Source of the DNA: Pseudomonas sp. B20(2017) | Lineage (GTDB): Bacteria; Pseudomonadota; Gammaproteobacteria; Pseudomonadales; Pseudomonadaceae | Assembly (NCBI RefSeq): GCF_002113125.1 | Contig: NZ_NEJP01000009.1 | Coordinates: 186,001-250,000, forward strand | Reading direction: 5' to 3' | Length of the DNA: 64,000 nucleotides | Shown: piece by piece, positions 1 through 64,000 of the stretch | Numbering within the stretch: position 1 is the stretch's first letter | Layout: each line of letters begins with the position of its first letter | Program-made: the position numbers and the translations under genes | Notes under the pieces: generated by a model | Seen by the model: the letters and a program-made list of their open reading frames with translations, nothing else | The model's database searches: none | Told to the model about the DNA's origin: nothing

Positions 1-161
<161 letters not shown>

Positions 162-164
162 GCC

Positions 165-1607
165 ATGCTGATCCCCGTGATTCTGTCCGGCGGTGCCGGC
201 ACCCGTTTGTGGCCGGTGTCCCGCGAGGGCCATCCCAAGCCATTCATGACCCTGCCCGACGGCCAGTCGCTGCTGGGCAAGACCTACCGTCGCGCCGCCG
301 CGCTGCTGGACGGCTGGGGCGACATCGTCACGGTGACCAATCGCGAGTACTACTTCCAGAGCAAGGATCACTATCAGGCCGCACGTCTGTCCCGGCATCG
401 CGGGCATTTCCTGCTCGAGCCTACCGGGCGCAACACAGCGCCAGCCATCGCGGCGGCGGCGCTGTCGCTACAGGCACTGCACGGCGATGCGGCAATCATG
501 GTGGTCATGCCGGCCGACCATTTGATCGTCAATGAAGACGCGCTCAAAAGTGCCGTCGAGCACGCGGTCAATCTGGCAAAGGATGGTTATCTGGTGACCT
601 TCGGCGTGGTGCCGACCGCCCCGGAAACCGGCTTCGGCTACATCGAGACCGGCGCGCCGCTGGATGACCGGGGTGCCGCCAAAGTACAGCGTTTCGTGGA
701 AAAACCCGACCTGCAAACCGCCACCCACTACCTGGAAAGCGGCAACTTCCTGTGGAACTCGGGAATGTTCTGCTTCTCCACCGCGACCCTGATCGCCGAG
801 CTGGAGCTGCATGCACCCGAGCTGCTGGCACAGACCCGCGCCTGCATGGCTGCCAGCGAACCGGTGGAAACCGCCGGCTGCCTGCAACAGGAACTGTCCG
901 CGCAGCTGTTCGCCGAGATCACCGACATTTCCATCGACTACGCGTTGATGGAGCGCTCCGAGAAAGTCGTGGTGGTACCCGCCGGTTTCGACTGGAGCGA
1001 CATCGGTTCGTGGGGCGCAGTCGCCGCGCTGGTGCCGGCCGACGCTGACAACAACCGTGCGAGCGGCGAAGCGATCTTCATCGACAGCCGCAACAACTTC
1101 GTTCAAAGCGAAGGCCGGCTGGTGGCCGCCGTGGGTGTTGAAGACCTGATCGTCATCGACACCGCCGACGCCGTGCTGGTGGCCCATGCCGACCGTGCGC
1201 AGGATGTGCGGCGGGTGGCCAAGCAGCTCAAGGACAAATCCCACGAAGCCTATCGCCTGCATCGTACGGTCAACCGTCCGTGGGGCACCTACACCGTGCT
1301 CGAAGAAGGCCCGCGTTTCAAGATCAAGCGCATCGTGGTCAAACCCGGTGGCAAGTTGTCACTGCAGATGCACCATCACCGCAATGAACACTGGGTGGTG
1401 GTCGAAGGCATGGCCAAGGTCACCAACAACGGCAGCGGCACGACCCTGGTGGCGAAGAACGAATCGACGTTCATCGCCGCCGGTCACAAGCATCGTCTGG
1501 AGAACCCCGGCGTGATCGATCTGGTGATCATCGAAGTGCAAAGTGGCGAATACCTGGGAGAGGACGACATCGTCCGCTTCGAAGACCAATACGGCAGGAC
1601 GGTGTGA
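165..1607 (+). CDS. wbpW: Mannose-1-phosphate guanylyltransferase / mannose-6-phosphate isomerase (WbpW/ManC type)
   Basis: This 480-residue bifunctional enzyme of the AlgA/ManC/WbpW family makes mannose-1-phosphate into GDP-mannose and interconverts fructose-6-P and mannose-6-P. The nucleotidyltransferase signature GGAGTRLWPVSREGHPKPF is at residues 9-27, FVEKPD follows near residue 173, and a type II isomerase cupin with an HHHRNEHW metal-site region fills about 360-475. The ATG follows gmd by 3 bp and the TGA abuts the next ATG, so translation is probably coupled. The position in an A-band locus favours the name wbpW, although the sequence alone would also fit algA/manC. It supplies GDP-mannose for the D-rhamnan. 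Confidence 0.93.
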   Translation: MLIPVILSGGAGTRLWPVSREGHPKPFMTLPDGQSLLGKTYRRAAALLDGWGDIVTVTNREYYFQSKDHYQAARLSRHRGHFLLEPTGRNTAPAIAAAALSLQALHGDAAIMVVMPADHLIVNEDALKSAVEHAVNLAKDGYLVTFGVVPTAPETGFGYIETGAPLDDRGAAKVQRFVEKPDLQTATHYLESGNFLWNSGMFCFSTATLIAELELHAPELLAQTRACMAASEPVETAGCLQQELSAQLFAEITDISIDYALMERSEKVVVVPAGFDWSDIGSWGAVAALVPADADNNRASGEAIFIDSRNNFVQSEGRLVAAVGVEDLIVIDTADAVLVAHADRAQDVRRVAKQLKDKSHEAYRLHRTVNRPWGTYTVLEEGPRFKIKRIVVKPGGKLSLQMHHHRNEHWVVVEGMAKVTNNGSGTTLVAKNESTFIAAGHKHRLENPGVIDLVIIEVQSGEYLGEDDIVRFEDQYGRTV

Positions 1608-2405
1608 ATGCTGCTTTCCCTGTACCGCTCGCTGCACGACTATCGGGGTTTCATCCTCGGTAGCGTCAAGCGGGAGTTTCAAGCGCGGTATCGCAATTCG
1701 CTGTTCGGCGCGCTGTGGACGGTACTCAACCCGCTGTCGATGATCATCGTGTACACGGTGATCTTTTCCCACATCATGCGCGCCCGTCTGCCCGGCGTGG
1801 ACGACGGCATGGCCTACAGCGTCTACCTGTGCGCCGGGCTGCTGACCTGGGGCCTGTTCTCGGAAATCACCCTGCGCAGCCAGAACATGTTTCTGGAAAA
1901 CGCCAACCTGCTGAAGAAAATCAGCTTCCCGCGCCTCTGCCTGCCGGTGATCGTGCTGCTCAATGCCGGAATCAACTTCGCGATCATCATCGGCCTGTTC
2001 CTCGGTTTTCTGTTGATCACCGGACGCTGGCCGGGCATGGCCCTGTTGGCACTGGCGCCTCTGCTGGCGCTGCAAGTGCTGTTCTGTGCCGGGCTGGGCA
2101 TGATCCTAGGCGTGCTCAACGTATTCTTTCGCGATGTCGGGCAATTGTTCGCCATCTGCCTGCAATTCTGGTTCTGGCTGACGCCGATCGTGTACCCGCT
2201 GAGCATCCTGCCCGAGTGGGTGCAGCGCCTGTTGCAGCTCAATCCGCTGACCAATCTGATCGGCAGTTACCAGAACCTGTTTCTCTACGGTCAGTGGCCG
2301 GTGTGGAGTTCGCTGCTGCCGATCTTCGTGATTGGCCTGCTGTTATGCGCGGTCGGCCTGCGACTGTTCCGCCGGCGGGTCGGCGAAATGGTGGATGAAC
2401 TCTGA
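1608..2405 (+). CDS. wzm: O-polysaccharide ABC transporter, permease (Wzm)
   Basis: This 265-residue ABC-2 type integral membrane protein has about six hydrophobic segments (for example near 55-75, 110-130, 140-165, 175-195 and 230-255). It carries the family hallmark FQARYRNSLFGALWTVLNP after an N-terminal amphipathic stretch. In the ABC-dependent O-antigen pathway the Wzm dimer moves the completed undecaprenyl-linked polysaccharide across the inner membrane. Its start directly follows the wbpW stop and its stop overlaps the wzt start as TGATG, so it is tightly coupled to its ATPase partner. Confidence 0.93.
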   Translation: MLLSLYRSLHDYRGFILGSVKREFQARYRNSLFGALWTVLNPLSMIIVYTVIFSHIMRARLPGVDDGMAYSVYLCAGLLTWGLFSEITLRSQNMFLENANLLKKISFPRLCLPVIVLLNAGINFAIIIGLFLGFLLITGRWPGMALLALAPLLALQVLFCAGLGMILGVLNVFFRDVGQLFAICLQFWFWLTPIVYPLSILPEWVQRLLQLNPLTNLIGSYQNLFLYGQWPVWSSLLPIFVIGLLLCAVGLRLFRRRVGEMVDEL

Positions 2406-3655
2406 TGGGGCACATACGCGTCACCGGTCTGGGCAAGGCCTACAAGCAGTACCCCACTCGCTGGAGTCGCCTGGCCGAATGGCTGATTCCGTTTTCACCG
2501 ATCCGCCATCGCCAGCACTGGGTGCTGCAGGACGTCAATTTCGAAATCGCCCCTGGTGAAGCGGTGGGTATTGTCGGGGTCAACGGCGCCGGCAAAAGCA
2601 CCCTGCTGAAAATGATCACCGGCACCACTCAACCGACCTGCGGCCAGATTCAGCTCGAGGGTCGGGTCGCGGCGCTGCTGGAACTGGGCATGGGTTTTCA
2701 CCCGGACTTCACCGGTCGGCAGAATGCGGTGATGGCCGGGCAACTGCTGGGCATGCAGGTCGAAGATATTGAAGCACTGATGCCGGACATCGAACGCTTC
2801 GCGGAAATCGGCGAGGCGATCGATCACCCGGTGCGCACCTATTCCAGCGGCATGCAGATGCGCCTGGCTTTCAGCGTTGCCACCGCGCGCCGTCCGGACA
2901 TTCTGATCGTCGACGAAGCGTTGTCGGTGGGCGATGCCTACTTTCAGCACAAAAGCTTCGACCGCATCCGCAGCTTCCGCAAGGCCGGTACCACGCTGTT
3001 GATCGTGTCCCACGACCGCTCGGCGATCCAGTCGATCTGCGACTCGGCGATTCTGCTCGAAGGCGGCCACATGGTCATGCACGACAAGCCCGAAGCGGTC
3101 ATGGATTACTACAACGCCCTGCTCGCCGAACGCGAAGGCCAGACCGTGCGCCAGGAGCTGCTCGGCGGCGGCCAGGTGCGCACCGTGTCCGGCACTGGTG
3201 AGGCCGGGATACTCAGCGTGCGCCTGCTCGATGAACGCGAGCGCTCCATCGACGCCGCCGAAGTCGGTCAGCCGGTGACACTGGAAGTCGAGGTGGAGAT
3301 TCGTCAGGATATCGAACGGTTGGTGCTCGGCTTCATGATCAAGGATCGCCTGGGCCAGGCCATGTACGGCATCAACACCCACCGCCAGAACCAGGCGCTG
3401 GAGGATCTGCACGCGGGTGAACGCATCACTTACCGTTTCAATTTCGTCATGGGCCTGGGCAAGGGCAACTATTCAGTCGCCCTGAGCCTGTCGCGACTGG
3501 ACTCGCACCTGGACCGCAATTTCGAATGGCGTGACTACGGCCTGGTGTTTCACGTGATCAACAACCGAGAGGAAGATTTCGTTGGCTGCGCGTGGCTGGG
3601 CGCCAAAACCTCGATCACCCGGAGCGCAGAAAGCCTCGTGGAGCGCGCACCATGA
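2405..3655 (+). CDS. wzt: O-polysaccharide ABC transporter, ATP-binding protein (Wzt)
   Basis: This 416-residue ATPase powers Wzm. It has Walker A GVNGAGKST at residues 58-66, the ABC signature YSSGMQMRL near 148, and Walker B ILIVDEA with the D-loop SVGD near 167. Residues from about 245 form an extra C-terminal domain. In Wzt proteins that carry one, this domain recognises the modified non-reducing end of the polymer, so this gene probably has substrate specificity rather than only a generic ATPase role. The start overlaps the wzm stop and its own TGA overlaps the ATG of the next gene (ATGA), continuing an unbroken chain. Confidence 0.93.
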   Translation: MGHIRVTGLGKAYKQYPTRWSRLAEWLIPFSPIRHRQHWVLQDVNFEIAPGEAVGIVGVNGAGKSTLLKMITGTTQPTCGQIQLEGRVAALLELGMGFHPDFTGRQNAVMAGQLLGMQVEDIEALMPDIERFAEIGEAIDHPVRTYSSGMQMRLAFSVATARRPDILIVDEALSVGDAYFQHKSFDRIRSFRKAGTTLLIVSHDRSAIQSICDSAILLEGGHMVMHDKPEAVMDYYNALLAEREGQTVRQELLGGGQVRTVSGTGEAGILSVRLLDERERSIDAAEVGQPVTLEVEVEIRQDIERLVLGFMIKDRLGQAMYGINTHRQNQALEDLHAGERITYRFNFVMGLGKGNYSVALSLSRLDSHLDRNFEWRDYGLVFHVINNREEDFVGCAWLGAKTSITRSAESLVERAP

Positions 3656-5019
3656 CTCGCCTGCTGGTCGAATGCACCCACGTGTTCAAACACCCGAAGG
3701 TCAATTCGGGGATTCAGCGGGTGGTGCGCAACGTCATCAAACAGCTTGCGCCAAGTGCTGAAGGGGTCGAATGCGTGCCGGTGGTCTTGCTCAAGGGCCA
3801 GCTATACCGTGTGAAGCGTCTGGCACCGCTGGATTCGCCGCTGTTCAATGCCATCGTCACGTTTGGCGAACGCCTGGAACGGCTGGCTCATCGCTTCTGG
3901 CAGCTGCATCAACGGCTGGACACCCGTTGCCGCACAAAACTGGCACGACGCCTGTTGTACGTCGGCTATCGCCTGATCTCGTTCGGTGCATTCGGGATAC
4001 CGTTGCGGCTGGTCGAGCAGGTCAATCGCTATCAATTGCCTCAACGCTGCGAGCCGCTGCAACACCAGCCAGGCGATCAACTGGTGCTGCTGGATTCGTC
4101 CTGGCACTCGGACTTTTTCCTTCATGCCGAGCGACTCAAGCAGGAAGGTCTGGGCATCGTTGCGGTGGTCTACGACCTGATTCCCCTGTCCCATCCGCAG
4201 TTTTACGACACGCGGCTGGTCGAGGTGTACAGCGAGTGGTTCGACTGGATCGCACGCAATGCCGACGGCTTCATGGCGATTTCCGCCACGGTGCGCGATC
4301 AGGTGCGTGCAGAACTGCAACGTCGCCTCGGATCGGCACAAGTCGGCAAACGCTGGTTCGACTACTTTCACCTCGGTTCTGAGCTGGATCTGCGGAGCGT
4401 CGAAGCCGCCGTCGAACCGCGTTTACAACAGATGTTCGCAACACAGGAGCCGGTGTTCCTGATGGTCAGCACCATCGAGCCGCGCAAGAACCACGACTAT
4501 CTGCTGGATGCCTTCGACCATGCCTGGGTGAACGGCTCGAACGCCCGGTTGTGCATCGCCGGGCGCATTGGCTGGAAGTGCGATGCGCTGCTTGCCCGGA
4601 TCCGCAATCATCCAGAACTGAACCGGCGCCTGTTCATGTTCAACGACTTGAGCGACACCAGCCTCGAACACGCCTACGCCCATGCCAGTGCGCTGGTGTT
4701 TCCTTCCTTCGTCGAAGGTTTCGGCCTGCCGCTGGTGGAAGCCATGCAGCGCGGGCTGCCGGCGATGGGCAGCGACATCCCGGTGTTCCGCGAGATCGGT
4801 GGCGAGTTCATGGCGTATTTCGATCTGCAATCGCCGCAAAGTCTCTCCGAGCTGGTGCAGGCCTTTGAACGCAGCGGTCGATTCCCGGCCGCCCGCGATG
4901 TCAGCGACTGGCAATGGATCGGCTGGCGCGAAGCCAGCGCGCAACTGGCCGAGCGTACCGCGCGCCATGTGCTGGAGACACCTGAGGTGTCAGCGAGGCA
5001 ACATGCGCATAGCCCTTAA
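3652..5019 (+). CDS. wbpX: Glycosyltransferase, GT4 family (WbpX-like)
   Basis: This 455-residue protein has a C-terminal GT-B fold of the GT4 type. EPRKNHDYLLDAF lies near residue 280 and SALVFPSFVEGFGLPLVEA near 345, the latter holding the conserved E-x7-E donor-binding region. The ATG at 3652 was chosen because it overlaps the wzt stop as ATGA; an in-frame ATG 60 bp upstream lies inside wzt. Its place after wzt matches WbpX, one of three rhamnosyltransferases that assemble A-band D-rhamnan at the cytoplasmic face of the inner membrane. The exact linkage cannot be read from the sequence. Confidence 0.85.
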   Translation: MTRLLVECTHVFKHPKVNSGIQRVVRNVIKQLAPSAEGVECVPVVLLKGQLYRVKRLAPLDSPLFNAIVTFGERLERLAHRFWQLHQRLDTRCRTKLARRLLYVGYRLISFGAFGIPLRLVEQVNRYQLPQRCEPLQHQPGDQLVLLDSSWHSDFFLHAERLKQEGLGIVAVVYDLIPLSHPQFYDTRLVEVYSEWFDWIARNADGFMAISATVRDQVRAELQRRLGSAQVGKRWFDYFHLGSELDLRSVEAAVEPRLQQMFATQEPVFLMVSTIEPRKNHDYLLDAFDHAWVNGSNARLCIAGRIGWKCDALLARIRNHPELNRRLFMFNDLSDTSLEHAYAHASALVFPSFVEGFGLPLVEAMQRGLPAMGSDIPVFREIGGEFMAYFDLQSPQSLSELVQAFERSGRFPAARDVSDWQWIGWREASAQLAERTARHVLETPEVSARQHAHSP

Positions 5020-6133
5020 CGCCCGGATTCTCCAGGCACCGCGCACCGGCATCGGCCATTACGTGGCTGAGCTGGTGAATGCCTTGCACGCTGAAACCGA
5101 TATCGAGGTGGCGCTGTTCCATGGCTGGGGCTGGAGCTCGCAACTGCCGGAAGCGGCGATGCCCGGTTATTCGCGCCTGACGCCGCTGCTGCGGCAGATC
5201 CCCGGCGCCTATCAGGCACGCCGCTGGCTGGAGCAGAAACGCTTTGATCAGGGCCCTGCGCAACCGGTCGATCTGTATCACGAACCGAGCCTGTGGCCGC
5301 TGACCTTCGACGGCCCGACCGTGATTACCCTGCACGATCTCACGCACCTGCATTTCCCCGAAACCCAGCCGCCGGCACGGCTGCGGGAAATCGAAAGGAG
5401 GCTCGCCGACGGCGTACGCCAGGCGCGGATCATTCTGACCGACTCACAAGCCATCGCTGACGAGGCTCGGGACTATTTCGGATTGCCCGCCGAGCGCTTC
5501 GTGGTCGCGCCGCTGGGTGTCGCCGAGCGTTTCCATCCGCGCGAGCCGAAAGCCATCGACACGGTACTCAAGGCCCACGCGGTCGATTACCGGGAATATT
5601 TCCTCTGCGTCGGCACCCTGGAGCCGCGCAAGAACCTGAACCTGGCCCTGCGTGCCCACGCGCTGTTGCCTGATCGGGTGCGCCAGCGTTTCCCGCTGCT
5701 GATCGTCGGCATGGCCGGCTGGCAGCGCGACCAGTTCAGTGAAGAATTGCAGCAGGCGCTGGCTTGCGGGCACGTGTGTCTGCTCGGCTACTTGCCCGAC
5801 GAGCAAGTCGCGCAATTGCTGGCCGGCGCCCGGGCGCTGATTTTTCCGTCGCTGTATGAAGGATTCGGCCTGCCGGTGCTTGAAGCGATGGCCAGCGGCA
5901 CGCCGGTGGTGCTCACCCGCTCTTCGGCCATGCCGGAGGTCGCGGGGGACGCCGGCAACTATATTGAAGCTGACGATGCAGACGGCTTGCGTAACGCGAT
6001 GAGCCGACTGATCGATGATCAAGCGCACTGGCAGGCATGCCGGGAAGCCGGATTGCAGCAGGCACGGCTTTTTTCCTGGAAGCGTTGCGCGCAGGCCACG
6101 GCCGGCGCCTACCACCAGGCCATGGGAGGTTGA
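5003..6133 (+). CDS. wbpY: Glycosyltransferase, GT4 family (WbpY-like)
   Basis: This 376-residue GT4 glycosyltransferase starts MRIALNARILQAPRTGIG, a typical N-terminal Rossmann strand with a glycine turn. The C-terminal half shows VGTLEPRKNLNLAL near residue 207 and ALIFPSLYEGFGLPVLEAM near 280. The start overlaps the wbpX stop by 17 bp. By synteny it corresponds to WbpY, which together with WbpX and WbpZ transfers D-rhamnose in A-band synthesis. It resembles the preceding protein in the C-terminal domain, so the two may be old duplicates (inference). Confidence 0.85.
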   Translation: MRIALNARILQAPRTGIGHYVAELVNALHAETDIEVALFHGWGWSSQLPEAAMPGYSRLTPLLRQIPGAYQARRWLEQKRFDQGPAQPVDLYHEPSLWPLTFDGPTVITLHDLTHLHFPETQPPARLREIERRLADGVRQARIILTDSQAIADEARDYFGLPAERFVVAPLGVAERFHPREPKAIDTVLKAHAVDYREYFLCVGTLEPRKNLNLALRAHALLPDRVRQRFPLLIVGMAGWQRDQFSEELQQALACGHVCLLGYLPDEQVAQLLAGARALIFPSLYEGFGLPVLEAMASGTPVVLTRSSAMPEVAGDAGNYIEADDADGLRNAMSRLIDDQAHWQACREAGLQQARLFSWKRCAQATAGAYHQAMGG

Positions 6134-7264
6134 ATGCGAGTTCTACATTTCTTCAAGACGTACCTGCCTGATTCGGTCGGCGGTATCGAGCAAGTCATCT
6201 TTCAACTTTGCGAGAGTGGCGCCCAACACGGCATCGAAGGCCAGGTGCTGACCCTCAGCGCCAATCCCGAGCCGGCGGTGCTGCAACTGGGTCAACACGA
6301 AGTGCATCGCGCCAGACTCGACATCCAGTTCGCCTCCACGGGGTTTTCCTGGAGCGTGTTCAAGCAGTTTCGTGAACTGGCGGCCGAAGCCGATGTGATC
6401 AACTACCACTTCCCGTGGCCGTTCATGGATCTGGTGCATTTCGCCAGTGCCCTGAACAAACCGAGCGTAGTGACCTACCACTCGGACATCATTCGCCAGA
6501 AACACCTGCTCAAACTCTATCGCCCGCTGATGAATCGCTTTCTGGCCAGTGCCGACCGGATCGTCGCGGCTTCGCCGAATTACTTGCACACCAGCGACGT
6601 CTTGCAGCAGTTCCAGGACAAGACGCGCGTCATCCCTTATGGCTTGAACAAGGCGGGTTATCCACAACCCGACGTCGAGCGCATGAACCGCTGGCGTCAG
6701 CAGCTTGGGGATAAGTTTTTCCTGTTTGTCGGCGTGATGCGTTACTACAAAGGCCTGCACATCCTGCTCGACGCCTTGAAGGACGTGGACTACCCGGTGG
6801 TGATCGTCGGCGCCGGCCCGCTGGAGCAGGAACTGCACGCCCAGGCTGCTGCGCTGGGTTTGCGCAACATTCATTTCCTCGGACGTCTGAGCGATGAAGA
6901 CAAGGTCGCGCTGCTGCAACTGAGCTACGCCATCGTCTTCCCGTCGCACCTGCGCTCGGAGGCGTTCGGCATTTCGCTGCTGGAAGGCGCGATGTACGGC
7001 AAGCCGATGATCTCCAGCGAGATCGGCACCGGCACCAGCTACATCAATATCCACAACGAGACGGGGCTGGTGGTGCCGCCGAGTCATCCACAGGCCTTTC
7101 GTGAAGCGATGCGTACCCTGTGGGAAAACCCGGCCCGCGCCGCCGAAATGGGCCTCAAGGCTGAGGCCCGTTATCGGCAGTTATTCACAGCCGATGAGAT
7201 GGGCCGCAAGTGGACCGAGTTGTATCAGGAGCTGCTGGAAGAAAAGGCGTTGTCCTACGCCTGA
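6134..7264 (+). CDS. wbpZ: Glycosyltransferase, GT4 family (WbpZ-like)
   Basis: This 376-residue GT4 enzyme begins MRVLHFFKTYLPDSVGGIE, and the GG loop is typical of an acceptor-side N-terminal domain. LFVGVMRYYKGLHILLDAL follows near residue 196 and VFPSHLRSEAFGISLLEGAMYG near 272. Synteny and sequence type match WbpZ, assigned in P. aeruginosa to adding the first rhamnose onto the lipid-linked primer. The gene starts directly after wbpY and is the last of the cluster. Its TGA is separated by only 4 bp from the stop of the convergent oxidoreductase gene, and no terminator hairpin is visible in between. Confidence 0.86.
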   Translation: MRVLHFFKTYLPDSVGGIEQVIFQLCESGAQHGIEGQVLTLSANPEPAVLQLGQHEVHRARLDIQFASTGFSWSVFKQFRELAAEADVINYHFPWPFMDLVHFASALNKPSVVTYHSDIIRQKHLLKLYRPLMNRFLASADRIVAASPNYLHTSDVLQQFQDKTRVIPYGLNKAGYPQPDVERMNRWRQQLGDKFFLFVGVMRYYKGLHILLDALKDVDYPVVIVGAGPLEQELHAQAAALGLRNIHFLGRLSDEDKVALLQLSYAIVFPSHLRSEAFGISLLEGAMYGKPMISSEIGTGTSYINIHNETGLVVPPSHPQAFREAMRTLWENPARAAEMGLKAEARYRQLFTADEMGRKWTELYQELLEEKALSYA

Positions 7265-7268
7265 TCCG

Positions 7269-9299
7269 TTACAGATCCAGCACCAGCGGCTGGGCACTTT
7301 GTGCCGGTACCGCGCAGCAAATCAGCACATGTCCCTCCTCCGGCATATCCGCCGGAGGCTGTGGATAATTCACCGCACCGCTGACCAGTCGCGTCTTGCA
7401 AGTACCGCACGAACCACCACGGCAACTGAATTCAGGACGCAAGCCACGGCTTTCCGCCAGCTCCAGCAGACTGCCGCCATCGGGCTGCCAGCGCGCTTCC
7501 TTGGCAGAACGTTCGAACACCACAGGGACCGAAGTGGTGGCGGCAGGCGCCTGTTCGATCACGACTGCATCCGGATCGGCTTGGCGCTTGAGCGTCGAAG
7601 GGCCGAAGGTTTCTGCGTGGATCTGGGCGTCCCGCACATCCAGTTCGCGCAGAGTGTCGTAGATTCCCTGTGTAAAACCGCCTGGACCACAAAGAACGAA
7701 GTCGACCTGATCGAAGTCCTCGTCAGTCAGCAGGTTCTTCAGCAGATCACCATCGATGCGGCCGCGAATATCAAAGTCCTCGCCTTCCACCAGATCCTCT
7801 TCTGGCTGACTGAGAACCCGCAACACTTTCACGGCATCACCGGCGTCCTCCAGCAACCGGTCCAGCTCCGCGCGAAACGGTTGATCCGCGAGGCTGCGGG
7901 AACTCTGCACAAACAGGGTCGGACGAATCCGCCGTGTGCGCAGGCCCTGATACACCACCTCACGCAGCATCGACAGCAACGGCGTGACGCCAACGCCAGC
8001 TGCCAGCAGCACCAACGGCCGGCGTTCCAGGGCCGCCACGGTGAAATGACCCTGGGGCAATCGCGCTTCCAGCACATCACCGACTTGAATCTGCTCGTGC
8101 AGGTGCGTCGATACTCGGCCCTCACGCTTCACGCTGATGCGGAAGAAGTCGTCCGATGGCGCCCCCGACAGGCTGTAGGTACGGATATGCGTCTCACCTT
8201 CGAGGTTGAAACGTAGCGGCAGATGTTGCCCGGCGAGAAACACCGGCAGTCCCGCGCCATCATTCGGCTCCAGATAGATCGAGCGAATGTGTCGGCTTTC
8301 CATCTCAATCCGCGCCACACGCAACGGACGCCACGCATCACCCAGCGCCTTGGCTTGTAGCCGTGCATCGGCCTGGGCCCAGTTACCGGTCAGCAGGCTG
8401 GTGGGCGACATCCCGTCGAAGCGCCAGCGCAGAGCCAGTGCCGCCGGACGTCGAACCAGTTTCTCCACTTCAAATGTCCACAACCGTTCGGCGCCCTGGA
8501 AGGCTTCGATCTGCGGTGCTTCGAGAATCAATTCGGTACGGCCGCTGAGCTGCAACACACCGCCTGTGGAAAAGTCGATGAACAGCAACCCGGCCCGGGG
8601 ATTGAGCAGCAAGTTGCCGAGGGTATTAAAGTGCAGGTTGCCGGCAAAATCCGGGATCGTCAGGCGATTGCCCTCCACCCGCACGAAACCAGCCTGACCG
8701 CCACGGTGGGAGACATCCACCGAGCGCTCGCCATCGACATCGACATAACTGGCGACGAAGAAGGTGTCGGCACTTTCGATCAACGCAACGGCCGCATCAT
8801 CCAGACCGTCATGGTGTTCGGCACGCCGCGTGGCGGGATCCGTCAGCGCTACCCGCTGAAACTGGCGCAGTTGAATGTACTGTGGGCAGTTGCCGAATGC
8901 CTGATCCACCTTCAGTTCGAAACCGCTGGTGCCGAAGTTGCCGATATGGCCATTGATCCGGTTACGCCGTCGGGTATGCAGTTCGATACCGAGCAGACCG
9001 ACCGCGTCCCCGGCCCGCAACTGCGCCGGGTCATCGGCAGCGGGCAGGCTGTCGAACTGCAACTGCGTCGGCTCCGGTGAATGGGCGAAACCCGGTTCAC
9101 CTTCCAGCACACTGGCCCACGGGCGACCTTCGGAATCCACCGCGCCGTACAGCATGAAGGGCAATTGCTCATAGAACTGACGGTGCTGATCCGGCATCCA
9201 GGTGCGGATGACCTTGCGACCGAATTCCTCCATGCGCTCGGCTACGCCGACATGGGCCTGCAATTGTTGCTCGCCAGCGTGCCACGGTGAACGTTCCAT
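7269..9299 (-). CDS. Three-part flavin / 2Fe-2S oxidoreductase (PNPOx-like + ferredoxin reductase + ferredoxin)
   Basis: The protein has 676 residues. The N-terminal ~300 residues look like a pyridoxamine-phosphate-oxidase-type FMN split barrel. A ferredoxin-NADP-reductase module follows, with the FAD-binding RTYSLSG near residue 370 and the nucleotide-binding LLAAGVGVTPLLSML further on. A plant-type 2Fe-2S domain ends the protein, with cysteines near 626, 631, 634 and 661 or 662 in CRGGSCGTCK...ICC. The ATG at 9299 was chosen because a purine-rich GGGGGAGA site lies just upstream; the frame remains open further upstream without support. The layout suggests NAD(P)H to FAD to 2Fe-2S electron flow towards an FMN-bound substrate. 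The substrate is unknown. It lies downstream of a GST and a LysR gene on the same strand. Confidence 0.85.
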   Translation of the reverse strand: MERSPWHAGEQQLQAHVGVAERMEEFGRKVIRTWMPDQHRQFYEQLPFMLYGAVDSEGRPWASVLEGEPGFAHSPEPTQLQFDSLPAADDPAQLRAGDAVGLLGIELHTRRRNRINGHIGNFGTSGFELKVDQAFGNCPQYIQLRQFQRVALTDPATRRAEHHDGLDDAAVALIESADTFFVASYVDVDGERSVDVSHRGGQAGFVRVEGNRLTIPDFAGNLHFNTLGNLLLNPRAGLLFIDFSTGGVLQLSGRTELILEAPQIEAFQGAERLWTFEVEKLVRRPAALALRWRFDGMSPTSLLTGNWAQADARLQAKALGDAWRPLRVARIEMESRHIRSIYLEPNDGAGLPVFLAGQHLPLRFNLEGETHIRTYSLSGAPSDDFFRISVKREGRVSTHLHEQIQVGDVLEARLPQGHFTVAALERRPLVLLAAGVGVTPLLSMLREVVYQGLRTRRIRPTLFVQSSRSLADQPFRAELDRLLEDAGDAVKVLRVLSQPEEDLVEGEDFDIRGRIDGDLLKNLLTDEDFDQVDFVLCGPGGFTQGIYDTLRELDVRDAQIHAETFGPSTLKRQADPDAVVIEQAPAATTSVPVVFERSAKEARWQPDGGSLLELAESRGLRPEFSCRGGSCGTCKTRLVSGAVNYPQPPADMPEEGHVLICCAVPAQSAQPLVLDL

Positions 9300-9336
9300 C
9301 ACAGTCTCCCCCTGCGCCGTCGGCACAGATTGAATA

Positions 9337-9963
9337 TCAGGCGGTGGTTTGCAGACCGGCAATGGTGCGCGGCATGCCGACAAAACCGGGCAATGCCTCA
9401 ATGCGCGTCAGCCAGGCGCGAACGTTAGCGTAGTCGTCCAGCGAAACATTGCCTTCTGGCGCGTGGGCGATGTAGCTATAGGCGGCCACGTCAGCGATGG
9501 TCGGCTCAGTACCCGCCAAATACGGGGTTTTGCCCAGTTCCAGGTCCATCACCTTGAGAAAATTGTGCGCGCGGGTGATGACTTCCTCAGCGTTGAACTT
9601 CGCTCCGAACACCGTGATCAGGCGGGCGGCGGCAGGACCGAAGGCAATCGGCCCGGCGGCTGCCGACAACCAGCGCTGCACATGCGCGGCGCCGACCGGA
9701 TCGCTTGGCAGCCAGCGGCCGTTGCCGTATTTCTGTGCCAGGTAGACGAGAATCGCATTGGAGTCGGCCAGCACCACGCCGTTGTCATCAATGGCCGGTA
9801 CTTGCCCGAAGCTGTTGATCGCCAGGTAGCCGGGCTGTTTGTGCTCGCCTTTGGCCAGATCGACGAAGATCAGCTCGGTCGGCAATTGCAGCAGGGACAA
9901 CATCAGCTCGACGCGATGGGCGTGACCGGAACGCGGGAAGTTGTAGAGTTTGATCGCTTGCAT
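9337..9963 (-). CDS. Glutathione S-transferase family protein
   Basis: This 208-residue protein has the thioredoxin-like N-terminal domain ([21 protein letters not shown], with Ser in place of the usual catalytic Tyr or Cys position), the cis-proline segment [11 protein letters not shown] and [11 protein letters not shown] near residue 65. An all-helical C-terminal domain contains [14 protein letters not shown]. This is the cytosolic bacterial GST fold that conjugates or reduces electrophiles using glutathione. The start is the ATG before QAIKLYNFP. It lies 37 bp upstream of the flavin/2Fe-2S oxidoreductase and 104 bp downstream of a LysR gene, suggesting a small stress- or quinone-responsive unit (inference). 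Its substrate is not predictable. Confidence 0.9.
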
Positions 9964-10067
9964 GGTCGACTCCGTTGAATGATGGCACCGTTCAGGGTGG
10001 ACGGCGGCCGTGGGAGCCATCTTCCACCTATCGTGAAAACAACAGAATCACCAGCAAACGCAATCCA

Positions 10068-10994
10068 TTATTTCTCTGGATGAAATAAAGCGGCATTTTT
10101 CAAGGCGGGATGCTCACGCAATGCGTTCACCATGAAGTCGACAAAACTGCGCACCCGCGCCGGCGCCTTGCGCCCGCCCTGATACACCACGTGGATCGGC
10201 AGCGCAGGCAGTTCGAACTCGGCGAGGACGATTTCCAGTTCGCCGGAGGCGACCTTGCTGGCCACCTGATAAGACAGCACCCGGGTGAGCCCCAGGCCCA
10301 GCGCCGCCGCCGTGATCGCAGCCTGATTGGCCGTGACCACCAGGCGCGGCTCCGGTTTTACGCCAATCAGTTCACCGTGTTCCATGAATGGCCAACTGCG
10401 CTGCTGGCCGATGGCCGACGTCGCCACCACCGGCGCCCCGGCCAAGGCCTGTGGATGCGTCGGCCGGCCATGGATCGCAAAGTATTCCGGCGAACCGCAA
10501 ATCACCCGCCGCACCTCACCGACCCGGATCGCATGCTGATTGCTGTCCGGCAACTCGCCGATGCGCACCGCAACGTCAACCCCTTCCTCGACCATGTTCA
10601 CCACCCGGTCGAGCAACAGGGCATTGATGGAAACGTCCGGGTATTGCGTCAGGTAACGCGCCATCACCGGCGTGACGAACTGTTCGCCGAACAAAACGGG
10701 CGCCGTCACCGTCAACTGCCCACGGGGCTGGGTATGACTGCCGGCAGCGGAATCCTCCGCTTCCTGCACCTCCGCGAGAATTCTCCGACAGTCCTCCAGA
10801 TAACGCAGGCCCGCTTCGCTCAAATGCACACTGCGGGTGGTACGAATCAACAACTGCGTACCGATCCGCTGCTCCAGCGCCGCCACCGCCCGGGTCACGC
10901 TGGCCGCCGACAGACCCAGACGCCGCGCAGCAGCGGAAAAGCCCTGCTCCTGGGCAACGATGGTGAAGACCTGCATTTCCTGAAAGCGATCCAT
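10068..10994 (-). CDS. LysR-family transcriptional regulator
   Basis: This 308-residue protein has an N-terminal winged helix-turn-helix at residues 1-60 (FSAAARRLGLSAASVTRAVAALEQRIG) and a periplasmic-binding-protein-like effector domain from about 90 to 300. The leader MDRFQEMQVFTIVAQEQGF is typical of the large subfamily next to oxidoreductase and GST genes. It is encoded upstream of, and on the same strand as, the GST and oxidoreductase genes rather than divergently, so co-transcription is possible. Target and inducer cannot be inferred. Confidence 0.9.
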   Translation of the reverse strand: MDRFQEMQVFTIVAQEQGFSAAARRLGLSAASVTRAVAALEQRIGTQLLIRTTRSVHLSEAGLRYLEDCRRILAEVQEAEDSAAGSHTQPRGQLTVTAPVLFGEQFVTPVMARYLTQYPDVSINALLLDRVVNMVEEGVDVAVRIGELPDSNQHAIRVGEVRRVICGSPEYFAIHGRPTHPQALAGAPVVATSAIGQQRSWPFMEHGELIGVKPEPRLVVTANQAAITAAALGLGLTRVLSYQVASKVASGELEIVLAEFELPALPIHVVYQGGRKAPARVRSFVDFMVNALREHPALKNAALFHPEK

Positions 10995-11011
10995 GGTGCC
11001 CTCGATCCGGA

Positions 11012-11041
11012 GAAAAAAATCGCAGCCGAAGCTGCGATTTT
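11012..11041 (-). terminator. Rho-independent terminator downstream of glmS
   Basis: On the - strand an 11-bp perfect stem AAAATCGCAGC / GCTGCGATTTT closes over a stable TTCG tetraloop and is followed by a T tract. It lies 25 bp past the glmS stop, so it ends the glmR-glmS transcript and insulates the LysR gene that follows. Confidence 0.88.
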
Positions 11042-11065
11042 AGGGGGTGATCAACTGTGGATAAC

Positions 11066-12898
11066 TTATTCCACCGTCACCGACTTCGCCAGGTTACGCG
11101 GCTGATCCACGTCCGTGCCCTTGAGCACCGCAACGTAGTACGACAGCAGTTGCAGCGGAATGGTGTAGAGGATCGGCGACAGGATGTCGTGGATGTGTGG
11201 CATCTGCACCACGTGGGTGCCTTCGCCGTTGGTCATCCCGGCTTTTTCGTCGGCGAACACGATCAATTCGCCGCCACGTGCACGGACTTCCTGCAGGTTG
11301 GACTTGAGCTTCTCCAGCAGTTCGTTGTTCGGTGCAACGGTGACCACCGGCATGTCGTTATCCACAAGCGCCAGCGGGCCATGTTTCAGTTCGCCGGCCG
11401 GATAGGCTTCGGCGTGGATATAGGAGATTTCCTTGAGCTTCAAGGCCCCTTCCATCGCCACCGGGAATTGCGCACCACGACCGAGGAACAACGTGTGGTT
11501 CTTCTCGGCGAACAGCTCGGCAATCTTCTCTACGGTGCTGTCCATCGCCAGGGCTTCGCCAAGGCGGGTTGGAAGACGGCGCAACTCTTCGACCAGCGTG
11601 GCTTCAACGCCATCGGCCAGAGTGCCGCGAACCTGGCCCAAGGACAGCGTCAGTAACAGCAGGCCAACCAGTTGCGTGGTGAAGGCTTTGGTCGAGGCTA
11701 CACCGATTTCACGACCGGCCTGGGTCAGCAGGGTCAGGTCGGATTCGCGCACCAGCGAACTGATGCCGACGTTGCAGATCGCCAGGCTTCCCAGGAAACC
11801 CAGTTCCTTGGCGTTGCGCAGGGCGGCCAGGGTGTCGGCGGTTTCGCCGGACTGGGAGATGGTGACGAACAGGGTGTCCGCCTGCACCACCACTTTGCGG
11901 TAGCGGAACTCGCTGGCCACTTCGACCTGGCACGGAATCCCGGCCAGCTCTTCGAGCCAGTAACGGGCGACCATGCCGGCGTGATAGCTGGTGCCGCATG
12001 CAACGATCTGCACATTGCGAACCTTGGCGAACAACTCGGCGGCCTGCGGGCCGAAGGCTTGTACCAAGACCTGATTCTGGCTCAGGCGACCTTCCAGCGT
12101 GCGCTGCACAACGGTTGGCTGCTCGTGGATTTCCTTGAGCATGTAGTGACGGAACTCGCCTTTGTCGGCGGCTTCGGCGCCATCGGTGTACTGCACGGTC
12201 TGGCGCTCGACGGCTTTGCCGGTCACGTCCCAGATCTGCACCTTGTCACGCTGGATTTCGGCGATATCGCCCTCTTCCAGGTACATGAACCGATCGGTGA
12301 CCTGACGCAGGGCCAGTTGGTCGGACGCGAGGAAGTTCTCGCCCAGGCCCAGGCCGATCACCAGCGGGCTGCCGCTGCGAGCCGCTACCAGACGATCCGG
12401 TTGCTGCGCGTTGATCACCGCCAGGCCGTAAGCGCCATGCAGTTCCTTTACCGCAGCCTTCAGAGCGTCGGTCAGGTCCGGCAGCGTCTTGAGTTTCTCA
12501 GTCAGCAGGTGGGCGATGACTTCGGTGTCGGTATCGGAGCTGAACACGTAGCCCTGTGCCTTGAGTTGCTCACGCAGCGACTCATGGTTTTCGATGATGC
12601 CGTTGTGCACCACTGCGACGTTGCCAGAGAAATGCGGGTGAGCATTGCGTTCGCTCGGCGCGCCATGGGTTGCCCAGCGGGTGTGGGCAATACCGAGACG
12701 GCCAACCAGCGGATGTTCAGCCAGAGCTGCATCCAGCTCGCTGACCTTGCCAACGCGACGCGTGCGCTCCAGAGAGCCGTCGTTGGTGTATACCGCGACA
12801 CCGGCACTGTCATAACCCCGATATTCGAGGCGCTTGAGGCCTTCGACCAGGATGGCGGTGATATTACGTTCAGCAACGGCGCCGACAATTCCACACAT
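11066..12898 (-). CDS. glmS: Glutamine-fructose-6-phosphate aminotransferase (isomerizing)
   Basis: The 610-residue enzyme matches the usual GlmS length of about 609. After Met removal the N-terminal Cys of MCGIVGAV is the glutaminase nucleophile, so the start at 12898 is firm. The glutamine amidotransferase domain (with RWATHG near residue 74) is followed by two SIS isomerase domains, including [18 protein letters not shown] and the C-terminal [13 protein letters not shown]. It makes glucosamine-6-phosphate from fructose-6-P and glutamine, the first committed step to UDP-GlcNAc. The gene starts 2 bp after the stop of the DeoR-type regulator, so the two are translated from one message. Confidence 0.97.
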
Positions 12899-12900
12899 GC

Positions 12901-13677
12901 TTATTTCTCCTGACTGACAGTCGCGCAAATCAAGTTGATACCGCGAGCCTGAATCTGATCGCGTGCATCAATAGGCAGACGATCATCGGTAATTAGGGTA
13001 TGGACGCTGCTCCATGGCAGCTCCAGGTTGGGAATCTTGCGGCCGATCTTGTCGGCCTCGACCATCACGATCACTTCCCGCGCCACTTCCGCCATCACCC
13101 GGCTCAGGCCGAGTAACTCATTGAAAGTGGTGGTGCCGCGCACCAGGTCGATGCCATCGGCACCGATAAACAACTGGTCGAAGTCGTAAGAGCGTAGTAC
13201 TTGCTCGGCGACCTGGCCCTGAAAGGATTCCGAGTGCGGATCCCAGGTGCCGCCGGTCATCAGCAGCACAGGCTCGTGCTCGAGTTCGCTCAGGGCGTTG
13301 GCCACGTGCAGGGAGTTGGTCATCACCACCAGCCCCGGCTGCTGGCCGAGTTCGGGAATCATCGCGGCGGTGGTGCTGCCGCTGTCGATGATGATGCGGG
13401 CGTGCTCGCGGATGCGTGTGACGGCGGCGCGGGCAATCGCCTGTTTGTATTTGGAAACGTTCTGACTGACGTCCGCCACCAGTTCCTGGGGCATGGTGAT
13501 CGCGCCACCATAGCGACGCAGCAGCAAGCCATGACTTTCCAGAGCGGCGAGATCCTTGCGAATCGTAACTTCCGAAGTTTCGAAGCGCTTGGCGAGTTCG
13601 TCGACACTGACTTCGCCCTGTTTACTGAGCAAGGCCAGTATGTTGTGACGACGTTGGGGTGTATTGCGTTTCGACAT
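12901..13677 (-). CDS. glmR: DeoR-family transcriptional regulator upstream of glmS (GlmR-like)
   Basis: This 258-residue DeoR/GlpR-type repressor has a DeoR helix-turn-helix at residues 8-60 ([20 protein letters not shown], then [25 protein letters not shown]) and a DeoR C-terminal sugar-phosphate sensor with [12 protein letters not shown] and [14 protein letters not shown]. Its position directly before glmS matches the regulator called glmR in Pseudomonas genomes. Sensing of an amino-sugar phosphate is therefore likely but not shown. A perfect palindrome TTTCGA-T-TCGAAA lies 12 bp upstream of the ATG and resembles DeoR-family operators, pointing to autoregulation. Confidence 0.88.
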
Positions 13678-13688
13678 GGCTGATTAAG

Positions 13689-13701
13689 TTTCGATTCGAA
13701 A
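13689..13701. promoter_or_regulatory. Candidate DeoR-type operator upstream of glmR
   Basis: TTTCGATTCGAAA is a perfect 6+1+6 palindrome centred 18 bp upstream of the glmR start. DeoR/GlpR-family proteins commonly bind TTTCG/CGAAA-type half-sites, so GlmR autoregulation, with control of glmS through read-through, is a reasonable inference. No clear -10/-35 pair was assigned around it. Confidence 0.5.
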
Positions 13702-13756
13702 GATAACGGAAGCAATCAAAACCTATCAGCTGCAAATCGTCAAGCTGACGCCCATA

Positions 13757-13785
13757 AAAAAAGACCGCTGGCGGCGGTCTTTTTT
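13757..13785 (-). terminator. Rho-independent terminator downstream of glmU
   Basis: The arms AAAGACCGC and GCGGTCTTT enclose a 5-nt loop and are flanked by A and T runs, so the hairpin can work on both strands. It lies about 20 bp past the glmU stop and separates glmU from the glmR-glmS unit. Confidence 0.88.
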
Positions 13786-13806
13786 GATTCGAGCATTGTG
13801 GATAAC

Positions 13807-15174
13807 TCAGCTCTTCTTGATTTTCTCCGGCCGCTTCCAGCCATCGATGTTCTTCTGCCGCGCCCGGCCAACCGCCAACTGGGCGTTATCCACATTCTGG
13901 GTGATGGTCGACCCGGCCGCAGTGGTTGCACCGGCAGAGATATCCACAGGAGCAACCAGCGAATTGTTGGAGCCGATGAACACATCTTCGCCCAACACGG
14001 TTTTCCACTTGTTGGCACCATCGTAGTTGCAGGTGATGGTGCCGGCGCCAATGTTAGTGCGGGCGCCGATCTCGGCGTCGCCCAGGTAAGTCAGGTGTCC
14101 GGCCTTGGCGCCTTCGCCCATACGGGCGTTTTTCAGTTCGACGAAGTTACCCACATGGGCGCGGGCTTCCAGCACGGTGCCCGGACGCAGACGGGCAAAC
14201 GGGCCCGCATCGCTGCCTTCGCCCAACACCGCGCCTTCGATGTGGCTGTTGGCCTTGATCACGACGCCTTTGCGCAGGGTACTGTCCTTGATCACGCAGT
14301 TCGGGCCGATCACTACGTCGTCCTCAATGACGACCTTGCCTTCGAGAATCACGTTGATGTCGATCAGGACATCGCGACCCACGGTCACTTCGCCACGTAC
14401 ATCGAAACGGGCCGGATCGCGCAGGGTGACCCCCTGAGCCATCAGTCGACGACCGGCGCGCAACTGATAGTGACGCTCCAGCTCGGATAACTGTTTGCGA
14501 TCGTTGGCGCCCTGCACTTCCATCGGGTCGTGCGGTTGTTCTGTGGCGACGGTCAGGCCGTCGCTGACTGCCATCTCGATCACGTCGGTCAGGTAATACT
14601 CGCCCTGCGCGTTGTTGTTGGACAGGCGACTCATCCAGTCCGCCAGGCGATTGGCCGGCACCGCCAGGATGCCGGTGTTGCCTTCAGTGATCGCCCGCTG
14701 CGCTTCGCTGGCGTCCTTGTGTTCGACGATCGCGGCGACCTTGCCATCGGCATCGCGCACGATGCGGCCATAACCGGTCGGGTCGTCCAGCTCGACGGTG
14801 AGCAAACCCATCTGCCCGGGTACAACGTGCTTAAGCAGACGCTGCAGGGTCTCGACTTCGATCAACGGCACATCGCCGTAGAGAATCAGTACGGTATCGG
14901 CGGTGATGAACGGAACAGCCTGGGCCGTGGCGTGGCCAGTGCCCAGTTGCTTGTCCTGCAACACGAAATTCAGATCGTCAGCGGCCAGACGCTCGCGCAC
15001 CACATCAGCGCCGTGGCCGATGACCACATGAATGCGCTGTGGATCAAGTTGACGGGCACTGTGGATAACATGACCGAGCATGGAATCGCCGGCAATCGGG
15101 TGCAGCACTTTTGGCAGCGCGGAACGCATGCGAGTGCCTTGGCCGGCCGCGAGGATAACGATTTCAAGAGACAT
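13807..15174 (-). CDS. glmU: Bifunctional N-acetylglucosamine-1-P uridyltransferase / glucosamine-1-P acetyltransferase
   Basis: This 455-residue enzyme carries the last two steps to UDP-GlcNAc. The N-terminal pyrophosphorylase domain has LAAGQGTRM at residues 8-16 and LYGDVPLI near 105. From about residue 250 a left-handed beta-helix of hexapeptide repeats forms the acetyltransferase trimer domain, ending in [19 protein letters not shown]. The length equals that of other GlmU proteins. It sits between the ATP synthase operon and glmR-glmS with its own terminators on both sides, so it is probably transcribed alone. The product feeds peptidoglycan and lipid A. Confidence 0.97.
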
Positions 15175-15234
15175 GACTGGCTACCAATCCTGGGTGGTCA
15201 GCAACTGCGACCGGGGTTTTGAAAGTCGGAAAAG

Positions 15235-15264
15235 AAAAAAGGGTAGCCGAGGCTACCCTTTTTT
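15235..15264 (-). terminator. Terminator of the ATP synthase operon
   Basis: GGGTAGCC and GGCTACCC form a perfect 8-bp stem over a 2-nt core, extended by A6/T6 arms that act as the T tract on either strand. It lies about 30 bp past the atpC stop on the - strand. Confidence 0.9.
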
Positions 15265-15292
15265 ATCAATCGCACAACAAGTGGCTGACGGA

Positions 15293-15718
15293 TTAACCGC
15301 CAAACTTCTTGCGGATCTGCTGGACGGTGCGCAGCTGAGCTGCAGCCTCGGCCAGACGTGCGGATGCAGCTCCGTAGTCGAAATCTGCGCTCTTCTCATG
15401 CAGAGCAGCTTCGGCAGCCTTGAGAGCTGCTTGAGCCTGAGCTTCATCCAGGTCGGCGGCACGTTGCACGGTATCGGCAAGCACCTTGACCATGTTCGGC
15501 TGAACCTCGAGGAAACCACCGGAGATGTAGAACACCTCGGCTTCCCCGCCTTGCTTGATCAGGCGGATCGGGCCTGGCTTCAGATTAGTGATCAGCGGCG
15601 CGTGGCCCAGAGCGATACCAAGATCACCCAGAGCACCGTGCGCAATCACCATCTCGACCAGGCCGGAAAAGATTTCTCCTTCCGCGCTGACGATGTCGCA
15701 ATGGACTGTCATAGCCAT
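15293..15718 (-). CDS. atpC: ATP synthase F1 subunit epsilon
   Basis: This 141-residue subunit of the central stalk has the beta-sandwich N-terminus ([15 protein letters not shown]) and the C-terminal helical hairpin rich in Ala, Leu and Glu that can inhibit ATP hydrolysis. The start is MAMTV with a GAGG site 7 nt upstream; the second Met is an alternative. It is the last gene of the operon, followed by a strong terminator. A hairpin lies in the gap from atpD. Confidence 0.95.
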
Positions 15719-15740
15719 CTGATTGCCTCAACCTAAATTA

Positions 15741-15758
15741 GCGCCCGTTGCCGGGCGC
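15741..15758 (-). promoter_or_regulatory. Intergenic mRNA hairpin between atpD and atpC
   Basis: GCGCCCG and CGGGCGC form a 7-bp GC-only stem over a 4-nt loop with no T tract after it. Such intercistronic stems commonly stabilise or process polycistronic mRNA. The role here is inferred. Confidence 0.55.
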
Positions 15759-15763
15759 CTGGA

Positions 15764-17167
<1,404 letters not shown>

Positions 17168-18028
17168 TTAAACCGCGGCAGCGCCGCCGACGATTTCCGA
17201 GATCTCTTGGGTGATCGCAGCCTGACGCGCCTTGTTGTAGATCAGCTGCAAATCGCTGATCAAATCACCGGCGTTGTCGGTAGCGTTCTTCATCGCGATC
17301 ATCCGCGCAGCCTGTTCAGCCGCGTTGTTCTCGACCACCGCCTGGTACACCTGCGACTCCACGTAACGCACCATCAAGCCGTCAAGCAGCTCTTTGGCGT
17401 CTGGTTCGTAGAGGTAGTCCCAGTGGTGCTTGAGTTCTTGATCCGGAGTCGCCACCAGTGGAATCAACTGCTCCACGGTAGGCTGTTGCGTCATGGTGTT
17501 GATGAACTTGTTGGATACCACGGACAGGCGGTCAATACGGCCGTCCAGGTAGGCATCCAGCATCACCTTGACGCTGCCGATCAGATCATTGATCGACGGC
17601 TCTTCACCCAAGTGGCTGATAGCTGCAACGACGTTACCGCCGAAGTTGCGGAAAAAGGCCGCACCCTTGCTACCAACGACACACAGATCGATCTCGACGC
17701 CGTTTTCGCGGTTTACCGCCATGTCCTTGACCAGGGCCTTGAACAGGTTGGTGTTCAAGCCGCCGCACAGACCACGGTCACTGCTCACCACGACATAACC
17801 GACGCGCTTTACTTCGCGATCGATCATGAACGGGTGGCGGTATTCCGGGTTGGCGTTGGCCAGATGCCCAATTACCTGGCGGATACGCTCCGCATAAGGA
17901 CGGCTAGCAGCCATGCGCATTTGTGCCTTGCGCATTTTGCTGACCGCCACTTTTTCCATGGCGCTGGTAATTTTTTGCGTGCTTTTGATGCTCGCAATCT
18001 TACTGCGAATCTCTTTTGCGCCTGCCAT
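17168..18028 (-). CDS. atpG: ATP synthase F1 subunit gamma
   Basis: This 286-residue rotor shaft of F1 starts [20 protein letters not shown] and ends in the conserved [18 protein letters not shown]; both termini form the coiled coil inside the alpha3beta3 ring. The central part has [10 protein letters not shown]. It follows atpA after a 50-bp gap that holds a strong hairpin. Confidence 0.97.
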
Positions 18029-18050
18029 GTAACACCTATCAGGTTAGCAA

Positions 18051-18072
18051 GCGGGAGCCTTGCGGCTCCCGC
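18051..18072 (-). promoter_or_regulatory. Intergenic mRNA hairpin between atpA and atpG
   Basis: A perfect 9-bp stem (GCGGGAGCC / GGCTCCCGC) closes a 4-nt loop in the gap between the atpA stop and the atpG start. No T tract follows, so it looks like an mRNA stability or processing element rather than a terminator. Confidence 0.6.
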
Positions 18073-18078
18073 TGCGGC

Positions 18079-19623
18079 TTACCAGGTTTGGGTGGCCTTG
18101 AACTTCTCGATACCAGCCTTCAGGCCAGCGTCGATTTCGTCATTGAAGTCACCTTTAACGTTGATCTTGGCCATCAAATCGGCGTGATCGCGGTTGAAGA
18201 AAGCGATCAGCGCTTGTTCGAAGCTGCCGATCTTGGTGATTTCGATGTCGGTCAGGAACCCACGCTCAGCGGCATACAGCGACAGCGACATGTCGGCGAT
18301 CGACATTGGCGCGTATTGCTTCTGCTTCATCAGCTCGGTAACGCGCTGACCATGCTCAAGTTGCTTGCGGGTCGCTTCGTCCAGGTCAGAAGCGAACTGG
18401 GCGAATGCCGCCAGTTCACGGTACTGAGCCAGAGCGGTACGGATACCACCGGACAGCTTCTTGATGATCTTGGTCTGAGCGGCACCACCCACACGGGATA
18501 CCGAAACACCGGCGTTCACTGCAGGGCGGATGCCCGAGTTGAACATGGCCGATTCCAGGAAGATCTGACCGTCGGTGATGGAAATCACGTTGGTCGGAAC
18601 GAACGCGGAAACGTCGCCAGCCTGGGTTTCGATGATCGGCAGTGCGGTCAGGGAACCGGTTTTGCCGGTCACTGCGCCGTTGGTGAACTTCTCTACGTAC
18701 TCTTCCGAAACGCGGGATGCGCGCTCCAGCAGACGGGAGTGGAGATAGAACACGTCGCCTGGGTAAGCTTCACGGCCTGGTGGACGGCGCAGCAGCAGGG
18801 AAATCTGGCGGTAAGCCACTGCTTGCTTGGACAGATCGTCATAAACGATCAGCGCGTCTTCACCGCGGTCGCGGAAGAATTCACCCATGGTGCAACCGGA
18901 GTACGGAGCCAGGAATTGCAGTGCTGCAGATTCCGAAGCGCTCGCTGCAACGATGATGGTGTTAGCCAGTGCACCGTTTTCTTCCAGCTTGCGAACCACG
19001 TTGGCGATGGTCGATTGCTTCTGACCAATTGCCACGTAGACGCAGAAAATGCCGCTGTCTTTCTGGTTGATGATCGCGTCGATCGCCAGAGCGGTTTTAC
19101 CGATCTGACGGTCACCGATGATCAGCTCACGCTGGCCACGGCCGACAGGGATCATGGCATCGACAGCCTTGTAGCCAGTCTGTACAGGCTGGTCTACCGA
19201 CTTACGCCAGATCACGCCCGGAGCAACTTTCTCGACCGCGTCGGTCTCGGTGTTGCCCAGTGGACCTTTGCCGTCAACAGGGTTACCCAATGCGTCGACA
19301 ACGCGGCCCAGCAGTTCCTTACCAACCGGAACCTCGAGGATGCGGCCGGTGCACTTGGCGCTCATGCCTTCAGCCAGAGTCGTGTATGCGCCCAGTACAA
19401 CGGCACCTACGGAGTCTTGCTCCAGGTTGAGGGCCATACCGTAGACGCCGCCCGGAAACTCGATCATCTCGCCGTACATGACGTCGGCCAGACCGTGAAT
19501 CCGCACGATACCGTCAGATACGCTGACGACAGTGCCTTCGTTACGGGCTTGGGAGGTCACATCGAGCTTTTCGATGCGGCCCTTGATAATTTCACTTATT
19601 TCGGAAGGATTGAGTTGCTGCAT
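18079..19623 (-). CDS. atpA: ATP synthase F1 subunit alpha
   Basis: This 514-residue non-catalytic nucleotide-binding subunit starts [20 protein letters not shown]. It has the Walker A motif GDRQIGKTA near residue 169, [21 protein letters not shown] with the conserved alpha-subunit Arg, and [17 protein letters not shown]. It forms the hexameric F1 head with AtpD. The gene lies 21 bp after atpH. Confidence 0.98.
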
Positions 19624-19644
19624 TGCTCTGCTGCCCCTTCAAAC

Positions 19645-20181
19645 TCAAGATTTCAATGCTTCGGCAAGTTTCGCGATTTTGCCGCGAATCGAGCCATCGA
19701 TAACCAGGTCGCCGGCGCGGATGACCACACCCCCGATAAGGGAGCTGTCTTCCTCGACTTGCAGGCGCACTTCCCGGTTGAGTCGTGCACTGAGAACCTT
19801 GGCGAGTTTGTCTTGCTGTTCTTGGTTCAATGCAAAAGCACTGGTCACTTCAACGTCTACCGATTTCTCTTGTTCGGCCTTGTACAGGTCGAAAAGAGCG
19901 GCGATCTCCGGCAGAAGCGGGAGACGGTCGTTTTCGGCAACGACATTGATGAAGTTCTGTGCCTTGGCATCAAACTTGTCGCCGCACACGTCAATGAACG
20001 TGGCGGCCTTTTCTGCGCTCGTCAGTCGCGGGGCCTTGAGCACGCGCTGCATGGTGTCGTCTTGCGACACCGCTGCTGCCAGGCCGAGCATGGCTGACCA
20101 ATTGGCCAGTTGCTGGTGGGCCTGAGCGTGCTCGAAGGCCGCCTTAGCGTAAGGTCGGGCCAACGTGGTCAGTTCTGCCAT
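19645..20181 (-). CDS. atpH: ATP synthase subunit delta
   Basis: This 178-residue peripheral-stalk subunit of the OSCP/delta family starts [19 protein letters not shown] and ends with [16 protein letters not shown], both conserved. It connects the b dimer to the top of F1. It lies 12 bp after atpF. Confidence 0.96.
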
Positions 20182-20193
20182 GATCGCCCTCGC

Positions 20194-20664
20194 TTAGATT
20201 TCAGCAGCCAGTTGGTTAACCAGCTCTGCGTGCGCGTTTTGATCGATTGTGGCACCCAGGATCTTCTCGGCGCCGCCGACAGCCAGCAAGCCCACTTGGG
20301 CGCGCAGCTTGTCTTTGACACTGTTCAGTTCCTGTTCGATCTCGGCTTGAGCCTGAACCTTCACACGGTCAGCGTCGACGCGGGCCTTTTCAACGGCCTC
20401 TTCGACAATCTGGTTACCGCGTTTCTTGGCTTGCTCGATGATTTCAGCTGCCTGAGCTTTCGCTTCGCGCAGTTGCTGACCCGCTTTCTCTTGGGCCAAC
20501 TCCAGGTCGCGAGCTGCACGGCTGGCAGCGTCCAGACCATCAGCGATCTTCTTTTGACGTTCGTGCAGAGCTGCGATGACCGGAGGCCATACGAACTTCA
20601 TGCAGAACAGTACAAAAATCAGGAACGCAACGGACTGGCCAATCAGGGTCGCATTAATGTTCAC
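20194..20664 (-). CDS. atpF: ATP synthase F0 subunit b
   Basis: This 156-residue protein has one N-terminal membrane helix ([23 protein letters not shown]) followed by a long charged coiled coil from about residue 35 that forms the peripheral stalk. [10 protein letters not shown] is the conserved start. The hairpin in the preceding gap overlaps the atpE stop. Confidence 0.96.
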
Positions 20665-20699
20665 GCCAACACCTCGCAGTTACGTTGTCCATCACATCA

Positions 20700-20722
20700 G
20701 ATTACTCGGTAGAACCGGGTAA

Positions 20723-20724
<2 letters not shown>
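20700..20724 (-). promoter_or_regulatory. Hairpin at the atpE stop / atpE-atpF gap
   Basis: GATTAC-x-CGGT and ACCG-x-GTAATC pair over an AGA/TCT loop with one internal mismatch (11-bp arms). It overlaps the atpE stop codon. A stem directly after the c-subunit cistron could protect its mRNA and help its high synthesis (inference). Confidence 0.5.
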
Positions 20725-20995
<271 letters not shown>

Positions 20996-21068
20996 TTACG
21001 TCGTATGGTTTAGGTTTTTTAGATTAAAGCGGTAAAACAAATCGTTTCATGGTGCCCCGTGAGGAGCC

Positions 21069-21090
21069 CCTTCCCGTTTGACCGGGAAGG
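21069..21090 (-). promoter_or_regulatory. Intergenic mRNA hairpin between atpB and atpE
   Basis: CCTTCCCG and CGGGAAGG form a perfect 8-bp stem over a 6-nt loop in the 134-bp gap ahead of atpE. The gap is AT-rich on the atpE side, which may aid ribosome loading on atpE. No T tract follows. Confidence 0.55.
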
Positions 21091-21114
21091 ACATCAGACT
21101 AGTCGAGACTGGTC

Positions 21115-22411
<1,297 letters not shown>

Positions 22412-22482
22412 TATTGCTCTCCAATGGTCGGCTGCCGAAATTCAATAACTTGGCATAATTTGTGCCGACAAAATGCGCGCAG

Positions 22483-22511
22483 AGTATAGGGGCGGTTCTG
22501 CCCCTATTCAA
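22483..22511 (-). promoter_or_regulatory. Sigma70 promoter of the atp operon with a palindromic spacer
   Basis: On the - strand TTGAAT (22506-22511) and TATACT (22483-22488) are 17 bp apart. An 8-bp inverted repeat, ATAGGGGC-6-GCCCCTAT (22486-22507), fills the spacer and overlaps both hexamers. It could be an operator, or a stem for the end of the parB message. No T tract follows. Confidence 0.65.
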
Positions 22512-22556
22512 CTGTCAGGTAGTGATTTCCGACTGCGCGCTACAAGAGGAATTGTT

Positions 22557-23429
22557 TCAGCGGATGTGTGCGAGCACACCTTGAAGCTCGTCGAGGGAGT
22601 TGTAACCGATCACCAACTGACCCTTTCCCTTCTTGCCGTGGCGGATCTGCACCGCAGAGCCTAGGCGCTCGGCCAGACGCTGTTCGAGGCGGGCGATATC
22701 CGGGTCAGGTTTGGCAGGCTCTACCGGCTCCGGTTTGCCACTCAACCATTGGCGAACCAGTGCCTCAGTTTGGCGCACGGTGAGACCGCGTGCGACAACA
22801 TGTCGCGCCCCTTCCACCTGCTGATTGTCCGGCAGACCGAGCAATGCACGGGCATGACCCATCTCCAGGTCGCCGTGGGACAGCATGGTCTTGATCACTT
22901 CCGGCAGTGCAATCAGGCGCAACAGGTTGGCCACGGTGACGCGGGACTTACCCACAGCCTCGGCAACCTGTTGCTGGGTGAGCTGGAATTCCTGCTGCAA
23001 GCGCTGCAGGGCCACCGCTTCTTCGATCGGGTTCAGGTCTTCGCGCTGGATGTTCTCGATCAGCGCAATGGCGATCGCGGTTTCATCCGGTACGTCGCGG
23101 ACCATCGCAGGAATGGTTTCCTGTCCGGCCTGCTGACTGGCGCGCCAGCGACGCTCACCGGCAATGATTTCAAAACGACCACCCCCAATCGGGCGAACCA
23201 CGATCGGCTGCATTACGCCCTGAGCCTTGATCGACTGCGCCAGCTCTTCCAGCGCCTGCGGATCCATGTCCCGGCGTGGCTGATACTTGCCGCGCTGCAG
23301 CAGGTCCAGTGGCAGGTGCTGCAACTCACGACTGTCAGCCTGCGCTGCCTGTTCTTCCAGCGCGCTGACAGTCGGACCGCTCAGCAGTGCATCCAGTCCT
23401 CGTCCGAGACCTCGTTTCTTGACGGCCAT
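22557..23429 (-). CDS. parB: Chromosome-partitioning protein ParB
   Basis: This 290-residue CTP-dependent DNA clamp starts MAVKKRGLGRGLDALLSG. The ParB/Srx nucleotide-binding region has IVVRPIGGGRFEIIAGERRWRA near residue 75-95, followed by the helix-turn-helix LTQQQVAEAVGKSRVTVANLLRL near 155-177 and a C-terminal dimer domain. It binds parS; a perfect parS lies at 35567-35582 inside recF, 12 kb away. It follows parA by 9 bp. Confidence 0.97.
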   Translation of the reverse strand: MAVKKRGLGRGLDALLSGPTVSALEEQAAQADSRELQHLPLDLLQRGKYQPRRDMDPQALEELAQSIKAQGVMQPIVVRPIGGGRFEIIAGERRWRASQQAGQETIPAMVRDVPDETAIAIALIENIQREDLNPIEEAVALQRLQQEFQLTQQQVAEAVGKSRVTVANLLRLIALPEVIKTMLSHGDLEMGHARALLGLPDNQQVEGARHVVARGLTVRQTEALVRQWLSGKPEPVEPAKPDPDIARLEQRLAERLGSAVQIRHGKKGKGQLVIGYNSLDELQGVLAHIR

Positions 23430-23438
23430 GGGGATTCC

Positions 23439-24236
23439 TTAAGTTGGCTGGGCAGCGGCGATACGTGAATTTTTGCGCTGACGACGAACCATCTCGCCCG
23501 CCAGAGCCAGATAGGCCAGCGCGCCTCGCGATTGCTTGTCGTAGGCCAGCGCCGGCATGCCGTAGCTCGGAGCTTCGGCGAGGCGGATGTTGCGCGGGAT
23601 GACGGTGTCGTACAGTTGATCGCCGAAGTGTTCCTTGAGCTGGGCCGAGACGTCGTTCATCAGGCTCAGGCGCGGGTCATACATGGTCCGCAGCAGGCCT
23701 TCGACTTTCAGGTTCGGGTTCAGCAGTTCGGCGATGCGCTTGATGTTATCCACAAGGTCGCTCAACCCTTCGAGCGCAAAGTACTCGCACTGCATGGGGA
23801 TAATGACCCCGTCAGCGGCGACCAGTGCGTTCAGCGTGAGCATCGACAGCGACGGTGGGCAGTCGATCAGGATGTAATCGTAGTTTTCACGGATTGGCGC
23901 CAGCGCGCTGCGCAGACGACTTTCCTTCATCTGCATTTCCAGCAGAACGACTTCGGCCGCCGTCAGGTCGCGGTTGGCCGGTAGCAGTTGATAACCGCCG
24001 TGTTCCGAATAGTGCATGGCCTGGGCCAGATCGCATTCGCCGATCAGCAGGTCGTAAACCGAGTTTTCCAGGCCATGTTTATCCACACCGCTACCCATGG
24101 TGGCGTTGCCCTGTGGATCGAGATCGATCAACAGCACCCGGCGCTTGGTCGCGACCAGGGATGCTGCGAGGTTGATGCAGGTGGTGGTCTTGCCCACACC
24201 ACCCTTCTGGTTCGCTATCGCGAATACCTTAGCCAT
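23439..24236 (-). CDS. parA: Chromosome-partitioning ATPase ParA (Soj)
   Basis: This 265-residue deviant-Walker ATPase has AIANQKGGVGKTTTCINLAA at residues 5-24 with the signature KGGVGKTT, and YDYILIDCPPSLS near 110. The start is the ATG before AKVFAIANQ; a longer frame upstream has no support. With ParB it separates the newly copied origin regions. It lies 18 bp after rsmG. Confidence 0.97.
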   Translation of the reverse strand: MAKVFAIANQKGGVGKTTTCINLAASLVATKRRVLLIDLDPQGNATMGSGVDKHGLENSVYDLLIGECDLAQAMHYSEHGGYQLLPANRDLTAAEVVLLEMQMKESRLRSALAPIRENYDYILIDCPPSLSMLTLNALVAADGVIIPMQCEYFALEGLSDLVDNIKRIAELLNPNLKVEGLLRTMYDPRLSLMNDVSAQLKEHFGDQLYDTVIPRNIRLAEAPSYGMPALAYDKQSRGALAYLALAGEMVRRQRKNSRIAAAQPT

Positions 24237-24254
24237 TCTTGCTTGTGTTCCCAA

Positions 24255-24899
24255 TCATGCCGTGCGGCGCAGTATCAGCAGATGGCGTTGGCCTTGGCAA
24301 CCGGGTACGGCCAGGGCGTGTTCGCTATCGAGTTTGAAGTCTGCCGGCAATGCTACCAGCTCATCGGCCGGATGAACGCCCTTCATTGCCAGCCAGCGCG
24401 TATCGGCATTGCCGAGGTGGCGAGTCCAGTTGGTAAAGTTCTCCATGCTGCTGAATGCCCGGGAAATGATCCCGTTGAACGGCTGTGCAGGCTGGAACGC
24501 TTCGACGCGACTGTGGATAACTTGCAGGTTATCCAGTTTGAGTTCGAGTTTGACCTGGGTCAGGAAGCGGGTTTTCTTGCCGTTGCTGTCCAGGCAGGTC
24601 ACTTGCGAGTCCGGAAACAGGATCGCCAGAGGAATCCCCGGCATGCCGCCGCCGCTGCCGACATCCAGCCAGCGACCGTTTTCGATGAACGACATCACGC
24701 TGAGGCTATCGAGCAGGTGACGGGACACCATTTCGTCCGGATCGCGAACGGCGGTCAGGTTGTAGGCCTGGTTCCATTTGATCAACAGGGCCAGATAACC
24801 CAGCAGCAATTCGTGCTGGGTTTCAGTGAGGTTGACACCGAGCTCGCGGGCTCCTGTGGATAACTCTTCGGCGTGCTGCGAAGTGACCTTAGAACTCAA
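24255..24899 (-). CDS. rsmG: 16S rRNA (guanine-527-N7) methyltransferase
   Basis: This 214-residue SAM-dependent methyltransferase has the motif I sequence [17 protein letters not shown] near residue 77. It methylates G527 of 16S rRNA, and loss gives low-level streptomycin resistance. The start codon is TTG, overlapping the mnmG stop as TTGA, with GGAG 8 nt upstream. No ATG fits the conserved N-terminus. The pairing with mnmG is conserved in many bacteria. Confidence 0.94.
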
Positions 24900-26797
24900 G
24901 CGCTTTGCTCCAACTGACGGCCCGCGCCGCGTTTTTTCAAATGAATCATCAACAGCGAAATTGCTGCCGGGGTCACACCCGGGATCCGCGAAGCCTGGCC
25001 CAGCGTCTCTGGGCGCGTGGCGCCAAGCTTGCTCTGGATCTCCTTGGAGAGACCGGAAATGTTGGCGTAATCGATATCCACAGGCAGTTTCGTGTCTTCG
25101 CTTGCACGCAGACGGGCAATTTCGTCCTGCTGACGGTCGATGTAACCGGCGTATTTGGTCTTGATCTCGACCTGTTCCGCGACCTGTGGATCTTCGGCGC
25201 CCTGCCCGGTCACTTCGACCAGACCAGCGTAGTCGATTTCCGGACGACTCAAGAGATTGAGCAGGTTGTATTCGTGAGTCAGCGGCGTGCCGAATTTCTC
25301 GGCAATCGCATCACCTTGCTGAGTGCCCGGGCGAACCCAGGTACTTTTCAGACGCTGCTCTTCGAGTTCGATGTTTTCGCGTTTCTTGCAGAACGCCGCC
25401 CAGCGCGCGTCATCGACCAGACCCAGTTCGCGACCTTTTTCGGTCAGACGCAGGTCCGCGTTGTCCTCACGCAGGATGAGGCGGTACTCGGCACGGGAAG
25501 TGAACATGCGGTACGGCTCTTGAGTACCGAGGGTGATCAGGTCGTCGACCAATACCCCGATGTACGCTTCATCGCGACGCGGGCACCAGGCTTCTTTGCC
25601 TTTCGCACGCAGCGCGGCGTTCGCGCCGGCCAGCAAACCCTGGGCGCCGGCTTCTTCGTAACCGGTGGTGCCGTTGATCTGGCCTGCGAAGAACAGACCG
25701 CCAATGACTTTGGTTTCCAGGCTGTACTTCAGGTCGCGCGGATCGAAGTAGTCGTACTCGATCGCATAGCCCGGACGCACGATGTGCGCGTTTTCCATGC
25801 CGCGGATCGATTGCACGATCTGCAATTGCACGTCGAACGGCAGGCTTGTGGATATCCCGTTCGGATACAGCTCATGGGTGGTCAGGCCTTCCGGCTCGAT
25901 GAACACCTGATGGCTTTCCTTGTCGGCAAAGCGATGAATCTTGTCTTCGATCGACGGGCAATAACGCGGGCCGATGCCTTCGATTTCGCCGGCAGCGGAA
26001 TACATCGGCGAACGGTCGAGGTTCGCGGCAATGATTTCGTGGGTGCGGGCGTTGGTGTGGGTAATCCAGCAACTGACTTGCCGTGGATGTTGTTCCTTGT
26101 TGCCCATGAACGACATCACCGGAATCGGCGTATCGCCTGGCTGCTCGGTCATTACCGAGAAATCCACAGACTTGCCGTCGATACGCGGTGGCGTACCGGT
26201 TTTCAGGCGACCGACTCGCAGCGGCAGTTCACGCAGACGATGCGCCAGGGCGATCGACGGTGGATCACCAGCACGACCGCCGGAAAAATTCTGCAAACCG
26301 ATGTGGATAAGTCCGCCCAGGAACGTACCAGTAGTCAACACCACGGAATCCGCGAAGAAACGCAGACCCATTTGCGTAACGACACCGCGTACTTGTTCTT
26401 GCTCGACGATCAGATCGTCGGCGGCTTGCTGAAATATCCACAGGTTCGGCTGGTTTTCCAGAATTTCTCGGACAGCGGCTTTGTACAAAATCCGGTCGGC
26501 TTGCGCACGGGTCGCCCGTACGGCCGGGCCTTTACGGCTGTTCAACACGCGAAACTGGATGCCACCCAGATCGGTAGCGATGGCCATCGCGCCGCCGAGG
26601 GCATCGATTTCCTTGACCAGATGACTTTTGCCAATGCCACCGATGGCCGGGTTGCAACTCATGGCACCGAGGGTTTCCACGTTGTGCGTCAGCAGAAGGG
26701 TTTTTGCACCCATGCGTGCTGAGGCCAGTGCTGCCTCGGTACCGGCATGACCGCCGCCGATGACGATCACTTCAAAACGGGAAGGGAAATCCACCAC
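24896..26797 (-). CDS. mnmG: tRNA uridine-5-carboxymethylaminomethyl synthesis enzyme MnmG (GidA)
   Basis: This 633-residue FAD enzyme partners MnmE to make cmnm5U34 in tRNA. It shows the dinucleotide-binding [21 protein letters not shown] at residues 10-30, [17 protein letters not shown] near 45-61 and GARGL-type FAD contacts such as [14 protein letters not shown] near 375. The start is GTG at 26797 with a GAGG site 5 nt upstream; a second GTG follows directly. Upstream is an oriC-like AT-rich region with DnaA boxes. Confidence 0.97.
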
Positions 26798-26939
26798 GCA
26801 CCTCGTGCCTGCTTAAGTAGGTAATTCAGGAATAGTTTGAGATCAGGTTTCTGGACCTGGTCGGCAAGTATAGGGACTTCGCCCTTCCTAAAGAACCCTT
26901 TGCACAAAATTTAACCAGCTGTGGAGAACTTGCGGTTAA

Positions 26940-27210
26940 AAGAATAAAAAAGAGAGAAATTTATAAAACCTTTGTTTTAAAGCTTATTCTTACTGCCCAT
27001 GATTTCTGTGGATAGATTTCTACAGGCCTTTATTTTCAATGTGTACAGAGATTCAAAACCCTGTGGCCATGTCGCCATGAGGCCCTTGGATAACCCGTGT
27101 AAGCCTGTGGATGAATGAGGTGGTTATCCACAGCAGCAGTTATGTCCAGTTTTCAGGCCCTGTTATCAACTGCCCTTAGCGGCAGTTATTCACAGGGCTT
27201 AATCCACAGA
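26940..27210. other. oriC-like DnaA-box array in the mnmG-mnmE spacer
   Basis: The 553-bp gap between mnmG and mnmE has no supported gene. It holds an AT-rich block (26936-26990) followed by DnaA boxes. One is exact, TTATCCACA at 27124-27132, and one is TTATTCACA at 27186-27194. One-mismatch boxes lie at 26920-26928, 27007-27015, 27106-27114 and 27200-27208. The order and spacing of these blocks match oriC upstream of dnaA at an offset of about 4,500 bp. Matching anchors are AAAGCTT, CTGTGGATA, AGGCCTT, TGTACAGAG, GGATAACC, TGGTTATCCACAG and a 16-base TTATYCACAGRGCTTA block. A second oriC-like element has been described in Pseudomonas (from memory). Confidence 0.75.
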
Positions 27211-27350
27211 AATCGGATGAACGAGGGAATCGCGGACACGGAAAATCCGCTAAGGAGCAGAAATCTGTCCGGCACTGGAGGAGGGAAATAAGAGGAAGGG
27301 AGAACAGACAGACAGGTCGCGAACGGACCTGTCTGTGGACAACGGAAGGA

Positions 27351-28721
27351 TTATTTACCGATGCAGAAGCTGGAAAAGATCCGTCCCAGCAGATCATCGG
27401 AGCTGAAAGCCCCGGTGATTTCTCCGAGAGACTGCTGGGCCTGACGCAAGTCTTCCGCCAACAGTTCGCCTGCACCCGCCAAGGTCAGCTGCGCGCGACC
27501 GTGTTCTAGAGCTGCGCTGGCATGACGCAAGGCTTCCAGGTGACGACGGCGTGCGCTGAAGCTGCTTTCCGAAGTCTGCTCGTAGCCCATGCAGGCCTTC
27601 AGGTGATCACGCAGCAGGTCGAGACCTTCACCGGCAGACTTGGCACTCAGGCTGATCGTCACATGGCCATCGTCACTGACTTCCAGGGCAATGGGTTCAC
27701 CCGTGAGATCGGCCTTGTTGCGGATCAACGTGACCTTCGACGGATCCGGCCGGGTTTCAAGGAATTCCGGCCACAGGGCGAAGGGATCTGCAGCCTCAGG
27801 CGCAGTGGCATCGACTACCAGCAGCACTCGGTCAGCTTCGCCAATGGCTTTCAACGCTCGTTCTACGCCAATCTTTTCCACATGATCATCGGTATCGCGC
27901 AGACCGGCGGTGTCCACTACGTGCAGCGGCATGCCGTCGATGTGGATATGTTCGCGCAGGATATCCCGGGTGGTGCCGGCGATTTCGGTCACGATCGCGG
28001 CTTCACGACCGGCCAGTGCGTTTAGCAGGCTGGATTTGCCGGCATTCGGACGACCGGCAATTACCACGGTCATGCCGTCACGCAGCAACGCGCCCTGCCC
28101 GGCTTCGCGCAATACGGTGGATAACTCGTTACGAACCTTGTCGAGCATGCTCAGCACATGGCCGTCGGCTAGGAAGTCGATTTCTTCTTCCGGGAAGTCG
28201 ATAGCCGCTTCTACATAGATCCGCAGGCCGATCAGCTGTTCGGTGAGGTTATGCACACGCTGGGAAAATGCACCCTGCAATGAACGCAGGGCATTGCGCG
28301 CGGCCTGTGCGGAACTGGCTTCGATCAGATCAGCGATGGCTTCGGCCTGCGCCAGATCGAGTTTGTCATTGAGGAACGCTCTTTCGCTGAACTCACCCGG
28401 ACGGGCCAGACGGCAACCCAGTTCCAGACAACGCTTGAGCAACATGTCGAGGACGATCGGGCCGCCGTGGCCCTGGAGTTCCAGCACGTCTTCGCCGGTG
28501 AATGAGTTCGGTCCGGGGAAATACAGCGCCAGACCTTCATCCAGCACCTGTTGATTGTCACTGAAGAACGGGCCGTAGTGGGCAAACCGTGGTTTCAGTT
28601 CGCGGCCGCTGATGGCTTTGGCCGCAACGCTGGCCAGCGGCCCGGAAATTCGAACGATGCCCACGCCGCCACGGCCCTGGGCGGTAGCGACGGCTGCGAT
28701 GGTTTCACGAGGTGCGCTCAT
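27351..28721 (-). CDS. mnmE: tRNA modification GTPase MnmE
   Basis: This 456-residue GTPase has an N-terminal tetrahydrofolate-binding domain ([22 protein letters not shown]). The G domain, inserted in a helical domain, has [12 protein letters not shown] near residue 225, GTTRD and DTAGLRDT. The invariant C-terminal CIGK is present. It acts with MnmG at the tRNA wobble uridine. The start MSAPRET was chosen over an upstream Met because it gives the conserved N-terminus and length. Confidence 0.97.
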
Positions 28722-28753
28722 AAACCGGTATCCAGACAAAAATGGCAGATAGC

Positions 28754-28778
28754 AAAACGCCCCACTAGGGGGCGTTTT
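28754..28778 (-). terminator. Terminator between yidC and mnmE
   Basis: AAAACGCCCC and GGGGCGTTTT form a perfect 10-bp stem over a 5-nt loop. The T run is mostly inside the stem, so strength is uncertain. A perfect DnaA box (28787-28795) lies between it and the yidC stop. Confidence 0.7.
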
Positions 28779-28802
28779 GAGTGGTGTTATCCACAGAGTA
28801 AG

Positions 28803-30485
28803 TTACGCCTCGGCTTTTTTCGTCGCCGCTTCGATCTTACGCGTGATGTACCACTGTTGGGCAATCGACAGGCAGTTGTTCACAACCCAGTACAGCACCA
28901 GACCCGCCGGGAACCACAGGAAGAAGAAGGTGAAGATGATCGGCATCATTTTCATCACCTTGGCCTGCATCGGATCCGGAGGTGTAGGGTTCAGACGCTG
29001 CTGGATGAACATGGTCGCGCCCATGATGATCGGCAGGATGAAGAACGGATCCTTGATTGACAGGTCGGTAATCCACAGCATGAACGGCGCCTGGCGCATT
29101 TCCACGCTTTCCAGCAGAACCCAGTACAGCGAAAGGAAAACCGGCATCTGCACCAGGATCGGCAAGCAGCCGCCCAGCGGATTGATCTTCTCTTTCTTGT
29201 ACAGCTCCATCATGGCTTGCGACATTTTCTGCCGGTCATCGCCATGTTGCTCTTTCAGTGCAGCCAGTTTCGGAGCCACGGCGCGCATGCGGGCCATCGA
29301 CTTGTAGCTGGCGGCCGACAGAGGGAAGAAGATCCCCTTGATCAGCATGGTCAGGAAGATGATCGACCAGCCCCAGTTGCCGACGATGCTGTGGATATGT
29401 TGCAGCAACCAGAAGATTGGCTGGGCAATGAACCACAGAATGCCGTAGTCGACAGTCAGTTCCAGACCTGGGGACAACTCTTTCAGCACAGCCTGGCTTT
29501 TCGGACCGGCGTACAGAACAGCGCTGGTCTCGACTTTCGCACCCGGTGCAGCGGTCAGCGAAGGACCGGTGTAACCGATGATGTAGTTGCCTTTGCTGTC
29601 TTTACGGGTCTGGACGATGTTGTTTTCGCCCTTCGGAGCAACCCATGCAGTCACGAAGTAGTGCTGCAGCCAGGCTACCCAGCCACCGGTGACGGTTTCC
29701 TTGAGTTGACCCTTGTCCATGTCCTTCATGGACACTTTCTTGTACGGCTCGGAACTTGTCCACAGGGCGGCGCCCAGGTAAGTCGCAGTACCGGTAGCAG
29801 TTGTGGACGAAGGATCGGCGCTTGCATCGCGTTTCAGCTGGGCAAACATCGAACCGGACCAAGGCTGAGCGCTCTGGTTGTCGATCAGATAAGTCACGGT
29901 CACGTCATACAGGCCACGTTTCAGAGTGAAACGCTTGATGTAATTGACGCCGTCCTTGCTGAACTTCAGGTCGACGACCAGTTGGTCCTGACCGTCAGCC
30001 AGTTGATAAGTCTTCTTCTCCGAGGAGTAGATCGGACGACCGGCCGGGTTTGCATCCGGACCGTTGGTGCCAATCAGACCGCTCTGTGCCAGATAAGTAC
30101 GTTCGCCACCATTGTCGAACAGCTGGAACGGAACGTCCGGACGATCCTGACGACGTGGATACAGCGGCAAGGTCAGCTGGGCAACATCACCACCTTGTGG
30201 ATCGATCGCGAGATCGAGCACGTCGGTCTTGATCTGGATCAGATCCTTGCTGACGGCGACCGGCGTTTCTGCAGGTGCGCTGGTATCGCTTGCGGCGCGC
30301 GGAATATCGTCACTGGCGGCAGCATTATTGCCAGTGGCGGTGTCCGGCAAACCGGATGTAGTCGTACTGGAAGCAACATTCTGAGTCGGCAGGGCAGCCT
30401 GGCCATAGTCCTGGTTCCATTTAAGGACCATGACGTAGGACACGATTGCCAGGGCGACGATCAGGATCGTGCGTTTGATATCCAT
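28803..30485 (-). CDS. yidC: Membrane protein insertase YidC
   Basis: The 560-residue Sec-associated and independent insertase has an N-terminal membrane anchor (TILIVALAIVSYVMVLKWNQ) and a large periplasmic beta domain to about residue 345. Five conserved C-terminal helices follow, beginning at GWSIIFLTMLIKGIFFPLSA with the cytoplasmic-groove Arg in YKSMARMRAV. It inserts F0 subunits c and a among others, and the atp operon is nearby. It lies 2 bp after yidD in the rpmH-rnpA-yidD-yidC operon. Confidence 0.97.
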   Translation of the reverse strand: MDIKRTILIVALAIVSYVMVLKWNQDYGQAALPTQNVASSTTTSGLPDTATGNNAAASDDIPRAASDTSAPAETPVAVSKDLIQIKTDVLDLAIDPQGGDVAQLTLPLYPRRQDRPDVPFQLFDNGGERTYLAQSGLIGTNGPDANPAGRPIYSSEKKTYQLADGQDQLVVDLKFSKDGVNYIKRFTLKRGLYDVTVTYLIDNQSAQPWSGSMFAQLKRDASADPSSTTATGTATYLGAALWTSSEPYKKVSMKDMDKGQLKETVTGGWVAWLQHYFVTAWVAPKGENNIVQTRKDSKGNYIIGYTGPSLTAAPGAKVETSAVLYAGPKSQAVLKELSPGLELTVDYGILWFIAQPIFWLLQHIHSIVGNWGWSIIFLTMLIKGIFFPLSAASYKSMARMRAVAPKLAALKEQHGDDRQKMSQAMMELYKKEKINPLGGCLPILVQMPVFLSLYWVLLESVEMRQAPFMLWITDLSIKDPFFILPIIMGATMFIQQRLNPTPPDPMQAKVMKMMPIIFTFFFLWFPAGLVLYWVVNNCLSIAQQWYITRKIEAATKKAEA

Positions 30486-30487
30486 GA

Positions 30488-30733
30488 TTACTCGGCCATC
30501 GAAGAAGAACGGGAGGTAGGGATAGGTGGAACCGGGTCATAACCACCGGGATTCCACGGATGACAGCGACCTAAACGACGAAAGGTCAGCCAGCCACCGC
30601 GCAGAAGGCCATGATTTTCGATGGCTTCATACGCGTAGCAAGAACAACTGGGGTAGAAACGACAGTGACTGGCCATCAGGGGACTAATGGCGTAGCGATA
30701 AAACTGGATCGGAACGAGTGCCAGTTTACGCAT
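30488..30733 (-). CDS. yidD: Membrane protein insertion efficiency factor YidD
   Basis: This 81-residue protein of the YidD/DUF37 family contains the hallmark [20 protein letters not shown] and then CSCYAYEAI, with a Cys-rich centre and an amphipathic N-terminal helix. It helps YidC-dependent insertion at the inner membrane. It overlaps the rnpA end by 8 bp and precedes yidC by 2 bp. Confidence 0.95.
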
Positions 30734-31127
30734 CTGGACTGTCTACCCCTACAGTTTCGGTTTTGACTGCTGGTACCGGCTTGTTGCGTGCCAGACGTTT
30801 CCAGAGTTTGCCGAAATGCTGAATCAATTCGGGGTTTTCTACGTCACCCAAACCTTTGCGCGCGACGATAACGATGTCCCAGCCGACCAGTGAATCCTGG
30901 TGCAGGCGAAACGATTCGCGCATAAGACGTTTGAGGCGATTGCGCTCGACGGAGAGCTTGACGCTCTTTTTCCCGATAACCAGCCCGAGACGGGGGTGAT
31001 CGAGATCGTTGTTGCGCGCAAGGAGCAGGAGATTCTTCCCCGGAACCTTGCCGGTAGGGGAGTCAAAGACTGCCTTGAAATGCCGGGGTGTAAGCAGACG
31101 CTTTTCCCGACTGAAGTCCTGACTCAC
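30726..31127 (-). CDS. rnpA: Ribonuclease P protein component
   Basis: This ~133-residue basic protein helps the RNase P RNA trim tRNA 5' leaders. [15 protein letters not shown] is near the N-terminus, and the RNR motif is in [16 protein letters not shown] near residues 60-76. I chose the GTG at 31127, because homologues begin close to VSQDFSREK and it lies 16 bp after the rpmH stop. The Shine-Dalgarno-like GGAG touches the GTG, so spacing is poor and translation may be coupled to rpmH. The frame is open upstream but overlaps rpmH. Confidence 0.92.
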
Positions 31128-31143
31128 CTCCAGTGCCGGATTA

Positions 31144-31278
31144 TCAAACTGCCAGACGTGCGCGGCCTTTGGCGCGACGACGCGACAGTACGGCACGACC
31201 GTTCTTGGTAGCCATGCGAGCACGGAAACCGTGGGTACGAGCGCGTTTGATAGTGCTTGGTTGGAAAGTACGTTTCAT
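31144..31278 (-). CDS. rpmH: 50S ribosomal protein L34
   Basis: This 44-residue very basic protein, [18 protein letters not shown] and then [19 protein letters not shown], is typical L34. It is the first gene of the rpmH-rnpA-yidD-yidC operon and is driven by a near-consensus promoter about 60 bp upstream. It faces away from dnaA across oriC. Confidence 0.97.
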
Positions 31279-31338
31279 GTCGTGTTACCTGGTTCGTCCA
31301 CAACGGGCCGGAATGGCCCCCGTTTTAAGAGACCGGGG

Positions 31339-31367
31339 ATTCTAGAGAAAGCAAGCCAATAGGTCAA
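31339..31367 (-). promoter_or_regulatory. Sigma70 promoter of rpmH
   Basis: On the - strand TTGACC (31362-31367) and TAGAAT (31339-31344) are separated by 17 bp, a strong match to consensus. Transcription would start about 50 bp before the rpmH ATG and lead away from oriC. Confidence 0.85.
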
Positions 31368-31379
31368 TTTCCAACCAAC

Positions 31380-31780
31380 GTTTCCTTATAAATAGATCTT
31401 CGGAGCTGCCAGGACCTGATTACGCGGTTTGCCAAAGATAAAAATAAAGAAGGGAATTATTTAAAGCTTTTCTGTAAAGCTTGTAAAAGCTAGGCACGGC
31501 GTTCTCTGTGGATAACTGTCTCAAGGCCTTGTTGCAAGCGATGTACAGAGAATGACAACTACACTGGAAAACCGTGTCAAGCCTGTGCTGTGCTGTCGGA
31601 TAACCTGTGTGTGGAATAGATGGTTATCCACAGGCAGGTTATCCACCGACTTTCGCCCCCAGTTGTCCAGTGTGCTCAGATGGGGTTATCCACAGAGCTT
31701 ATGCACACACCGTCGGTCGCCTTTTTCTCGTTTAACGCATTGATAAATCATGTCCACCGGGCAACCTGCATGTGGATAAG
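31380..31780. other. oriC: Chromosomal replication origin oriC
   Basis: The 568-bp rpmH-dnaA gap holds no gene. An AT-rich stretch (31382-31490) is followed by exact DnaA boxes TTATCCACA at 31507-31515 (-), 31624-31632 (+), 31686-31694 (+) and 31771-31779 (-). It also has TTATGCACA at 31699-31707 and TTATCCACC at 31639-31647. The rpmH-dnaA gap is the established origin of Pseudomonas chromosomes. Gene strand reverses here, as expected for bidirectional replication. Unwinding probably begins in the AT-rich side nearest rpmH (inference). Confidence 0.93.
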
Positions 31781-31801
31781 TGGACGACTGGCCGCTACAA
31801 T
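31771..31801 (+). promoter_or_regulatory. Candidate dnaA promoter overlapping a DnaA box
   Basis: TGGATA (31773-31778) and TACAAT (31796-31801) are 17 bp apart on the + strand, about 45 bp before the dnaA GTG. The -35 hexamer lies inside an exact DnaA box (31771-31779), so DnaA binding would block the promoter. This fits known dnaA autoregulation, but the start site is inferred. Confidence 0.55.
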
Positions 31802-31846
31802 GGCCGCTTGTTTTTGCCTCACCGGCTTTCAACTTAGGGGATATCC

Positions 31847-33358
31847 GTGTCAGTGGAACTTTGGCAGCAGTGCGTGGAGCTTTTGCGCGAAGAGCTGCCT
31901 GCCCAACAATTCAACACCTGGATCCGTCCACTACAGGTCGAAGCCGAAGGCGACGAGTTGCGCGTCTACGCACCGAACCGTTTTGTTCTGGACTGGGTCA
32001 ACGAAAAGTACCTGGGACGCGTCCTTGAACTGCTGGATGAGCATGGCAACGGTCTGGCACCGTCGCTTTCCTTATTAATAGGCAGCAAACGCAGTTCGGC
32101 GCCGCGTGCCGCACCGAATGCGCCGTTGGCTGCTGCGCAAGTGTCCCAGGCTCAGGCCAACGCCGCGCCGGCCAGCTCGCCAGCGCCTGCACCGACCAAA
32201 CGTTCGACGCAGAAAACCGAGGAAATCAGTGAAGAGCCGTCCCGCGACAGCTTCGATCCGATGGCCGGTGCTGCCTCACAACAGGCCCCGGTTCGCGCCG
32301 AGCAGCGCACCGTGCAGGTCGAAGGCGCGCTCAAGCACACCAGCTACCTGAACCGCACCTTCACCTTCGAGAACTTCGTCGAAGGTAAATCCAACCAGCT
32401 CGCCCGTGCGGCGGCCTGGCAAGTGGCAGACAATCCCAAGCACGGCTACAACCCGCTCTTCCTTTATGGTGGCGTGGGTCTGGGTAAGACGCACTTGATG
32501 CACGCGGTGGGTAACCATCTATTAAAGAAGAACCCGAATGCCAAGGTCGTGTACCTGCATTCCGAGCGTTTCGTGGCCGACATGGTCAAGGCGCTGCAAC
32601 TGAACGCGATCAACGAGTTCAAGCGTTTCTACCGCTCGGTGGACGCCCTGCTGATCGACGACATTCAGTTCTTCGCCCGCAAGGAACGTTCCCAGGAAGA
32701 GTTTTTCCACACCTTCAACGCCCTGCTTGAAGGTGGCCAGCAGGTCATTCTCACCAGTGACCGCTACCCGAAAGAAATCGAAGGCCTTGAAGAGCGCCTC
32801 AAATCCCGCTTCGGCTGGGGCCTGACGGTCGCCGTCGAGCCGCCGGAGCTGGAAACCCGCGTAGCCATCTTGATGAAGAAGGCCGACCAGGCCAAAGTCG
32901 AGTTGCCACACGATGCGGCGTTCTTCATTGCCCAGCGCATTCGCTCCAACGTCCGTGAGCTGGAAGGCGCGCTGAAACGCGTGATCGCCCACTCGCACTT
33001 CATGGGCCGCGACATCACCATCGAGCTGATTCGCGAATCCCTGAAGGACCTGTTGGCGCTGCAGGACAAACTGGTCTCTGTGGATAACATTCAGCGCACC
33101 GTCGCCGAGTACTACAAGATCAAGATCTCCGACTTGCTGTCCAAACGCCGTTCGCGTTCGGTCGCTCGTCCGCGTCAGGTGGCCATGGCATTGTCCAAGG
33201 AACTGACCAACCACAGCCTGCCGGAAATCGGCGATGTGTTTGGCGGCCGCGACCACACGACCGTGTTGCACGCCTGCCGCAAGATCAACGAACTTAAGGA
33301 ATCCGACGCGGACATCCGCGAGGACTACAAGAACCTGCTGCGTACTCTGACCACTTGA
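31847..33358 (+). CDS. dnaA: Chromosomal replication initiator protein DnaA
   Basis: The 503-residue AAA+ initiator has domain I ([25 protein letters not shown]) and a long Ala/Pro-rich linker at about 85-165. Domain III has Walker [10 protein letters not shown] near 208 and Walker [11 protein letters not shown] near 270. The DNA-binding domain IV carries the signature [14 protein letters not shown] near 465. The start is GTG with AGGGGA 5 nt upstream. It is the first gene of dnaA-dnaN-recF-gyrB. An exact DnaA box also lies inside the gene at 33079-33087. Confidence 0.98.
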
Positions 33359-33397
33359 TGAACACCAGCGCAGCTTATTAAGGCAAGGGACTAGACC

Positions 33398-34501
33398 ATG
33401 CATTTCACCATTCAACGCGAAGCCCTGTTGAAACCCCTGCAACTGGTCGCAGGCGTCGTCGAGCGCCGACAGACCTTGCCGGTACTGTCCAACGTGCTGC
33501 TGGTTGTCGATGGCCAGCAACTGTCGCTGACCGGTACCGACCTGGAAGTCGAGCTGGTCGGTCGCGTGCAACTCGAGGAGCCGGCTGAAACAGGTTCCAT
33601 CACCGTGCCTGCGCGCAAGCTGATGGACATCTGCAAGAGCCTGCCGAACGATGCGCTGATCGACATCAAGGTCGACGAGCAGAAGCTGGTGGTGAAAGCC
33701 GGCCGTAGCCGTTTCACTCTGTCGACCCTGCCGGCCAATGACTTCCCGACAGTGGAAGAAGGTCCGGGTTCGCTGACCACCAGTCTGGAACAGAGCAAGC
33801 TGCGTCGCCTGATCGAACGCACCAGTTTCGCCATGGCTCAACAGGACGTGCGTTACTACCTCAACGGTATGTTGCTGGAAGTGTCGACCGGTGTGATCCG
33901 TGCCGTGGCTACCGACGGTCACCGTCTGGCCATGTGCTCGATGCAGGCCGACATCGGTCAGCAGGAACGCCATCAGGTGATCGTGCCTCGTAAAGGCATT
34001 CTCGAACTGGCACGTCTGCTCACCGAGCCGGACGGTAATGTCAGCATCGTCCTGGGACAGCATCACATCCGTGCGACCACCGGCGAATTCACCTTTACTT
34101 CGAAACTGGTCGACGGCAAGTTTCCGGACTACGAGCGCGTTCTGCCGAAGGGCGGCGACAAACTGGTACTCGGCGATCGTCAGGCGCTGCGCGAGGCATT
34201 CAGCCGTACCGCGATTCTGTCCAACGAGAAATACCGCGGTATCCGTCTGCAACTGGCAAGCGGTCAGCTGAAGATCCAGGCCAACAACCCGGAGCAGGAA
34301 GAAGCGGAAGAAGAAGTCGGCGTGGAATACAACGGCGGTTCCCTGGAGATCGGCTTCAACGTCAGCTATCTGCTGGACGTGCTGGGCGTGATGACCACTG
34401 AGCAGGTTCGTCTGATCCTGTCCGACTCCAACAGCAGTGCGCTGGTGCAAGAGTCTGACAATGACGATTCGGCTTACGTTGTCATGCCGATGCGTCTGTA
34501 A
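33398..34501 (+). CDS. dnaN: DNA polymerase III subunit beta (sliding clamp)
   Basis: This 367-residue ring-forming clamp has three similar domains. It starts MHFTIQREALLKPLQLVAG and ends with the conserved SALVQESDNDDSAYVVMPMRL-type tail, in which PMR(L) sits next to the binding pocket. It tethers polymerase III to DNA. It lies 39 bp after dnaA and 14 bp before recF. Confidence 0.98.
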   Translation: MHFTIQREALLKPLQLVAGVVERRQTLPVLSNVLLVVDGQQLSLTGTDLEVELVGRVQLEEPAETGSITVPARKLMDICKSLPNDALIDIKVDEQKLVVKAGRSRFTLSTLPANDFPTVEEGPGSLTTSLEQSKLRRLIERTSFAMAQQDVRYYLNGMLLEVSTGVIRAVATDGHRLAMCSMQADIGQQERHQVIVPRKGILELARLLTEPDGNVSIVLGQHHIRATTGEFTFTSKLVDGKFPDYERVLPKGGDKLVLGDRQALREAFSRTAILSNEKYRGIRLQLASGQLKIQANNPEQEEAEEEVGVEYNGGSLEIGFNVSYLLDVLGVMTTEQVRLILSDSNSSALVQESDNDDSAYVVMPMRL

Positions 34502-34515
34502 TCAGCTGACTCTGG

Positions 34516-38042
<3,527 letters not shown>

Positions 38043-38060
38043 TCCGGGTCAGCGCCAACG

Positions 38061-38092
38061 AAAAGGCCAACGCACAAGCGTTGGCCTTTTTT
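38061..38092 (+). terminator. Rho-independent terminator of gyrB
   Basis: AAAAGGCCAACGC and GCGTTGGCCTTTT form a perfect 13-bp stem over ACAA, followed by TT. It lies 19 bp past the gyrB stop and also separates gyrB from the convergent response-regulator gene. Confidence 0.93.
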
Positions 38093-38104
38093 ATTGCCTG
38101 CGAT

Positions 38105-38821
38105 TCACTCCCCTGCCGCCACACTCTCCAACCGATACCCATACCCATAAATCGTCAGCAACTGCCAACCCCGATCCGCCGTCAGCCCGAGCTTGTTGCG
38201 CAGGCGATAGATATGAGTGTCCAGCGGTCGCGACGTGGACATTTCTTCGTGGGGCCAGAATCGTTCGTACAGGTAATCCCGTGACAGCGGTCGGCCGAGG
38301 TTACTGAACAGGCAATGGGCGAGGCGATACTCGCGCTCGGTCATGACGATCGGTTTCCCGTCGCGGGTGACGGTCAGCTCGGCGTCGTCGAACACCAGGT
38401 CGTTGAAACGCAGGACGTCGGCCGGGGCGCTACGTTGCAGGCTGTGTCGACGCAGGACTGCCGCCACGCGGGCCTTCAGTTCATTGGGCCGAAACGGCTT
38501 GCTGACGTAGTCGTCGGCTCCGGCATTCAGGGCCTGGACGATATCGCTTTCACCGTCGCGGCTGGTCAGCATGATGGCCGCCGGAGGGGCTTCCATGTGT
38601 TCGCGGGTCCAGCGCAGCAGCGCCAGGCCGGTAAGGTCGGGCAATTGCCAATCAAGGATCAGCAGGTCGAAGGTTTCCCGGCGCAGCTGTCGCAGCAGGT
38701 CTTCTCCACTTTCGAAGCTGTGCAGTGACCAGGGCTGCCCTCCGGCCTCTGCCATTTTTTGCAGGGTCTGCTCGACCCGTCGCAGTTCGGCGGGTTCATC
38801 GTCCAGTATCGCAACGCGCAT
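38105..38821 (-). CDS. OmpR-family response regulator
   Basis: This 238-residue protein has a receiver domain with acidic pocket DD at residues 7-8, phosphoacceptor Asp57 in LLILDWQLPDLTG and the conserved Lys in SKPF near 106. A winged-helix DNA-binding domain from about 135 ends in PLDTHIYRLRNKLGL. The start is the ATG before RVAILDDEP; a longer frame has no family support. It is divergent from the adjacent histidine kinase, its probable partner. The target genes are unknown. Confidence 0.92.
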   Translation of the reverse strand: MRVAILDDEPAELRRVEQTLQKMAEAGGQPWSLHSFESGEDLLRQLRRETFDLLILDWQLPDLTGLALLRWTREHMEAPPAAIMLTSRDGESDIVQALNAGADDYVSKPFRPNELKARVAAVLRRHSLQRSAPADVLRFNDLVFDDAELTVTRDGKPIVMTEREYRLAHCLFSNLGRPLSRDYLYERFWPHEEMSTSRPLDTHIYRLRNKLGLTADRGWQLLTIYGYGYRLESVAAGE

Positions 38822-38987
38822 ACGCGGTGGTTCCTTGTCGCTCGGGCAATGGATGCCGGTCTGATCGGCTGACTCCATGCAGTGAAAGTAAGCGGCACGC
38901 CGTGGGGTGAGCCGCTATGATTCTTCGGGTCTACGTCCTCAGACCGGCTGCCTATGAAACCATTCAACCCGCCCTGCCCTGTTTCCC

Positions 38988-40529
38988 ATGAATAACCAGC
39001 GCCGACACGAAAGCCGTGTACCCAGCCAGGTTCAGCGTTTGTTCCGGCAACTGGTGCGCGAGTGGGTGTGGATAAGTCTAGTGCTGTTGCCGCTGACTGC
39101 ACTGCTTTCCTGGCGAGCGCAGATCAATTTGCATGACCCGGCGCCAGTCGCTGGCGCGATGTTGTCGATTGCTCTGGTGGCTTGCGTGTTGGGATTGCTT
39201 CTGTGGCGCCCGCGTCTGGCAATCTGGGTGACACTCGGCGGAATTGCCTGCGTGCTGTTGACGAGTGCAGGCCTGGCTGAAATACGCCGTTGGTGGTCAC
39301 CCACGCCTGCGGCGCTGGGCATGCTGTTCGGTTATCTGATCTGGAACTGGCGACGCCTTAGCGTGGTGCTGACCTACTTCGGCTGGGAGCTGGCGCGGCT
39401 GGACAGCGAACCGAAAGTTTTCCCTGAACGACGTCGGGCGCAGTTTCCCAGCGCCGACCGCTTGCAGGGGCAGATCATGGCGCTTGAGCAAGCCATGAGT
39501 CGTACCCGTGATACCCGCCGATTCATTGCCGACGGGCTGGAGTATCTGCCGGTCGCAACGCTGATCAGCGATCCACGGGGGCAAGTCTTGTTGGGCAACC
39601 GCAAGGCCCGGAGCCTGTTCGATCACACTCTGGTGGGCGAGGATGTGCTCGATCAACTGGCGAGCCTGGGCTATCCGGAGTTATCCACAGATCCTCGCCC
39701 GTCGCTCTCCGAGCTGCCTCTGCTGGAGTTTCGTGATCACAAGGAACGCAGCCTGCGCCTGGAGCGTGCTGCGTTGTTGCCCGTCGATGGCGACCTGCCG
39801 ATCGGCTGGCTCCTGAGTCTCACTGACCTGAGCGCCGAACGCGCCGCCGAGGAACAGCGTGGCGTGTTGCTGCGCTTTCTGTCCCATGACCTGCGCGCCC
39901 CTCATTCGGCGATTCTTGCCCTGCTCGAGGTACACCGGCATCAGACGGGAACAGATTCGCCGCTGTTCGAACAGATTGAGCGCCAGGTACGCCGGGCGCT
40001 GGAACTTACCGACGGCTTCGTTCTGCTGGCCCGGGCCGAATCCGAGGCGTATCAGTTTCAACCAAGCCTGTTCGGGATGCTGGTCATGGATGTGCTGGAT
40101 CAGGCACTGCCCATCGCCCAGCAAAAGCGCATCGAGCTCTTGAGTGACATGGACGAACAATCCCACGAGCGGCTGATCCTGGCCGATCAGGGCTTGCTGA
40201 CCCGCGCACTGTTCAACCTGCTGGAAAATGCAATCAAGTACAGCCCGGCCGGATCAACCGTCGATCTGCGTGTCAGTTGCCACAACGACTGGCTGCGTTG
40301 TGAACTGACCGATCAAGGCAAAGGCATCGCGGCAGAGGAGCTGCCCGACCTATTCAGCCAGTACCGGCGCTTTTCTTCTGCACAGGGCATCGACGGCGTG
40401 GGCCTGGGGTTGTCGATGGTTAAAGCCGTGGTGGATCACCATGGCGGCCGAATTGAATGTCTGAGCGTGGTCGATCAAGGCACGACATTCCGTGTGGAAC
40501 TGCCGCTGATCGCTGAAGAGCAGGCATAA
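38988..40529 (+). CDS. Membrane sensor histidine kinase
   Basis: This 513-residue protein has about four closely packed N-terminal membrane helices between residues 26 and 125 (WVWISLVLLPLTALLSW, AMLSIALVACVLGLLLW, LAIWVTLGGIACVLL, LGMLFGYLIW) with very short loops. A coiled linker, a PAS-like region at about 185-270, and HisKA with His300 in FLSHDLRAPHS follow. The HATPase has N-box LLENAIKYS and GVGLGLSMV. The membrane-to-kinase half resembles CHASE2-type kinases, but no CHASE2 sensor precedes it. It is divergent from the response-regulator gene. Confidence 0.9.
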   Translation: MNNQRRHESRVPSQVQRLFRQLVREWVWISLVLLPLTALLSWRAQINLHDPAPVAGAMLSIALVACVLGLLLWRPRLAIWVTLGGIACVLLTSAGLAEIRRWWSPTPAALGMLFGYLIWNWRRLSVVLTYFGWELARLDSEPKVFPERRRAQFPSADRLQGQIMALEQAMSRTRDTRRFIADGLEYLPVATLISDPRGQVLLGNRKARSLFDHTLVGEDVLDQLASLGYPELSTDPRPSLSELPLLEFRDHKERSLRLERAALLPVDGDLPIGWLLSLTDLSAERAAEEQRGVLLRFLSHDLRAPHSAILALLEVHRHQTGTDSPLFEQIERQVRRALELTDGFVLLARAESEAYQFQPSLFGMLVMDVLDQALPIAQQKRIELLSDMDEQSHERLILADQGLLTRALFNLLENAIKYSPAGSTVDLRVSCHNDWLRCELTDQGKGIAAEELPDLFSQYRRFSSAQGIDGVGLGLSMVKAVVDHHGGRIECLSVVDQGTTFRVELPLIAEEQA

Positions 40530-40555
40530 AAAAACCGGCTATATCAGCCGGTTTC
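40527..40555. terminator. Bidirectional terminator between the histidine kinase and plsC
   Basis: AAACCGGCT and AGCCGGTTT form a 9-bp stem over a 5-nt loop immediately after the kinase stop. The T tract is stronger on the - strand (seven T), so it can also end the plsC message. Confidence 0.82.
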
Positions 40556-40686
40556 CTTACTTCCGAAAAAAACTTATGCACCTTTTACGGTGTTTTATCA
40601 GCTTCGGAAATATATAAGTAAATCAGTAAGTTAATTCAATAATTCAGGATTTTGCGAACAAACCGTACACAGGTTATCCACAAATC
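40556..40686. promoter_or_regulatory. AT-rich spacer with inverted repeat and DnaA box
   Basis: This convergent gap is unusually AT-rich. It contains a 7-bp inverted repeat, TTCCGAA (40561-40567) and TTCGGAA (40603-40609), enclosing CACC-5-GGTG, and an exact DnaA box at 40674-40682 just past the plsC stop. No gene is seen and the function is unknown. Confidence 0.35.
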
Positions 40687-41466
40687 TCAGACAGCGATCT
40701 GATCGTTCGCAGCCGGTGCCTGAGGGGCCGGAGGCAGCGAGCCCATTTCTCGTTGCGTTTTCTCGTTCCACGCCTGCACCCGGTCATTCAGATCGGCGAT
40801 GGCGCGCGGGCCACTGCCCTCGGCGTACATCGGCTCACCGATGACCACGGTAATCACACCCTGCTTTTTACCCCAACCAATTTTCGGCCAGAACTTGCCG
40901 GCATTGTGTGCAATTGGTAGCACCGGAAGCGCCGCATTCACCGCCAAGGCGCTGCCACTGCGGGAAAACTTGCCGATAGTGCCATGAGGAACGCGAGTGC
41001 CTTCAGGGAAGATCAGCACCCAGACATCGTCCTTGAGCAACTCATCACCTTTCGCCGCGACCTGCTTGAGGGCGGCTTTCGGGTTGTCGCGGTCAATCGC
41101 GATCGGCCGCAGCATGGCCATCGCCCAGCCGAAGAATGGCACATACAGCAATTCGCGCTTGAGCACTTGGCTCAAGGGCGAGAAATAAGCGGAGAGAAAG
41201 AACGTCTCCCAGGTGCTCTGGTGGTTCGATTGAATCACGCAGGGCCGGTCAGGCACGTTTTCCGCGCCTTTGATTTCGTAACGGATACCGAGGAACACCT
41301 TGGTCAACCACAAGGCGCAACGACACCAGTACACGTTGATGAAGCGATAGCGCGCCTTGAACGGCAGAAAGGGCGCGATAAAAAAGCTCAGGCTGCACCA
41401 CAGCAGAGCGGTGGTGCCCAGCAGCAGGTAAAAGAGGAAAATTCTGATGGCCTGCAGTATCGACAT
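40687..41466 (-). CDS. plsC: 1-acyl-sn-glycerol-3-phosphate acyltransferase
   Basis: This 259-residue LPLAT-family enzyme makes phosphatidic acid at the inner membrane. The N-terminal hydrophobic helix (IRIFLFYLLLGTTALLWCSLSFF) is followed by the catalytic NHQSTWE (an HX4E variant of HX4D) near residue 80, the substrate motif FPEGTR near 155 and IPIAHN-type block IV. The start is at MSILQAIRI; an upstream ATG adds 15 residues without support. It follows gmhB by 82 bp. Confidence 0.92.
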   Translation of the reverse strand: MSILQAIRIFLFYLLLGTTALLWCSLSFFIAPFLPFKARYRFINVYWCRCALWLTKVFLGIRYEIKGAENVPDRPCVIQSNHQSTWETFFLSAYFSPLSQVLKRELLYVPFFGWAMAMLRPIAIDRDNPKAALKQVAAKGDELLKDDVWVLIFPEGTRVPHGTIGKFSRSGSALAVNAALPVLPIAHNAGKFWPKIGWGKKQGVITVVIGEPMYAEGSGPRAIADLNDRVQAWNEKTQREMGSLPPAPQAPAANDQIAV

Positions 41467-41548
41467 GGCGACGTTTACCGTTACGGGCAATGCCCGACTG
41501 TTCAAGCGCACTCCCGATCAATCCCTGGTCAGGAACTTCAGAAGTACT

Positions 41549-42082
41549 CTAGTTGTGGATAAGTTCTGCGGCAATCGCCGCGAGATCGTCAAAAATCAGG
41601 GTGCCCACCGGCAAGGTCTTGGCCTGAGTCTTTTCGCCTTTCCCGGTCTTTACCAAAACGGGCTGTGAATCGACGGCTTTGGCGGCCTCCAGGTCACCAA
41701 GGCTGTCGCCGACGAACCAGACATTCGTCAGCGCGACGTTGTAATACTGCGCGATGGTTTTCAGCATGCCGGGTTTCGGCTTGCGGCAATCGCAGCCCTC
41801 GTCCGGCCCATGCGGGCAATACACGATCAGCCCGACTTCACCTCCCTGCTCCGCCACCAGTTCGCGCAGGCGCGCGTGCATGGCATCGAGGGTGGCGAGG
41901 TCGTAATAGCCGCGAGCAATGCCCGACTGGTTGGTGGCGACCGCCACCGTCCAGCCGGCCTTGCTCAACTGCGCAATCGCTTCGATCGAGCCGGGGAGCG
42001 GAATCCACTCCTCCACCGACTTGATGTAAGCGTCGGAGTCGTAATTGATCACTCCGTCCCGATCGAGAATCAGCAGTTTCAA
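41549..42082 (-). CDS. gmhB: D-glycero-beta-D-manno-heptose-1,7-bisphosphate 7-phosphatase
   Basis: This 177-residue HAD-type phosphatase acts in ADP-heptose synthesis for the LPS inner core. It has the nucleophile motif LILDRDGVIN at the N-terminus, ATNQSGIARGYY, and the zinc-binding Cys/His cluster CPHGPDEGCDCRKPKPGM near residue 92-109, typical of GmhB. The start is assigned to the TTG at 42082, which gives K-LLILDRD and has GAGGGA 6 nt upstream. Other TTG or CTG codons lie 3-6 bp upstream. Confidence 0.93.
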   Translation of the reverse strand: MKLLILDRDGVINYDSDAYIKSVEEWIPLPGSIEAIAQLSKAGWTVAVATNQSGIARGYYDLATLDAMHARLRELVAEQGGEVGLIVYCPHGPDEGCDCRKPKPGMLKTIAQYYNVALTNVWFVGDSLGDLEAAKAVDSQPVLVKTGKGEKTQAKTLPVGTLIFDDLAAIAAELIHN

Positions 42083-42092
42083 CAGCAATCCC

Positions 42093-44147
42093 TCAACCCA
42101 GCAGCGAAATGTCGGCAACGCCCAGGAACAGGCCACGCAGACGTGCCAGCAGCGCATAGCGGTTGGCCCGCACATTAGCGTCTTCGGCATTGACCATTAC
42201 CGCGTCGAAGAACGCGTCGACCGGCTCGCGCAGGGCGGCCAGACGTGCCAGCGATTCGTTGTACTGACGCGCCGCGGCCATTGGCTGTACAGCCTGGTCC
42301 GCCTGCTGGATCGCCGAGTACAGCGAAAACTCGTTGGCGTTGTCGAAGTATTTGGCCTGGACTTCAGTCGGCACCGAGCCTTCCACCTTGCTCAACAGGT
42401 TCGACACACGCTTGTTCACCGCCGCCAGTGCTGCCGCTTCCGGCAGTTTGCGGAAGGCCTGAACCGCTTGCACACGCTGGTCGAAGTCCAGCGCCGAACC
42501 CGGTTTCAAGGCACGTACCGACAGGTAGGTGGCCACATCCACACCTTCGTCTTCGTAACGCGCACGCAGACGGTCGAAGATGAATTCCAGCACTGCGTCG
42601 TTCAGGCCGGCAGCCTTGACCTTCGCGCCGAAGGAATTCACAGCGAACGCCACGGCATCGTTCAGGTCCAGATCCAGTTGTTTCTCGATCAGGATCCGCA
42701 ACACGCCCAGTGCCGCACGGCGCAGGGCATACGGGTCTTTGCTGCCGGTCGGCAGCATGCCGATGCCGAAGATGCCGACCAGGGTGTCGAGCTTGTCGGC
42801 GATGGCCACGGCCGCACCGGTCAGGGTGGCTGGCAGTTCAGCGCCGGCACCGCGTGGCATGTACTGCTCGTTTAGCGCCAGGGCGACGTCTTCCGGCTCG
42901 CCGTCATTGAGGGCGTAGTAGTAGCCGGCGACACCTTGCATCTCCGGGAACTCGCCGACCATTTCGGTGGCCAGGTCGCACTTCGACAGCAGGCCTGCGC
43001 GGGCGGCCCACGAAGCGTTGCCGCCGATGCGTGCGGCGATGTACGCGGCCAGTTTCGAAACACGTTCGGCCTTGTCGTAGACGCTGCCGAGTTTTTCCTG
43101 GAACACCACGTTCTGCAGGCGATCGTTGAACGCTTCGAGCTTCTGCTTCTTGTCCTGCTTGAAGAAGAACTCGGCGTCGGTCAGGCGTGGGCGAACCACT
43201 TTCTCGTTACCGGCGATGATCTGCTGCGGGTCTTTGGATTCGATGTTGGCCACGGTGATGAAGCGTGGCAGCAGCTTGCCGTCGGCATCCAGCAGGCAGA
43301 AGTACTTCTGGTTGTCCTGCATGGTGGTGATCAGCGCTTCCTGCGGCACGTCGAGGAAACGTTCCTCGAACGAGCACACCAGCGGCACTGGCCACTCGAC
43401 CAGCGCGGTCACTTCGTCGAGCAGCGCCGGCGGCACGATCGCAGTGCCTTCCTGACGGGTCGCCAGTTCTTCGGTGCGTTTGCTGATGATTTCGCGACGC
43501 TCGTTGGCATCGGCCAGCACGTAGGCGGCACGCAGGTCGGCCAGGTAGCTCGACGGCGAACCGATGCGCACGCTTTGCGGGTGGTGGAAACGATGGCCAC
43601 GGGACTCACGGCCTGCCTTCTGAGCGAGGATCGTGCAGTCGATGACCTGGTCGCCGAGCAGCATCACCAGCCACTGGGTCGGACGCACGAACTCTTCCTT
43701 GCGCGCACCCCAACGCATGCGTTTCGGGATCGGCAGGTCGTTCAGCGAGTCTTCGACGATGGTCGGCAGCAGACTTGCAGTCGGCTTGCCCGCAATGTTC
43801 TGGCTGTAGCGCAGTTTCGGACCGCTCTGGTCGATTTCGCTCAGCTCGACGCCGCACTTCTTGGCGAAGCCCAGTGCCGCTTGAGTCGGGTTGCCTTCAG
43901 CATCGAACGCGGCCTGACGTGGCGGGCCGTCGAGGTTGATGCTGCGATCCGGCTGCTGGGTGGCCAGCGCGGTGATCAGCACAGCCAGACGGCGCGGCGC
44001 GGCGTAGACGGCTTTGGTCTCGTAATTCAGGCCGGCAGCTTGCAGGCCTTTGTCGATACCGGCCAGGAACGCTTCGGCCAGGGTGTTCAGGGCTTTGGGT
44101 GGCAGTTCTTCGGTGCCCAGTTCAACCAGAAAATCTTGAGCACTCAT
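42093..44147 (-). CDS. glyS: Glycine-tRNA ligase subunit beta
   Basis: The 684-residue beta subunit of the alpha2beta2 glycyl-tRNA synthetase starts [20 protein letters not shown]. It contains TGDQ-like and HD-type regions in the centre and ends in an anticodon-binding domain of the DALR type ([25 protein letters not shown]). It overlaps glyQ by 4 bp (ATGA), so synthesis of the two subunits is coupled. Confidence 0.97.
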
Positions 44148-45097
44148 TGTGCAGCCTCCAGCTTGGCCAGTACTTCGTCACGCAGGTCCGGGGTTGCCAT
44201 CGGGAAGCCCAGCTTGGCGCGGGCCAGCAGGTAGGCTTGGGCGACGGAACGCGCCAGGGTGCGAACGCGCAGAATGTATTGCTGACGCGCAGTCACCGAG
44301 ATCGCCCGGCGCGCATCCAGCAGGTTGAAGGTGTGCGAGGCCTTCAGGACCATTTCATAGCTCGGCAACGGCAGCGGCTGGTCGAGTTCGATCAGGCGCT
44401 TGGCTTCGCTTTCATAGAAGTCGAACAGCTCGAACAGTTTGTCGACGTTGGCGTGTTCGAAGTTGTAGGTGGACTGCTCCACTTCGTTCTGGTGGAACAC
44501 GTCGCCGTAGGTCACTTTGCCGAACGGACCGTCAGCCCAGACCAGGTCGTAGACCGAATCCACGCCCTGCAGGTACATGGCCAGACGCTCGAGACCGTAG
44601 GTGATCTCGCCGGTCACCGGGTAGCACTCGATGCCGCCCGCCTGCTGGAAGTAAGTGAACTGGGTCACTTCCATGCCGTTCAGCCAGACTTCCCAGCCCA
44701 GACCCCAGGCGCCGAGGGTCGGCGATTCCCAGTTGTCTTCGACGAAGCGGATGTCGTGGACCAGCGGGTCCAGGCCGACATGCTTGAGGGAGCCCAGGTA
44801 CAGTTCCTGGAAGTTGTCCGGGTTCGGCTTCAGGACTACCTGGAATTGGTAGTAGTGCTGCAGACGGTTCGGGTTTTCGCCGTAACGGCCGTCAGTCGGA
44901 CGGCGGCTTGGCTGCACGTAAGCGGCGTTCCAGGTTTCCGGGCCGATGGCACGCAGGAATGTCGCGGTGTGGAAAGTGCCGGCGCCTACTTCCATATCGT
45001 AGGGCTGAAGTACCACACAACCTTGCTCGGCCCAGTATTGCTGGAGCGCGAGGATCAAGTCTTGGAAGGTACGCACGGCTGGCGTAGGCTGGCTCAC
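44144..45097 (-). CDS. glyQ: Glycine-tRNA ligase subunit alpha
   Basis: The 317-residue catalytic subunit begins at a GTG codon ([19 protein letters not shown]) with AGGTG 7 nt upstream. Class II motifs are present ([24 protein letters not shown] and [14 protein letters not shown]). A frame open further upstream runs through the tag promoter and is rejected. It is the first gene of glyQ-glyS-gmhB and divergent from tag. Confidence 0.96.
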
Positions 45098-45137
45098 GAA
45101 ATTCACCTGTTTCTTGGGCTGCGATTTAAAGAGCGGG

Positions 45138-45143
45138 AGTATA
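45138..45143 (-). promoter_or_regulatory. Candidate -10 element of glyQ
   Basis: TATACT on the - strand lies about 40 bp before the glyQ GTG within a small palindrome CGGGTATACTCCCG. No good -35 hexamer is seen 17 bp away, so this is weak. It may be shared with divergent tag expression. Confidence 0.3.
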
Positions 45144-45178
45144 CCCGATTCAGTCGCACCTCCACCCCCTGGAGCCTT

Positions 45179-45736
45179 ATGCCACGCTGCTTTTGGTGCA
45201 ACGAAGATCCGCTGTACATGGCTTACCACGATCAGGAGTGGGGCACGCCGCTACGCGATGCGCAGGGTTTGTTCGAGTTGCTTTTGCTCGAAGGGTTCCA
45301 GGCCGGGCTTTCGTGGATCACCGTGCTGCGCAAGCGCGAGCGGTATCGCGAGGTGTTGTTCGGCTTCGACGTACAGCGCGTGGCGCAGATGAGCGACGCG
45401 GAAATCGACGAATTGATGCTCGATCCGGGGATCATCCGCAACCGTCTCAAACTCAATGCCGCCCGACGCAACGCCCAAGCCTGGCTGGCGCTGGAAGATC
45501 CGGTGGCGTTTCTCTGGTCGTTTGTGGATAACCGACCGGTGATCAATCATTTCAAGGATCGCAGCGAAGTCCCGGCCATCACCCCGCAAGCCGTGGCCAT
45601 GAGCAAAGGTCTGAAAAAGGCCGGTTTCACCTTCGTCGGTCCGACCATCTGCTACGCGCTGATGCAGGCCTCGGGGATGGTCATGGATCACACTCAGGAC
45701 TGCGACCGCTACGCGCAGCTCGTCAACGCCGGTTAG
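45179..45736 (+). CDS. tag: DNA-3-methyladenine glycosylase I
   Basis: This 185-residue repair glycosylase of the Tag family starts [22 protein letters not shown]. It has the zinc ligands Cys4 and later H/C residues in [13 protein letters not shown], plus [14 protein letters not shown] lining the pocket. It removes 3-methyladenine from alkylated DNA. The ATG has GGAG 5 nt upstream; the frame is open upstream through glyQ but without support. Confidence 0.96.
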
Positions 45737-45776
45737 AATGGCCGCCTCGCGCACAGCACAAGATCAGGAGTGACCT

Positions 45777-46664
45777 GTGGAAAAGTTTAAAGGCGCCATG
45801 CTGGTTGGCGCTCTGCGGCTGTTTGCCCTGCTGCCGTGGCGGGCCGTGCAGGCCGTGGGTTCGGCCATCGGCTGGATCATGTGGAAAACCCCCAACCGTT
45901 CCCGCGACGTGGTGCGGATCAACCTGGCCAAATGTTTTCCACAGATGGACCCGGCCGAACGTGAGCGTCTGGTTGGCCAGACCCTGAAAGACATCGGCAA
46001 GTCCCTGACCGAAAGCGCCTGCGCCTGGATCTGGCCGGCCCAGCGTTCCATCGACCTGGTACGCGAAGTCGAAGGGCTCGAAGTGCTGAAGGAAGCGCTG
46101 GCCTCGGGCAAGGGCGTGGTCGGTATCACCAGCCACCTGGGCAACTGGGAAGTGCTCAACCACTTCTATTGCAGCCAGTGCAAACCGATCATTTTCTACC
46201 GGCCGCCGAAGCTCAAGGCTGTGGATGAATTGCTGCGCAAACAACGCGTGCAACTGGGCAACAAGGTCGCCGCGTCGACCAAGGAAGGCATCCTCAGTGT
46301 CATCAAGGAAGTGCGCAAGGGTGGTCAGGTGGGGATTCCTGCGGATCCGGAGCCGGCCGAATCCGCCGGGATCTTCGTGCCGTTTTTCGCCACCCAGGCC
46401 CTGACCAGCAAGTTCGTACCGAACATGCTCGCCGGGGGCAAAGCTGTTGGGGTGTTCCTGCATGCCCTGCGTCTGCCGGACGGTTCCGGCTACAAGGTGA
46501 TCCTCGAAGCGGCGCCGGAAGCCATGTACAGCACCGACACCGAAACCTCCTGCGCGGCGATGAGTCAGGTGGTCGAGCGTTACGTGGCGGCTTATCCGAG
46601 CCAGTACATGTGGAGCATGAAGCGCTTCAAGAAGCGTCCGCCAGGCGAGGCGCGCTGGTACTGA
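45777..46664 (+). CDS. lpxL: Lipid A biosynthesis lauroyl acyltransferase (LpxL/HtrB type)
   Basis: This 295-residue inner-membrane acyltransferase shows the catalytic TSHLGNWE (HX4E) near residue 120, RPPKLKAVDELLRK and IPADPEPAESAGIFVPFF. It adds a secondary acyl chain to lipid A. The homologue at this place in P. aeruginosa (PA0011) is HtrB1. The start is GTG at 45777 with CAGGAG 7 nt upstream. A TAGAAT -10-like element overlaps the tag stop. It converges on a small TPR gene across a DnaA-box inverted repeat. Confidence 0.92.
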   Translation: MEKFKGAMLVGALRLFALLPWRAVQAVGSAIGWIMWKTPNRSRDVVRINLAKCFPQMDPAERERLVGQTLKDIGKSLTESACAWIWPAQRSIDLVREVEGLEVLKEALASGKGVVGITSHLGNWEVLNHFYCSQCKPIIFYRPPKLKAVDELLRKQRVQLGNKVAASTKEGILSVIKEVRKGGQVGIPADPEPAESAGIFVPFFATQALTSKFVPNMLAGGKAVGVFLHALRLPDGSGYKVILEAAPEAMYSTDTETSCAAMSQVVERYVAAYPSQYMWSMKRFKKRPPGEARWY

Positions 46665-46679
46665 TCGGCGAGAGGCGTT

Positions 46680-46712
46680 TGTGGATAACCTGACCCAAAC
46701 GGGTTATCCACA
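46680..46712. repeat. Perfect inverted pair of DnaA boxes between convergent genes
   Basis: TGTGGATAACC (46680-46690) and GGTTATCCACA (46702-46712) are exact reverse complements, 11 bp each, with an 11-nt centre. Each arm contains the 9-bp DnaA box. In RNA it would form a hairpin, but no T tract follows. It lies between the lpxL stop and the TPR-gene stop. It may bind DnaA, act as a weak terminator, or both (inference). Confidence 0.6.
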
Positions 46713-46716
46713 GCCG

Positions 46717-47031
46717 TCACGGCTTCTGCCGATCAAGCTTTTTCAGAAACACCGTCATTTCCTTCTCGGCCTGCTTGTCGCCATGGGCCCGCGCCGCCTC
46801 CATCCCCTGCTCCCATGCTTGCCGCGCGGCCGGCAGATCACCCAGCGCCAGTTGCGCCTTGCCCAATAGTTTCCACGCCGCCGAATATTTGGGATCGAAG
46901 CCGACGCAACGCTGCAAATGCTCGGCCGCCTTCGCGTTCTCCCCCAGATCCAGATAACCCTTGCCGAGGCCAAAGCGCAGCAGCGAGTTATCCACACCCT
47001 TGGCGAGCATTTTTTCCAGGGATTCGATCAT
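46717..47031 (-). CDS. Small tetratricopeptide-repeat protein
   Basis: This 104-residue protein has no signal peptide and about two TPR units: LLRFGLGKGYLDLGENAKAA with EHLQRCVGFDP, and SAAWKLLGKAQLALGDLPAA with RQAWEQGMEAA. The residue pattern (W/L-G-Y/L-A-P) is typical of TPR scaffolds. It follows the start side of trkA on the same strand by 21 bp but in the downstream direction from an unrelated unit. Partner and role are unknown. Four exact DnaA boxes lie within 440 bp around it. Confidence 0.8.
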   Translation of the reverse strand: MIESLEKMLAKGVDNSLLRFGLGKGYLDLGENAKAAEHLQRCVGFDPKYSAAWKLLGKAQLALGDLPAARQAWEQGMEAARAHGDKQAEKEMTVFLKKLDRQKP

Positions 47032-47051
47032 CGGTCTCGCCTCTTGGTCGG

Positions 47052-48428
47052 TCAGAAGAAACTCAGGCCCACGTGGAACAGCTTCTCCACATCGCGAATA
47101 TGCTTTTTATCCACAAGGAACAGAATCACATGGTCGCCTGCGGCAATCACCGTGTCGTCGTGGGCGATGATCACTTCTTCATCGCGGATGATCGCGCCGA
47201 TGGTGGTTCCCGGCGGCAGCGCGATGTTTTCGATAGCCTTGCCGATGACCTTGCTCGACTTCGAATCGCCATGGGCCACCGCCTCGATGGCTTCCGCCGC
47301 CCCCCGGCGCAACGAGTGCACGCTGACGATATCGCCGCGGCGCACGTGGGCCAGCAAGGTGCCGATGGTCGCCAGTTGCGGGCTGATGGCGATGTCGATG
47401 TCGCCGCCCTGGATCAGGTCGACGTAGGCCGGGTTGTTGATGATCGTCATCACCTTCTTCGCGCCCAGACGCTTGGCCAGCAGCGACGACATGATGTTGG
47501 CTTCGTCATCGTTGGTCAGGGCGAGGAAGATGTCCGCGTCGGCGATGTTCTCTTCCAGCAGCAGGTCGCGATCCGACGCGCTGCCCTGCAGCACCACGGT
47601 GCTGTCGAGGGTGTCGGAGAGATAGCGGCAGCGCGCCGGGTTCATCTCGATGATCTTTACCTGGTAGCGGCTTTCGATAGCCTCGGCCAAGCGTTCGCCG
47701 ATCTGCCCGCCGCCGGCGATGACGATGCGTTTGTAGGTTTCGTCGAGACGACGCATTTCGCTCATCACGGCGCGAATGTTCTCACGGGCAGCGATGAAGA
47801 AGACTTCGTCGTCGGCCTCGATCACTGTGTTGCCCTGAGGAAGAATCGGACGGTCGCGGCGGAAGATCGCCGCCACCCGCGTTTCCACATTCGGCATGTG
47901 TTCGCGCAACTGGCGCAGTTGCTGCCCCACCAGCGGCCCGCCGTAATAGGCGCGCACTGCGACGAGTTGCGCCTGGCCTTCGGCGAAATCGATCACCTGC
48001 AAGGCGCCGGGATGCTGGATCAGACGCTTGATGTAGTTGGTGACGACCTGCTCGGGACTGATCAGCACGTCGACCGGAATCGCCTCGTTCTGGAACAGTT
48101 GCTCCTCGCGGGTCAGGTACGACGCTTCGCGCACCCGGGCAATCTTGGTCGGGGTGTGAAACAGGGTGTGGGCGACCTGACAGGCGACCATGTTGGTTTC
48201 GTCGCTGTTGGTCACCGCGACCAGCATGTCGGCGTCGTCGGCACCGGCCTGACGCAGAATGTTCGGCAACGAGCCACGGCCCTGCACGGTGCGAATGTCG
48301 AGGCGATCGCCAAGATCGCGCAGACGGTCGCCGTCAGTGTCGACCACCGTGATGTCGTTGGCCTCGCTGGCCAGATGTTCAGCCAGCGAACCGCCGACCT
48401 GTCCCGCACCGAGGATGATGATTTTCAT
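47052..48428 (-). CDS. trkA: Trk system potassium uptake protein TrkA
   Basis: The 458-residue cytoplasmic regulator of TrkH/TrkG channels has two RCK units. The first NAD-binding fold begins [19 protein letters not shown], the second [16 protein letters not shown] near residue 236, and each is followed by an RCK-C domain. It lies 22 bp after rsmB on the same strand, as in other Pseudomonas. Confidence 0.96.
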
Positions 48429-48450
48429 CCAGTCACTCCATTGAAACCGT

Positions 48451-49761
48451 TTAGCCGCGCGCGGCAGCGATCTTGATCAGCTTGGCGTAGTAGAACCCGT
48501 CATGCCCGCCCTGCCGGGCCAGCAATTGGCGACCATGGGGCTGCTTGATGCCCGCTGCGGTGGCCAGATCCAGCTCCCGGGCACCCGGCGTACGCTCAAG
48601 GAACGCGGCGATCACTTCGGTGTTCTCGGTCGGCAAGGTCGAGCAGGTGGCGTAGAGCAGGATGCCGCCCACTTCGAGGGTTTTCCACATGGCGTCGAGC
48701 AGTTCGCCTTGCAGTTGCGCGAGGGCGGCGATGTCGTCGGCCTGACGGGTCAGCTTGATGTCCGGATGGCGGCGGATCACGCCGGTGGCCGAGCACGGCG
48801 CGTCGAGCAGGATGCGCTGGAACGGTTTGCCATCCCACCACGCTGCCGTGTCGCGACCGTCGGCAGCGATCAGTTCGGCGTTCAGACCGAGGCGTTCGAG
48901 GTTTTCCTTCACCCGCACCAGACGCTTGGCTTCCAGATCCACCGCCACCACGCCGGCCAGTGCCGGTTCGGCTTCGAGGATGTGGCACGTCTTGCCGCCC
49001 GGCGCACAGCAGGCGTCCAGCACTCGCTGGCCTGGCGCGAGGTCGAGCAGGTCGGCGGCCAGTTGCGCGGCTTCGTCCTGCACGCTGATCCAGCCTTCGG
49101 CGAAGCCCGGCAGGCTGCGCACGTCGGCAGCAGCGTCGAGGACGATACCGTCGCGGCTGAAAGTGCACGGCTGCGCGGCGATCCCGGCTTCAGTCAGCAG
49201 ACCCAGGTACGCGTCACGGCTGTGATGACGGCGGTTGACCCGCAGGATCATCGGCGGGTGCGCGTTGTTGGCTTCGCAGATCGCTTCCCATTGCTCAGGC
49301 CAGAAGGCCTTCAGGGATTTTTGCAGCCAGCGCGGGTGAGCAGTGCGCACCACCGGATCGCGCTCCAGTTCGGCGAAGATCGCCTCGTGTTCGCGCTGGG
49401 CATTGCGCAGTACGGCGTTGAGCAGACCTTTCGCCCAAGGCTTTTTCAGCTTGTCGGCGCAACCGACGGTTTCCCCAATGGCGGCGTGCGGCGGGACGCG
49501 GGTGTAGAGCAGTTGATAGAGACCGACCAGCAGCAATGCCTCGACATCGGCGTCCGCCGCCTTGAACGGTTTCTGCAAAAGTTTTTCCGCCAGCGCCGAC
49601 AAACGTGGCTGCCAGCGGGCGGTGCCGAATGCCAGGTCCTGGGTGAAACCGCGATCGCGTTCCTCGACCTTGTCCAGTTGCGTCGGCAGGGAGCTGTTGA
49701 GCGAAGCCTTGCCACTGAGGACAGCGGCGAGTGCCTTGGCGGCGGCCAGACGCGGGTTCAT
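48451..49761 (-). CDS. rsmB: 16S rRNA (cytosine-967-C5) methyltransferase
   Basis: This 436-residue protein has an N-terminal NusB-like RNA-binding domain ([20 protein letters not shown]) and a Nop2/Sun methyltransferase domain. That domain has [16 protein letters not shown] near residue 250, the general Cys in [17 protein letters not shown] near 320, and the catalytic Cys in [14 protein letters not shown] near 380. It makes m5C967. It overlaps fmt by 4 bp. Confidence 0.96.
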
Positions 49762-50717
49762 TGTGCGTCCACCACTGCGCCCAGCACGGTGCCGGTGGCG
49801 AATTTCTCACGACGGCTGTTGAACAGATCGCTGAAGTTCAGCGCCTTGCCGCCGGGCAATTGCAGACGGGTCAGGCACAGCGCCTGCTCGCCACAGGCGA
49901 CGAGCAAACCGTCCTTGCTGGCGCCGAGGATGGTGCCCGGTGCGCCTTTGCCTTCGGCCAGTGTCGCCGCCAGCACTTTCAGCGCTTCGCCGTTGAGCGT
50001 GCTGTGGGTGATCGGCCATGGATTGAAGGCACGGACCAGACGTTCCAGCTCGATGGCCGGGCGGCTCCAGTCGATGCGTGCTTCGTCCTTGTTCAGTTTG
50101 TGCGCGTAGGTGGCGAGGTCGTCGTTCTGCACTTCGCCTTCCAGGGTGCCGGCGGCCAGACCGGCAATTGCTTGCACCACGGCGGGCGGGCCCATTTCGG
50201 CAAGACGGTCATGGAGGCTGCCACCGGTGTCTTCGGCGCTGATCGGGGTCACGACTTTAAGCAGCATCGGCCCGGTATCGAGGCCCGCTTCCATGCGCAT
50301 CACGGTCACGCCGCTTTCGGCGTCGCCCGCTTCCACGGCGCGCTGGATCGGCGCCGCACCGCGCCAGCGCGGCAGCAGCGAGGCGTGACTGTTGATGCAG
50401 CCCAGGCGCGGAATATCCAGCACCGCTTGCGGCAGGATCAGGCCGTAGGCGACCACCACCATCAAGTCAGGCTTCAGCGCAGCGAGCTCGGCCTGAGCGT
50501 CAGCATTGCGCAGGGTCGGCGGCTGCAACACCTGGATATTGTTTTCCAACGCTAACTGTTTGACCGGGCTCGGCATCAGTTTTTGCCCGCGACCGGCCGG
50601 GCGATCCGGTTGGGTGTAGACCGCAACGATCTCGTAAGGGCTGTCCAGCAGGGCCTTGAGGTGTTCGGCGGCGAATTCCGGGGTGCCGGCAAAAACGATG
50701 CGCAGTGGCTCAGTCAT
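49758..50717 (-). CDS. fmt: Methionyl-tRNA formyltransferase
   Basis: This 319-residue enzyme formylates initiator Met-tRNA. It has [19 protein letters not shown] at the N-terminus, and the catalytic region contains N and H in [20 protein letters not shown] near residue 108-127 with D in ETGVTVM.. GLDTGPM. An OB-fold C-terminal domain follows. A terminator-like hairpin ends only 14 bp upstream of its ATG. Confidence 0.96.
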
Positions 50718-50730
50718 GGGGGAGTCTCAT

Positions 50731-50762
50731 AAAAAGAAAAAGGCTTGCCGCAGCAAGCCTTT
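50731..50762 (-). terminator. Terminator-like hairpin between def and fmt
   Basis: On the - strand AAAGGCTTGC and GCAAGCCTTT (10-bp stem, 4-nt loop) are followed by TTCTTTTT, a good intrinsic terminator. It lies 12 bp past the def stop and 14 bp before the fmt ATG, leaving almost no room for a separate fmt promoter. Partial read-through is likely. Confidence 0.82.
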
Positions 50763-50773
50763 GGAGAGGGGCA

Positions 50774-51280
50774 TCAAGCGTTCTGGCGGTGCTGCTTTTC
50801 CAGTTTCTTCTTGATCCGGTCGCGTTTGAGCGTGGACAGGTAATCGACGAACAACTTGCCGTTGAGGTGGTCGCATTCGTGCTGGATGCACACGGCGAGC
50901 AGGCCTTCGGCGATCAGTTCGTAAGGCTTGCCGTCACGGTCCAGAGCCTTGATCTTGACCTTCTGCGGGCGGTCGACGTTTTCGTAGAAACCCGGCACCG
51001 AGAGGCAGCCTTCCTGGTATTGCTCCATTTCGTCGGTCAGCGATTCGAACTCGGGATTGATGAACACCCGGGGTTCGGTGCGGTCTTCGGAAAGGTCCAT
51101 CACGACGATACGTTTGTGCACGTTGACCTGGGTCGCGGCAAGGCCGATGCCCGGCGCTTCATACATTGTTTCAAACATGTCATCGACCAGCTGACGCACT
51201 TCGTCGTCCACTACAGCCACAGGCTTGGCGATAGTGCGCAGACGCGGGTCCGGAAATTCGAGGATGTTCAAAATGGCCAT
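50774..51280 (-). CDS. def: Peptide deformylase
   Basis: This 168-residue iron enzyme has the three family motifs: GIGLAATQ near residue 44, EGCLSVPG near 90 (metal Cys), and QHECDHLNG near 132 (two metal His and the catalytic Glu). It removes the formyl group from new proteins, paired functionally with Fmt. It is divergent from the LysM gene. Confidence 0.97.
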
Positions 51281-51449
51281 AAGCTTGATTGCTGCACGTG
51301 TGAGGTAAAGTCGGGCGATGGCCTGGCGGGTCCGAAGATGCAGGCTACCGTTGTGAAACGTAGCTCCTTGCTTTTAAGCATAGAGCAGGGAGCGAGCCAC
51401 GGGGGCTCTGGCGTTTCACGCGAACGCACATAATAAAGGGATTCACCGC

Positions 51450-52475
51450 ATGAGGAAATCACTACTCGCCCTGCTGTTTCTGGCCTCGGCCGGAGCCGCG
51501 CACGGGCAAGTGCAACTCAAGGAAGGTTTTCCACAGCAATACACGGTGGTTTCGGGGGATACGCTCTGGGACATCTCCGGTAAATATTTGCGCGAACCCT
51601 GGCAGTGGCCACAGCTGTGGCGGGCCAATCCGCAGATCGAAAACCCCAACCTGATCTATCCGGGCGACACGCTGACGCTCAGTTACGTCAACGGCCAGCC
51701 GCGCCTGACCGTCAATCGCGGCGAGTCACGCGGCACCATCAAGCTGTCGCCGCGCATCCGCACCAGTCCGGTGGCCGATGCGATTCCGAGCATTCCGCTC
51801 AAATCGATCAACAGCTTTCTGCTGAGCAACCGCATCGTCGACAAGGTCGAGGACTTCGACAAGGCGCCTTACATTGTCGCTGGCGATGCCGAACGGGTGC
51901 TCAGCGGCACCGGTGACCGGATCTTCGCCCGGGGCCATTTCGACCCGAACCAGCCGGTCTACGGGATCTTCCGTCAGGGCAAGGTCTACACCGATCCCCA
52001 GACCAAGGAGTTTCTGGGGATCAACGCCGACGACATCGGCGGTGGTGAAATCGTCGCCACCGAAGGCGACGTCGCCACCCTCGCCCTGCAACGCACGACC
52101 CAGGAAGTGCGCCTCGGCGACCGCTTGTTCAGCGGCGAAGAGCGTTCGATCAACTCGACGTTCATGCCCAGCGCCCCCACCACCGACATCAACGGCCTGA
52201 TCATCGATGTGCCCCGAGGCGTCACACAGATTGGCGCGATGGACGTAGTGACCCTGAACAAGGGCAAACGCGACGGCCTGGCCGAGGGCAACGTGCTGGT
52301 GGTGATGAAAACCGGGGAAACCGTGCGTGACCGGATCACCGGCCAACCGCTGAAAATCCCCGATGAACGCGCCGGATTGCTGATGGTGTTCCGCACCTAC
52401 GACAAACTCAGTTACGGCCTCGTGCTGAACGCATCGCGCTCGCTGGCGGTGCTGGACAAGGTGCGAAATCCTTAG
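51450..52475 (+). CDS. tsaP: LysM-domain peptidoglycan-binding protein (TsaP-like)
   Basis: This 341-residue exported protein has a signal peptide (KSLLALLFLASAGAAHG, cleavage near residue 19-20). One LysM domain occupies about 30-78 (YTVVSGDTLWDISGKYL, then NLIYPGDTLTL), followed by a C-terminal domain of about 250 residues. It is syntenic with PA0020, the type IV pilus secretin-associated protein TsaP that anchors the PilQ ring to peptidoglycan. The name rests on synteny and architecture. It is divergent from def. Confidence 0.82.
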   Translation: MRKSLLALLFLASAGAAHGQVQLKEGFPQQYTVVSGDTLWDISGKYLREPWQWPQLWRANPQIENPNLIYPGDTLTLSYVNGQPRLTVNRGESRGTIKLSPRIRTSPVADAIPSIPLKSINSFLLSNRIVDKVEDFDKAPYIVAGDAERVLSGTGDRIFARGHFDPNQPVYGIFRQGKVYTDPQTKEFLGINADDIGGGEIVATEGDVATLALQRTTQEVRLGDRLFSGEERSINSTFMPSAPTTDINGLIIDVPRGVTQIGAMDVVTLNKGKRDGLAEGNVLVVMKTGETVRDRITGQPLKIPDERAGLLMVFRTYDKLSYGLVLNASRSLAVLDKVRNP

Positions 52476-52554
52476 CTGGCTTCACAAGTTACCAACAGAG
52501 TTATCCACAGCTTGTTCCGAAAGGTTCGGGCCTTATAACGATCAAGGATGATCC

Positions 52555-53655
52555 ATGATGATGCCTGTCTCTGCGTCGGTTTCCCCGGCGGAACTGGAAG
52601 CGCGCCTGCGCCTGCACCGCTTGCCGGAAGTTGGTCCTAAGCGTTTCACCAAACTGCTCGAAGCCTTCGGCTCTGCCTCGAAGGCGATCAGCGCACCGGC
52701 CAGCGCGTGGCGCTCGCTGGGTTTGCCGGCGGCTTGCGCCGAGGCCCGACGCTGCCCTGAAGTCCGCGACGGCGCCAGCCACGCATTGCGCTGGCTAGAG
52801 CGTCCGGATCAACATTTGCTGATGTGGGATCACCCGGATTACCCGGCCTTGCTGGCGCAGATTCCCGACCCACCGCCCTTGCTGTTCGTCGCTGGCGATC
52901 CGCAGATTCTGGAAAAACCGCAACTGGCAATGGTCGGCAGTCGCCGCGCTTCCCGCCCGGGCATGGACACTGCCGCTGCGTTTTCCCGCAGTCTCGCGGG
53001 AGCCGGATTCGTCATAACCAGTGGCCTGGCGCTGGGCATCGATGCGGCGGCGCATCAAGCTGCTCTCGACGTCGGCGGGCAAACGGTCGGCGTGCTCGGT
53101 ACCGGTCTGGAAAACTTTTATCCACAGCGCAACCGGCGGCTGGCGGACGCGATGATTGCATCCGGCAGTGCAGTGCTTTCGGAATTCCCTCTGAACACCG
53201 GGCCGACGGCGAGCAACTTCCCAAGGCGCAACCGCATCATCAGCGGCTTGTCCCTCGGCGTGCTTGTGGTCGAGGCCAGTGTTGCCAGCGGCTCGTTGAT
53301 CACTGCGCGGCTGGCGGCGGAACAGGGGCGCGAGGTGTACGCCATTCCGGGCTCGATTCACCACCCCGGCGCCCGGGGCTGTCATCAGTTGATCCGTGAC
53401 GGAGCCGTGCTGGTGGAAACCATCGAACATATTCTCGAGGCCCTGCGTGGCTGGCAGCACCTGCCGGTATCCACCGCCGTAGCGAATCCGGATAACCCGT
53501 TGCTGCGTCTGCTGCACGCGGCGCCGCACACCAGCGAGGGGCTGGCCGACAGCAGTGGCTGGGCGCTGCCCAAAGTGCTGGCGGCACTCACCGAACTGGA
53601 GATGGATGGCCGCGCGGTGTGCGAAAACGGCCGCTGGTTTGCGCGCGTGAGCTAG
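52555..53655 (+). CDS. dprA: DNA-processing protein DprA
   Basis: This 366-residue protein loads RecA on incoming single strands during transformation. It has an N-terminal helical SAM-like domain and a Rossmann fold with AMVGSRRASRPGMDTA near residue 123 and GLALGIDAAAHQAAL near 155. RRNRIISGLSLGVLVVEA follows near 222, and a C-terminal winged helix near 315-360. The ATG has AAGGA upstream. The gap before it holds a DnaA box. Confidence 0.95.
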   Translation: MMMPVSASVSPAELEARLRLHRLPEVGPKRFTKLLEAFGSASKAISAPASAWRSLGLPAACAEARRCPEVRDGASHALRWLERPDQHLLMWDHPDYPALLAQIPDPPPLLFVAGDPQILEKPQLAMVGSRRASRPGMDTAAAFSRSLAGAGFVITSGLALGIDAAAHQAALDVGGQTVGVLGTGLENFYPQRNRRLADAMIASGSAVLSEFPLNTGPTASNFPRRNRIISGLSLGVLVVEASVASGSLITARLAAEQGREVYAIPGSIHHPGARGCHQLIRDGAVLVETIEHILEALRGWQHLPVSTAVANPDNPLLRLLHAAPHTSEGLADSSGWALPKVLAALTELEMDGRAVCENGRWFARVS

Positions 53656-53710
53656 GTTTTACATTGAAGATCGGTAAACTGCGCGAAACCTGTTTGCGGA
53701 GAGTTTTTTC

Positions 53711-54268
53711 ATGGTCAACAGTTGGCGTGTGCAACAAGCCGCACGAGAGATTCGCGCCGGGGCGGTGATTGCCTATCCAACCGAAGCCGTCTGGGGGCTG
53801 GGGTGCGATCCTTGGAATGAAGAAGCGGTGGATCGCCTGTTGGCGATCAAGAACCGTTCGGTGGACAAGGGCTTGATCCTGGTCGCCGACAACATTCGTC
53901 AGTTCGATTTTCTGTTCGAGGATTTCCCCCAGGACTGGATCGACCGCATGGCCAGCACCTGGCCGGGCCCGAACACCTGGCTGGTGCCGCATCAGAACCT
54001 GTTGCCGGAGTGGGTGACCGGGGTGCATGACACGGTGGCGCTGCGGGTCAGCGATCATCCGCAGGTGCGGGACTTGTGCTCGCTGGTCGGGCCGTTGATC
54101 TCGACCTCGGCCAACCCGCAAGGCCGGCCGGCGGCGAAGAGTCGCTTGCGGGTCGAACAGTATTTCCGTGGTCAGGTCGATCTGGTGTTGGGCGGAGCCC
54201 TCGGCGGGCGCAAGAACCCGAGTCTGATCCGGGATCTGGCTACCGGCAATGTGGTGCGCCCGGCTTGA
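53711..54268 (+). CDS. tsaC: Threonylcarbamoyl-AMP synthase TsaC
   Basis: This 185-residue YrdC/Sua5-type enzyme makes threonylcarbamoyl-AMP for t6A37 in tRNA. It has [18 protein letters not shown] near residue 18, [15 protein letters not shown] and [11 protein letters not shown] near 128, with positively charged concave-face residues. It lacks the Sua5 extension. It follows dprA by 55 bp, and a REP pair lies downstream. Confidence 0.95.
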
Positions 54269-54283
54269 AACCGAGGTGCATCC

Positions 54284-54366
54284 ATCGCGAGCAAGCTCGC
54301 TCCCACAGGAGTAATGCATGCCAAATGTGGGGGCGACGGTGCGACGATTCGACCTGCTCGCGATGG
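54284..54366. repeat. Pseudomonas REP doublet (BIME-like)
   Basis: ATCGCGAGCAAGCTCGCTCCCACAGG-type sequence at 54284-54309 contains the 6-bp stem GCGAGC/GCTCGC. A divergent inverted copy at about 54324-54366 carries the second Pseudomonas REP variant and ends CTGCTCGCGATGG. The pair fills the gap between convergent tsaC and qor. Such elements occur in hundreds of copies in fluorescent pseudomonads and can end or stabilise transcripts. Confidence 0.8.
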
Positions 54367-54372
54367 GGCGCG

Positions 54373-56412
<2,040 letters not shown>

Positions 56413-56421
56413 GGACTTCTG

Positions 56422-57243
56422 ATGGATCGTTACGTCGTTTTCGGTAACCCGATCGGCCACAGCAAGTCGCCGATGATTCACAAACTGTTCGCCGAACAGA
56501 CCGGCCAGAGCCTCGACTACAGCACGCTGCTGGCGCCGCTCGAGGACTTTTCCGGCTGCGCCACGGCGTTTTTCCGGGAAGGTCGCGGCGCCAACGTGAC
56601 CGTGCCGTTCAAGGAAGACGCCTATCGCCTGGCCAACAGCCTGACCGCCCGTGCTCAACGCGCGGGTGCGGTGAACACCCTGAGCAAACTGGCCGACGGC
56701 AGCCTGCTCGGCGACAACACCGACGGCGCCGGTCTGGTGCGGGATTTGACGGTCAACGCCGGGTTCAGCCTTACCGGCAAACGCATTCTGCTGCTCGGCG
56801 CCGGTGGCGCGGTGCGCGGTGCGCTGGAGCCGTTGCTGGCAGAAAAACCGACCTCGGTGATCATCGCCAACCGCACAGTGGACAAGGCCGAGCTGCTGGC
56901 CGAACTGTTTTGTGATCTGGGGCCGGTGTCGGCCAGTGGTTACGACTGGTTGCGCGAGCCGGTGGACGTGATCATCAACGCCACCTCCGCCAGCCTCACC
57001 GGCGACGTGCCGCCAATTGCCCCAAGCCTGATCGAGCCCGGCAAAACGCTGTGCTACGACATGATGTACGGCAAGGAACCGACCGCGTTCTGCCGCTGGG
57101 CCAGCGAGCATGGTGCAGGGGTGGTGATGGACGGCTTGGGCATGCTGGCCGAACAGGCTGCCGAGGCGTTCTTCCTGTGGCGCGGTGTGCGTCCCGACAC
57201 GGCGCCGGTTCTGGCGGAATTGCGTCGACAGTTGGCGCTGTAA
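56422..57243 (+). CDS. aroE: Shikimate dehydrogenase (NADP+)
   Basis: This 273-residue enzyme reduces 3-dehydroshikimate. The shikimate-binding [12 protein letters not shown] is near residue 10, [10 protein letters not shown] holds the catalytic Lys near 65, and [11 protein letters not shown] near 100. [13 protein letters not shown] near 124 binds NADP. It ends 7 bp before the convergent SulP gene with no terminator hairpin seen. Confidence 0.97.
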
Positions 57244-57250
57244 GGCGCCC

Positions 57251-58819
57251 TCAGTCCTCGAAACGGATCGGGCATTTCTCCGGCCCTTCCAGCTTGCGCA
57301 ACTCCTCTACCACCTGCGGTCGCGCCTGACGCAAGGTCAGGCTGCGATCCTGGTGCAGCAGGCGCCGCGCTTCCTGATGGAGCATTTCCACGCCGGAATA
57401 GTCGATGAAGTTGATCTGCTGCGCCTCGATCACCACCCGCGCGCCGTGCATTCGTTGCAAGCGCACTTGCAGGTAGTGGCTGGCGCCGAAAAAGATCGAC
57501 CCGCCGACCCGCAACACATCTTCGTCGCCATCGCGCCAATGCTGCACTCTCGGCTGCGAGGTGCGCTTGAGGTAGAAAAACAGCGAGGCGAGCACGCCGG
57601 CATAGATTGCCGTCTGCAATTCCAGCAGCAACGTGGCAATGCAGGTCAGGCCCATCACCACGAATTCCGCCCGGCTGACCCGCAGCAGCGCACGAATGCC
57701 GCGATGATCCACCAGTCCCCAGGCGATCAGCAGAATACTGCCGGCCATGGCCGGGATTGGAATGTGCGCGATCAGCCCGGCACCGAAAATCGCGAACAAC
57801 GCCACCCACAACGCCGAAAACACTCCGGCCAATGGCGAACAGGCCCCGGCCTCATAACTCAGCCCGGAACGGGTGAACGAGCCGGCGGACAACGAACCGG
57901 AAAAAAACGCACCGATAATGTTCGAAAGGCCCTGCGCGCGGACTTCCTGATTGGCATCGAGCAACTGTTGCGAGCGCGCGGATATCGAACGGGCAATCGA
58001 CAGGCTGGTGACCAGCCCGAGCATGCCCACCGCCACGGCACTGGGCAGCAGGCGCAGGATCATATCCATATCCAGCGGCAATCCACTGAACGGCGGCAGG
58101 CGCCCGGCAAACGCGCTGACCAATTGAACGTGGCCGAACATCGCCGGCCACAGCCACACCACCAGACTGCCGAGCACCAGGGTCATCAACAACGTCGGCC
58201 AGCGCGGTAGCCATTGTTTGAGCAACGCACCGACCACCACCGTGGCGACACCGAGGAGCAGCGACGGTTTATCCACAGCCCCCAGATGGCGCAGCAGATC
58301 CATCAGGCTGTCCAGCGCCGTGGCCTTGGCCGGCAGATCCAGTCCCAACAGGTTCGGCAATTGACCAATGGCAATTACCACCGCCGCGCCGAGGGTGAAA
58401 CCCAGCACCACCGAGTGCGAGACGAAATTCACCAGCGCGCCGAAGCGCAGCAGGCCGAGCAGCCACTGGAAAATCCCGGCGAGGAAGGTCAGCAGCAGGA
58501 TCAGGGTGATGTAGTCCTGTGATGCAGGCACCGCCAGCGGACTGACACTGGCGAACAGCACAATCGAAATCGCCGCCGTCGGGCCGCAGATCAGATGCCA
58601 AGACGAGCCCCACAAACAGGCGATCAACACGGGAACGATGGCGGCATAGAGCCCGTATTCCGGTGGGAGACCGGCGATCAGCGCGTAGGCAATCGACTGG
58701 GGCAACGCGAGAATCGCCCCGCTTAGGCCGACGACCAGGTCCCGCCCGACGCTGGCGCGGGTCTGCCGGGGCAGCCAGGTCAGGAAGGGGAAAAGTGAGC
58801 GGCGGCTGGGGAGGGCCAT
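57251..58819 (-). CDS. SulP-family anion transporter with STAS domain
   Basis: This 522-residue membrane protein has about 12-14 membrane segments with the family signature QSIAYALIAGLPPEYGLYAAIVP near residue 35. A cytoplasmic STAS domain occupies about 430-510 (VVIEAQQINFIDYSGVEML, with Ser in the regulatory turn). SulP proteins carry sulfate, bicarbonate or other anions. It is the third gene in the same direction after betC and the choline-binding gene, which makes sulfate a plausible substrate (inference). The start is the ATG before ALPSRRS. Confidence 0.88.
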   Translation of the reverse strand: MALPSRRSLFPFLTWLPRQTRASVGRDLVVGLSGAILALPQSIAYALIAGLPPEYGLYAAIVPVLIACLWGSSWHLICGPTAAISIVLFASVSPLAVPASQDYITLILLLTFLAGIFQWLLGLLRFGALVNFVSHSVVLGFTLGAAVVIAIGQLPNLLGLDLPAKATALDSLMDLLRHLGAVDKPSLLLGVATVVVGALLKQWLPRWPTLLMTLVLGSLVVWLWPAMFGHVQLVSAFAGRLPPFSGLPLDMDMILRLLPSAVAVGMLGLVTSLSIARSISARSQQLLDANQEVRAQGLSNIIGAFFSGSLSAGSFTRSGLSYEAGACSPLAGVFSALWVALFAIFGAGLIAHIPIPAMAGSILLIAWGLVDHRGIRALLRVSRAEFVVMGLTCIATLLLELQTAIYAGVLASLFFYLKRTSQPRVQHWRDGDEDVLRVGGSIFFGASHYLQVRLQRMHGARVVIEAQQINFIDYSGVEMLHQEARRLLHQDRSLTLRQARPQVVEELRKLEGPEKCPIRFED

Positions 58820-58882
58820 GGATCCTCTCGGGTGAAATTTTGCGCATTGTACGCAGCCCGGAACGCCGAGCGTCCATTGCGG

Positions 58883-58907
58883 CGTTCCCACGCAGAGCGT
58901 GGGAACG
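58883..58907. repeat. Hairpin repeat between the choline-binding gene and sulP
   Basis: CGTTCCCACGC and GCGTGGGAACG are perfect 11-bp arms over AGA. This GCGTTCCCACGC type of dispersed repeat is common in Pseudomonas intergenic regions. Placed 14 bp after the choX-like stop it may attenuate read-through into sulP. Confidence 0.7.
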
Positions 58908-58920
58908 GTCGGCCGCGTAG

Positions 58921-59838
58921 TTACAATTTGGCTTTTACGGCCGGCAACGCATCTTTGCCGTCCACGGTTTTCACACCATCAAGCCACTTATCCAATACCC
59001 CCGGATTTGCCTTGATCCAGGCCTTCGCCGCATCGGCATTGCTGACCTTCTTGTTCACCACCTCAGCCATGATGCTGTTCTCCATCTCCTGAGTGAACGC
59101 AAGATTGGTCAGCAATTTACCCACATTCGGGCACGCTTCGGCGTAGCCCTTGCGGGTGAGGGTGTAGACGCTCCCCGTGTCGCCGAAGTATTTCTCGCCG
59201 CCCTTGAGGTAATGCATTTTCAGCTGCACGTTCATCGGATGCGGAGTCCAGCCGAGGAAGGTGACGAACTTCTGCTTTTTCACCGCCCTCGAAACTTCGG
59301 CCAGCATCGCCTGTTCGCTGGACTCGATCAGCTTCCACTGGCCCAGGTCGAAGTCGTTCTTCTTGATGATCTCTTGCAGCGAAATGTTCGCTGGCGCGCC
59401 GGAGCCGATGCCGTAGATCTTCTTCTCGAATTTATCGGCGTACTTATTCAGGTCGGCAAAGTTATGCACACCCGCGTCCCACACGTAATCCGGCACGGCC
59501 AGGGTGAATTCGGTGCCGTCGAGATTCTTCGCCAGTTGGGTGACGTCGCCAGTGGCGACGAACTTGTCGTAGAAGCCCTGCTGCGCCGGCATCCAGTTGC
59601 CGAGGAACACGTCGACCTGACCGTCCTTCAAACCACCGAAGGTGATAGGCACCGCGAGGGTGTCGACCTTGGACTTGTAGCCCATGCCATCCAGCAGAAA
59701 CCCGGTGATGGCGTTGGTCGCGGCGATGTCGCTCCAGCCGGGGTCGGCCATCTTCACCGTATCGCAGCTCTCGGCGAACGCGGATGCGCTGCCCAGTGCC
59801 AGCAGACTGACCGTCACGACTGTGGATAACTTGACCAT
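58921..59838 (-). CDS. choX: Choline / glycine-betaine ABC transporter substrate-binding protein (ChoX-like)
   Basis: This 305-residue periplasmic protein has a signal peptide (VKLSTVVTVSLLALGSASAFA). Aromatic residues typical of quaternary-amine pockets are seen in ADPGWSD near 35, GNWMPAQQG near 80, PDYVWD near 115 and LGWTPHPMN near 195. It lies 16 bp after betC, so choline released from choline sulfate is the likely ligand. No permease or ATPase genes are adjacent, so it must work with a distant transporter. Confidence 0.88.
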   Translation of the reverse strand: MVKLSTVVTVSLLALGSASAFAESCDTVKMADPGWSDIAATNAITGFLLDGMGYKSKVDTLAVPITFGGLKDGQVDVFLGNWMPAQQGFYDKFVATGDVTQLAKNLDGTEFTLAVPDYVWDAGVHNFADLNKYADKFEKKIYGIGSGAPANISLQEIIKKNDFDLGQWKLIESSEQAMLAEVSRAVKKQKFVTFLGWTPHPMNVQLKMHYLKGGEKYFGDTGSVYTLTRKGYAEACPNVGKLLTNLAFTQEMENSIMAEVVNKKVSNADAAKAWIKANPGVLDKWLDGVKTVDGKDALPAVKAKL

Positions 59839-59854
59839 GGACTTCCCCTTAACA

Positions 59855-61369
59855 TTATTGGTTTTGGCAGGGTTGTGGATAACGGGCCTTGCGCTCCAGG
59901 TCATCGAGGTCGATGTGGTTGCGCATGTATTGCTGACTGGCGTCCACCAGCGGCTGGTGATCCCAGCTCTTCAGTTTGCCGATCGTCAGCGCCTCGGCGA
60001 CGAAACGCCGACGGCGCTGGCTCTCGAGGACTTCGCGGTGGATTGCCGGGATGTCCCACTTGGCCCGCGCTTCGGCGAGAAAATCGTCGAACAGTTGGCG
60101 ATGTTGTGGCGATTGGCTGAGTTCTTCCTGCTCGCGTGGATCGTTATCCACATCGAAGAGTAGGCAAGGGTCGGTTTCGCTGTAGATAAATTTGTAGGCG
60201 CCACGCCGGATCATCATCAGCGGGCTGACGGTGCCTTCGGCCATGTATTCGCCGAACACCTCGTCGTGACCGCCCTGCCCTTGCAGGTGTGGAACCAGCG
60301 AACGGCCGTCCAGCGGCAGGTTCGGTTCCAGGCTGCCGCCGGCCAGTTCGACAAAGGTCGGCAACAGGTCGGCGGTGGAGACGGCAGAGCTGACACGGCC
60401 CGATTTGAAATGACCGGGTGCACTTATCAACAGGGGCACGCGAGCAGCCATTTCGTACCAGTGCATTTTGTACCAGAGGCCCTTCTCTCCCAGCATGTCG
60501 CCATGGTCGCCGGAGAAGACGATGACGGTGTCGTCCATCAGCCCACAATCTTCGAGGGTTTGCAGGAGTTTGCCGACGTTGGCGTCGATATAGCTGCATG
60601 CGCCGAAGTACGCGCGGCGTGCATCGCGGATTTTATCCACAGGCAGCGGCTTGTCCCACAAGTCGTAGACTTTGAGCAAACGCTGGGAGTGCGGATCGAG
60701 AGAATGCTGATCCGGCGTCGTCGGAAGCGGGATCTCCGCATCGTCGTACAAATCCCAGAACGCCTTGGGAATCGTGTACGGATCGTGTGGGTGAGTCATC
60801 GACACGGTCAGGCAGAACGGCTGGTCGCCGTCCTCGCGAATATGATCGAACAGGTATTGCTGCGCCTTGAACACCACCTCTTCATCGAAATCGAGTTGGT
60901 TGGTGCGCACGCACGGCCCGGCCTGCAGCACCGACGACATGTTGTGGTACCAGCTCGGCCGCACGTCGGGTTCATCCCAGTTCACCGCCCAGCCGTAGTC
61001 GGCGGGGTAGATATCGCTGGTCAGGCGCTCTTCGTAACCGTGCAGTTGATCGGGGCCGCAGAAGTGCATCTTGCCCGATAGCGCGGTGCGGTAACCGAGG
61101 CGGCGCAGGTAATGGGCGTAGGTGGGGATGTCGGCGGGGAAATCGGCGGCGTTGTCGTAGGCGCCGATCTTGCTCGGCAGCTGGCCGCTGACCAGGGTGA
61201 AACGCGACGGCGCGCACAGCGGGCTGTTGCAGTACGCGGCATCGAACACCACGCCTTGTTCGGCGAGGCGGCTGAGATTCGGCAGTTTGATCGGCGACTG
61301 GCCGTAGAACGGCAACATTGGCGCGGCCATTTGATCGGCCATGATGAAAAGAATGTTCTTGCGCTTCAT
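59855..61369 (-). CDS. betC: Choline-sulfatase
   Basis: This 504-residue sulfatase hydrolyses choline-O-sulfate to choline and sulfate. The sulfatase signature CAPSR has Cys52, the residue converted to formylglycine. Metal ligands lie in IMADQM at the N-terminus and FSGDHGDMLGEKGLWYKMHWYE near 298-318. A BetC-type C-terminal tail ends near QQYMRNHIDLDDLERKARYP. The start is the ATG before KRKNILF. It is divergent from its probable LysR regulator. Confidence 0.94.
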   Translation of the reverse strand: MKRKNILFIMADQMAAPMLPFYGQSPIKLPNLSRLAEQGVVFDAAYCNSPLCAPSRFTLVSGQLPSKIGAYDNAADFPADIPTYAHYLRRLGYRTALSGKMHFCGPDQLHGYEERLTSDIYPADYGWAVNWDEPDVRPSWYHNMSSVLQAGPCVRTNQLDFDEEVVFKAQQYLFDHIREDGDQPFCLTVSMTHPHDPYTIPKAFWDLYDDAEIPLPTTPDQHSLDPHSQRLLKVYDLWDKPLPVDKIRDARRAYFGACSYIDANVGKLLQTLEDCGLMDDTVIVFSGDHGDMLGEKGLWYKMHWYEMAARVPLLISAPGHFKSGRVSSAVSTADLLPTFVELAGGSLEPNLPLDGRSLVPHLQGQGGHDEVFGEYMAEGTVSPLMMIRRGAYKFIYSETDPCLLFDVDNDPREQEELSQSPQHRQLFDDFLAEARAKWDIPAIHREVLESQRRRRFVAEALTIGKLKSWDHQPLVDASQQYMRNHIDLDDLERKARYPQPCQNQ

Positions 61370-61384
61370 GTGATCGCGGCATTC

Positions 61385-61401
61385 CATAGTGAATATTTAT
61401 G
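61385..61401. promoter_or_regulatory. Candidate LysR binding site in the betC-LysR gap
   Basis: CATA-N9-TATG gives a T-N11-A core with dyad symmetry, as LysR-type regulators prefer. It lies 16 bp before the betC ATG in the 114-bp divergent gap. It is the best candidate seen, but proximity to the start codon makes it uncertain. Confidence 0.35.
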
Positions 61402-61483
61402 CGACATTGCTGCGATCGAGCATGGATTCCACGCAATATCCGGTAAAGCCCGCGCCGGACAATGACTAGGATAAGCACAGCTT

Positions 61484-62434
61484 ATGTATGAAGCCCTCGG
61501 TGATTTGTCGCTGGACCTGCTGCGCGCCTTCGAGGCGGCGGCCCGTCATCGCAGCTTTACCGCTGCGGCGGTGGAGCTTGGCACGACGCAACCGGCCATC
61601 AGCCAGCAAATCAAACGGTTGGAGGAACAGCTCGGTACGCGGCTGTTCGATCGCATTTACCGGGGCATCGAACTGACCGAGGTCGGCTCGATCCTGTTCG
61701 AGCAAGTTACCCTCGGTTTGCAGAATATCGATGCAGGATTGAGCGCGATCAGCACGCAGCAGCAACACGAAGTGCTGCAGGTCGCCACCGATTTCGCCTT
61801 CGCCGCGTACTGGCTGATGCCACGTCTGCACCGTTTCCATGAGGCTTATCCACAGGTGGATGTGAGCCTGGTCACTAGCGAACGCAATCACAATATGCTG
61901 CGCCCGGATATCGACGTTGCCGTGCTGTTCGGCGACGGTCGCTTCAAACAGGGCGAAAGTCACTGGCTGTTCAGCGAAGAAGTGTTTCCCGTATGCAGCC
62001 CGCAGTTGCTCAGGGATCGCGCCCTGCCCTTGCCGGCCCAAGCATTGATGGAGTTTCCGCTGCTGCACCTGCGCGGAGAAAACAGCAGCAACTGGTTCAA
62101 TTGGAGTGGCCTGTTCCGCGCGCTGAACATCATTACACCGCCGGCCCCGGGCCAGCTGCGCTTCGACAATTACACCTTGCTGATCCAAGCGGCGATTGGC
62201 GGTCAGGGCGTGGCGATCGGCTGGCGGCACCTTGTGGATAACTTATTAACCCAAGGGCTGTTGTGCCGGCCGATCGCCGAGACCACCCTGTCGCGCCTCG
62301 GTTATTACGTGGTGTTGCCGCAGCGCAAACGCCGGGGAGCGTTGATCCAGACGTTCGTGGATTGGCTGATGGCCGAACAGGCCAGCAGCGCCGAGTCCCT
62401 GGCTGGACTGCCGTTGCCCTCGATTGCTGTGTAA
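61484..62434 (+). CDS. LysR-family regulator of choline sulfate use
   Basis: This 316-residue protein has an N-terminal helix-turn-helix (FTAAAVELGTTQPAISQQIKRL) and an effector-binding domain with LRGENSSNWFNW. Divergence from betC matches the usual choline-sulfate regulator placement, so control of betC and choX is likely. Its stop lies 4 bp from the convergent next gene. An exact DnaA box lies inside it at 61846-61854 and another at 62233-62241. Confidence 0.88.
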   Translation: MYEALGDLSLDLLRAFEAAARHRSFTAAAVELGTTQPAISQQIKRLEEQLGTRLFDRIYRGIELTEVGSILFEQVTLGLQNIDAGLSAISTQQQHEVLQVATDFAFAAYWLMPRLHRFHEAYPQVDVSLVTSERNHNMLRPDIDVAVLFGDGRFKQGESHWLFSEEVFPVCSPQLLRDRALPLPAQALMEFPLLHLRGENSSNWFNWSGLFRALNIITPPAPGQLRFDNYTLLIQAAIGGQGVAIGWRHLVDNLLTQGLLCRPIAETTLSRLGYYVVLPQRKRRGALIQTFVDWLMAEQASSAESLAGLPLPSIAV

Positions 62435-62438
62435 CGGA

Positions 62439-63098
62439 TCAGGAAGCCGCAACAAAATCCACGTGCTGACGCAGATGCAGATTCAACCGCAGCTCATCGG
62501 AAATCCCCACCGCCACACGGTTCAGGCGCTCCAACGGCTCGGCCAGACCCGGTTCAAGCGTGCGCCCGACCTGACTGAAATGCTCGATCGTCAGCCCGGC
62601 GACACTGCGCGGTGCGTTCACCAGTGTCCAGTGCAGCGGGCTGCTTTGCAGGGCCTCGCGTATTTCCTCGGCGGCGTGGCGTTGCAGAGGATCGGCGTTT
62701 TCCGGATCGTCCAGTGCTTCGAATTCGCCGATGACAAACAGCCGCGAGATGTTCGCCGCCTGCAACCCGTCGATCAACGCATCCACCGCCAGGACCTGTT
62801 CCACCGGTCCCAGCACCACGGATTTCTCGACATGATCGCTACTCAACGGCAGGCCCGGCGCATTGAGCAGGCAGATCACCGCAGAGCTGCCGGCCACGCT
62901 CTGATGGACCCGCTTGGCGTCCAGCAGGTCACCGCTTTTGGTGCGCAGTCCCGGCCGTGGCGCGAGCGCCGTCAGATCGTCGAGGATCGCGATGACTTCG
63001 TGCTGGCGACGCAGCAGTTCAGCCATCAACGCACTGCCCAGGCTACTCATGGCACCATAGAGCACCACTTTTACCGCCGGGGTTTCGGCATTTTTCAT
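62439..63098 (-). CDS. NAD(P)-binding SDR-like protein of unknown function
   Basis: This 219-residue protein resembles the atypical SDR NAD(P)H-binding family: VVLYGAMSSLGSALMAELLRRQHEV at residues 10-34 is a Rossmann start with a degenerate glycine motif (AMSSLG instead of GATGxxG). SGDLLDAKRVHQSVAGSSAVICLL follows. No catalytic YxxxK is evident. The ATG at 63098 was chosen for the strand-helix start. The frame continues upstream to 63272 over the next gene's start. Function unknown. Confidence 0.75.
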   Translation of the reverse strand: MKNAETPAVKVVLYGAMSSLGSALMAELLRRQHEVIAILDDLTALAPRPGLRTKSGDLLDAKRVHQSVAGSSAVICLLNAPGLPLSSDHVEKSVVLGPVEQVLAVDALIDGLQAANISRLFVIGEFEALDDPENADPLQRHAAEEIREALQSSPLHWTLVNAPRSVAGLTIEHFSQVGRTLEPGLAEPLERLNRVAVGISDELRLNLHLRQHVDFVAAS

Positions 63099-63182
63099 GG
63101 CTGAGGTCCCTTTTGTTTTCCCTTGTATGGCGTGTGACATATAAGGAACGCCGAGGGTTCGAACCGATTCAGAGGGTTTGCG

Positions 63183-63509
63183 ATGCAGACGATCAAGGGT
63201 TATCACGCCCACGTTTATTACGACGCCAGCACGATCGAACAGGCGCGGGCGCTGTGTGAGCAGGCCGCGCAATTATTCCCATTGAAGATGGGTCGCGTGC
63301 ATGAACGTCCGGTCGGCCCGCACCTGGACTGGAGCTGCCAGCTGGCCTTCGGCCCGGAGTTGATCGGTGACGTGCTGCCGTGGCTGGCGCTCAATCGCAA
63401 GGGGCTGGTGGTGTTCCTGCACCCGGACACCGGCGATGACTTGCTGGACCACACCGAGCACGCAATCTGGATGGGCGCGATGCGACCGCTGGATCTGTCT
63501 ATTTTTTGA
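63183..63509 (+). CDS. DOPA 4,5-dioxygenase family protein
   Basis: This 108-residue protein has GYHAHVYYDA near residue 6 with the metal-type His pair, and HERPVGPHLDWSCQLAF near 40. LHPDTGDDLLDHTEHAIWMG follows near 80. These are conserved in the small bacterial DOPA-dioxygenase-like family of ring-cleavage enzymes. The real substrate is unknown. Its stop abuts the stop of the convergent GFA gene, forming TGATCA. Confidence 0.85.
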   Translation: MQTIKGYHAHVYYDASTIEQARALCEQAAQLFPLKMGRVHERPVGPHLDWSCQLAFGPELIGDVLPWLALNRKGLVVFLHPDTGDDLLDHTEHAIWMGAMRPLDLSIF

Positions 63510-63911
63510 TCAGATAGTCTCTTCCGGCTCGCTCGGCAAATGCTCGTCCAGGTGCAGCCACGGCAACTGGCTGTCGGTCCAGATGTGCCGCTCGGCGGCG
63601 GCCTGCTCCGGGTGATCCAGCGTGGCGATGGTCAGATCGATGCTCTCGGGGCTGAGCAAGGTCACCAGCGCCAGTTGCGCGCCGCAGTTCGGGCAGAAGA
63701 ACCGGGCGCAACTGGTCGACGAGCCATAGCGCGAAGGCGTCCCGGCCAGCCACTGGAAGTTCGCTGCCGGCACGGTGATCCAGGTGGTGACGATGCCGCC
63801 GCTGACCTTTCGACAGATCGAACAATGACAGTGGGCGATGTCGTGCAACGCTCCGCTGAACTGATAGCGGATATGTCCGCAATGGCAGCCACCGCTGTGC
63901 AAATCAGTCAT
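63510..63911 (-). CDS. GFA/CENP-V family zinc protein
   Basis: This 133-residue protein has the zinc-binding pattern GGCHCGHIRYQF at the N-terminus, AHCHCSICRKVSG near residue 27 and FFCPNCGAQLA near 72. These are the typical Cys sets of glutathione-dependent formaldehyde-activating-like (Mss4 fold) proteins. Most members have no proven activity. The ATG has GGAGG 9 nt upstream; an in-frame GTG lies 15 bp upstream. Confidence 0.88.
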   Translation of the reverse strand: MTDLHSGGCHCGHIRYQFSGALHDIAHCHCSICRKVSGGIVTTWITVPAANFQWLAGTPSRYGSSTSCARFFCPNCGAQLALVTLLSPESIDLTIATLDHPEQAAAERHIWTDSQLPWLHLDEHLPSEPEETI

Positions 63912-64000
63912 CGCCCTGCCCTCCACTTCCCGTGTTCATTGACTCTAGCCCGCATCCGACGGCCGGTTGGCCGTTCGCCCAAAGCTTTCTTGTGCGAAAG
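63912..64000. other. Right-end spacer, no gene seen
   Basis: The last 89 bp hold no supported frame. A small inverted repeat CTTTC-6-GAAAG lies at the right edge, and GGCCGG-TT-GGCCG is nearby. No promoter was assigned. Confidence 0.4.

Follow-up and report, generated by a model that had tools for sequence, protein, structure and literature searches.

A CHASE2-less histidine kinase and its response regulator between gyrB and plsC: a probable reduced form of a three-gene Pseudomonas cassette

The closest described system to the locus treated here is BiofilmReg, an operon of Burkholderia contaminans and its relatives that, in the accessible part of its report, comprises a regulator, a LysM-FecR protein, a CHASE2 kinase, and a DUF4136 protein (PMC5192318). 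The same part of that report states that a B. contaminans strain in which the regulator of this regulator/LysM-FecR/CHASE2-kinase operon is interrupted forms no biofilm, calls the recognition target of CHASE2 unknown as of 2016, and describes P. aeruginosa PA4035-PA4036 as a FecR-domain protein and a CHASE2 kinase; the words pga, PNAG, and polysaccharide are absent from its main text. For PA4036, one PAS domain is listed at residues 432-537 (PMC8694187), and no PNAG genes were found in the P. aeruginosa group (PMC7716237).

CHASE2 is also the outer input domain of the S. meliloti proteins CyaD1, CyaD2, and CyaK, as it is in the full-length kinases discussed below, although the former are adenylate cyclases and the protein of interest here is a kinase. 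According to the available excerpts, a CyaD1 construct without CHASE2 produces cAMP constitutively, and the FecR-domain gene smc02177, located close to cyaD1, is dispensable for plant-signal perception in the assay (PMC5498481). For these cyclases the signal is a plant protein that acts by way of NsrA, an outer-membrane protein; in the accessible portions of the literature, this is the only CHASE2 signal met since 2016 (PMC13001267).

The window, a 64,000-nucleotide stretch of Pseudomonas sp. B20(2017), carries a divergent regulator/kinase pair between gyrB and plsC, and both genes of the two-component pair proposed by a first-pass annotation lie where it had placed them. The left neighbor is the gyrB ORF (35469..38042, plus strand), whose start may differ from the gene start, and the right neighbor is a plsC-like acyltransferase (40687..41511, minus strand); both are assigned by synteny. 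The regulator ORF spans 38105-38878 on the minus strand, and relatives begin at MRVAILDDEP, so the start was placed at 38821. The resulting 238-residue protein (38105..38821, start MRVAILDDEPAE) contains the Pfam domains Response_reg and Trans_reg_C, i.e., the receiver and winged helix of OmpR/PhoB-type regulators, and its predicted phospho-acceptor is the aspartate in LILDWQLPD. An intergenic region (38822..38987) separates the regulator from the adjoining kinase gene (38988..40529, plus strand), which encodes 513 residues.

The catalytic part of the kinase is complete, with a HisKA domain (39858..40046) that harbors H300 in the motif SHDLRAPHS and a HATPase_c domain (40185..40508) with recognizable N, G1, and G2 boxes. 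Of the PAS-HisKA arrangement read into the protein earlier, Pfam recovers HisKA: no PAS model matches the window kinase, and PAS_4 appears below the Pfam cut-off in just two relatives. The conserved segment at residues about 180-285 (39525..39842) is termed a linker/PAS-like region here. Hydropathy places three membrane helices at residues 22-40, 54-72, and 77-95, with a possible fourth (~108-128) under the threshold used; helices 2-4 together cover residues about 54-128 (39147..39371). The loops between helices are about 4-13 residues long, in agreement with the earlier reading that the outer loops are short. A Pfam search with E up to 1 finds no CHASE2 domain (PF05226) in the window kinase, as anticipated, and a profile search (E <= 1e-8) returns 0 CHASE2 matches in the whole genome.

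The nearest relatives outside the short kinases are CHASE2 kinases with open frames of 760-778 residues, to which the window kinase is 58-70% identical over the common part in the rows listed; identity to the most distant relative (G062) is 45%. In one such relative (L012), CHASE2 occupies residues 39-325 with a score of 184.9 bits. The N-terminus and helix 1 of the short kinase (residues 8-40, 39009..39107) align with the same part of a 767-residue CHASE2 kinase, and ~254 residues are absent between helices 1 and 2 with the frame kept; the junction falls at residues about 38-56 (39099..39155). Judged by this alignment, the window kinase is a descendant of the ~770-residue CHASE2 kinase that other Pseudomonas carry at this site, and its CHASE2 domain was removed by in-frame excision. 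The first-pass annotation was thus right about the kind of kinase and wrong about the manner of loss, which it had attributed to a translation start just before the first helix. It had also named kinship with ordinary short kinases as the outcome that would overturn it. That the protein is simply such a kinase, unrelated to CHASE2 proteins, would accord with its lack of a CHASE2 match but has next to no chance of being correct, as the identity to same-locus CHASE2 kinases continues before and after the gap and takes in helix 1.

The kinase is present in 172 of 398 genomes sampled across the genus: 76 encode the short form, 2 carry separate CHASE2 deletions, and 94 are full length, a few of them broken. 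Comparison of the gyrB-plsC gap, suggested at the outset, was extended to loci throughout the genus, and most of those examined lie at this site and some elsewhere; the pair is thus no stray insertion of one strain. In a wider sense an insertion is probable: the deepest-branching rows in the kinase tree carry the cassette elsewhere, mostly beside pga genes where checked, so that the pair probably arrived at gyrB-plsC. The 17 loci labelled as elsewhere include one (L091) that is really at gyrB, with plsC past the fetched end. The 149 loci comprise named (L021-L100) and G-handle sets that partly overlap, so locus counts differ from counts of distinct genomes, which the 398-genome figures are.

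The short kinases form one clade in the kinase tree (SH-aLRT 99), which was built without L012-L017 (short flanks; their genomes are mostly present via other loci), the distant L018-L020, L144, and L145. Two genomes with an apparently broken kinase (G327 and G380) were read as sequencing errors because their gyrB is also split; they were left out of the tree and are counted among the 94 full-length genomes and among the 68 with fecR (see below). The plsC tree does not unite the short-kinase genomes: the full-length G376, G241, and G104 fall among them at weakly supported forks. Several species that lack the pair also branch among those with the short kinase. Counts are over 398 genomes and the tree is over 85.

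Genome comparisons suggest that the short pair still controls the pga genes for the exopolysaccharide PNAG and biofilm. Among 10 followed-up genomes whose kinase lies away from gyrB-plsC, 7 have pgaA directly downstream of it; one such locus (L245) reads DUF945-like gene, regulator, fecR, kinase, pgaABCD. With a pgaA threshold of E <= 1e-60, 156 of the 398 genomes have both genes, 16 the kinase alone, 2 pgaA alone, and 224 neither. PNAG may not be the sole target, since pgaA is unmatched in 12/76 short-kinase and 4/94 full-length genomes. The literature searched, which was accessible in part, yielded no two-component system that regulates PNAG in the P. fluorescens group.

A 14-base box, AATTGTTCAGATTC, marks two promoters: that of the regulator in full-length loci and that of pgaA, the latter in short-kinase genomes as well. 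Within 3 mismatches, it is found at the regulator promoter in 98/98 full loci (L144 and L145 included), 2/2 independently deleted loci, and 2/51 short loci; the best match in the window's intergenic region has 6 mismatches. At the pgaA promoter, ~150 bp upstream of the gene, it occurs within 3 mismatches in 44 of the 47 kinase-bearing genomes read (from the 156 with both genes). Exact copies are confined largely to these two places (37 of 41 across 298 genomes), the kinase is present in 39 of the 40 genomes that carry one, and the box faces fecR-kinase and pgaA in the same orientation. This distribution points to the regulator as the probable box-binding protein.

It is unlikely that the box belongs instead to another regulator that controls both the cassette and pga, with the kinase-pgaA co-occurrence mainly reflecting shared P. 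fluorescens-group ancestry and the regulator's own targets lying elsewhere. Such an arrangement would fit the short clade, which retains the regulator mostly without a box before it, as well as the kinase-bearing genomes without detected pgaA. It would also fit a sign test for joint kinase and pgaA loss on the plsC tree, which falls short of significance (p 0.25, with about 3 pairs in agreement and 0 in disagreement), and the role of AmrZ, which governs most matrix clusters in P. ogarae F113 according to the accessible text of PMC10850567. It accounts poorly for the adjacency of pgaA to the displaced kinases, the near-exclusive presence of exact boxes in kinase-bearing genomes, and the shared box orientation.

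Two candidate observations were set aside. The two genomes with pgaA and no kinase (G100 and G328) lack the pgaA box, which is not independent support because G100 groups in the plsC tree with G006 and G091, and G006 also lacks it. A one-mismatch version of the box, GATTGTTCAGATTC (the GATTG version), is found in many genomes. Of 12 loci read, 10 were viewed in context for this version or, in three of the 12, for the exact box; the GATTG version proved to be where the coding sequence of a small conserved protein starts (MNLNNQP), and it was not counted as a regulatory site.

On codon comparisons, the short kinase is under purifying selection. In the short clade, omega is 0.057 at residues 8-38 and about 0.09 in the linker and kinase core, and outside the junction it is about 0.06-0.14; the codon set additionally omits rows L099 and L143, the P. 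cyclaminis kinase, which is split by a frameshift. These values bear on whether the pair is decaying, a process in which fecR, CHASE2, and the promoter box would have gone ahead of the system as a whole. The P. cyclaminis frameshift and the pair-less species that branch among short-kinase ones in the plsC tree would suit such decay, yet it is very improbable given the low omega, the occurrence of the short kinase in 76 genomes with its motifs conserved in those aligned, and the retention of the pgaA box in short-kinase genomes.

The full-length cassette consists of an OmpR-type regulator, a periplasmic FecR-domain protein, and a CHASE2 histidine kinase, the same three components as in BiofilmReg as described in the accessible part of that report. 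Unlike BiofilmReg, the Pseudomonas cassette has a divergent regulator and is sited at gyrB-plsC or beside pga, and no LysM domain was found in the three Pseudomonas FecR proteins scanned. BiofilmReg includes FecR and CHASE2, whereas the window pair has neither; what it shares with such a cassette is the OmpR-type regulator gene adjoining the kinase gene. From genome comparison, pga adjacency, box, and co-occurrence suggest that it may also act in biofilm control. PA4035-PA4036 are by description the same kind of FecR protein and kinase, with the difference that PA4036 keeps CHASE2.

At E <= 1e-25, fecR is present in 68/94 full-length, 0/76 short, and 0/2 separately deleted genomes, it was not found in any sampled genome that lacks the kinase, and it is absent at 51/51 short loci. 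This pattern makes the FecR protein a candidate partner of CHASE2. The link between the two losses rests on few events, as just two clean CHASE2 deletions were found, and the 26 of 94 full-length genomes without a fecR match imply that CHASE2 persists without fecR. The dispensability of smc02177 in S. meliloti and the NsrA route of its CHASE2 cyclases also speak against such a partnership. A relaxation of selection on CHASE2 after fecR loss is a trend only: the omega ratio of CHASE2 to core is 2.0 in the 15 rows with fecR and 2.9 in the 11 rows that lack it, and the bootstrap ratio is 1.39 (0.85-2.31 for the 2.5-97.5% range, with a share of 0.09 at or below 1). No common replacement for fecR emerges, since by eye the four short loci read that have additional DNA on the gyrB side of the regulator differ in content: an amino-acid permease (L134), a DinD-like gene (L116), and others (L119, L126). 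A gap of similar size is common to L134-L140, from which L134 alone was read.

Together with the observed descent, excision, gene order, conservation, co-occurrence, and box positions, a coherent history can be proposed in which the pair probably regulates PNAG, now without FecR-CHASE2 input, as a reduced form of the three-gene cassette. The ancestral cassette would have comprised the OmpR-type regulator, the periplasmic FecR-domain protein, and the CHASE2 kinase, and it lies beside pgaABCD in most deep-branching copies checked. Across most of the P. fluorescens group the cassette occupies gyrB-plsC, with pgaABCD elsewhere and preceded by its own copy of the control box; the direction of the move between the two sites is inferred. 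The ancestor of the window's lineage appears to have lost both fecR and CHASE2, on a single branch of the kinase tree, with the in-frame excision fusing helix 1 to helix 2; the box at the regulator promoter would have been lost in the short lineage as well. The short kinase most probably still phosphorylates the regulator, which would act at the box upstream of pgaA.

With FecR and CHASE2 gone, the short kinase presumably has a changed signaling state: it may be constitutively active, or its membrane helices or cytoplasmic linker may drive it. For the first option, the CHASE2-less CyaD1 construct, as described in the accessible source text, offers a laboratory counterpart of the natural excision.

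In intramembrane-sensing histidine kinases, the outer loops that connect the membrane helices are very short. The window kinase resembles this class in its outer loops, as far as loop lengths tell, and differs in having reached the short-loop form by losing a large sensor domain. It is possible, if rather doubtful, that it acts as such a sensor or has a new membrane partner, its helices detecting the envelope or another protein. The conserved helix and linker segments and the short outer loops speak for this possibility; that conservation is no proof of sensing by itself, because full-length kinases with CHASE2 show about the same, and the differing extra genes at the four short loci offer no shared partner. 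A sensor of this type is compatible with pga as the target and would change the signal only.

The preferred history, a reduced cassette still directed at PNAG, yields a candidate target operon (pga) marked by a DNA box that is short and specific, FecR as a candidate for the periplasmic partner of CHASE2, and two natural CHASE2 deletions for comparison with full-length relatives. One may tentatively go further and suggest, as a more speculative extension, that FecR-domain proteins are a general periplasmic input to CHASE2 receptors, and that the one-branch loss of FecR, CHASE2, and the regulator box converted a gated PNAG switch with self-regulation into a two-gene system independent of any external ligand, which selection has maintained in dozens of species. 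Beyond Pseudomonas, among the matches listed, 17 of 73 CHASE2 genes have a FecR gene within 5 kb, where 0.49 would be expected; the 39 genomes counted were picked from at least 80 with CHASE2, mostly by strongest matches, with some that have many CHASE2 matches left out.

The pair in the window comprises a divergent OmpR-type regulator (38105-38821, minus strand) and a membrane histidine kinase of 513 residues (38988-40529, plus strand, assigned by open reading frame and Pfam), flanked by gyrB and plsC. The regulator carries Response_reg and Trans_reg_C domains (Pfam); its listed ORF extends to 38878, and the start, MRVAILDDEP, was set from relatives. The kinase has Pfam matches to HisKA and HATPase_c and contains all of the H, N, G1, and G2 motifs. 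Of the PAS-HisKA arrangement ascribed to it by the first-pass annotation, Pfam supports HisKA and not PAS. Pfam finds no CHASE2 in the kinase, nor does any CHASE2 match turn up in the window's genome at E ≤ 1e-8.

Searching 57 genomes gave 16 kinase orthologues in addition to the window's own. Ten align from residues 1-3 with identities of 72-95%, and six align only from residues 36-57 onward, with open frames of 760-775 aa in five and 584 in one. Once read, the late-aligning orthologues are full-length kinases with CHASE2; in the 767-aa protein of locus L012, this domain (PF05226) spans residues 39-325 and scores 184.9 bits. When the short, CHASE2-less kinase is aligned to full-length ones, the N-terminal segment and helix 1 match, ~254 residues are absent, and the match restarts before helix 2. 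This internal gap behind an aligned N-terminus and helix 1 shows that CHASE2 was removed by in-frame excision and that the gene was not shortened at its start. The first-pass annotation had recognized a CHASE2-like kinase devoid of its sensor, which the profile comparison and the full-length orthologues bear out, and had attributed the loss to a translation start just before helix 1, which the alignment contradicts. Two further genomes (G031, G157) harbor a different in-frame CHASE2 deletion with other break points, and in these the two ends of the CHASE2 region remain.

Among 398 sampled Pseudomonas genomes, 172 have the kinase (E ≤ 1e-80): 76 short, 2 otherwise deleted (G031, G157), and 94 full-length, classified by match start and open frame at 150 listed places and 22 looked up separately. 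The full-length set includes split kinases in G307, G327, and G380. L099 (P. cyclaminis MAFF 301449) and L143 (the G307 locus), are apparently one and the same record; a frameshift inside CHASE2 splits the full-length kinase there, and fecR, the periplasmic FecR-domain gene of the full cassette, was not found. In L144 (G327) and L145 (G380), the apparent kinase frameshifts accompany a split gyrB, which indicates sequencing errors in these assemblies.

In a tree of the kinase core plus regulator (141 rows, rooted on G062), the 51 short rows group together (SH-aLRT 99), next to full-length kinases that mostly have fecR. The two otherwise deleted rows form a separate group (SH-aLRT 100) among kinases many of which have lost fecR. 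Short-kinase genomes are not one group in the plsC tree, the stand-in for a species tree, where the full-length G376, G241, and G104 are interspersed with them at forks of weak support. Pairwise omega within the short clade is 0.057 for the N-terminus and helix 1, 0.136 for helices 2-4, and ~0.09 for the linker and kinase core; these low values indicate that the short kinase is maintained by selection.

In full-length loci read in detail, the regulator-kinase gap measures ~1.4-2.3 kb and contains fecR, whose product has a hydrophobic, signal-peptide-like N-terminus and a FecR domain (PF04773, 62.5 bits); in some (e.g., L075), the gap is ~0.4 kb and fecR is absent. At E ≤ 1e-25, fecR occurs in 68 of the 398 genomes, every one with a full-length kinase (as two pieces in G017, G111, G204, and G327), in none of the 76 short or 2 otherwise deleted genomes, and is without a match in 26 of the 94 full-length genomes. 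Direct reading of 149 loci found it absent from all 51 short and both otherwise deleted loci, and present in 67, absent from 22, and fragmentary in 7 full loci. Both CHASE2 deletions, only two events in all, lie on fecR-less lineages. The seven full-length loci with only a fragment (L034, L037, L041, L042, L047, L052, and L069, the last perhaps an assembly gap) suggest that fecR was probably lost repeatedly. A recent loss is seen in L157 (G375), where an apparent IS21-type transposase pair, read by eye (L157:3670-6042), breaks the 3′ end of fecR and the kinase behind it retains CHASE2. Beyond Pseudomonas, 17 of 73 CHASE2 genes lie ≤5 kb from a FecR domain, versus 0.49 expected by chance, in 39 genomes of the class, hand-picked from the 80 with CHASE2 among 143.

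The gyrB-plsC gap, which the first-pass annotation took for the site of an insertion, varies when compared across genomes and apparently takes up insertions in general. Among 20 loci without the cassette (L161-L180), plsC lies within ~0.3-7.4 kb of gyrB in 11 and outside the stretch read in 9. Ten genomes that carry the kinase elsewhere were examined. In seven (G006, G065, G091, G113, G162, G190, G355), the kinase is immediately followed, in the same direction, by pgaA of the PNAG exopolysaccharide operon pgaABCD; G385 has pgaC-, pgaB-, and pgaA-like genes after the kinase on the opposite strand, pgaA is distant in G062, and none was found in G058. In L245, a locus read end to end, a DUF945-like gene is followed by the regulator (minus), then fecR, the kinase, and pgaA, pgaB, pgaC, and pgaD in turn (Pfam identifies fecR and the kinase, NCBIfam identifies pgaA and pgaC, and the others are named by resemblance). 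On another contig of the window's genome (L241), a DUF945 gene (Pfam) adjoins pgaABCD (all four by NCBIfam), and the cassette is absent. Cassettes outside gyrB-plsC are basal in the kinase tree and those at gyrB-plsC form one group (SH-aLRT 97), which fits a move of the cassette away from pga to gyrB-plsC; the G062 root is one long branch, and the tree program warns of long branches meeting there.

Kinase and pgaA occur together in 156 of the 398 genomes, with 16 having the kinase only (12 short), 2 pgaA only, and 224 neither. Relatedness inflates this association: on the plsC tree (85 genomes), ~3 supported independent pairs change together and 0 in the opposite sense (p 0.25). Several species without the regulator-kinase pair (G108, G059, G079, G128, G067, G070, G005) branch from within short-kinase lineages (fork support 87-97), so the absence there is probably loss; deep-branching species without the pair may never have had it. 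According to a survey (PMC7716237), PNAG genes occur in most P. fluorescens subgroups and not in the P. jessenii, P. asplenii, P. aeruginosa, P. putida, and P. syringae groups; the short-kinase genomes in which pgaA is missing may be P. jessenii-like, whereas G113, taken to be P. putida 31800 (L090), does carry pgaA.

A 14-base box, AATTGTTCAGATTC, lies upstream of the regulator in all 98 full-length loci with at most 3 mismatches (exact in 35, one mismatch in 61, three in 2), in both otherwise deleted loci, and in only 2 of 51 short loci. The best match in the window's regulator-kinase gap has 6 mismatches, and the sole exact copy in the window's genome precedes pgaA by 154 bp. Upstream regions of pgaA were read in 47 of the 156 genomes with both genes: 44 carry the box, with no more than 3 mismatches, 132-157 bp before pgaA, G207 has it with 4, and G006 and G190, both with pgaA behind the kinase, lack it. 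G065 and G113 also have pgaA behind the kinase yet possess the box. Within pgaA itself, the best matches have 4-6 mismatches, and in seven re-read pgaA loci with the box, 0 of 200 shuffles were equally good. Across 298 genomes, the exact 14-mer has 41 copies, spread over 40 genomes (regulator/fecR promoters account for 26, regulators lacking fecR for 2, pgaA for 9, and other places for 4), its reversed pattern was not found, and 39 of the 40 have the kinase, the exception being G290. Position, orientation, and specificity suggest that the regulator binds the box. The four outlying copies (G021:C90:33449, G194:C6:232054, G212:C11:733640, G290:C82:24644) are either further targets or chance; that of G021, which has no pgaA match, lies inside an ORF. 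G032 has a second box with one mismatch between regulator and fecR (G032:C1:3888045-3888058), ~390 bp upstream of fecR and oriented as the first.

Signalling in the full system would run from the periplasmic FecR protein to CHASE2, from the kinase by phosphorylation to the regulator, and from the regulator to the box, both at its own locus and at pga. The window's lineage has lost FecR, the CHASE2 domain, and the box before the regulator, and has retained the pgaA box, kinase, and regulator; on the simplest reading, the short kinase would no longer depend on an outer ligand, and its helices or PAS-like linker may or may not supply a signal instead. In S. meliloti, an engineered CyaD1 without CHASE2 is described as producing cAMP constitutively (PMC5498481), which supports CHASE2 as a putative brake. 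Against the FecR step count the 26 full-length genomes without fecR, the reported dispensability for signal perception of the FecR-domain gene near cyaD1 (PMC5498481), and the reported response of S. meliloti CHASE2 cyclases to a plant protein via NsrA (PMC13001267).

Searches for CHASE2 with FecR, for pgaABCD with FecR, and, among the records listed, for Pseudomonas PNAG regulation yielded no report of a cassette-pga link, and none was found pairing CHASE2 with pgaA, in literature that excluded most subscription journals; the words sensor and histidine kinase are absent from the main text of the PNAG-gene survey (PMC7716237). The Burkholderia BiofilmReg operon is reported to have the same three components as the full Pseudomonas cassette, and a strain with an interrupted BiofilmReg regulator gene to form no biofilm (PMC5192318).
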